Below, one piece after another: positions 1 through 34,154 of a stretch of DNA of 34,154 nucleotides. This DNA is from Chloroflexota bacterium (GTDB lineage Bacteria > Chloroflexota > Dehalococcoidia > JACQUO01). The notes beneath the pieces were generated by a model, which saw only the letters and a program-made list of their open reading frames with translations, did not search any database and was not told where the DNA came from. The translations under genes and the position numbers were made by a program. Location: positions 1 through 34,154 of the forward strand of contig JACQUO010000012.1 in the NCBI GenBank assembly GCA_016210205.1. The letters are read 5' to 3'. How positions within the stretch are numbered: the first letter of the stretch is position 1; each line of letters begins with the position of its first letter.

Positions 1-21
1 CGCCATCGCCAGCCGGACGAG

Positions 22-126
22 AGGGGGAGTCCAGAGGGGTCTTGCCCCTTTGGCGGGGGTTTGGGGGTGTCCCCCAGGCTCTTTCTCTCTCCCCCTCTCC
101 AGCAGGAGAGGGGGTCAAGGGGTGAG
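22..126 (+). repeat. Intergenic G/C-tract repeat, copy A
   Basis: This copy begins GGGGGAGTCCAGAGGGG, passes a short stem in which AGGGG pairs with CCCCT, then a GGGGGTGTCCCCC palindrome and a CCCCCTCTCC/GGAGAGGGGG hairpin, and ends near GGTGAGGT. The same order of blocks recurs at about 17946-18053 and, more diverged, at 20139-20288 and 31738-31908. I see no terminal inverted repeats on this copy; its left edge is close to the window start. It lies downstream of cobB. The remaining bases to 245 hold nothing I can name. Confidence 0.75.
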
Positions 127-245
127 GTATGACCCTGGGGCGGACAATGGTAATGTGTCCTCATTTGGGTGACGCGATACTAGGTGGGGAACGTATTCAG
201 GGGCCGCCTACCCCGAGGCCCGCAGGAGGCTCACCCCGGCCCCAC

Positions 246-1631
246 TTATGCTGCGGGCAGGGGCCGGCAGGCGGCCACGAAGCGCTGCGCCAGTTGGGGA
301 TGGGTGCCGAAGTGCAGGTGCACATAGGAGGCCAGGAGATGGCCCCGGGAGAACCCCTCGCGGCGGCGGACGGGGGAGAGCAGCTGGTAGGCTCGCTCCG
401 GGCCGGGGGACTCCAGGTCAGACCAGTGGAACTCATGGCCCCGCAGCCGCAGGCCCAGCGGCACCAGGAAGTTCTCCTTGATGGCCTCCATCTCCACATA
501 GGCCAGCTTGAGGCGGCGGCTGGCATCGAAGCGGGCCACCCCCGGCGCCAGCCCCACCATGGAGTGGAGCTTCTCGCCGTCGTGGAGGCCCTGGCAGAGA
601 TACATAAGCCCGCCGCACTCGCCGTAGAGGGGCAGGCCGTCGCCGTGGGCGCGGCGCAAAGCCCAGCGCATGGCGGTGTTGGCCGAGAGGGCCGGGGCGT
701 AAAGCTCCGGAAAGCCCCCGCCGATATAGACCCCCCCAGTGTCGGCGGGCAAGTCCCGGTCCCGCAGGGGGCTGAAGGGGACAATCCGGGCCCCATGGGC
801 CTCCAGGAGGTCCAGATTGTCCTGGTAGTAGAAGGTGAAGGCCTCGTCCTGGGCCACGGCGATGACGGCCCGCGTGGGGGCCGCCTCCTGGGGGAACAGC
901 CTTGGCTCGTAGGACGGCAGGGGCGGCGCCTCCCGGGCCAGGCCCTGGAGACCCCAGGTGTTCACCGTCTCCGCCACCTGGGCCGTCAGCCGCTCCATGA
1001 AGCCCTCCAGCGCCCCCCGCTCGGCGGCGGGTATCAGCCCCAGGTGGCGCTCCGGCAGGGTCAGCTCCGGGTTGCGGTTGAGGAACCCCAGCACCCGCAG
1101 CCCCGTCCGGGCTCGGACGGCCTGGGTCACCCAGCGCAGGTGCTGGGGGCTGCCGGTGTTGTTGATTAGCACTCCCGCCAGGGGCAGCTCGGGGTCGTAG
1201 GTGTGGAAGCCATGGACCAGGGCACCCGCGCTGGCGGCCATCTTGCCCGCGTTCAGGGCCAGCACCACCGGGGCGCGCAGCAGCTTGGCCAGACCCGCCG
1301 TGGAGCCGGCGTCGTCCCCGCCGCCGTGGCCGTCGAAGAGGCCCATGACCCCCTCGATGAGGGCCAGGTCGGCGCCCTCACAGCCCCGGGCGAAGAGCTC
1401 CAGCACCGCCTCCGGGGTGAGCATCCAGGTGTCCAGGTTGCGGCAGGGCCGGCCGCTGGCCAGGGTCAGATAAGAGGGGTCGATGTAGTCCGGGCCAGCC
1501 TTGAAGGTCTGCACCTTCACCCCGCGCCGAACCAGGGCGGCGGCCAGCCCCGCCACCAGGGTGGTCTTGCCCACCCCGGAGGACGGCCCGGCTATCACCA
1601 CCCGCGGTATCTTGAGACCCTCTATCTTCAT
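246..1631 (-). CDS. cobB: Cobyrinic acid a,c-diamide synthase (CobB/CbiA)
   Basis: This enzyme performs glutamine- and ATP-dependent amidation of the a and c carboxylates of the corrin ring, in the cytoplasm. The 461-residue length is normal for the family. The N-terminal P-loop-type domain carries GPSSGVGKTT at residues 15-24. The C-terminal class I glutaminase domain carries YGECGG with the nucleophile Cys339, and a GHEFHWS block typical of the family follows. The ATG start overlaps the cobU stop as ATGA, so translation is probably coupled. It is the last gene of the riboswitch-led cobalamin operon. Presence of cobB together with cobQ means the organism amidates the ring itself and does not only remodel finished cobinamide. 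The genes for ring synthesis and the corrinoid adenosyltransferase are not in this window. Confidence 0.95.
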   Translation of the reverse strand: MKIEGLKIPRVVIAGPSSGVGKTTLVAGLAAALVRRGVKVQTFKAGPDYIDPSYLTLASGRPCRNLDTWMLTPEAVLELFARGCEGADLALIEGVMGLFDGHGGGDDAGSTAGLAKLLRAPVVLALNAGKMAASAGALVHGFHTYDPELPLAGVLINNTGSPQHLRWVTQAVRARTGLRVLGFLNRNPELTLPERHLGLIPAAERGALEGFMERLTAQVAETVNTWGLQGLAREAPPLPSYEPRLFPQEAAPTRAVIAVAQDEAFTFYYQDNLDLLEAHGARIVPFSPLRDRDLPADTGGVYIGGGFPELYAPALSANTAMRWALRRAHGDGLPLYGECGGLMYLCQGLHDGEKLHSMVGLAPGVARFDASRRLKLAYVEMEAIKENFLVPLGLRLRGHEFHWSDLESPGPERAYQLLSPVRRREGFSRGHLLASYVHLHFGTHPQLAQRFVAACRPLPAA

Positions 1632-2167
1632 GGAAGCGGCGGTCCTTTGATAGTCATGGGTATGCCCGCCACGGTGAGGATGACCCGATGGGCGCGCTGG
1701 GCCAGCCGCTGGTTGGCAGCCCCCAGGGCGTCGCGATAGGCCCGCCCCAGGGGATAGGGAGGCACCAGGCCCAAGCCCACCTCGTTGGAGACCACCAAGA
1801 AATGGGCCGAGCTTCTCTCCAGAGTCGTCAGGAGGGAGTCCATCTCCTCCTGCACCCGCGCCAGGGAGCCGGGGTCGCCCTCCCCCAGGGCGTTGGCCAC
1901 CAGGAAGGAGAGGCAGTCGATGACCACCGCCCGGGCCTCTCCCTGCTCCTGGGCGAGCCTGGCCCCCAGGCCGAGGGGGGACTCCATGGTGCGCCAGCCT
2001 GGGGGGCGCGCCTCTCGGTGCTTGGCGATGCGCTCGGCCATCTCGGCGTCGCCGGCCTGGGCCGTGGCCACGAAGAGCGCCGGGCCAGGCAGCCGGGTGG
2101 CCAGCTCCACCGCCAGCCGGCTCTTGCCGCTGCGGGCCCCGCCTAGAATCAGAGTAATCTCAGCCAC
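1628..2167 (-). CDS. cobU: Adenosylcobinamide kinase / adenosylcobinamide-phosphate guanylyltransferase
   Basis: This bifunctional enzyme phosphorylates adenosylcobinamide and transfers GMP to it, giving AdoCbi-GDP for CobS. It is 179 residues with the GTG start at 2165-2167, close to the usual length of about 180. That start has a GGGAGGG ribosome site just upstream; the much longer open frame to 2392 is only read-through antisense to cobQ coding sequence and is not used. The P-loop GGARSGKS is at residues 9-16, and His50 in AKHREARP matches the guanylylated histidine of the family. LSFLVANAL and the SNEVGLGLVP block are also characteristic. It overlaps cobQ by 8 bases and cobB by 4. Confidence 0.93.
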   Translation of the reverse strand: MAEITLILGGARSGKSRLAVELATRLPGPALFVATAQAGDAEMAERIAKHREARPPGWRTMESPLGLGARLAQEQGEARAVVIDCLSFLVANALGEGDPGSLARVQEEMDSLLTTLERSSAHFLVVSNEVGLGLVPPYPLGRAYRDALGAANQRLAQRAHRVILTVAGIPMTIKGPPLP

Positions 2168-3692
2168 GGGCCGGCCCTCCCTGGGGCAGGCCGCAGACGG
2201 CCTTGAGCCGCTCCATGTCCAGATGCTGCCGCAGCAGCGCCGCCAGGCGATCGAAGCCCTCCTCCAGAGAATGGGTGTCACGAGGGGCATCATCCCCTGC
2301 TGGCAGCTGGCGCCCCAGCGCGGCCAGAAAGGCCTGGCGGAAGGGGGCGCTGTCGAAGAGGCCGTGGATGTAGGTGCCCAGGATGCGGCCATCCGCGGAG
2401 AGGGTGCCGTCGTCGTAGTCCGCCGGGCCCTGGGGGGTCTGAGTGATGCGGAAGGCCGCGGCGGCGCTGGGGCCCTCGGTCTGCCCCATGTGAATCTCGT
2501 AGCCGGCCACGGGCAGGCCCCGGCAGCCGGCGAGCATCCCCGCCTCCGCCGCCACCAGACCCTGGACCTGGACGGTGCGCTTCTCGCGCTCGAAGCGGGT
2601 GGCCACGGGGAGGAGGCCCAGGCCGGGGGCAGAGGCGGCCTCCGACTCCACCCGCAGGGGGTCTTCGATGCGCTCCCCCAGCATCTGATAGCCGCCGCAG
2701 ATGCCCAGGACGCGCGCCCCGCCCTGCGCTTGCGCGGCGATGGCCTGGGCCAGCCCGCTTTGCCGCAGGAAATCCAGGTCGGCCATAGTGCTCTTGGTGC
2801 CGGGGAGGATAATCAGCTTGGGGTCGCCCAGCTCCCGCAGCGAGGACACATAGCGGAGGTGCACCCCCGGCTCCCGCTGCAGTGGCTCGAAGTCGGTGGA
2901 GTTGCTGATGCGGGGGAAGCGAATCACGGCGATGTCGATTAGCCCGGCTCCGTCCCCTCGGCCCGCCTCCAGATAAACCGAGTCCTCCTCAGGCAGCATG
3001 AGCGTCCGGTCGTAGGGGACGACCCCCAGGACGGGGAGGCCGGTGCGCTCCTCCAGCATGGCCAGGCCGGGCTGGAGGATGGAGAGGTCGCCCCGGAACT
3101 TGTTGATGATGAAACCCTTGACCAACCCCCGTTCTTCGGGCTCTAGGAGGGCCAGGGTGCCGACTAGAGAGGCGAAGACGCCCCCTTTGTCGATGTCCCC
3201 CACCAGGAGCACCGGGGCCTGGGCCAGGCGGGCGATGCGCATGTTCACAATCTCGCGCTGGCGCAGGTTAATCTCCGCGGGGCTGCCCGCGCCCTCGATG
3301 ACCACCAGGTCATAGCGGCCCCGCAGGCGCTCCAGGGCCGCTGCAGCCACCTTCAGAAGCTCCGGCGTGTGCTGGTAATACTCCCGGGCCGCCACGGTGA
3401 AGGCGGGCCGGCCCAGCACCACGATTTGGGAACGGGCGTCGGCCTCGGGCTTGATGAGGATGGGGTTCATGTCCACCTGGGGCTCCAGGCCGGCGGCCTG
3501 GGCCTGGACCACCTGGGCGCGGCCCATCTCGCCGCCCTCCCGGGTGACGAAGGAGTTCAGGGCCATATTCTGGGACTTGAAGGGGGCTACCCGCCAGCCC
3601 TCTTGGGCGAAGAGGCGGCACAGCCCCGCCGCCAGAAGGCTCTTGCCCACCCCGGAGCCGGTGCCCTGGAGCATGAGGGCATGGGCAGTCAT
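2160..3692 (-). CDS. cobQ: Cobyric acid synthase (CobQ/CbiP)
   Basis: This enzyme amidates the b, d, e and g carboxylates of adenosylcobyrinic acid a,c-diamide, using glutamine and ATP. It is 510 residues from the ATG at 3690-3692, the normal family length. The frame is open further upstream, but that stretch overlaps cobC and carries no family signature, so I chose the internal ATG. The N-terminal dethiobiotin-synthetase-like domain has QGTGSGVGKS at residues 9-18 and SQNMALNS near 40. The C-terminal glutaminase has GICGGYQMLG with nucleophile Cys332, and TYIHGLFD near the end. The start overlaps the cobC stop as ATGA. Confidence 0.95.
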   Translation of the reverse strand: MTAHALMLQGTGSGVGKSLLAAGLCRLFAQEGWRVAPFKSQNMALNSFVTREGGEMGRAQVVQAQAAGLEPQVDMNPILIKPEADARSQIVVLGRPAFTVAAREYYQHTPELLKVAAAALERLRGRYDLVVIEGAGSPAEINLRQREIVNMRIARLAQAPVLLVGDIDKGGVFASLVGTLALLEPEERGLVKGFIINKFRGDLSILQPGLAMLEERTGLPVLGVVPYDRTLMLPEEDSVYLEAGRGDGAGLIDIAVIRFPRISNSTDFEPLQREPGVHLRYVSSLRELGDPKLIILPGTKSTMADLDFLRQSGLAQAIAAQAQGGARVLGICGGYQMLGERIEDPLRVESEAASAPGLGLLPVATRFEREKRTVQVQGLVAAEAGMLAGCRGLPVAGYEIHMGQTEGPSAAAAFRITQTPQGPADYDDGTLSADGRILGTYIHGLFDSAPFRQAFLAALGRQLPAGDDAPRDTHSLEEGFDRLAALLRQHLDMERLKAVCGLPQGGPARG

Positions 3693-4297
3693 AAGGGGCC
3701 TCCCAGGTGGTTGGTGTCGTTGAGCACGGTGAGGATGGAGCGCTCCCCGAAGCGGTCCAGGATGGAGAGGGAGCCGTTGTCCATGCGCATCCGGCCCCAG
3801 TGCTCCAGCTTGGTCTCCAGGTAGAAAGATATGATGGTAGAGAGCACCACCCGGTGGGCCACGATGAGCACCTTGTCCTCCGGCCCCACCTTCAGCTCCT
3901 TGAGGAAGGGCCACACCCGGCGGGAGAGGTCGATGAGAGACTCCCCGCCCGGCGGGGCGGCCTCGGTGGAGCGGAACCAGGCTCGCTGCACCTCGGCGTA
4001 GCGCTCCTGGACCTGCTTGAAGGTGAGGCCCTCAATCTCCCCGAAGGAAACCTCCCGGAGCTCCCGCCGCGCCTCCACAGAGAGGCCGTGGGGGGCGGCC
4101 AGGATGACGGCGGTCTCATAGGCTCGCATCAGGTCGCTGGAGTAGATGGCGGCCAGCTTCTGGGAGGCCAGCCGGTCCCGGAGCAACTCGGCCTGCTCGC
4201 GTCCCTTGTCGCTCAGGGCGATGTCGCTGTGGCCGTGGAAGCGGCCGTTCTGGTTCCACTCCGTCTCGCCGTGGCGCACCAGGAAGAGCCGTGTCAT
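3689..4297 (-). CDS. cobC: Histidine phosphatase family protein, probable alpha-ribazole phosphatase
   Basis: The 202-residue protein begins MTRLFLVRHGETEWN, with the phosphate-acceptor RHG motif at residues 8-10 (His9). The later conserved block is VLIVAHRVVLST, with its own histidine. It belongs to the phosphoglycerate-mutase-like branch 1 histidine phosphatases. Members of this family act on many phosphomonoesters, so sequence alone does not fix the substrate. Its position between cobD and cobQ, with 4-base ATGA overlaps on both sides, supports removal of the 5' phosphate in the lower-ligand branch (alpha-ribazole-5'-phosphate or adenosylcobalamin-5'-phosphate). Confidence 0.85.
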   Translation of the reverse strand: MTRLFLVRHGETEWNQNGRFHGHSDIALSDKGREQAELLRDRLASQKLAAIYSSDLMRAYETAVILAAPHGLSVEARRELREVSFGEIEGLTFKQVQERYAEVQRAWFRSTEAAPPGGESLIDLSRRVWPFLKELKVGPEDKVLIVAHRVVLSTIISFYLETKLEHWGRMRMDNGSLSILDRFGERSILTVLNDTNHLGGPL

Positions 4298-5385
4298 CTC
4301 CTTATCTCTTTCAGGGCTGCCAGCAGGCGCCGGCAGTCCTCCAGCGAGCGGGGGGAGAGGCGGATGTGTTGCGGCAGGCCGAAGGAGGAGCAGTCCCGCA
4401 CCAGCATGCCCCGCTGGAGAAGCTGGCGTCGCCAGGTTGGGGCATCGCCCACCTTCACCAAGAAGAAGGGCGCCGCCGAGGGTTGGCAGACGAGCCCCAA
4501 GGCTGTGAGTCCCTCCAAAAGATAGGTTTTGGCCTCGGCCAGACGGCGGCGCACCCCTTCCATATAGCCCGCGTCTGCCAGGGCCGCCAGGCCAGCCGCC
4601 TGGGCCGCGGCATTCACGCTCCAGGGCGGCTGAACCTGCCTCAAAGTGGCGATGAGGTCCTCCCGCCCCAGGGCGTAGCCCAGCCGCAGCCCGGCCAGGG
4701 CGTAGTCCTTGGTGAGGGAGCGGACCAGGAGCACATTGCCCCGGTCCAGCAGGCCCAGGGAGCAGGGAGGATGCTCCATGAGGGAGGCATAGGCCTCGTC
4801 CACCACCACCAGGGCGTCGGGCAGGGCGGCGGCCAGCTGCGCCACCGCCTCCCGCCCCAGGTGTTGCCCCGTGGGGTTGTTGGGGTTGCAGAGGAACAGA
4901 GCCTGGGGGCGGAGCCTTTGGGCTGCCTCCAGCGCCCCTGCGATATCGGGGACGAAGCCGTCCTCCTCCCAGGTCCGATGCTCCACGGCCGCGGCCCCGG
5001 CGATGGCGGCGACTACCCGGTACTCCCCGAAGGTGGGGCCCAGGATGAGGACGGGGGCGCCGGGCTGGAGATAGGCCAGGGCCGCCAGCCAGAGCAGCTC
5101 CGCAGAGCCGTTGCCGCAGAGGATGCGGGTGGGGCTTACCCCAAGCCGCTCCCCCAGGCGACCTCGCAGCTCGCCGACCTCGGAGTCGGGGTAGCGTTCT
5201 ATGGTTCGCCCCAGGCCGGCCAGGGCTGGGGCCACCCCCGCCGGCGGCCCGAAGGGATGCGTGTTGGCGGAGAAGTCCACCACCTCCTCGGGGCGCAGGC
5301 CCAGGGCGGCCAGCTCCGCGTAGTCGGGGCCGCCGTGTACCGCCCGCTTCAGGCGTAATACCTCGGGCCTAGGCCGCAAGGACAT
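4294..5385 (-). CDS. cobD: L-threonine-O-3-phosphate decarboxylase (CobD, Salmonella nomenclature)
   Basis: This is a PLP enzyme of aspartate aminotransferase fold type I that makes (R)-1-aminopropan-2-ol O-2-phosphate, the linker CbiB attaches to cobyric acid. The 363 residues include DFSANTHPFGPP near 37, CNPNNPTG near 166, VVVDEAYA near 194, and SLTKDYALAGLR with the predicted PLP lysine Lys226. The sequence is close to histidinol-phosphate aminotransferase (HisC); the DFSANxxPxGPP opening and the operon position favour CobD. The ATG start overlaps the cbiB end by 17 bases, and its stop overlaps the cobC start as ATGA. Its cofactor could come from the PdxS/PdxT pair encoded upstream in the window. 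Confidence 0.9.
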   Translation of the reverse strand: MSLRPRPEVLRLKRAVHGGPDYAELAALGLRPEEVVDFSANTHPFGPPAGVAPALAGLGRTIERYPDSEVGELRGRLGERLGVSPTRILCGNGSAELLWLAALAYLQPGAPVLILGPTFGEYRVVAAIAGAAAVEHRTWEEDGFVPDIAGALEAAQRLRPQALFLCNPNNPTGQHLGREAVAQLAAALPDALVVVDEAYASLMEHPPCSLGLLDRGNVLLVRSLTKDYALAGLRLGYALGREDLIATLRQVQPPWSVNAAAQAAGLAALADAGYMEGVRRRLAEAKTYLLEGLTALGLVCQPSAAPFFLVKVGDAPTWRRQLLQRGMLVRDCSSFGLPQHIRLSPRSLEDCRRLLAALKEIRR

Positions 5386-6313
5386 AGCGCACCCCCAGGA
5401 TGACGAAGCAAAGGCCGAACCACGCCAGGGCGGCGGTCTGCACCAGCCGCACTGCCTGGCCGATGGCGCGGGCCTCCAAGGGCAGGCGCTCCTCCCCCAG
5501 CCGATAGTGGCCGGCCTTCTCCAGCCGCACCCCCAGGGCCCCCGCGGCGGCGGCCATGGTCCAGCCGCCGTTGGGGCTGGCGGTGCGGCCCTGGTCGCGC
5601 CTCATGGTTCGCCAGGCCCCCGGGGCGTCCAGCCGGGTCAGGTAGGCCGCGGCCACCAGCAGCAGGGCCGCCAGGCGCGCCGGCAGGTAGTTGGCGGCAT
5701 CATCCAGGCGGGCCGCCGCTTTGCCCAGGTATTCATACTGGCCCCGGTAGCCCACCGAGGCGTCCAGGGTGTTGATGGCCCGATAGGCCACGGCCCCGGG
5801 CACCCCCAAAATCAGGAAGAAGGCCAGGGGGGCCACGAAGCTGTCCGTGGTGTTCTCCGCCAGGGACTCCACCGCCGCCGAGACCAGCAGGGGCGGCCCC
5901 AGGGCCGCGGTGTCCCGCCCCACCAGGGCCCGAAGCTCCTCCCGGGCCCGGCCCAGGTCGCCTCCCCGCAGCGCTCGCTCCACCCGCCGGCCGGCCTGCC
6001 GCAGCGCCCGCAGGGAGAAGCTGCCTTTCAGGAGGTAGGCGGCCACGATTACATAGAGGGGGATGGCAGCCCCCCGCAGGTATGTTAGCAGGAAGTGTGC
6101 CCCCAGGGCAAAGAGGGCTACCGTAGCCAATGTGCCCCCCAACCCCCACAAGAAAGGGAGCGCGCGCCCCCGCCTGGGCCCGGGCCGCTCCCAGAGGGCG
6201 ATGGCCCACCCCATCCACACCGTGGGATGGAGGAGGGACGGCGGCTCTCCCAGGAGCCAGTCCCAGGCCAGGGCCAGGGCCAGGATGGCTAGGGCTTCCA
6301 CGGGACCCTCCAT
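5369..6313 (-). CDS. cbiB: Adenosylcobinamide-phosphate synthase (CbiB), integral membrane protein
   Basis: This membrane enzyme condenses adenosylcobyric acid with aminopropanol phosphate. The 314-residue protein has several hydrophobic segments, and the family's opening signature LLGEPPSLLHPTVWMGW lies near residues 20-36. SLAENTTDSFVAPLAFF near 148-164 and SPNGGWTMAA near 244 are also characteristic. I list the ATG start at 6311-6313. A GTG four codons further in (6299-6301) has GGAGGG just before it and is an alternative. The gene overlaps cobS by 25 bases and cobD by 17. Confidence 0.92.
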   Translation of the reverse strand: MEGPVEALAILALALAWDWLLGEPPSLLHPTVWMGWAIALWERPGPRRGRALPFLWGLGGTLATVALFALGAHFLLTYLRGAAIPLYVIVAAYLLKGSFSLRALRQAGRRVERALRGGDLGRAREELRALVGRDTAALGPPLLVSAAVESLAENTTDSFVAPLAFFLILGVPGAVAYRAINTLDASVGYRGQYEYLGKAAARLDDAANYLPARLAALLLVAAAYLTRLDAPGAWRTMRRDQGRTASPNGGWTMAAAAGALGVRLEKAGHYRLGEERLPLEARAIGQAVRLVQTAALAWFGLCFVILGVRYVLAA

Positions 6314-7056
6314 AAAAAAGGCAGGGAGGCTACCGCTAGGGGCAGGAGCGCCAGGGCCAGGGCCTCCACCAGCTCGTTCATGGCCCCGTAGCAGTCGCCG
6401 GTGAGGCCCCCCAGCATCCTGTTCAAATAAAGCCCCAGCCCCAGGGTCAGGGCCCCGGCGGCCAGCAGCAGGGCCGCCGCCCCAGACCCCGCCAGCGCCA
6501 GGCCGGCGGCCCCCACGAACAGGGTGGCGGGGAGCAGGTGCCAGGCGCGCGCCCCCTCTTTGAAGGGGCGGCCCTGCCCCTGGCTGCGAGCGTAGGGCAG
6601 GGCCACTACCGCCAGGGCCATGGCCCAGCGGCCCAGGGCCGGCGCCATCGCCAGGGTGGCGAACCTGAGAACGGGAGGGGTGCTGGCCAGGGCGGCGAAC
6701 TTGACCAGAATCAGGGCCATCCCCCCGGCGGCCCCCACGGCCCCCACCCGGGGGTCCCGCATGATGGCCAGGCGCTCCTCCGGGCTGTGGCCCCCGGCCA
6801 GGGCGTCGCAGGTGTCCATGAAGCCGTCCAGGTGCATGGCCCCGGTGAGGAGCGCCAGGGCGGCTAGCACCAGGGCGCTGGCCAGGAGCGGCGGGAAGGC
6901 CAGGGACAGCAGGGCGTCGGCCCCGGCCAGGGCCAGCCCCAGCAGCAGACCCACCAGGGGGAAGTAGGCCAGGGAGTGCCCCAGCTCCCGGGGGCCGGTG
7001 GCTGGCCCCGGCAGGGGGATGGCGGTGAGAAAACGCCAGGCGGCCAGAAACGCCAC
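6289..7056 (-). CDS. cobS: Adenosylcobinamide-GDP ribazoletransferase (cobalamin synthase CobS)
   Basis: This integral membrane enzyme joins AdoCbi-GDP and alpha-ribazole(-5'-phosphate), the last assembly step. The 255-residue protein begins AFLAAWRFLTAIPLPGP, which is typical. The metal-site signature GAMHLDGFMDTCDALAG is at residues 72-88. A RDPRVGAVGAAGG block follows near 115, with alternating hydrophobic segments after it. The start is GTG at 7054-7056, with AGGAG six bases upstream. Eighteen bases separate it from the cobT stop. Confidence 0.93.
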   Translation of the reverse strand: MAFLAAWRFLTAIPLPGPATGPRELGHSLAYFPLVGLLLGLALAGADALLSLAFPPLLASALVLAALALLTGAMHLDGFMDTCDALAGGHSPEERLAIMRDPRVGAVGAAGGMALILVKFAALASTPPVLRFATLAMAPALGRWAMALAVVALPYARSQGQGRPFKEGARAWHLLPATLFVGAAGLALAGSGAAALLLAAGALTLGLGLYLNRMLGGLTGDCYGAMNELVEALALALLPLAVASLPFLWRVPWKP

Positions 7057-7074
7057 TTCAGGCTCCTCTGCTAG

Positions 7075-8139
7075 CTACTCCGGGTTGGGGCCAGCCTCGG
7101 AGACCCCGGCCTCGGCGAAGGTCGCCATCTCGGAGAGGATGCGGGCCGCCGCCTCCACGAAGGTGAAGGCCAGGGCCGCCCCGGTGCCCTCCCCCAGGCG
7201 CAAATCCAGGTTCATTAGGGGTTTGAGCCCCAGATGCTCCAGCATCAGCCGGTGCCCCGGCTCCACCGACACATGGGAGGCAATGAAGTAGTCCTTGGCT
7301 TGGGGGCAGAGGCCGGCGGCGATGAGGGCCGCCGCCCCGGAGATGAAGCCGTCGATGACCACGGGGAGGCGATGGGCCGCCCCCGCCAGCATCACCCCCG
7401 CCAGGCCGCCGATTTCGAAGCCGCCCACCTTGGACAGGACCCCCAGGGCATCGGCGGGATTGGGCCGGTTGATGGCCAGGGCCTGCTCGATGACGGCAAT
7501 CTTGTGGGCCAGGCGGGCCTCGTCGATGCCCGTCCCCCGTCCAGCGAGCCGCGCCACGGGTAGGCCGGTGATGGCGGCGGCGATGGCCGCCGAGGGCGTG
7601 GTGTTGGCGATGCCCATATCGCCGGTGGCCACGGCGTCCAGACCCTGGGGCAGCTCCCCCTCCACCAGCCGTATCCCCGTTTCAATGGCGGCCAGGGCCT
7701 GCTCCCGGCTCATGGCAGGGCCGTGGGCCAAATCGGCGCTCCCCGGGGCCACCGGGTGGCTCCTAAGCTGGGGGTGCTGGGGCAGGGGGGAAGCCACCCC
7801 CAGGTCGGCGACGATGACCCTCGCCCCCACCTGCCGGGCCAGGACATTGATGGCCGCGCCCCCCCGCAGGAAGTTCAGCACCATCTGGGCCGTGACCGCC
7901 TGGGGATAGGCGCTCACCCCCTCCGCGGCCACGCCGTGGTCGGCGGCCAGGGTGAAGACGGCCTTGTGGCGGATTTGAGGCTTCTCCTTGCCCTGGATGC
8001 CCGCCAGCTGCACCGACAGCTCCTCCAGCCGTCCCAGGCTGCCCGGGGGCTTGGTCAGGGTGTCCTGCCGCGCCCGTGCCGCGGCCATGGCCTTCTGGTC
8101 CAGGGGCCCGATAGCGTTCAGGGTGTGTTGCAGGCTCAT
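7075..8139 (-). CDS. cobT: Nicotinate-nucleotide:dimethylbenzimidazole phosphoribosyltransferase
   Basis: CobT activates the lower ligand base by transferring phosphoribose from nicotinate mononucleotide to dimethylbenzimidazole or a related base, giving alpha-ribazole phosphate. I chose the ATG at 8137-8139 because GGAG sits eight bases upstream and it gives 354 residues, the family's usual size; an in-frame TTG at 8193 would add 18 residues without family character. TKPPGSLGRLEEL is near the N-terminus, TLAADHGVAAEGVSAYP is central, and LRLGEGTGAALA near the C-terminus carries the catalytic glutamate Glu317. It is the first intact gene after the B12 riboswitch and its terminator. Confidence 0.94.
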   Translation of the reverse strand: MSLQHTLNAIGPLDQKAMAAARARQDTLTKPPGSLGRLEELSVQLAGIQGKEKPQIRHKAVFTLAADHGVAAEGVSAYPQAVTAQMVLNFLRGGAAINVLARQVGARVIVADLGVASPLPQHPQLRSHPVAPGSADLAHGPAMSREQALAAIETGIRLVEGELPQGLDAVATGDMGIANTTPSAAIAAAITGLPVARLAGRGTGIDEARLAHKIAVIEQALAINRPNPADALGVLSKVGGFEIGGLAGVMLAGAAHRLPVVIDGFISGAAALIAAGLCPQAKDYFIASHVSVEPGHRLMLEHLGLKPLMNLDLRLGEGTGAALAFTFVEAAARILSEMATFAEAGVSEAGPNPE

Positions 8140-8189
8140 ATATTTATCTCCAATGTGGTATTTAGGCGCCTTTGTGCCCAGCGTGAGGC

Positions 8190-8305
8190 TCAAAGGGGCC
8201 GCTGGGCCAGGCTGATGGTGCGGCCGGCGTCGTTGGCCGGGGGTAGGGGCGGGGCGCAGGCGGCCAGGAGGAAGGCCAGGCGAGGAAAACCGGCAGGAGC
8301 TTGAG
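8190..8305 (-). pseudogene. Decayed lipoprotein N-terminus resembling cobalamin-binding protein BtuF
   Basis: Between the riboswitch terminator and cobT, the minus strand carries GGGGGAGG followed six bases later by CTC-AAG. This reads as x-K-LLPVFLA and then, after restoring one missing base near 8280, LAFLLAACAPPLPPANDAG and RTISLAQRP before a TGA at 8190-8192. A basic residue, a hydrophobic stretch and an L-A-A-C lipobox make a lipoprotein signal, and the DxAGRTxxLxxRP stretch resembles the start of BtuF/FepB-type periplasmic binding proteins. Start codon lost, frameshift and truncation are the inferred lesions. The fragment is short (under 40 codons), so the family assignment is tentative. 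Confidence 0.45.
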
Positions 8306-8319
8306 GCTTGGCCTCCCCC

Positions 8320-8366
8320 AAAACAGCATCCCCTTGCACCGTCGCAAGGGGATGGAGGACTGTTTT
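8320..8366 (-). terminator. Intrinsic terminator in the cobalamin leader
   Basis: A perfect 11-bp stem, CATCCCCTTGC with GCAAGGGGATG (8327-8337 and 8344-8354), encloses a 6-base loop. In the minus-strand transcript it is followed by CTGTTTT, and AAAACAG upstream can pair with that tail around a small bulge. It lies about 40 bases downstream of the riboswitch aptamer, which fits transcriptional attenuation when B12 is bound. Confidence 0.85.
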
Positions 8367-8404
8367 TCTTTCACTGTCCTTATCCCTTTTCCGCGAAGGA
8401 CTTC

Positions 8405-8535
8405 GGTGGGCCGGGGGCGGCGTCCTGACTTTTCGCCCGAGGGCGAATCACAGTAGCGGGACTGTGCCGGACTTGCACCGGTCTTGCCTTCCATTTGAGC
8501 CTGAGCTTGCGCCCAGGCCCCGCGGCCGTTCGCAT
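8405..8535 (-). promoter_or_regulatory. Cobalamin (adenosylcobalamin) riboswitch
   Basis: Read on the minus strand, the conserved B12-box core GGTGCAAGTCCGG, then CACAGTCCCGCTACTGTGA, is at 8448-8479. It is preceded by GGAA and followed by a short hairpin and AAGTCAGGAC (8422-8431). This order is diagnostic of the cobalamin riboswitch family. The outer boundaries are approximate because the peripheral stems vary. It sits in the leader of the cob operon between the promoter and an intrinsic terminator, so cobT and the seven genes behind it should be repressed when cobalamin is abundant. Confidence 0.93.
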
Positions 8536-8550
8536 TATTAAGTTAGAGGA

Positions 8551-8579
8551 ATCTTAGCACGCGGGGATGGGAAAAGCAA
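8551..8579 (-). promoter_or_regulatory. Promoter of the cobalamin operon
   Basis: On the minus strand, TTGCTT (8574-8579) and TAAGAT (8551-8556) are separated by 17 bases, with TGC immediately before the -10 (extended -10). A start near 8544 would begin the transcript just before the riboswitch. Confidence 0.65.
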
Positions 8580-8607
8580 CCGTGGGGGAAACTACCCCTG
8601 AGGCCAG

Positions 8608-9411
8608 CTAGCCCTCCAGGCTCCCCAGCCGGCCCTGCTGGGGCGGGCTGGCGGCGGGAGCGTTCCCCCGCCGGCCCCCCTTGCGGTCCGCGGCAGGCGG
8701 ATGGGGCAGGATGCCCGCCCGGGTCAGCTCGGCCTGGACCCGCTCCCAGATGGCGCGGGCCACCTCCTGGCGGGGCTGGGAGGAGTCCACCACCAGCCAT
8801 CGCTGGGGGTCAGCGGCAGCAAAGTCCAAATACCCCTGGCGCACCCGGCGGTGGAACTCCAACTCCTCTTCCTCGAAGCGGGAAAGGTCGCCGCCCCGCC
8901 GTTTGCGCGCCAGGGCCTGGGATGGCTCCAGGTCCAGGAGGACGATGAGGTCTGGCTCCAGCCCCCCGGTGGCGATGTGGTTCAAGTGGCGGAGCATATC
9001 CAACTCCAGGCCGCGGGCGTAGCCTTGATACGCCAGGGTGGAGTGGGTGAAGCGGTCGCAGAGGATGGTGGTGCCCTTGGCCAGGGCCGGGCGAATCACC
9101 TCCTGCACCAGCTGGGCCCGAGAGGCCAGGAAAAGGAAAAGCTCCGAGGGGACGGAGAGGGGAACCCACAGCTCTTTGGAGGCCAACTGGCTGGCGGGCT
9201 GGGGCGGCACCAGGGAGCGGCCCCAGGTGCTCACCAGGGCCTGGCGGGGCAACGAGACAACCGGGCGCAGGTACTCCCCCAGGGCGGTGCCGCCGGGCTC
9301 CCGCAGGAACTTGCTGCGGTAGCCATGCTGGGAGAGGAGGCCGTAGAGATGGCGGATGTGGGTGGACTTGCCGGCGCCCTCCCCGCCCTCGAAGACGATG
9401 AACAGGCCCAA
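8608..9411 (-). CDS. tmk: Thymidylate kinase
   Basis: This enzyme phosphorylates dTMP to dTDP in the cytoplasm. It begins with the P-loop FEGGEGAGKST (about residues 7-17), followed by LREPGGTALGEYLR, DRFTHSTLAYQGYARG, and a basic lid region around RKRRGGDLSRFE. At 267 residues it is longer than the usual 200-215. One extra stretch of about 22-30 residues (near 57-85, rich in S, P, Q and L) lies between the REPGGT motif and the LFLFLASRAQLV helix. A second is a basic, Pro/Gly-rich tail after about residue 230. The start is TTG at 9409-9411 with AGGGGGT upstream. It is the last gene of the pdxS-led run; the cob promoter lies just past its end. Confidence 0.92.
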   Translation of the reverse strand: MGLFIVFEGGEGAGKSTHIRHLYGLLSQHGYRSKFLREPGGTALGEYLRPVVSLPRQALVSTWGRSLVPPQPASQLASKELWVPLSVPSELFLFLASRAQLVQEVIRPALAKGTTILCDRFTHSTLAYQGYARGLELDMLRHLNHIATGGLEPDLIVLLDLEPSQALARKRRGGDLSRFEEEELEFHRRVRQGYLDFAAADPQRWLVVDSSQPRQEVARAIWERVQAELTRAGILPHPPAADRKGGRRGNAPAASPPQQGRLGSLEG

Positions 9412-9463
9412 ATTCTACCCCCTGGAGTTGGTCTGACAGCCTGGCCCGCCAGGGCCGGGGATG

Positions 9464-9739
9464 CTAGTCCGAATGCACCAGGCGCTCTTGCTCCATCCAG
9501 GAGCGGAAGAACCACTCCCGGTCGCTCTGCTCGTTCTCCTTGGAGCCCTTGGTGAAGGTGGAGGCGTTCTGCACCGGGGCCTTGGAGGCGTGCACCGTGT
9601 CCCGGGCCCGGTCCACCAGCAGGGCCACCCCGCAGAAGCCGCAGATGGACTTGGTCACCAGGGGCGAGTGCTCCGCCAGGCTCCATTCGATGGTGTTCTG
9701 ACAGTGGGGACACTGGAAGGTGTAGGCAGTTGTTGACAT
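9464..9739 (-). CDS. Small zinc-ribbon protein of unknown function
   Basis: This 91-residue protein has two CxxC pairs, CPHC at 10-13 and CGFC at 33-36, which form a likely treble-clef or zinc-ribbon site. A charged C-terminal half follows with no further motif. The ATG has AAAGGAT upstream. It lies 52 bases before tmk and 35 bases after the AAA/R3H ATPase gene, so it is probably cotranscribed with them. I do not recognise a named family; a nucleic-acid or protein-binding role would be a guess. Confidence 0.75.
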   Translation of the reverse strand: MSTTAYTFQCPHCQNTIEWSLAEHSPLVTKSICGFCGVALLVDRARDTVHASKAPVQNASTFTKGSKENEQSDREWFFRSWMEQERLVHSD

Positions 9740-9774
9740 AATTATCCTTTTGCCCTTTCTACTCTGATTTAGCT

Positions 9775-11307
9775 CTAGTCTGGCCGAAAGATGCGCACCC
9801 GGCGGAACGGCTCTTCCCCGGCGCTCCCGGAGTCCAGCTTGTGGCGCTCCGCCATGAGGTGCTGGAGGCGGCGGATGTAGGCCTTCTGGGGGCTCAGCTC
9901 CACGCTACCGTTGTGCTCCAGCACCTGAGAGATGGCCTCCTGGGCCTCCACCAGGGCGGGGCCCACTTCGCCCTGGGCGGGCCCGCTGCCGTAGATGGTC
10001 AGCAGCCCCTGCTGGATTTGCCCCGGGGTGTTGCCCTTGATGACGAAGACCGGCTTCCCGGTGTCCTCGGCAGTGCGCACCCGCTGAGGCTTGCGCCGAT
10101 AGTAGTTGCGGGACGTGAGGAGGAGGTCCGCCTGCCCCAGGTCATCCACCACCTCTACGGGGACGCCCAAAGTCCGGGCGGCCTGCTCCAGCCGGGAGCG
10201 GTTGATGCCGTAGGAGTAGATACGTTTGGGCTTTCCCTGGGAGAAAGCGGGCTCCTTCCGATGCTGCACCGGCGACAGGAGGGAGGGCGACTGCTCCCGC
10301 TGGATTTTACCCTCCTTGTCCACCCAGCGCACCTCCGCGGGCACCGTCTGCCCCCGGAGAGTGGCGTCCACCAGGGCGGCCACATCGGCGTGCACCGCCA
10401 CCTTCTCCCAGTTCTGTATCTCCACCACTGTGGGGAAGGTGGGGGGGGCCTTGCGCTCCAGGACCGTCTTCTGGGTGCCGCGGCGCCGGGCCTCCTCGTC
10501 CCCCAGAATTACCGCCTGGATGCCCCCCACCAGGTCCGAGAGGGTGGGGTTCATGATGAGGTTCTCCAGGGTATTGCCGTGGGCGGTGGCCACCAACTGC
10601 ACCCCCCGCTCGGCGATGGTGCGGGCGGCGGCGGCCTCCAGCTCCGTGCCGATTTCGTCGATGACAATCACCTCTGGCATATGGTTCTCCACCGCCTCAA
10701 TCATCACAGCGTGCTGATGCGCGGGCTCGGAGACCTGCATGCGCCGGGCATGGCCGATGGCGGGATGAGGGATGTCCCCGTCCCCGGCAATCTCGTTGGA
10801 GGTGTCCACAATCACCACCCGCTTCTTCATGTCATCGGCCAGGACCCGGGCCACCTCCCGCAGCATGGTGGTCTTGCCCACCCCGGGCCGTCCCAGAAGG
10901 AGCAGGCTCCGGCCCGACTCTACCAAGTCCTGGATGATGCGGATGGTACCGAAGACCGCCCGCCCCACCCGGCAGGTGAGGCCCACGATGCGCCCCTCCC
11001 GATTGCGGATGGCGGAGATGCGGTGCAGCGTGCGCTCGATGCCGGCCCGGTTGTCCCCGCTGAAGGCCGAGAGGCGGGTCACCATATACTCGATGTCCTC
11101 GCGGGTGACTTCCCGAGGGCTGAGGACCACCTCCTGGTGGGGGAAGCGGGCCTCGGGCGCCCGCCCCAGGTCCATGACCACCTCCAGGAGCTCGTGGCGG
11201 TCGGAACGCTCATAGAGGGGCTCGGCGATGTGGGGCGGCAGTGCCCCCAGCAGGGCCTCCAGGTCGTCGGTGATGACCTGGGTGAAGCTCTCTTCGGGCA
11301 AGCTCAA
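9775..11307 (-). CDS. SpoIIIAA-like AAA ATPase with C-terminal R3H domain (Ycf45-like)
   Basis: The 510-residue protein has an N-terminal segment, then an ATPase domain with Walker [10 protein letters not shown] at 139-147 and Walker [11 protein letters not shown] (Asp217, Glu218), followed by [11 protein letters not shown]. This block resembles the sporulation ATPase SpoIIIAA and the Ycf45 proteins of cyanobacteria and plastids. The C-terminus contains RRLQH (Arg479-His483), the R-x3-H signature of a single-stranded nucleic-acid-binding R3H domain. The middle (about 350-450) is a separate module with no motif I can name. The TTG start overlaps the stop of the preceding gene as TTGA and has GGGGGAGAG upstream. 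The cellular role is unknown; coupling of ATPase and R3H suggests an RNA or ssDNA substrate. Confidence 0.85.
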
Positions 11308-12248
11308 GTTCTCTCCCCCAGACGCGCTAGCTTGGGCGACCAGGCGGGGAGGTGGAGGCGCACGGCCAGGTGCTTCACCATGGTGAGGAGCTCCCTCTGC
11401 TCCTCAAACCCCTTCTCCCTGAGCGCCTGGCGCAGCCTGGTGCGGCACATGGGCACCAGGCTCAGGGCCTCGCTCCGGCCTCCCGACAGGCTCAAGGCCC
11501 AGTCCACCATCTCGTAGATAGAGCCCTCTTGCTCCGGGTGCACCATAAGCTCAAAGTAATGGGATTCGTGCCCGCTGGCCAGCCTCAGCCAGGCCCGTAG
11601 TCCCTCCTCCCCTTCCCAGACCAGCTCCTGGGAGAAGGGGCGCTCGCGGGCCTCCTGCCAGTCCTGGAGGGTCGGCCCCTCCTGGCTGCGGCGGTCGGCG
11701 GGGTAGGTGGCGCAGTAGAGGCGGAACAGGCCGTAATCATCGCCCCTCTTGGCCTCCCGGAAGGGGCTGATGAAGGCGGAAGGCGTGGGCGACTCTCCGC
11801 GTACCGCCTGGCGGCGATAGAGGAACTCGGTGAGGTAAGGGGAGAAGCCCGCCCGCCCCGCGACCTCCACCAGGGGGCTTCCCGCGGGCAGGCGCAAGAA
11901 GAGCCGCTTCACTCGCCGCCGCACCCCCATGGCGCTCAGACGCTCCAGGAGGCTCAGGGGCACTTCTGGGCTCCCGTCAGCCAGGAGGAGGCGCTCCACC
12001 TCCCAGGCCCCGCGGCCGCTGCGCCGCCGCGCGGAGATGAACCCCTCGATGTGGCTCCAGTCTCCGGCCACCAGAGAGTAGCGCCGGCCTCGGATGGTGA
12101 ACCACTCCTCCAGCAGCTCCGAGGGGGGCAGGTTGCGGCTCTCGGGATGCCACAAGCTCTCCCGGGTGACCACCTCGTTGGGCCGGGCCCGGCCGCTGAA
12201 CTGGGTCAGGGCCAAAAGGTCGGTGGGATAGAGGGATCTAACGGTCAT
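11304..12248 (-). CDS. GNAT-like acetyltransferase family protein, function unknown
   Basis: This 314-residue protein starts [14 protein letters not shown] at the ATG 12246-12248. Longer reading into pdxT is open but has no family support. The internal block [21 protein letters not shown] (about 133-153) has the look of GNAT strand-helix-strand ends (GFxPY...LY). A second half with similar spacing, ending [24 protein letters not shown], suggests a tandem GNAT-like fold. The acetyl-CoA loop Q/RxxGxG/A is not clear, so catalytic activity is uncertain. It overlaps the pdxT end by 11 bases and the AAA/R3H start by 4. Confidence 0.6.
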
Positions 12249-12870
12249 GCCGCCCCCTTGGCTCCGGCTGTCCTTTCCCTTTCGCCCTGGCGGCCCGCTT
12301 TTTCCCCTGGCGGAGGAAAAGCTGGTGGAACCGCAGGTCCGGGGTGAGCTCCGGATGAAAGGTTGTGCCCAGCAACTGCCCCTGGCGCACCGCCACCGGC
12401 TCGCCGCCGGGCCGGCAGGCCAGCACCTCCACCCCCGCACCCACCGCCTCGATGCGAGGCGACCGGATGAAGACGGCCCGGAAGGGCGGTGGCCCCAGGG
12501 CCGGGACCTCCAGGTCCGCCTCGAAGCTGTCCACCTGGCGCCCATAAGCGTTGCGCCGCACCGCCACATCCATTACCCCCAGGTTCGCCTCCCGCAGCCC
12601 GATGGCGTTCTTGGCCAGGAGGATGAGGCCGGCGCAGGTGCCCCACATGGGCATCCCGTCCCGGGCCAGGCCCTTCACCTGGTCATACAGCTCCAAGGCC
12701 GCCAGCAGCCGGGCCATGGTGGTGCTCTCCCCCCCCGGGATGATGAGCCCCTCCAGCCCGGGCAGGTCGGCGAGCAACCGCACGGGGCGGGCCTCCGCCC
12801 CCAGCTTCTCCAGGGCGGCGAGATGCTCGGCGAAGGCCCCCTGGAGGGCCAGGACGCCCACCTTCTTCAC
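12238..12870 (-). CDS. pdxT: Pyridoxal 5'-phosphate synthase glutaminase subunit
   Basis: PdxT releases ammonia from glutamine and channels it to PdxS. The 210-residue protein has VLALQGAFAEH at the N-terminus, PGGESTTM near 45-52, WGTCAGLILLA with nucleophile Cys79, and TFHPELT with His172 and Glu174 completing the triad. A Lys/Arg/Gly-rich tail of about 20 residues extends past the family's normal end. The start is GTG at 12868-12870, three bases after the pdxS stop, which is typical coupling for this pair. Confidence 0.96.
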   Translation of the reverse strand: MKKVGVLALQGAFAEHLAALEKLGAEARPVRLLADLPGLEGLIIPGGESTTMARLLAALELYDQVKGLARDGMPMWGTCAGLILLAKNAIGLREANLGVMDVAVRRNAYGRQVDSFEADLEVPALGPPPFRAVFIRSPRIEAVGAGVEVLACRPGGEPVAVRQGQLLGTTFHPELTPDLRFHQLFLRQGKKRAARAKGKGQPEPRGRHDR

Positions 12871-12873
12871 CCT

Positions 12874-13755
12874 TTACCAACCCCTTTGGGCCAGGAGAGC
12901 CTCCTTGGGGATGGCGCCGATTTCCAGGCCGGGCATGGCGGCCCCCAGGCCCGCAGAGACTTTGGCGAGGATTTCCGGATTGTTGTAGTTGGTGGTGGCC
13001 AGGACGATGGCTCGGGCCCGGGCCGGGGGGTCGCTGGACTTGAAGACGCCCGAGCCCACGAAGATGCCGTCGGCCCCCAGCTGCATCATCAGGGCAGCGT
13101 CGGCGGGGGTGGCCACGCCCCCGGCGGCGAAGTTCACCACGGGCAGCCTGCCCGTCTGGTGTATCTCCTGCACCAGCTCGAAGGGAGCGCCCAGGGCCTT
13201 GGCCTGGGCCACAAGCTCCTCCTCCGGCATGGCCCGAAGCTGGCGCAGGCCGTCCTGGACCGCCCTCATGTGGCGCACCGCCTCCACGATGTTGCCCGTG
13301 CCCGCCTCCCCCTTGGTGCGAATCATGGCTGCCCCCTCGGCGATGCGGCGCAGGGCCTCCCCCAGGTCGCGGCAGCCGCAGACGAAGGGAACCTTGAAGT
13401 TGTGCTTCCAAACATGATGAGCCTCATCCGCCGGGGTGAGGACCTCGGACTCATCGATGAAGTCCACCCCCAGGGCCTCCAGCACCTGGGCCTCCACGAA
13501 GTGCCCGATGCGGCACTTGGCCATGACGGGGATGGAGACCGTCTCCATGATGGCCTTGATGATGGCGGGGTCGGCCATGCGAGCCACCCCGCCGGCGGCG
13601 CGGATGTCCGAGGGCACCCGCTCCAGGGCCATGACGGCGCAAGCCCCGGCCTCCTCGGCGATTTTGGCGTGCTCCGGGGTCACCACATCCATGATGACGC
13701 CGCCCTTGAGCATCTGGGCCAGCCCCGTCTTTACCTTCCAGGTTCCTTTATCCAT
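12874..13755 (-). CDS. pdxS: Pyridoxal 5'-phosphate synthase, PdxS subunit
   Basis: PdxS is a TIM-barrel enzyme that builds PLP from ribose 5-phosphate, glyceraldehyde 3-phosphate and ammonia from PdxT (DXP-independent route). The 293-residue protein matches the family end to end. Asp23 in VIMDVV, catalytic Lys80 in [11 protein letters not shown] and Lys148 in [11 protein letters not shown] are all present, as is the phosphate-binding [12 protein letters not shown]. The ATG has GGAGG seven bases upstream. It is the first gene of a six-gene minus-strand run ending with tmk. Confidence 0.97.
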
Positions 13756-13800
13756 CCCGTTCCTCCCGAAGGCTTCCCTTCCCGGTCGGATTCTCCCCCT

Positions 13801-13829
13801 ATTCTAACGCCCAGGGTAGCAGTATTCAA
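13801..13829 (-). promoter_or_regulatory. Promoter of the pdxS-pdxT run
   Basis: On the minus strand, TTGAAT (13824-13829) and TAGAAT (13801-13806) are spaced by exactly 17 bases, about 45 bases upstream of the pdxS start codon. Confidence 0.6.
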
Positions 13830-13856
13830 GCCCAAGGTTTTTTGAGCAGCCTCAGT

Positions 13857-14034
13857 CTAGCAGGGTGCTGAAAAAAGGGAGTCCAGAGGGGCGAAGCCCC
13901 TTATCCCTGGGCAGAGAACCTGGGAGCTCGCCATCTGAGAGGATTATGGGTGCAGGGCTTGCCCTGCCGGGGGTCTGGGGGTCTCCCCCAGATATAAATC
14001 TATCCCCGAAGGGGCTCCCTTAGCAGCCTGCTAG
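13857..14034. mobile_element. MITE-like element, copy B
   Basis: A 178-bp segment begins CTAGCAGGGTGCTGAAAAA and ends in the near inverse TAGCAGCCTGCTAG, giving terminal inverted repeats around CTAGCAGGSTGCT. Inside are the family blocks GGGAGTCCAGAGGGGCGAAGCCCC and GGGGGTCTGGGGGTCTCCCCC. There is no open frame for a transposase and no clear target duplication. It fills most of the 387-base gap between pdxS and the TIM-barrel gene; besides it and the pdxS promoter the gap holds nothing I can name. Confidence 0.65.
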
Positions 14035-14142
14035 GCCCTCTTCGTTATCCTGCAGAGATTCCTTGACTTGAGTCGGCCCCCGCCGTATCCTGGGAGGCGA
14101 AAACAAACCCATGCCCAAACCATCGCCTGCGGGAGACGCCCC

Positions 14143-15069
14143 TTGACCTACCTGGCCTCCCTCTCCACCATGTGGGGCGTGGCCCAGTCCCTGGCGATGG
14201 CCGAGTTTGCGGCGGCGGCCCGAAAGCTGGGCTTCAGCCACCTCGAGATGAACTACCAGCTCAACCCGGCGCAAGTCGCGGAGCTGCGGGGCCTCCCTCA
14301 TCTCCCCGTCTCCAGCCTCCACGACCCCTGCCCCACCATCATCTCCCCCGGGGGCAAGCCCACCAACCATTTCCCCCTCGCCTCCCTCAAGCAGGAGCAC
14401 CGCGAGCAGGCCGTCCATTACGCCCAGGACACCATCGACCTGGCGGCCGCGGTGGGGGCGCGGTTCGTCATCCTGCATCTGGGGGCCGTGGGGCTGGAGC
14501 ACCAGGTGGAGTACCTCCTGCGTCGGGCCTTCGACCAGGGCCTGGCGGACCGCCCGGGCTATCGCAACTTGCGCAACTACCTGGTCTTTCAGCGCCGGGC
14601 TAAAAGCCCCCCCCACCTGGAGGCCGCCTGCCGCAGCCTGGCGGAGCTCCAGCCCTACGCCGCCGAGCGGGGGGTTGCCCTGGGGCTGGAGAACCGCTAC
14701 CATTACTTCGAGGTGCCCAGCCTGGAGGAGGCGGAGCAGCTGCTCCGCGACTTCCCCCAGGAGAATATGGGCTACTGGCACGACTTCGGCCATGCCGAGA
14801 CCCTGGCCCGCCTGGGCTTCGCCCCCCACCGGGATTGGCTCCGACGCCTGGGGTCGCGGACCCTGGGCCTCCACCTCCATGACCTCGTGGGCCTGGGGGA
14901 CCACCGGGCCCCGGGCCAGGGGGACCTGGACTGGGACGCCCTGGCCCCCCTCATCCCCGCCCAAGCCCTGCGGGTGCTAGAGGTGCACCACGCCGACGCC
15001 GCCGGCCTCGCCCAGGGCCTGGCCTTCCTGGAGCAGAAGGGCATTTTATTAAGAGAAGAGCATAATTAG
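14143..15069 (+). CDS. Sugar phosphate isomerase/epimerase-like TIM-barrel protein
   Basis: This protein resembles the xylose-isomerase-like TIM-barrel (AP endonuclease 2) superfamily. From the TTG at 14143 it is 308 residues. Visible metal-site-type blocks are FSHLEMNY, RFVILHLGAVG, GLENRYHY, YWHDFGHAE and LGLHLHDLVG, then VLEVHHAD near the C-terminus, in the usual strand order. The frame is open to a TTG at 14068, but that adds a Pro/Arg-rich stretch adjoining repeat copy B, so I prefer the later start, which has GGGAG seven bases upstream. The substrate cannot be read from the sequence; isomerase, epimerase and endonuclease IV-like activities all occur in the fold. Confidence 0.75.
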   Translation: MTYLASLSTMWGVAQSLAMAEFAAAARKLGFSHLEMNYQLNPAQVAELRGLPHLPVSSLHDPCPTIISPGGKPTNHFPLASLKQEHREQAVHYAQDTIDLAAAVGARFVILHLGAVGLEHQVEYLLRRAFDQGLADRPGYRNLRNYLVFQRRAKSPPHLEAACRSLAELQPYAAERGVALGLENRYHYFEVPSLEEAEQLLRDFPQENMGYWHDFGHAETLARLGFAPHRDWLRRLGSRTLGLHLHDLVGLGDHRAPGQGDLDWDALAPLIPAQALRVLEVHHADAAGLAQGLAFLEQKGILLREEHN

Positions 15070-15142
15070 TGCCAACACGACGGACGATAGATTGGACTGA
15101 TGCGCTGCCGGATGGCTTAAAGTTGGCATCATTGAGGTCATT

Positions 15143-15832
15143 ATGATAGTGTATCTATTCGCCACGCTCGCCGCCATGGGCGACATCGTGGGTGGCGTGT
15201 TGCCCTTCCACCCCTGGGGGAAGAAGGTGAGCATGCGCTATGTGTTGGCCTTTGCCGCAGGCACCGTGATGGGGGCGGTCTTCTTCGAATTGCTCCCCGA
15301 GGCCAAGGCGGAGCAGAACTATCTGTACCTCGCCCTGGGATTCTTCGTCTTCTACCTGGTGGAAAAAGGACTGGAGCTTCACGCCTACAGGAACGGGGTG
15401 CACGAGGACCGGCCCCTGAACTGGGTCACCGTCCTTGGCATGGCCTCCGACAACATCATCGACGGCGTGGGCATCGGGGTGAGCTTTATTGTCAGGCCCG
15501 AGTTGGGCGTGATTATTACCCTGGCGGTAATTGCCCACGAGGTGCCCCAGGGCATGACCACCACCCTGATTATGCGGAGGGCGGGCTACGGCTTGAACCG
15601 CTTGATTCCCATCCTGGTGTTTGCCGCCGCCATGTATCCCGCCGGCGTGGCCATATCCGGCTACATCCCCGAGCGCCTGGTCAGCCAGGCCATAGCCTTC
15701 GTGACCGGGGTCTTCATCTATGTGGGAGCCGCCGCTCTGCTCAACGAAGCCCACAAGACTTTCAACTATCGGGTAGTGGCCACATTCATGCTGGGGAGTG
15801 CCCTGGCCTTAGCCCTGCGGTTCCTGGAGTAG
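15143..15832 (+). CDS. ZIP-family divalent metal transporter
   Basis: This 229-residue integral membrane protein has about seven hydrophobic segments. The two metal-site helices of ZIP transporters are recognisable as SDNIIDGVGIG (residues 102-112) and AHEVPQGMTT (131-140). In most ZIPs the first reads HNxxDG or HNxPEG; here the histidine is replaced by Asp103. A His/Glu-containing loop ELHAYRNGVHEDRP (about 78-91) precedes it. The likely role is uptake or efflux of zinc, iron or a similar cation. The ATG has GAGGT five bases upstream. It stands alone after a 73-base gap that contains a TGCCAAC/GTTGGCA inverted repeat. Confidence 0.88.
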   Translation: MIVYLFATLAAMGDIVGGVLPFHPWGKKVSMRYVLAFAAGTVMGAVFFELLPEAKAEQNYLYLALGFFVFYLVEKGLELHAYRNGVHEDRPLNWVTVLGMASDNIIDGVGIGVSFIVRPELGVIITLAVIAHEVPQGMTTTLIMRRAGYGLNRLIPILVFAAAMYPAGVAISGYIPERLVSQAIAFVTGVFIYVGAAALLNEAHKTFNYRVVATFMLGSALALALRFLE

Positions 15833-15844
15833 CCCCCCATTTAT

Positions 15845-15956
15845 ACTGCTGGAAAAGAGGTGCCGGATACTTCCTGACGGGGGTCTGGGGATGTCCCCCA
15901 AATTCCGATTGCCCCCAAGACTGGGGGAAGGGGGTTGACATAGCTATTTCAGCAGT
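15845..15956. mobile_element. Short MITE-like element, copy C
   Basis: A 112-bp segment starts ACTGCTGGAAAA and ends TTTCAGCAGT, so it is bounded by an inverted ACTGCTGRAA. It contains the family's GGGGGTCTGGGGATGTCCCCC palindrome and a CCCCCAAGACTGGGGG hairpin, but lacks the AGTCCAGAGGGG block, so it is an internally shortened copy. It lies between the ZIP gene and proS. Confidence 0.55.
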
Positions 15957-16005
15957 CTCCCAAAGGCCCATTCAGTTTATTCTTCTTTGGAAGGGGAACT
16001 AACCT

Positions 16006-17721
16006 TTGCGCCTCTCCCAGCTCTTCGGCAAGACCCTGCGCCAGCCTCCCGCGGAGGCGGAGACCGTCTCCCACCAGCTCCTGGTGCGAGCCGGCATGAT
16101 TCACCAGGTGGCCGCCGGGGTCTATTCCTACCTGCCCCTGGGCTGGCGCGCCCTGCGCAAGATAGAGCAAATCATCCGGGAGGAGATGGACGCCGCCGGC
16201 GGCCAGGAGCTCAATATGCCCGTCCTCCAGCCCCTGGAGCTCTGGCAGGAGACGGGGCGGGACAAGGCCCTGGGCGACACCCTCTTCACCCTCAAGGACC
16301 GCCGCCAGCGCCCCCTGGTTCTGGGCCCTACCCACGAGGAGGTCATCACCCTCCTGGCGCGCCAGAATGTGCGCTCCTACCGCGACCTGCCCCTGCTCCT
16401 CTACCAGATTCAGACCAAGTTCCGGGACGAGCCTCGTCCCCGGGGCGGCCTCATCCGGGTGCGCGAGTTCCCCATGAAGGACCTCTACAGCTTCGATGTG
16501 GACGAAGCGGGGCTGAACCTCTCCTACCGCAAGATGGCGGAGGCCTACCGTCGCATCTTCCAGCGCTGCGGCCTCCCCACCCTCATGGTCGAGGCGGACA
16601 GCGGGGCCATCGGGGGCAAAGGCTCCCACGAGTTCATGGTCATCGCTCCCACCGGCGAGAACGAAGTCCTCACCTGCGAGGCCTGCGGCTACGCCGCCAA
16701 CGCCGAGCGCGCCGCCTTCGCCAAGTCTCCTTTGCCCCCAGAGGAGCCTATGCCCCTGGAGGAGGTTCCCACCCCCGGGGCCGCCACCATCGCCCAGGTG
16801 GCCGGCTTCCTGGGAGTGCCCCCCAGCCAGACCTACAAGGCGGTCTTCCACTGGTGCGACGGCGCCCCGGTCCTGGTCACCATCCGGGGCGACCTGGAGG
16901 TCAACGAGGTCAAGCTCAAGAATGCCCTCAAGTGCGCCGAGCTCCGCCTGGCCACGGAGCGTGAGGTGCTCGCGGCGGGCCTGGTGGCGGGCTACGCCTC
17001 CCCCGTGGGACTTAAGGGCATCAAGACCGTGGCCGACGACTCCATCACCACGGGCGCCAACTTCGTGGCTGGAGCCAACCGGGAGGGCTATCACCTCAAG
17101 CAAGTCAACTACCCCCGGGACTTCTCGGTGGACCTCCTCACGGACATCGCCCAGGCCCAGGCGGGCCTGCCCTGCCCTCAGTGCCGGGCCCCCTTGCGCT
17201 CCACCCGGGGCATTGAGGTCGGCCATGTCTTCAAGCTGGGCGCCGTCTACAGCCAGAAGCTGGGGGCCAACTTCCTGGACCAGGAGGGGCGCCAGCGCCC
17301 CATGGTCATGGGCTGCTACGGCATCGGTGTAGGGCGGCTCCTGGCGGCGGCGGTGGAGCAGAACCACGACGGGGCCGGCATCATCTGGCCCAGCCCTATC
17401 GCCCCCTATCAGGTGCACCTGGTGGGCCTGGGCATGGACAAGGGCGAGGTGGCGGCCAGCGCCGCCGAGCTCTACTCTCGCCTCCAGGCCGGGGGGTTCG
17501 AGGTGCTCTTCGACGACCGCCTGGAGTCCCCCGGGGTCAAGTTCAACGACGCTGACCTCCTCGGCCTGCCGGTGCGGCTCACCATCAGCGCCCGCACCAT
17601 CAAGGCCCAGGGCGCGGAGCTCAAACGCCGCCGGGACGCCGGCCCTGGCGCTACTGTGCCCCTGGCCGGCCTCTTGGCAGAAATCAAATCCTTGCTGGCA
17701 GGAGAAGGGCAGCAGGCCTGA
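16006..17721 (+). CDS. proS: Prolyl-tRNA synthetase (bacterial type)
   Basis: This class II aminoacyl-tRNA synthetase charges tRNA-Pro. The 571 residues match the bacterial form. Motif 1 region GVYSYLPLGWRALRKIE is near 38-54, and GPTHEEVITLL near 107. Motif 2 FRDEPRPRGGLIRVREFPMKD spans about 138-158. An inserted editing domain (about 225-390) ends before CPQCRAP, and motif 3 CYGIGVGRLLAA is near 438. A C-terminal anticodon-binding domain follows. The start is TTG at 16006; no better start exists because the MITE-like copy C lies just upstream. A strong terminator follows directly. Confidence 0.96.
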   Translation: MRLSQLFGKTLRQPPAEAETVSHQLLVRAGMIHQVAAGVYSYLPLGWRALRKIEQIIREEMDAAGGQELNMPVLQPLELWQETGRDKALGDTLFTLKDRRQRPLVLGPTHEEVITLLARQNVRSYRDLPLLLYQIQTKFRDEPRPRGGLIRVREFPMKDLYSFDVDEAGLNLSYRKMAEAYRRIFQRCGLPTLMVEADSGAIGGKGSHEFMVIAPTGENEVLTCEACGYAANAERAAFAKSPLPPEEPMPLEEVPTPGAATIAQVAGFLGVPPSQTYKAVFHWCDGAPVLVTIRGDLEVNEVKLKNALKCAELRLATEREVLAAGLVAGYASPVGLKGIKTVADDSITTGANFVAGANREGYHLKQVNYPRDFSVDLLTDIAQAQAGLPCPQCRAPLRSTRGIEVGHVFKLGAVYSQKLGANFLDQEGRQRPMVMGCYGIGVGRLLAAAVEQNHDGAGIIWPSPIAPYQVHLVGLGMDKGEVAASAAELYSRLQAGGFEVLFDDRLESPGVKFNDADLLGLPVRLTISARTIKAQGAELKRRRDAGPGATVPLAGLLAEIKSLLAGEGQQA

Positions 17722-17731
17722 AAGCGGGCTG

Positions 17732-17761
17732 AAGGAGGGGCCAACTAGCCCCTCCTTTTTT
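17732..17761 (+). terminator. Rho-independent terminator of proS
   Basis: A 10-bp perfect stem, AAGGAGGGGC with GCCCCTCCTT (17732-17741 and 17748-17757), has a 6-base loop and runs into TTTTTT. It starts 10 bases after the proS stop. Confidence 0.95.
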
Positions 17762-17777
17762 AAAGAGGCCGTAGAGC

Positions 17778-18053
17778 CCTTGGGGAGTCCAGAGGGGTTT
17801 CTCCCCTGCCGCGGGTCCGGGCGTGCCCCCCGCTGCGGTAATATCCCTCTCGCAGCCATAAAAGGGACTCCAGAAGGGCGGTGCCCCTCTGGCGGGGGAC
17901 TGGGGGGTGTCCCCCAGCCTTCCATGCCATCCCCCTCTCCCGTAGGGGGAGTCCAGAGGGCGAAGCCCTTTGGCAGGGGGCTTGGGGGGTGTCCCCCAGA
18001 CCCCATCGTCCTCCCCCTCTCCTTCCAGGAGAGGGGGACCAAGGGGGTGAGGT
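17778..18053 (+). repeat. Three tandem intergenic repeat units, copies D1-D3
   Basis: Three head-to-tail units start at about 17778, 17868 and 17946. Each opens GGGAGTCCAGAGGG (or GGGACTCCAGAAGGG), and each continues with a G-rich block and a GTGCCCCCC or GGTGTCCCCC palindrome. The third also carries the CCCCCTCTCC/GGAGAGGGGG hairpin and ends GGGGGTGAGGT, as in copy A. No terminal inverted repeats are visible. The 521-base gap from 17722 to 18242 therefore holds the proS terminator, these repeats, the nusA promoter and a small leader hairpin. Confidence 0.8.
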
Positions 18054-18118
18054 GCTCCGAAGCCCGGCAGATTCAGGGGGTAAAAACCGATTCTATAACG
18101 TTTTTCTTTGCAAAATCC

Positions 18119-18147
18119 TTGCGCCATGACATAATTGGTGCTATACT
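18119..18147 (+). promoter_or_regulatory. Promoter of nusA
   Basis: TTGCGC (18119-18124) and TATACT (18142-18147) are 17 bases apart, with TGC directly before the -10. A transcript starting near 18154 would have a leader of about 90 bases that contains the hairpin AAGCGGG-TTCAA-CCCGCTT (18172-18190). Confidence 0.65.
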
Positions 18148-18171
18148 GGCGACAGCGTGTGGGGCTTTGGA

Positions 18172-18190
18172 AAGCGGGTTCAACCCGCTT
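18172..18190 (+). other. Leader hairpin upstream of nusA
   Basis: A 7-bp stem AAGCGGG/CCCGCTT with a 5-base loop is followed by CTTTAATTAAAAT. The T-run is too short for a convincing terminator. It could serve as a control or stability element in the nusA leader; this is only a structural observation. Confidence 0.4.
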
Positions 18191-18242
18191 CTTTAATTAA
18201 AATGGGGTCGTGGGGCCACTGGGACCAAGGGGATTGCCCAGC

Positions 18243-19802
18243 ATGAAAAGTGAATTCTTAATCGCCATCACCCAACTCTCGGCAGAGAAGAACCTTCCCC
18301 GGGAGGTGGTCTTCGCCGCCGTGGAGGCCGCCCTGGCGTCCGCTTACAAGAAGGACCCGGCGCTGGCCTCCCAGAACCTGGCAGTGAGGATTAACCCTAC
18401 CCAGGGGGAGGTCCATGTTTTCTCCCAGCGGGTAGTGGTGGAGAGCCCCCAGGACCCCAAGAAAGAGATATCTTTAAGCGATGCCCAAAAGCTCCGGCCC
18501 TCCGCGGAGCTGGGCGAAGTGGTGGAGGTGGAGATAACCCCCAAAAACGCCGGCCGCATCGCCGCCCAGACGGCCAAGCAGGTGGTGCTCCAGCGCCTGC
18601 GGGAGGCCGAGCGGGATGTCACCTACGAAGAGTACTCCGGACGGGAGGGCGACATCATCTCCGCCGTCATCACCCGCGTGGAGCCGCGGCAGGTGGTGGT
18701 GAACTTGGGCAAGACCGAGGGGGTGCTGCCCCCCGCCGAGCAGGTCCGGGGCGAACACTACCGGGTCGGCCAGCGCCTCAAGGTCTATCTGGTGGAGGTG
18801 CAGCGTTCCGCCAAAGGCCCGCGGATTATCGTCTCCCGCACCCATCCCCAGATGCTGCGCCGGCTCCTGGAACTGGAGGTGCCCGAGCTGGCCGGCGGGC
18901 GCGTGGAGATTAAGGGCATTGCCCGGGAGGCCGGCTCCCGCAGCAAGGTGGCGGTGACCGCCCTCCAAGAGGGCATCGACCCCGTGGGGGCCTGCGTGGG
19001 CCTGCGGGGCATTCGCATCCAGAATGTGGTCAACGAGTTGGGTGGCGAGCGTATCGATGTGGTGCAGTGGCATCCCAACATCGGCACCTTCATTGGCCAG
19101 GCCTTGAGCCCGGCCCAGGTGACCAGCGTGGAGGTCCGCCCCGAGGATAAGTCCGCCCTGGTGGTGGTGCCGGACCGACAGCTATCCCTGGCCATCGGCA
19201 AGGAGGGTCAGAACGCCCGCCTGGCCGCCAAGCTCACCGGATGGCGCATCGACATCAAGGGCCTGGCCGCCGCCGAGACGGAGCGGACCGAGCGCCTGGC
19301 CGCGGCCGCAGCGGTGGCTGAAGCTCAAGCTCTCGTCGCGGCCCCTGCCCCCGTAGCCGAGGTCCCCGCGCCGCCCCCAGCGGCCGTGGCCGAGACTCCT
19401 GCCCCGGAGCCGGTGAAGGCGAAAGCTGCCGCGGCGCCTGTGGCGGAGGCTGAGGCCAAGACGCCAGAGGCGGTGACAGTGGAAAGAGCCGCCGCCAAGA
19501 AGGCCGGGCCCGCCCCCGCGGCGGCCGAGCTTGTAGTCCCAGCGCTGGCGCCCGCCGCCCCCGCTGCCAAGGAGGAGAAAGCCCCGGCGGGAATCCGCTT
19601 CGCCGAGGAGGTCCTGGCTCCTCTCAAGACCGAAGATAAGCCCCGGCGCAAAGGCAAGGAGAAGGTGCGCAAAGGGGCGGAGCGGGGCGAGTGGGATGAG
19701 GCGGCTAAGGTCAAGAGCACCAAGGGCCGCCGCCAGGCCCCCGTCATCGTCGAAGAGGAGCTTGAGAACTACGACCTAGAGGTCGAGGAGAAGCAGGATT
19801 GA
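18243..19802 (+). CDS. nusA: Transcription termination/antitermination factor NusA
   Basis: NusA binds RNA polymerase and nascent RNA. From the ATG at 18243 it is 519 residues. The N-terminal domain (about 1-125) is followed by an S1 domain (about 135-200, with [21 protein letters not shown]), then KH1 and KH2, the latter ending in [19 protein letters not shown] near 318-336. After about 350 comes a tail of some 165 residues, very rich in Ala, Pro, Val, Glu and Lys and ending strongly acidic. It replaces the acidic repeats seen in E. coli NusA and is probably disordered. The gene opens the nusA-ylxR-infB-rbfA-truB cluster; rimP, which usually precedes nusA, is absent here. Confidence 0.96.
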
Positions 19803-20140
19803 AGGCTCTCCCCCTGGGCTCACGTCCCCCACGCCCAGCCTCCCCCAGGGCCAAGCATGTCCCCCTGCGGAGTTGTGTGGCCTGCCGTCAAGTGCGGCCC
19901 AAGGGCGAGCTGGTGCGCCTGGTGCTCTCGCCCCAAGGGGAGATAGCTCGCGACCCCACAGGCAAGGCCCAGGGCCGGGGCGCCTATCTCTGCCCCAGCT
20001 TCACCTGCTGGGAGGAAGGGCTGCGCCAGCGGCGCTTGGGCTACGCCCTCCGCACCGAGGTTGACGCACAGAGGAAAGCGCATCTCCTGGCTTTAGCCCG
20101 CAGCCTCTTCGCCCCGAGCCGGGCCCAGGACGAGCCTTGA
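19799..20140 (+). CDS. ylxR: YlxR/RnpM family RNA-binding protein (DUF448)
   Basis: The 113-residue protein carries the family core PLRSCVACRQVRPKGELVRLV (about 22-42), then GRGAYLCPSFTCWE (about 61-74) and a basic helix. YlxR homologues bind RNA, and in Bacillus the protein has been linked to RNase P. About 20 Arg/Pro-rich residues precede the core, and the ORF is longer than the usual 90 or so. The TTG start overlaps the nusA stop as TTGA, which argues for translational coupling. Its stop codon lies at the edge of MITE-like copy E. Confidence 0.88.
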   Translation: MKALPLGSRPPRPASPRAKHVPLRSCVACRQVRPKGELVRLVLSPQGEIARDPTGKAQGRGAYLCPSFTCWEEGLRQRRLGYALRTEVDAQRKAHLLALARSLFAPSRAQDEP

Positions 20141-20288
20141 GCAGGCTGTGGAAAAATGGGGAGTGCAAAGGGGCAAAGCCCCTTTGACAGGGGCCTGGGG
20201 GTGTTCCCCAGGTATGATTTCTTCCCCCTTCCTGGCCAGGAAGGGGGACAGGGGGATGGTCGCAAGGGTTTTTCATCACCCTACTAGT
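20139..20288. mobile_element. MITE-like element, copy E, inserted between ylxR and infB
   Basis: A 150-bp segment starts GAGCAGGCTGTGGAAAAA and ends TTTTTCATCACCCTACTAGT, the imperfect inverse. Inside are AGTGCAAAGGGGCAAAGCCCC, a GGGGGTGTTCCCC palindrome and a perfect 24-bp palindrome CCCCCTTCCTGG/CCAGGAAGGGGG (20224-20247). The block after the palindrome, AGGGGGATGGT-n-AAGGGTTTTTCA, is shared with copy F. There is no coding capacity. Confidence 0.7.
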
Positions 20289-20289
20289 C

Positions 20290-20317
20290 TCGACAGAGAG
20301 ATAGCGCTTTTTATAAA
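20290..20317 (+). promoter_or_regulatory. Possible promoter of infB
   Basis: TCGACA (20290-20295) and TATAAA (20312-20317) are spaced by 16 bases, immediately outside the right end of copy E and 33 bases before the infB start. This could restore expression of infB downstream of the inserted element. Confidence 0.5.
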
Positions 20318-20350
20318 AATGCAAACAATCAAAAAACCCGGCGAGGCAAG

Positions 20351-22153
20351 ATGACATCCACCAGCCAGAACCATAGGGCCGCTGCCGAAACCCCGAAGCC
20401 TGGCCCCCAGCCCAAGGTAGCGCTGCCCCGCAGCGTGGGCGTGAAGCGCCTGGCGGAGCTCTTGGGCGTGAGCGGCATTGAGGTCATCAAGGTGCTTATG
20501 AAGAAGGGCAGCTTGGTCACCATCAACCAGACCGTGGACTATGAGACCGCCTCCGGGGTGGCCAGCGCTTTGGGATTTGAGGCCACGGCGGAGGTGGTCA
20601 CCCCCATCCAGGCCGCCGGACTCAAAGCCAAGGCCCTGCATGCCGCTGAGGCCGAAGCCTCGGGCCTCAAGCTCCGCCCGCCGGTGGTGACCGTCATGGG
20701 CCATGTGGACCACGGCAAAACCAGCCTCCTCGACGCCATCCGCAAGACCAAGGTGGCCGCGGGGGAAGCGGGGAGCATCACCCAGCACATCGGCGCCTAT
20801 CAGGTGGAGGTCAAGGGTCAGGGGATAACCTTCCTGGACACCCCGGGGCATGAGGCCTTCACTGCCATGCGGGCCCGGGGCGCCCAGGTCACCGACATCG
20901 CAGTGCTGGTGGTGGCCGCCGACGACGGCATCATGCCCCAGACGGTAGAGGCCATCGACCACGCCAAGGCCGCGGGGGTGCCCATCATCGTGGCCCTGAA
21001 CAAAATCGATAAGCCGGAGGCAGACCCCGACAGAGTGAAGCGCCAGCTGGGGGACCAAGGCCTGGTCATCGAGGAGTGGGGCGGCGATGTCATCTGCGTC
21101 CCAACCTCCGCCAAGACTGGCCAAGGCATTGATACCCTCTTGGAGAACATCCTGGTGGTGGCGGAGGTGGCGGAGCTCAAGGCCAACCCCAACCGCCGCG
21201 GCGAGGGCAGCGTGATTGAGGCCAGGATGGATTCCAACCGGGGGCCGGTGGCCACCCTGCTGGTGCAGACGGGTTCCCTCAAGGTGGGCGATGTGGTAGT
21301 GGTGGGGGACAAGTGGGGCAAAATCAAGGCCATGTTCAACGACCGGAGCAAGCCGCTCCGCAAGGCGGAGCCCGCTACCCCCGTGGAGGTGCTGGGCCTG
21401 AACTCCATCCCCGCCGCGGGCGACACCTTCGCCGTGATGGTGGATGAGAAGGCAGCCCGCACTTTGGTCAAGCGACGCCTCAGTGAGAAAGGGGCCATCG
21501 CCACTGGCCCTTCCCTGGACGAGCTTTTCTCCCAAATCCGTGCCGGCCAGGTGAAGGAGCTCAACATCATCCTCAAGGCCGATGTCCAGGGCAGCCTCGA
21601 GCCCATTCGAACCTCCCTGGAAAAGCTGCCGGTGGACAGCGTCAGGGTGCGCGTCATCCACAGCGGCACGGGCAACATCACCGAGACCGATGTCTTCCTG
21701 GCGCGGGCCTCCAAAGGCATCATCATTGGCTTCAACAACCAGGTGGAGCCCGGCGCCAAGCGGGTGGCCGATTTGGAGGGCGTGGACATCCATATCTACT
21801 CAGTGATTTACAAGCTCCTGGAGGATGTGGAGAAGTCCCTCAAGGGGATGCGCGAGCCGGTCTTCGTGGATGTGGTCGAAGGCCATGCCGAGGTCAGGGC
21901 CACCTTCAGCGTCAAGAAGTTGGGCAATGTGGCCGGCTGCTACATCACCGACGGCAGGGTGTCCCGGGGCTCCCTGGCCCGGGTCATCCGCAAGGGCGTG
22001 GTGGTTCACCAGGGGGCGGTGTCTAGCCTCCGCCACTTCAAAGATGATGTGAAGGAGATGGCAGCGGGATTCGAGTGCGGTCTGGGCGTCGAGGGCTTCT
22101 CCGCCTTCGAGACGGGCGACATCATTGAGACCTACCGTAGGGAGCGGGAGTAG
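20351..22153 (+). CDS. infB: Translation initiation factor IF-2
   Basis: This GTPase places initiator fMet-tRNA on the ribosome. The 600 residues have a short N-terminal region with one IF2-N module ([20 protein letters not shown], about 26-45). The GTPase domain has GHVDHGKTS (117-125), DTPGHEAF (163-170), NKID (217-220) and SAKTGQGID. Domain II, IF-2 and the C-terminal fMet-tRNA-binding domain ([14 protein letters not shown] and [11 protein letters not shown]) follow. The long charged N-terminal extension of E. coli IF2 is absent, as in many bacteria with short IF2. The ATG at 20351 has only a weak GAGG upstream. Confidence 0.97.
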
Positions 22154-22185
22154 CCCTCCCCCGCTGGCATAAACCCGCTACAGCT

Positions 22186-22557
22186 ATGAGCAGGCGCACC
22201 CAGCGCATCAACGACCTCCTGCGCGAGGAGCTCAGCGTCCTCCTTCAGCAGCACACCGGAGACCCCCGGCTCAGCGGCCTTCTGTCCATCACTGCGGTGG
22301 AAACCTCAGACGACCTGCGGCATGCCAAAGTGCATGTGAGCCTCATGGCGGGGGAGGAGGAGCGCGCCGAAGCCCTCCGGGCCCTGGCGGCCGCCTCCAA
22401 TTTCCTGCGCCGGGAGTTGGGCCACCGCCTCACCCTCCGCCGCATCCCGGAACTGAGCTTCCTCAGGGACGACTCCATCGAGCGGGGTGCCCGCCTTCTG
22501 GGGCTGCTCCGCCAGGTTGAAAATAAGGATAATCCTTTCCCCCACAAGCTACCATGA
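22186..22557 (+). CDS. rbfA: Ribosome-binding factor A
   Basis: RbfA is a KH-like small-subunit maturation factor. The 123-residue protein has the usual opening SRRTQRINDLLREELSVLL, the central SITAVETSDDLRHAKVHVSL, and the RIPELSFLRDDSIERGARL block containing the family's conserved F-x-x-D-x-S. It follows infB by 32 bases, and its stop overlaps the truB ATG as ATGA. Confidence 0.95.
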   Translation: MSRRTQRINDLLREELSVLLQQHTGDPRLSGLLSITAVETSDDLRHAKVHVSLMAGEEERAEALRALAAASNFLRRELGHRLTLRRIPELSFLRDDSIERGARLLGLLRQVENKDNPFPHKLP

Positions 22558-23444
22558 CCCCCCAGGGCATCCTTAACTTCAACAAGCCGCGAGGCCCCAC
22601 CGCCTTCGCCTTAGTCCATCTAGTGCGCCGCCTCACCGGGGTGACCAAGGTGGGACACGCCGGCACCCTGGACCCCCAAGCGGAGGGCGTGCTCCCCATA
22701 TGCCTGGGGCGCGCCACCAAAATCGTCCCCTATCTTCTGGAGGGACGGAAGGTGTACCAGGCCCAAATCACCCTGGGGGTCGCCACGGACACCTACGACG
22801 CCCAGGGGCGAGTCACTCACCAGGCCGATGCCTCCGGGCTGACTCGGGCGGCCATCGATGAGGCTTTGCGGGGCTTCTTTGGCCCCCAAGAGCAGGTGCC
22901 GCCCATGCACAGTGCCCTCAAGGTCGGGGGGATTCCCCTCTATCGCCTGGCCCGCCGAGGGCTGGAGGTGCCGCGCTCCCCGCGCCGGGTGCACTTCTAC
23001 CGCCTCGAGTTTCAGGAGTGGCAGCCTCCGGTGGCCACCGTGGAGGTGGAGTGCAGCAAGGGCACCTATATCCGCAGCCTGGCCCATGACCTGGGCCTGA
23101 AGCTGGGGTGCGGCGCCCACCTGAGCGGCCTGGTCCGGCTTCAGTACGGCCCTTTCCAGATTAAGGACAGCGTTGACCTCTGCCAGTTTCATGAGGCCAT
23201 AAAGGACGCCACCTGGGAGTCTCTCATCTACCCGGCCGATTATCCCCTCCAGCATTTCCCCGCAGTAATACTGGGCCCGGAGCAGGAGGCCTCCTTCCGC
23301 CATGGCCGCTCCCTGGCCCTGCCACCCCCGCCTACCGGGCAAGGCTGCTGCCGGGCCTATAGCCAGCCAGGGCAGTTCCTGGGCCTTCTCCGCTTCCTTT
23401 CCGAGGAAGCCCAGTGGCGCAGGGAGCTTCTGCTAGACCTTTAG
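22554..23444 (+). CDS. truB: tRNA pseudouridine-55 synthase
   Basis: TruB modifies U55 in the T-loop of tRNAs. The 296 residues include NFNKPRGPTAF near the start, GHAGTLDPQAEGVLP with the catalytic Asp40, RKVYQAQITLGVATDTYDAQG, PPMHSALKVGGIPLYRLAR and KGTYIRSLAHDLG. The family's common KPxGxTS reads KPRGPTA here, losing the Ser. It is the last gene of the nusA cluster. Confidence 0.96.
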   Translation: MTPQGILNFNKPRGPTAFALVHLVRRLTGVTKVGHAGTLDPQAEGVLPICLGRATKIVPYLLEGRKVYQAQITLGVATDTYDAQGRVTHQADASGLTRAAIDEALRGFFGPQEQVPPMHSALKVGGIPLYRLARRGLEVPRSPRRVHFYRLEFQEWQPPVATVEVECSKGTYIRSLAHDLGLKLGCGAHLSGLVRLQYGPFQIKDSVDLCQFHEAIKDATWESLIYPADYPLQHFPAVILGPEQEASFRHGRSLALPPPPTGQGCCRAYSQPGQFLGLLRFLSEEAQWRRELLLDL

Positions 23445-23490
23445 TTTATCGCCAATTGGAGCGAAATCTGAAAACAGCTTCCCCAAGCTA

Positions 23491-23520
23491 TTGACAAATA
23501 CCACCTCCTGTGTATATAGT
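23491..23520 (+). promoter_or_regulatory. Promoter of the 46-residue zinc protein
   Basis: A consensus TTGACA (23491-23496) is followed 18 bases later by TATAGT (23515-23520; an overlapping ATATAG would give 17). The transcript would begin a few bases before the AGGAGGTG ribosome site. Confidence 0.75.
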
Positions 23521-23544
23521 TCAAAGCTAAAGGAGGTGCCAACT

Positions 23545-23685
23545 ATGGATGCCTATTGCTTCAAGTGTCGGGCCAAGCGGGAAATCAGGGGACCCAAGAG
23601 CATTACGCTGAAGAACGGGAAGCCCGCCACTCAGGGCACCTGCAGCAGGTGCGGCACCAAGGTGTTCCGCATCGGCAAGGGCTAG
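23545..23685 (+). CDS. Tiny zinc-binding protein, DUF5679-like
   Basis: From the ATG at 23545 the product is 46 residues, with CFKC at 5-8 and CSRC at 33-36, a likely single-zinc ribbon, and many Lys/Arg. It resembles the DUF5679 family of short proteins (YCFKCRAKREI..., GTCSRCGTKVFRIG). That name is from memory. The longer reading from 23491 starts inside the promoter and is unlikely. An AGGAGGTG ribosome site sits seven bases before the ATG and a consensus promoter lies above, so it should be strongly expressed. The function is unknown; size, charge and zinc motif suggest nucleic-acid or ribosome association. Confidence 0.85.
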   Translation: MDAYCFKCRAKREIRGPKSITLKNGKPATQGTCSRCGTKVFRIGKG

Positions 23686-23759
23686 GCCGCAGACCCAGCC
23701 AAGCCCCTAATAATAGCCTTCTCGCTGCATAAGCGGGGAGCCGGCTCAGGGCCTCTCCC

Positions 23760-24425
23760 TCAGTGAGGTAGTCCAAGTCTGGCCAGCAGCGCGGCTGGCG
23801 AGGCGGTGAGCGTATCTTTCGTTTGTCTCGCCGTCAAGCCGGCGCCGCGAAGGATGCGTTCAGCCTGTCGTGAGGCCAGAAGGTCCCCAGGGCTGTGGGC
23901 ATCAGAGCTAAGAAGGAGTTTGGCCCCAGCCTGGAGGGCAGCTTTCACCACATGCCCATTGGTGAGGCTATGGCCCTTGCGGGCGCTGATTTCCAGCAAG
24001 ATGCCCCGGGAGGCCGCCAGCCTGGCTTCGGCCAGGCTGATGAGGCCGGGATGGGCGAGAATGTCAACGTGGGGAGACTGAAGAGCCGCCAGGTTTGTCC
24101 CCGCCGCCACGGGCTCAGCGATGGTTTCCCCATGAACGATTACCAGCCTGGCCCCCAGTTCTTTGGCCTCTCGGGCGGCAGCGTTGATGGCCTGTGGGGG
24201 GAAATGGGTCAGCTCCACGCCGGGGATGACCGTAGCGTCCCACTCCCGCTCCGCCAGGGCGCAGTCCTGGGTCAAAGCCTCTATCACCCTCGCCAGAGTG
24301 CCGTAGCTTACATGGTCGGTGATGGCCATGAGGCGACAGCCGCGGGCCAGGTAGCGGCGCACCAGCTCCAGGGGGGTCAACTCCCCGTCACTGAGCAGGG
24401 AATGGGTGTGAAAGTCGCTGAACAC
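23760..24425 (-). CDS. PHP-domain phosphoesterase (histidinol-phosphatase-like)
   Basis: This 221-residue metallo-phosphoesterase of the PHP superfamily has FHTHSLLSDGELTP (first HxH, residues 5-18), MAITDHVSYG (33-42), GVELTHFPP, LVIVHGET, DILAHPGLIS and LLSSDAHSPGD near the C-terminus, which together supply the multi-metal site. The start is GTG (24423-24425) with GGAGGACAACAG before it. It resembles the histidinol phosphatase/PolC-like branch, but the substrate cannot be assigned. It is convergent with the 46-residue zinc gene and divergent from the UspA gene. Confidence 0.85.
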   Translation of the reverse strand: MFSDFHTHSLLSDGELTPLELVRRYLARGCRLMAITDHVSYGTLARVIEALTQDCALAEREWDATVIPGVELTHFPPQAINAAAREAKELGARLVIVHGETIAEPVAAGTNLAALQSPHVDILAHPGLISLAEARLAASRGILLEISARKGHSLTNGHVVKAALQAGAKLLLSSDAHSPGDLLASRQAERILRGAGLTARQTKDTLTASPAALLARLGLPH

Positions 24426-24480
24426 CTGTTGTCCTCCTGCCCCCCAAGTTCGAGATTGCCTCCCCTAAATTTCCCCTAAG

Positions 24481-24509
24481 CTATTACTTCAGGAGCCGGC
24501 GATTCTCAA
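24481..24509 (-). promoter_or_regulatory. Promoter of the minus-strand PHP gene
   Basis: On the minus strand, TTGAGA (24504-24509) and TAATAG (24481-24486) are separated by 17 bases, about 55 bases upstream of the GTG start. Confidence 0.5.
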
Positions 24510-24544
24510 GCATATCATGTCGCGTCTATGGCCACAATTCAGGT

Positions 24545-25441
24545 ATGGTGATGTTCTCTAAAATCCTCCTGCCCCAGGACGGCTCCCCCTTGGCTGAACT
24601 GGCCATCCCCTATGTGGAAGTCCTGGCCAAGGCTTTCCAGTCTCAGGTCACCGTCCTCACAGTGTGCGAGGCCGCTCGCGGGCCAGCGGGGCGGGCCAAC
24701 ACCTCCTACTGCAACCTGGTGGCCCACCGCATCCAGGAGAGGATGGCCGATGAGTTGCCCGCTGAACTCCGAGACAATGTGAAGGCAGCGGTGGTCTTCG
24801 GCAACCCGGCCCGGGAAATCCTTCGTCATGCCCAGGTGTACTCCAGCGACCTAATCGCCATGGCTACCCACGGCTGGTCGGGGCTGAGGCGTTGGGTCCT
24901 GGGCAGCGTGGCCGATAGGGTGATTCAGGCTGCGGGCGCTCCGGTCTTCCTGGTGCGGGGGCAAAAAGAAGTGGAGCCCATGGCTGCCAACTGGCCCGGG
25001 GCGGGCCTCCTGGTTCCTCTGGATGGCTATCCCGAGGCCGAACACGCCCTGCCCCATGCCCAGGAGCTGGCCGGGAAGATGAAACTCCGGGTGCAGCTGC
25101 TGAGGGTAGCCCTGCCCGACCCCTCTGACCGCATGAGCGGCATGGACGCCCTCTATACCGAGGAGATAATTGAGTATATCAAGGCCTCGGCCGAGCCTTA
25201 TGTGTCCCTCATGGCCCGCCGCCTGCGGGATAAGGGCGTTGTCAGCTCATATAAAGTTGCCTTTGGCCGCCCCGCGGAGGAAATCCTAGATGTAGCCAAG
25301 GAAAGCGGGGTGGACCTCATCGTCATGGCCACCCACGGCTTTATGGGATTCAAGCGCTTGGTGATGGGCAGCATTGCGGACCGGGTGATTCGGGGCGCCG
25401 ATATCCCCATCCTGGTGGTGCGCGCGCCGCCAGAGGACTGA
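24545..25441 (+). CDS. Tandem universal stress protein (UspA x2)
   Basis: Two UspA folds are fused in 298 residues. The first opens [20 protein letters not shown] and ends [19 protein letters not shown], then VADRVI and PVFLVR (about 96-138). The second opens [18 protein letters not shown] and ends [19 protein letters not shown], then IADRVI and PILVVR. Both halves keep the ATHG-x2-G...GS nucleotide-loop signature, so both may bind ATP. The ATG at 24545 is listed; the in-frame ATG at 24551 is equally plausible. Role in stress or energy sensing is family knowledge; the trigger is not visible here. Confidence 0.92.
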
Positions 25442-25458
25442 GGGCTCATCTTCTAACC

Positions 25459-25487
25459 TTGTCTACGGGGGTAAAGACTGCTACAAT
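25459..25487 (+). promoter_or_regulatory. Promoter of the inositol-lipid run
   Basis: TTGTCT (25459-25464) and TACAAT (25482-25487) are 17 bases apart, with TGC before the -10. Transcription would begin near 25494, which places the first in-frame ATG (25500) almost at the 5' end and favours the TTG at 25545 as the true start. Confidence 0.7.
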
Positions 25488-25544
25488 ACAACACGAGTTA
25501 TGTCCCCCAGGGAGCAAGCGATTTCCCTGGAGAAGGAGTGTGTC

Positions 25545-26617
<1,073 letters not shown>

Positions 26618-26621
<4 letters not shown>

Positions 26622-27517
26622 TTCGGTACTGGTTATTCCGCCTCGCCTGCGTTTGGTGGGGATGGCTGCCCCCTAAAGTGGGCTATGCCTTGGCGGATAT
26701 AGTCGGGTGGGGCACCTACCGGCTGTGGCATCGGGGTCGCCGCTTCTCCCGCATCAGCATGGCCCAGGCCCTGGGCCCCGGAGCCGCGGCCAGGGACATC
26801 GACCGCCTGGCGGGGCGGGCCATGCGTAACTACTGTAAATACCTCGTGGACTTCATGCGCCTGCCCTCCCAACACCTGGCCCATCTGGAGCGCCAGGTGC
26901 GCTTCGATGGTTTGGAGCATCTCTACCAGGCGCGGGAGTCCAAGCGTGGGGTCATCATCGTGGGGCTGCATTTGGGCAACTGGGATATGGCCGGGGCCAT
27001 GGCTGCCCATATCCACCAGCCCATCACGGTCATCGGCGATACCCTCTCGCCCAGGGAGCTGGGCCAGTGGGTGGGGAGGACCCGGGCGGGGCTGGGCATG
27101 CGCATCATCCCCAAGGAGAAAGGGGCTCGCCCGGTCCTGGAGGCTCTCCGCCGGGGCGAGGCCCTCTGCCTGCTCATCGACGGCCCCAACGCTAGGGAGG
27201 GGGTGGAGGTCTCCTTCCTGGGGGCGCCGGTGCTGGTGCCCGCCGGGGTGGCCTCCCTGGCCCTGCGAACCCAGGCCCCGGTCTTGACCGCGGCGGTGGC
27301 GCGCCGCCCCGACAACACCTTCCACGGCCTCATCCAGCCGCCCGTCCAGTTTCGGACCAGCGGCGACCCCCGCCAGGATGCGCGGGCGCTGACCCAGGCG
27401 CTGATGGCTTCCCTGGAGAGCCTGGTGCGGCAGTTCCCCGACCAGTGGTATGTCTTCCATCAGATGTGGTTGGATACGCCATGCTCCAATACCTCGCCAT
27501 TAAGCTCGCCAGCCTGA
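26618..27517 (+). CDS. LpxL/PatA-like lysophospholipid acyltransferase (first copy)
   Basis: The 299-residue membrane-associated acyltransferase keeps the HX4D catalytic motif as [11 protein letters not shown] (His118, Asp123). A hydrophobic N-terminal segment comes before it. [42 protein letters not shown] and [15 protein letters not shown] come after it, the order typical of the HtrB/LpxL family. No lipid A genes are present, and the neighbours make and glycosylate inositol lipid, so the mycobacterial PIM acyltransferase PatA is the better functional model. The TTG start overlaps the ino1 stop as TTGA. Substrate assignment is inference. Confidence 0.85.
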
Positions 27518-28392
27518 CCATCGCCTATCTGCCAGCTAAAGTGGGCTACGCCCTGGCCTGCCTGGCGGGGGACCTGGCGCATCTTCTCTCGCCCCGGATG
27601 CGGCGTCAGGTGCAGGCCAACCTGCGCCGGGCCATGGGGCCGGATGCCTCGCGGCTTCGCCAGGCGTCCCGTCAGGTGCTGCGCAACCTGACCAAGAGCT
27701 ACTACGAGCTGGTGCGCATGCCGCGTTTCCGCCGGGGATACCTGGAGCGGGCCATCACCGTCCACGGCTGGGATAATTTCCAGCAGGCCTACTCCCGGGG
27801 GCAGGGCGTGGTTGTCGTCACCGCCCATCTGGGCAACTACTTCTTCGCGTCCCAAGTCCTGGCCCTGCGTTCCGTCCCGGCCTCGGTCCTCGTCGAACGG
27901 GTGCGCCCACCGGCGCTCTTCCGTCTGGTCTCCGGTTTCAGGGCCAGCCGCGGCCTCACCCTCATCCCTGTGGGCGACAGCGCCGCTGCCCTTCGGGAGC
28001 CCTTGCGCCTGCTCAAAGCAGGCCATGTCCTGGGCATCGCCTGCGATCGGGATGTTTTAGGAAGCGGCGTCCCGGCTGACTTCCTGGGGGAGCGCACCAC
28101 TATCCCCATGGGCGCAGTGGCCCTGGCGGCCCGCACGGGAGCCGCTGTCCTCCCGTGCTTTGCGGTGCGGGAGAAGGGCGACTGCTTTTCTATCTATATT
28201 GAGCCGCCCCTGGCCGTCTCTCGCAACGGCGGCTCCCCGGAGGGTGCCAGGGAGCAAATAGGCCAGGTAGTGGCTATAATGGAGCAATACATCCGCAGGT
28301 ATCCCGAGCAGTGGGTCGTTCTACAACCCGTCTGGCCGGAAAAAGAGGAGCCTGTTGAAGGCAGGGTCGCATGGAACAGCCGCGCCGCCTAG
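27481..28392 (+). CDS. LpxL/PatA-like acyltransferase paralogue lacking the catalytic acid
   Basis: This is a second member of the same family, 303 residues from the ATG at 27481. It overlaps the previous gene by 37 bases. Both proteins begin alike (YLPAKVGYALA here, [11 protein letters not shown] in the first), which shows they are paralogues. The motif region reads VTAHLGNYFFAS: His116 is kept, but the position of the conserved Asp/Glu is Phe121. DRDVLGSGVPADFLGERTTIPMG and RYPEQWVVLQPVW keep the family pattern. It may be non-catalytic, use another acid or act as a partner of the first copy. PHP gene 2 begins within its end. Confidence 0.82.
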   Translation: MLQYLAIKLASLTIAYLPAKVGYALACLAGDLAHLLSPRMRRQVQANLRRAMGPDASRLRQASRQVLRNLTKSYYELVRMPRFRRGYLERAITVHGWDNFQQAYSRGQGVVVVTAHLGNYFFASQVLALRSVPASVLVERVRPPALFRLVSGFRASRGLTLIPVGDSAAALREPLRLLKAGHVLGIACDRDVLGSGVPADFLGERTTIPMGAVALAARTGAAVLPCFAVREKGDCFSIYIEPPLAVSRNGGSPEGAREQIGQVVAIMEQYIRRYPEQWVVLQPVWPEKEEPVEGRVAWNSRAA

Positions 28393-29138
28393 GGAAGGCG
28401 GACCTGCACCTCCATACCGACGCCAGCGATGGCGTGTTCGATGTCGCCACGCTCCTGGACTATGTAGAGCGGAAGACGGACCTGGATGTCATCGCCGTCA
28501 CTGACCACGATGAGCTCGCGGGCGCTCATAAGGCCCTGGAGCTGACCTCCAGGAAACGCTACCGCTTTGAGGTCATCGCGGGGATGGAGATAACTACCGT
28601 TGACGGGCATGTGGTGGGGCTCTTCCTGGAGCGCCCCGTGCCCAGCTTCCGGTCTTTGGCCAGGACGGTGGCCGCTATCCATGCCCAGGGGGGGCTGTGC
28701 ATCGTGCCCCATCCCCTGAGCTGGCTCACCCGCAGCATTGGACAGGGCATGTTGGACGAGATGGCGCGCCGTCCTGCCCCGGAGGTCTATCTGGATGCCC
28801 TGGAGCTGGTGACTGTCAACCCGGCAGCCCGGGTCACCTCTGAGAGGGCCAAGCACCTGAATGAAACCAGGTACCACCTGGCGGAAGTGGGGGGAAGCGA
28901 CGCCCATTTCCTCCTTCAGGTAGGCACAGGCTATACGCTGTTCCCCGGCTTCTCCGCCTGGGACCTGCGGCGGGCCATCCTGGAGCGCGCCACCAGGGCG
29001 GTCTCGGGCCGGCCAGTGAGCCTGCCCCAGATAGGCTTGCGCCAAATCCTCTCCCAGCATACCCGAAGCCTGCTCCTGCACCCGCCGCGGGTGGCCCGCC
29101 GCACCCTGGCCCGACTCCTCAAGGGGGAGGTGGGATGA
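28371..29138 (+). CDS. PHP-domain metal phosphoesterase within the inositol-lipid run
   Basis: The 255-residue PHP protein has ADLHLHTDASDGVFD (residues 10-24), IAVTDHDEL (about 41-49), VIAGMEITT (about 68-76), CIVPHPLSW (about 109-117) and VGGSDAHFL (about 172-180), so all metal-ligand positions seem present. The closest family pattern I recognise is the TrpH/YciV-type phosphoesterases, which act on nucleotide or RNA phosphates. Its location, overlapping the acyltransferase by 22 bases and the PimA-like gene by 4 (ATGA), suggests a pathway role; removing phosphate from phosphatidylinositol phosphate or inositol phosphate is my inference. A basic tail of about 40 residues follows the domain. 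Confidence 0.82.
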   Translation: MEQPRRLGKADLHLHTDASDGVFDVATLLDYVERKTDLDVIAVTDHDELAGAHKALELTSRKRYRFEVIAGMEITTVDGHVVGLFLERPVPSFRSLARTVAAIHAQGGLCIVPHPLSWLTRSIGQGMLDEMARRPAPEVYLDALELVTVNPAARVTSERAKHLNETRYHLAEVGGSDAHFLLQVGTGYTLFPGFSAWDLRRAILERATRAVSGRPVSLPQIGLRQILSQHTRSLLLHPPRVARRTLARLLKGEVG

Positions 29139-30301
29139 AGATAGCTCTCGTCTCCCCATACGACTATGGCTACCCCGGCGGGGTCAACGCCCACGTGCGT
29201 CAGCTTCAGTCCAACTTCCTCTGTCTGGGCCACGAGGCCGTGGTCATCGCTTCCTCCTCCGGCAGCAGCCTGCCCCCGGCCAACGGCAAGACCATCCTCC
29301 TGGGCCGGCCGGTGCCTATCCCCACCGGCGGCTCCATCGCCCGCATCGCTCTCTCGCCCCGGCTGGCGGGCCCAGTGAAGGAGATGCTGGCCGAGGAGAA
29401 GTTCGACATCGTGCACCTGCATGAGCCTCTTCTGCCAGCCTTGCCCATCACCGTGCTGCGCTTCTCCTCCGCCATCAATGTGGGCACCTTCCATGCCTAT
29501 CACGACAGCCACCGGGGTTACGGCTACGGCAAGCCCATCCTCAAGCGCTGGTTCCGCCGCCTTCACGGCAAAATCGCCGTCTCCCGGCCCGCCATGGAGT
29601 TCGTGCAGCACTACTTCCCGGGCTACTACAACATCATCCCCAACGGCATCGACTATGAGCGTTTCTCGCAAGAGACGGCGCCCATGCCCGACTTTCGGGA
29701 TGGCAAGCTAAACATCCTCTTCGTGGGCCGGCTGGAGAAGCGCAAGGGCCTGAAATATCTGATGCAAGCCTTCGAGTTCATCAAGCGGGAGTTCCCCCAG
29801 GCCCGCCTCATCGTCGTGGGCCCCGCGGGCGGCGCCCTCCCCATATACCAGAAGTTCGTGGCAGAGCGGGGTCTGGAGGATGTAGCCTTCGTGGGGCGTG
29901 TCTCGGAGGATGACCTGCCGCGGTATTACGCCGCCGCAGATGTCTTCTGCGCTCCCGCCACGGGCAATGAGAGCTTTGGCATCGTCCTCCTGGAGGCCAT
30001 GGCCTCGGGGAGACCGGTGGTGGCCTCGAACATTGAGGGCTATGCCAGCGTCATACCCTCCCGGGAGGTGGGGATTCTGGTGGAGCCAGAGAGCGTGGAG
30101 TCGCTGGTGGGCGCTCTGTCTCACCTCCTGGCCGATGCCAGCCTGCGGCAGCGGATGGGGGAAGCGGGCCGCCGTCATGCCCGCCAGTACAGCTGGGATT
30201 TGGTGGCCCAGAAGGTCCTAAGCTATTACCAGCGCATCCTCAGTGAGAAACCCACCCCCTATCCCCCCGAGCCCGATGAGGCCCTGGTTGAGGCTTCCTA
30301 G
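29135..30301 (+). CDS. GT4 glycosyltransferase, PimA-like phosphatidylinositol mannosyltransferase
   Basis: The 388-residue GT-B fold enzyme begins MKIALVSPYDYGYPGGVNAHV, which matches the PimA opening (PYxxxxPGGVxxHV). DIVHLHEPLLP near 91-101 and GTFHAYHD with His120 come next, then FVGRLEKRKG with Arg199 and Lys204, and the family EX7E motif NESFGIVLLEAMASG (Glu279, Glu287). These correspond to donor- and acceptor-site residues of mycobacterial PimA. The related MshA branch (mycothiol) has a different N-terminal pattern, so PimA-like is preferred. Donor sugar and lipid acceptor are inferred from context. Confidence 0.85.
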   Translation: MKIALVSPYDYGYPGGVNAHVRQLQSNFLCLGHEAVVIASSSGSSLPPANGKTILLGRPVPIPTGGSIARIALSPRLAGPVKEMLAEEKFDIVHLHEPLLPALPITVLRFSSAINVGTFHAYHDSHRGYGYGKPILKRWFRRLHGKIAVSRPAMEFVQHYFPGYYNIIPNGIDYERFSQETAPMPDFRDGKLNILFVGRLEKRKGLKYLMQAFEFIKREFPQARLIVVGPAGGALPIYQKFVAERGLEDVAFVGRVSEDDLPRYYAAADVFCAPATGNESFGIVLLEAMASGRPVVASNIEGYASVIPSREVGILVEPESVESLVGALSHLLADASLRQRMGEAGRRHARQYSWDLVAQKVLSYYQRILSEKPTPYPPEPDEALVEAS

Positions 30302-30304
30302 CTT

Positions 30305-30324
30305 GCTCAAATCCGGGTTTGAGC
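30305..30324 (+). other. Short hairpin between the PimA-like and phosphatidyltransferase genes
   Basis: GCTCAAA and TTTGAGC form a 7-bp stem around TCCGGG. No T-run follows, so it is not a convincing terminator; it may affect processing between the two genes. Confidence 0.3.
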
Positions 30325-30343
30325 CGCTTTCCCAAGGAGGGCA

Positions 30344-30922
30344 GTGTTCCCCCATATGAAGCAGGCCGCTGCCCGCTACTTCAGCCAGCCCCTGGTTGGC
30401 CTTCTGGCTCGGACCGGCCTTCACCCCAATGCGGTCACCGTGTTGGGCTTTCTGGCGAGCGGCGGGGCTGCCTGGCTGCTGGCCCAGGGCTCTTTCTTCT
30501 GGGGGGGCGTGGTGGTGCTCCTGGGCAGCGCTCTGGACATGGTAGACGGGGCCCTGGCCCGGGCCACGGGCCGGGTCACTCCTTTCGGCGCTCTCCTGGA
30601 CTCTACCCTGGACCGCCTGGCGGAGGCCCTCATCTTGGGGGGCCTGGCCCTTCACTTCAGCACCCGAGGCGATGCCTTGGGGGTATTTTTAACCCTGGCC
30701 GCCCTGATTAGCTCCTTCCTGGTCTCCTATGTGCGCGCCCGCGCCGAAGCCCTGGGCCTCAAGGGGGAGGTGGGCCTCGCCGCCCGTCCGGAGCGGATAA
30801 TCATCCTGTCTTTAGGCCTCCTCTTGGGGCAGGTGGCCCTGGCCTTGGGGGCCATAGCCGTCCTGGCCTCCTCCACCGCCGCCTGGCGCCTCCTCTACGG
30901 CTGGAGGCAGAGCCGGGGCTGA
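30344..30922 (+). CDS. CDP-alcohol phosphatidyltransferase, probable phosphatidylinositol-phosphate synthase
   Basis: This 192-residue integral membrane enzyme has the complete CDP-alcohol signature D-x2-D-G-x2-A-R-x8-G-x3-D-x3-D: Asp65, Asp68, Gly69, Arg73, Gly82, Asp86 and Asp90. Several hydrophobic helices surround it. In actinobacteria the PIP synthase next to patA and pimA joins CDP-diacylglycerol to inositol 3-phosphate, and the same neighbours are found here. Phosphatidylglycerophosphate synthase (PgsA) is the main alternative. The start is uncertain: GTG at 30344 is three bases from AAGGAGG, and the ATG at 30356 is fifteen away. Confidence 0.82.
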   Translation: MFPHMKQAAARYFSQPLVGLLARTGLHPNAVTVLGFLASGGAAWLLAQGSFFWGGVVVLLGSALDMVDGALARATGRVTPFGALLDSTLDRLAEALILGGLALHFSTRGDALGVFLTLAALISSFLVSYVRARAEALGLKGEVGLAARPERIIILSLGLLLGQVALALGAIAVLASSTAAWRLLYGWRQSRG

Positions 30923-31002
30923 GGCCCGCCCGTCGCCCTGGGCTTCCCCCCGCTTGACCCGGATTTCTTTTCCCTTCCCGTGAAGCTTTCAGCTGGCCTT
31001 CG

Positions 31003-31011
31003 TGCTATAAT
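31003..31011 (+). promoter_or_regulatory. Extended -10 promoter of the two-domain oxidoreductase
   Basis: TGCTATAAT is a perfect extended -10 element; no good -35 is visible at the usual distance. It lies directly before the AGGAGGT ribosome site and ATG of the downstream gene. Confidence 0.6.
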
Positions 31012-31029
31012 TTTACCAGGAGGTATGCT

Positions 31030-31701
31030 ATGCCGCTGATTCCCGATAAAGACCGGCAGGTGATAAAGGAGACCCTGGACAAGGATATGAAGGGCCCGGT
31101 GAAGCTGGTGTTCTTCACCCAGCATGAGAGCGGGCTCGCCATCCCCGGCCAGGAGTGCCTCTTCTGCCGCGAGACCCACCAGCTCCTGGAGGAGGTGGTG
31201 ACCATAAACAGCTTGCTCAGCCTGGAGGTCTATGATTTCGTCAAGGATGCCGCTAAGGCCCGGGAATACGGAGTCACCAAAATCCCCGCCCTGATTTTCG
31301 ACGGAGAGAAGAAGCGCGTCCGGTTCTACGGCATGCCCTCGGGCTACGAGTTCGTGACCCTCATCGAGGGCATCCTGGACGGGTCCAAAGGGGATTCGGG
31401 CCTAGCGGTGGAGACCAAAGCCGCCCTCAAAGGGCTGGAGCGAGATGTCCACATCCAGGTCTTCGTGACACCCACCTGCCCGTATTGCCCCATGGCGGCC
31501 CAGCTGGCCCACAAGATGGCCCTGGAGTCGCCTCGGATTACCGCCGATGTGGTGGAGAGCACCGGCTTTCCCCAACTGGTGCAGCGCTACCGGGTGCGAG
31601 CGGTGCCCAAGGTGGTCATCAACGAGACCGTCTCCTTCGAGGGGGCCCTCCCCGAGAAGGCCTTCCTGGACAAGGTGCTCGAGGCCGCTAAGAAGAAGTA
31701 G
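31030..31701 (+). CDS. Protein disulfide oxidoreductase-like protein with two thioredoxin folds
   Basis: The 223-residue protein has two thioredoxin/glutaredoxin folds in tandem. The N-terminal half carries ECLFCRET (Cys43, Cys46) and TKIPAL with the cis-proline. The C-terminal half carries TPTCPYCPMA (Cys150, Cys153) and RAVPKVVI with the second cis-proline. This is the architecture of archaeal and thermophile PDO (protein disulfide oxidoreductase, glutaredoxin-like). There is no signal peptide, so it acts in the cytoplasm. AGGAGGT precedes the ATG. Confidence 0.9.
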   Translation: MPLIPDKDRQVIKETLDKDMKGPVKLVFFTQHESGLAIPGQECLFCRETHQLLEEVVTINSLLSLEVYDFVKDAAKAREYGVTKIPALIFDGEKKRVRFYGMPSGYEFVTLIEGILDGSKGDSGLAVETKAALKGLERDVHIQVFVTPTCPYCPMAAQLAHKMALESPRITADVVESTGFPQLVQRYRVRAVPKVVINETVSFEGALPEKAFLDKVLEAAKKK

Positions 31702-31737
31702 GCTCTATCCCACGGAAATTAGCGCCCTTTTCGCGGG

Positions 31738-31908
31738 CACTTGTGGGTGAAAAAGCCTTACACTATCCCCCTACCTCCTTCCTGGCCAGGAAGGGGGTAG
31801 GATTTTATCTGGGGGACACCCCTTCGCTTCGCTCAAGGGCAGGCCCCAGGCCCCTGCTAGAAGGGCTTGGCCCCTCTGGACTCCCGGTTTTTCCCTGCCC
31901 TGCTAGTG
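31738..31908. mobile_element. MITE-like element, copy F, between convergent genes
   Basis: The 171-bp segment starts CACTTGTGGGTGAAAAA and ends TTTTTCCCTGCCCTGCTAGTG, an imperfect inverted pair. Read on the minus strand it has the family order: GGGAGTCCAGAGGGG block, GGTGTCCCCC, then a long palindrome at 31771-31800 (CTACCTCCTTCCTGG against CCAGGAAGGGGGTAG, one mismatch). It shares the AGGGGGAT-x-GT...AAGG-x-TTTTTCA block with copy E. It includes the stop codon (31903-31905) of the solute-binding protein. The palindrome may also end transcription from both sides, though it lacks a T-run. Confidence 0.7.
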
Positions 31909-33948
31909 GGGCTCTATGGAGACAAAGCGCAGGATGGGCACGGGTAGCGGCGTGATTCGATAGCCCTTGACATAAGGCTTCACCAGCAGGTACTCCCGCC
32001 CGAAGAAGAGGGGCACCGCCGCCGCCTCGTCTACGATGAGCTGCTCGGCGTCCTGATAGAGCTTGAGCCTGCGGGTCACATCGGACTCGGTGCGGGCCCG
32101 CTCCAGGAGGGAGTCCAGGCGTGGGTTGCTGTATTCCCCGAAGTTGTCCTCGTTCCCCGTGTGGAAGAGCACATCCAGGAAGTTCTCGGGGTCGGGGTAA
32201 TCGGCCACCCACCCGGTGTCGAAGAGCTGATCTTTCTCTGTGCGCAGGCGGTAGAAATAGGTCTCCGGCTCCAGCTGGCGGAACTTCACCTGCACCCCCA
32301 GGTTGGCGCGCCACATCTCGGCGATGGCCTCCAGGAGGCTGCCCACGCTGCCTCCCTGGCCCGAGGTGGTGAAGGTGATGGGGGGAAGCCCCGCTGCATC
32401 TTTATAGGAGGACTGGGCCAAAGCGGCCTTGGCTCCTGCTACATCAAAAGGGAGACCCTTGAGGGTGTCGTTGAATCCCGGCATCCCCGGGGGGAGGATG
32501 CCCTTGGCTGGCTGCACCAGGTCTCGCAACACCGTGGCGACCAGACGGTCCCGGTCCAAGGCCAGGGTGAAGGCCTGGCGCACCTTAGCATCGTTGAAGG
32601 GCGGCTTGGCGGCATTGAAGCCAAGATACGACAAATGGAAGGTGGGGCCTGCCGCCAACTCTTTGTTCAGGGTGTCCGAGGGGTCCTGGGCCCGCTCCAG
32701 GTCGCCGCCGGAGACGGGGGCGATGTCAATCTGCCCCCGCTCGTACATCACCATGGGGATGCCACCCAAGAGGCGGAAGATGACCCGGGTGAGCTTGGGT
32801 GGCCCGTCGTAGAAGTCCTCGTTGCGCTCCAGCACCAGGAGCTCGTCCTTCCGCCACTCCTTGAGCTTGAAAGGGCCAGTGCCGTTGGGGTGCTGCGTCC
32901 AGTCGGGGCCGGACTCCACGTTCTCCTTGTCCACCACCGAGGCGGCGGTATGGGTGAGCTTGGCGAGAAAATAGGCCTTGGGGGTGTCGATGGTCACTCC
33001 CAGGGTGAGTTTATCTATGACCTTGACCCCGGATATCTCCTTGGCCTTGCCCTCCACCTTGGCCCTCACCCCCTCGATGTCCCCCAGGTAGGTGAGGGCC
33101 GTCTGGGACTTGAGGGCGGGGTCTGCTGCCCGCTCCCACGAGTACTTCACATCCTGGGCCGTGACCTCACGACCATTGTGGAACTTGGCCCCAGGCCGGA
33201 TATGGAAGACATAAGTGCGGTTGTCCCCCTGGACCTGCCAGCTAGAGGCTAGGGCGGGCTTAATCTGTAGGTCCGGGTCCAGGGTCACCAGGCCGCTGAA
33301 AATCTCCACAATGTAGGTCGAGGAACGGGTCTCCCGAGCCAGGGCAGGGTCCAGGGTGACAGGCCCCTCGTCGAAGAGGGTGAGGGCACCCTCCCGGGAG
33401 TAGCCCAGGGCCTTGGGCTCCTCCAGTTTGAAGCTTTGGGCCATGGCATCCAGAAGCCGCTCCTGCTCCTGGAAGACCTCCTGGGTCCCGGAGTAAAGGA
33501 GCACGAAGGCCTGCCGGCCCACAGGCAAGGCCACCACCCGTGCCTTAATGGTCACATTGCGGGGCGTGGCGGTGAAGGAAATCTGGTGCCCAGCGATGTC
33601 TCCCACCTTGAAGGGCTGGCTGGCTACTTGCTGATAGCCCGCTAGGCTCTGCTTGAATTGGGAGACGAGCTCTTCGGCGTGGGAGACGGCGGTGGCCCCG
33701 GCTCTCATGGATTGAATGAAGACCAGCACCTGAGGGGAGCCGCTGGGGGCCGCCAACTGCACCGCGGGCTCCGTGCCAGGCGTCTCGGTCTCCTTCCACC
33801 CCCGGGGGTAGCGGATGGAGAACCCGTACTGGCTGTGGGAGAATACCACCTCCAGGCTCGCCGCGGCCGAGGGCGTTGGTGGGGCGCAAGAAGCCAGGAC
33901 CAGGCCCAGGGTCGTCAACCATATAATTAGGCTTGCCAGTCTCTTCAT
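31903..33948 (-). CDS. ABC transporter peptide-type solute-binding lipoprotein with extra N-terminal domain
   Basis: The 681-residue lipoprotein has the signal MKRLASLIIWLTTLGLVLASC, with a lipobox ending at Cys21. Residues about 35-175 (SQYGFSIRYPRGWKETE...) look like a PsbP/DcrB-type (DUF1795-like) domain. The rest is a family 5 extracellular solute-binding protein (DppA/OppA type): EIFSGLVTLDPDLQIKPALASSW, FHIRPGAKFHNGREVTAQDVKYSW, NGTGPFKLKEW, PPFNDAKVRQAFTLALDRDRLV and WVADYPDPENFLD. The likely cargo is peptides or other small solutes. No permease or ATPase gene is in the window. The start overlaps the upstream gene's stop as ATGA; its own stop lies inside the end of MITE-like copy F. 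Confidence 0.92.
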   Translation of the reverse strand: MKRLASLIIWLTTLGLVLASCAPPTPSAAASLEVVFSHSQYGFSIRYPRGWKETETPGTEPAVQLAAPSGSPQVLVFIQSMRAGATAVSHAEELVSQFKQSLAGYQQVASQPFKVGDIAGHQISFTATPRNVTIKARVVALPVGRQAFVLLYSGTQEVFQEQERLLDAMAQSFKLEEPKALGYSREGALTLFDEGPVTLDPALARETRSSTYIVEIFSGLVTLDPDLQIKPALASSWQVQGDNRTYVFHIRPGAKFHNGREVTAQDVKYSWERAADPALKSQTALTYLGDIEGVRAKVEGKAKEISGVKVIDKLTLGVTIDTPKAYFLAKLTHTAASVVDKENVESGPDWTQHPNGTGPFKLKEWRKDELLVLERNEDFYDGPPKLTRVIFRLLGGIPMVMYERGQIDIAPVSGGDLERAQDPSDTLNKELAAGPTFHLSYLGFNAAKPPFNDAKVRQAFTLALDRDRLVATVLRDLVQPAKGILPPGMPGFNDTLKGLPFDVAGAKAALAQSSYKDAAGLPPITFTTSGQGGSVGSLLEAIAEMWRANLGVQVKFRQLEPETYFYRLRTEKDQLFDTGWVADYPDPENFLDVLFHTGNEDNFGEYSNPRLDSLLERARTESDVTRRLKLYQDAEQLIVDEAAAVPLFFGREYLLVKPYVKGYRITPLPVPILRFVSIEPH

Positions 33949-34154
33949 GGCTCTCCTCTGCGGCCCGGCCTCGGGCGGCCCAAAACCTCCCGGCCCAGGG
34001 CGGGCAGGAACATCCCTAATAATAGAGCCAAGCCCAGGGGGCTGTCACCCGCGGCCAGGGGGGCTGCGGCGCAGCCCAGCAGACCGCCCCGAGGGGCGGG
34101 CGTGGGGGTGGGGGCCGGGGCCACGGTTGGGGTGGCCAACGTCGGCAACGCGGC
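33945..34154 (-). CDS. C-terminal end of a surface-type protein (runs off the window)
   Basis: Only the last 69 codons are visible and the frame is open to the window edge. The sequence is a Thr/Pro/Ala linker (TPTVAPAPTPTPAPRGG), then LLGCAAAP, a hydrophobic stretch of about 17-18 residues (GLALLLGMFLPALG), and a basic end RPRPGRRGEP. Linker, Cys, membrane segment and basic tail is the layout of Cys-type C-terminal sorting signals such as MYXO-CTERM. It may equally be a plain C-terminal membrane anchor. The stop overlaps the ATG of the solute-binding protein as ATGA, so both are probably in one operon. Confidence 0.6.
   Translation of the reverse strand, partial: AALPTLATPTVAPAPTPTPAPRGGLLGCAAAPLAAGDSPLGLALLLGMFLPALGREVLGRPRPGRRGEP

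Follow-up and report, generated by a model that had tools for sequence, protein, structure and literature searches.

The segment 8305-8190 on the minus strand of the window (the whole stretch of 34,154 nucleotides of contig JACQUO010000012.1 from a Chloroflexota bacterium) is very probably a pseudogene, namely the 5' stub of a btuF-type gene. This gene would have encoded a corrinoid-binding lipoprotein (Peripla_BP_2) and would have stood first in a corrinoid operon under riboswitch control. The stub matches the N-termini of BtuF proteins, intact btuF genes occupy the same place in relatives, and neither btuF nor btuC gave a match in the assembled genome. Overall, the analysis supports a sequence-only reading of this locus, which had proposed a btuF remnant between the riboswitch and cobT.

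Layout of the locus

All B12 genes of the window are carried by the minus strand, and the locus is composed of the following features.

8398..8539, minus strand: cobalamin riboswitch aptamer (RF00174; 46.3 bits, gathering threshold 31.5, full model 1-189)
8319..8354, minus strand: expression platform of the riboswitch, terminator-like hairpin (stem 8354-8327, then CTGTTTT)
8312..8319, minus strand: Shine-Dalgarno-like GGGGGAGG of the former btuF
8280..8305, minus strand: btuF remnant, part 1 (CTC replaces the start codon; first half of the lipoprotein signal, LKLLPVFL)
8190..8279, minus strand: btuF remnant, part 2, in another frame (lipobox LAAC with Cys at 8258-8256; DAGRTISLAQRP with DAGR at 8231-8220; stop TGA at 8192-8190)
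7075..8139, minus strand: cobT, intact, nicotinate-nucleotide--dimethylbenzimidazole phosphoribosyltransferase (PF02277; TIGR03160, 467.6 bits, cut-off 319.3)
246..7056, minus strand: rest of the B12 gene run after cobT, assigned by Pfam as in the next seven lines
6289-7056, minus strand: cobS
5369-6313, minus strand: cbiB
4294-5385, minus strand: cobD-type aminotransferase
3689-4297, minus strand: cobC-type phosphatase
2160-3914, minus strand: cbiP (longest open frame)
1628-2392, minus strand: cobU
246-1631, minus strand: cbiA

Neither btuC nor btuD was detected by Pfam in the B12 gene run of the window. A separate open frame of 91 aa without a Pfam match lies at 9464-9739 (minus strand), between tmk and the next gene.

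Reading of the stub

The ribosome site and the near-start codon CTC pointed out from the sequence alone are both present: GGGGGAGG at 8319-8312 is followed, six bases on, by CTC AAG at 8305, and a start codon is lacking. The first frame (8305-8280) reads CTC AAG CTC CTG CCG GTT TTC CTC, translated as LKLLPVFL, while the second frame (8279-8190), shifted by one base, reads LAFLLAACAPPLPPANDAGRTISLAQRPL and a stop codon. The two frames together provide a lipoprotein signal with a lipobox Cys near the N-terminus (LAFLLAAC), in which the one-base frame change falls in the hydrophobic stretch. The DxGRxxxLxxxP strand before the first lobe is found as well, as DAGRTISLAQRP could be aligned to 17 intact relatives. 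On the other hand, the two-lobed Peripla_BP_2 domain (approximately 235 residues) is absent from the stub, which stops right after RPL, and the C-terminus of btuF could not be recognised by eye in the 50 bases between the stub stop and cobT. The stub is a remnant and not a working member of the BtuF-type family (PF01497). The third-position GC contents of its two frames (88% and 93%) are similar to those of cobT (91%) and cobS (92%), which suggests that the decay was recent.

A search profile was derived from 17 intact BtuF-type N-termini. In the relatives, the corresponding genes lie upstream of cobT, in its vicinity, or next to a riboswitch. Part 2 of the stub was the best of the 941 six-frame pieces of the whole window with 9.3 bits and an E-value of 0.06, and the match covered both the lipobox and the DxGR motif. 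When the 258-base interval was shuffled 10,000 times with its dinucleotides preserved, this score was never reached (best, 7.4 bits). When every one-base join was allowed, the real sequence scored 15.9 bits and none of 300 shuffles did so (best, 9.2 bits); the join chosen by the profile was exactly the position at which the sequence-only reading had placed a missing base. The claims of a lipoprotein signal broken by a single base and of a BtuF-like DxAGRTxxLxxRP stretch ended by a stop were borne out, and the alignment of the fragment to BtuF N-termini was significant. In the regions upstream of cobT at 111 loci, the same profile ranked 13 genuine btuF genes first and the stub next. Taken alone, 9.3 bits would be weak, given the E-value of 0.06 over the window, and the case also rests on the position, strand, and order of the stub.

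The frameshift is read from the signal-peptide pattern and not forced by a stop codon, because the frame carrying the lipobox extends upstream without a stop as far as an in-frame TTG at 8321. The segment may also be read as a stretch of 43 codons, from TTG at 8321 to TGA at 8190, that is translated into a small lipoprotein or a leader peptide and was kept for its own use after most of btuF had been deleted. That frame has AAGGGG ahead of the TTG and contains the lipobox LAAC, but its signal peptide would be poor (GEAKPQAPAGFPR followed by a seven-residue hydrophobic run) and its putative ribosome site sits inside the terminator stem, whereas the hydrophobic half that it lacks is encoded in the other frame, straight after a better ribosome site. 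Moreover, no piece of equal score was found ahead of cobT in the examined loci lacking btuF. We thus regard a retained short peptide as very unlikely, and as slightly less likely still in the particular form of a btuF-derived peptide that the cell goes on making under control of the B12 riboswitch for some new purpose, for instance to couple translation into cobT. Chance resemblance in the spacer, or a part of the riboswitch expression platform, is very improbable: the piece is short (37 residues) and the spacer very GC-rich, but the dinucleotide-preserving shuffles fall short of its score, its third-position GC is that of coding sequence, and the fold of 8190-8320 is no better than those of shuffles (z = -0.47).

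Comparison with relatives

Intact genes for Peripla_BP_2 (BtuF-type) lipoproteins were found between the riboswitch and cobT, where the sequence-only reading had located the lost binding-protein gene, in L033/L114, L116/L149, L117/L148, L049, L131, L136, and L151; the relatives compared are related to the window genome at the level of the same class. The cobT proteins most similar to that of the window (69% identity) were those of the Dehalococcoidia/Chloroflexi MAGs L033/L114, L034/L115, and L116, in which the btuF-type sequence ends 13-39 bases upstream of cobT (in L034 and L115 the gene is truncated by the end of the contig or locus).

The run of the Dehalococcoidia locus L033 (JACWAE010000024.1) comprises a riboswitch (8802-8941), a terminator hairpin, a ribosome site, btuF (9053-9964; PF01497, E = 2e-41), cobT (from 10001), cobS, and cobU; further on come a diphthamide-synthase-like gene, btuC (PF01032), and a gene for an ABC ATPase, regarded as btuD. 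The cobalamin riboswitch, the terminator hairpin, the position of the binding protein, cobT, and cobS are shared with the window. In contrast to the window, where btuF is a stub and btuC/btuD are absent, L033 possesses an intact btuF (304 aa) and btuC/btuD downstream of cobU, whereas cbiB, cobD, cobC, cbiP, and cbiA distinguish the window from L033. Another Chloroflexi MAG, L063 (JAMCYS010000086.1), bears an AdoCbl riboswitch, btuF, btuC, btuD, cobT, cobS, cbiA, cbiB, cobD, cbiP, and cobU in this order. L063 and the window agree in the position of the switch and in nearly all of the late B12 genes after cobT, but the full set of btuFCD transporter genes lies in L063 exactly where the window has the stub. 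Variants were seen in L066 and L109, with btuF, btuC, and cobA ahead of cobT and, in L109, also an ABC ATPase there.

The proposal that a riboswitch-led btuFCD operon had been deleted is matched by the arrangement in L063, albeit the stretch lost here may have been btuF only, because the Dehalococcoidia whose cobT is closest to that of the window have btuF alone ahead of cobT and btuC/btuD further downstream. Likewise, cobT is now the first intact gene after the riboswitch as had been noted, but the switch gained no new target, because cobT already belongs to the same riboswitch-led run in relatives.

The locus L042 (JAMCWX010000024.1) resembles the window in having a riboswitch directly over cobT-cobS-cbiB-cobD-cobC-cbiP-cobU in the same order, but differs in that its spacer contains no recognisable btuF remnant; therefore, clean absence of btuF occurs too. 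In L143, the space between the riboswitch and cobT holds a gene (G007:C118, approximately 397-939) whose P-loop start suggests cobA/cobO, and the first gene after the switch therefore varies among relatives. In another Chloroflexi MAG, this place is taken by a small open frame (L044:2551-2754) whose product, about 66 aa long, probably has two membrane helices. Separately, two genomes carried two cobT copies each with identical scores, about 30 kb apart (G097:C1 605763/636774 and G210:C1 831477/860801), which suggests a duplicated corrinoid region.

In the cobT phylogeny (100 rows), the window cobT, on an isolated branch of ambiguous placement, did not group beside a btuF-bearing lineage; the tree was therefore left out of the evidence. 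A search of 100 relatives with the leader DNA recovered matches to cobT and the riboswitch core, with a few short, weak matches to the spacer (E about 1e-4 to 1e-3). The binding protein of the relatives scored below the cut-off of the NCBIfam BtuF equivalog (104.5 vs 234 bits in L033), and corrinoid binding by this protein is putative, being assigned from gene context. We infer that the lost gene of the window encoded a protein that bound corrinoids.

Riboswitch and terminator

The score of the window riboswitch lies within the range of the riboswitches ahead of btuF-cobT in relatives (32-49 bits). The region of the strong terminator-like hairpin (8310-8400) folds with a z-score of -3.37, and in L033, L049, and L052 btuF is likewise preceded by a hairpin of the CCCC..GGGG kind with a run of T after it. 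The window's GGGGGAGG corresponds to AAGGAGG ahead of btuF in L033. A hairpin suspected just 5' of cobT had a fold no better than shuffles (z = -1.11). As far as can be judged from sequence, the riboswitch probably still works and likely represses the gene run, because the terminator has been kept and the aptamer scores much as it does in relatives whose operons are intact. A cobalamin riboswitch directly on cobT is already known, for example in Sporomusa ovata (PMC9600662).

B12 genes of the genome

The genome to which the window belongs is assembled into 34 contigs (1.42 Mb, 87.5% complete). No match at E <= 1 was detected in this 87.5% complete assembly for Peripla_BP_2 (PF01497), the FecCD permease (PF01032), CbiZ (PF01955), or the ECF S-component (PF12822); at this level of completeness, btuFCD elsewhere in the genome could have been missed. 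Among the 15 relatives searched alongside, 13 possessed PF01497, and a PF01032 match was obtained in all 15, which in two of them fell short of the cut-off. Since the assembly is a draft in 34 contigs, an intact btuF might in principle have been collapsed by a sequencing or assembly error, but such an error would have to account for the loss of about 780 bases, of the start codon, and of one further base, and btuC is missing as well, so that we consider it very improbable.

The contig C34 carries a de novo cluster with a CbiX-CbiC fusion, CbtB, CbtA, CbiD, CbiG, and four tetrapyrrole methylases, and the second riboswitch of the genome (7586-7444) lies beside it. The first gene of this cluster, next to that riboswitch, combines CbiX and CbiC in one open frame of 334 aa (L153:6304-7305). 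As predicted from gene content, the C34 cluster and the cobT-cobS-cbiB-cobD-cobC-cbiP-cobU-cbiA run of the window together constitute a large part of the anaerobic B12 pathway.

The cobamide salvage cluster of Dehalogenimonas comprises btuFCD, cobA, cbiZ, cbiB, cobD, and cobTSCU, and thus groups genes for uptake and late assembly (PMC13390414). Dehalogenimonas presumably belongs to the same class as the bacterium of the window. Its strains are mostly missing the de novo precorrin genes, with uptake kept (PMC13390414), and the window genome shows the opposite combination. Uptake was apparently abandoned in the window's lineage, perhaps because the genome would make B12 de novo.

History of the locus

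We propose that the ancestral riboswitch-controlled operon started with btuF, possibly with btuFCD. A large deletion would have taken everything from just past the N-terminal DxGR...RP motif to near cobT, roughly 260 codons as judged from relatives, and the start codon of the residual stub, as well as a single base of its signal sequence, would have disappeared, in whatever order these events took place. The riboswitch and the terminator hairpin would have been kept, so that the first intact gene behind the switch is now cobT. When B12 is plentiful, the riboswitch presumably still represses cobT and the late B12 genes that follow.

Implications

That a gene is lost while its riboswitch stays in place is to be expected, and the locus is a well-attested gene remnant that adds one more example of an ordinary kind of evolutionary event. 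The titles found in a limited literature search included no paper about this locus. The best-studied Dehalococcoidia mostly rely on imported corrinoids. In a lineage near Dehalococcoidia, the stub is a visible fossil of an apparent change from vitamin B12 import to vitamin B12 synthesis, and it illustrates that a riboswitch and its terminator can outlive the first gene under their control.
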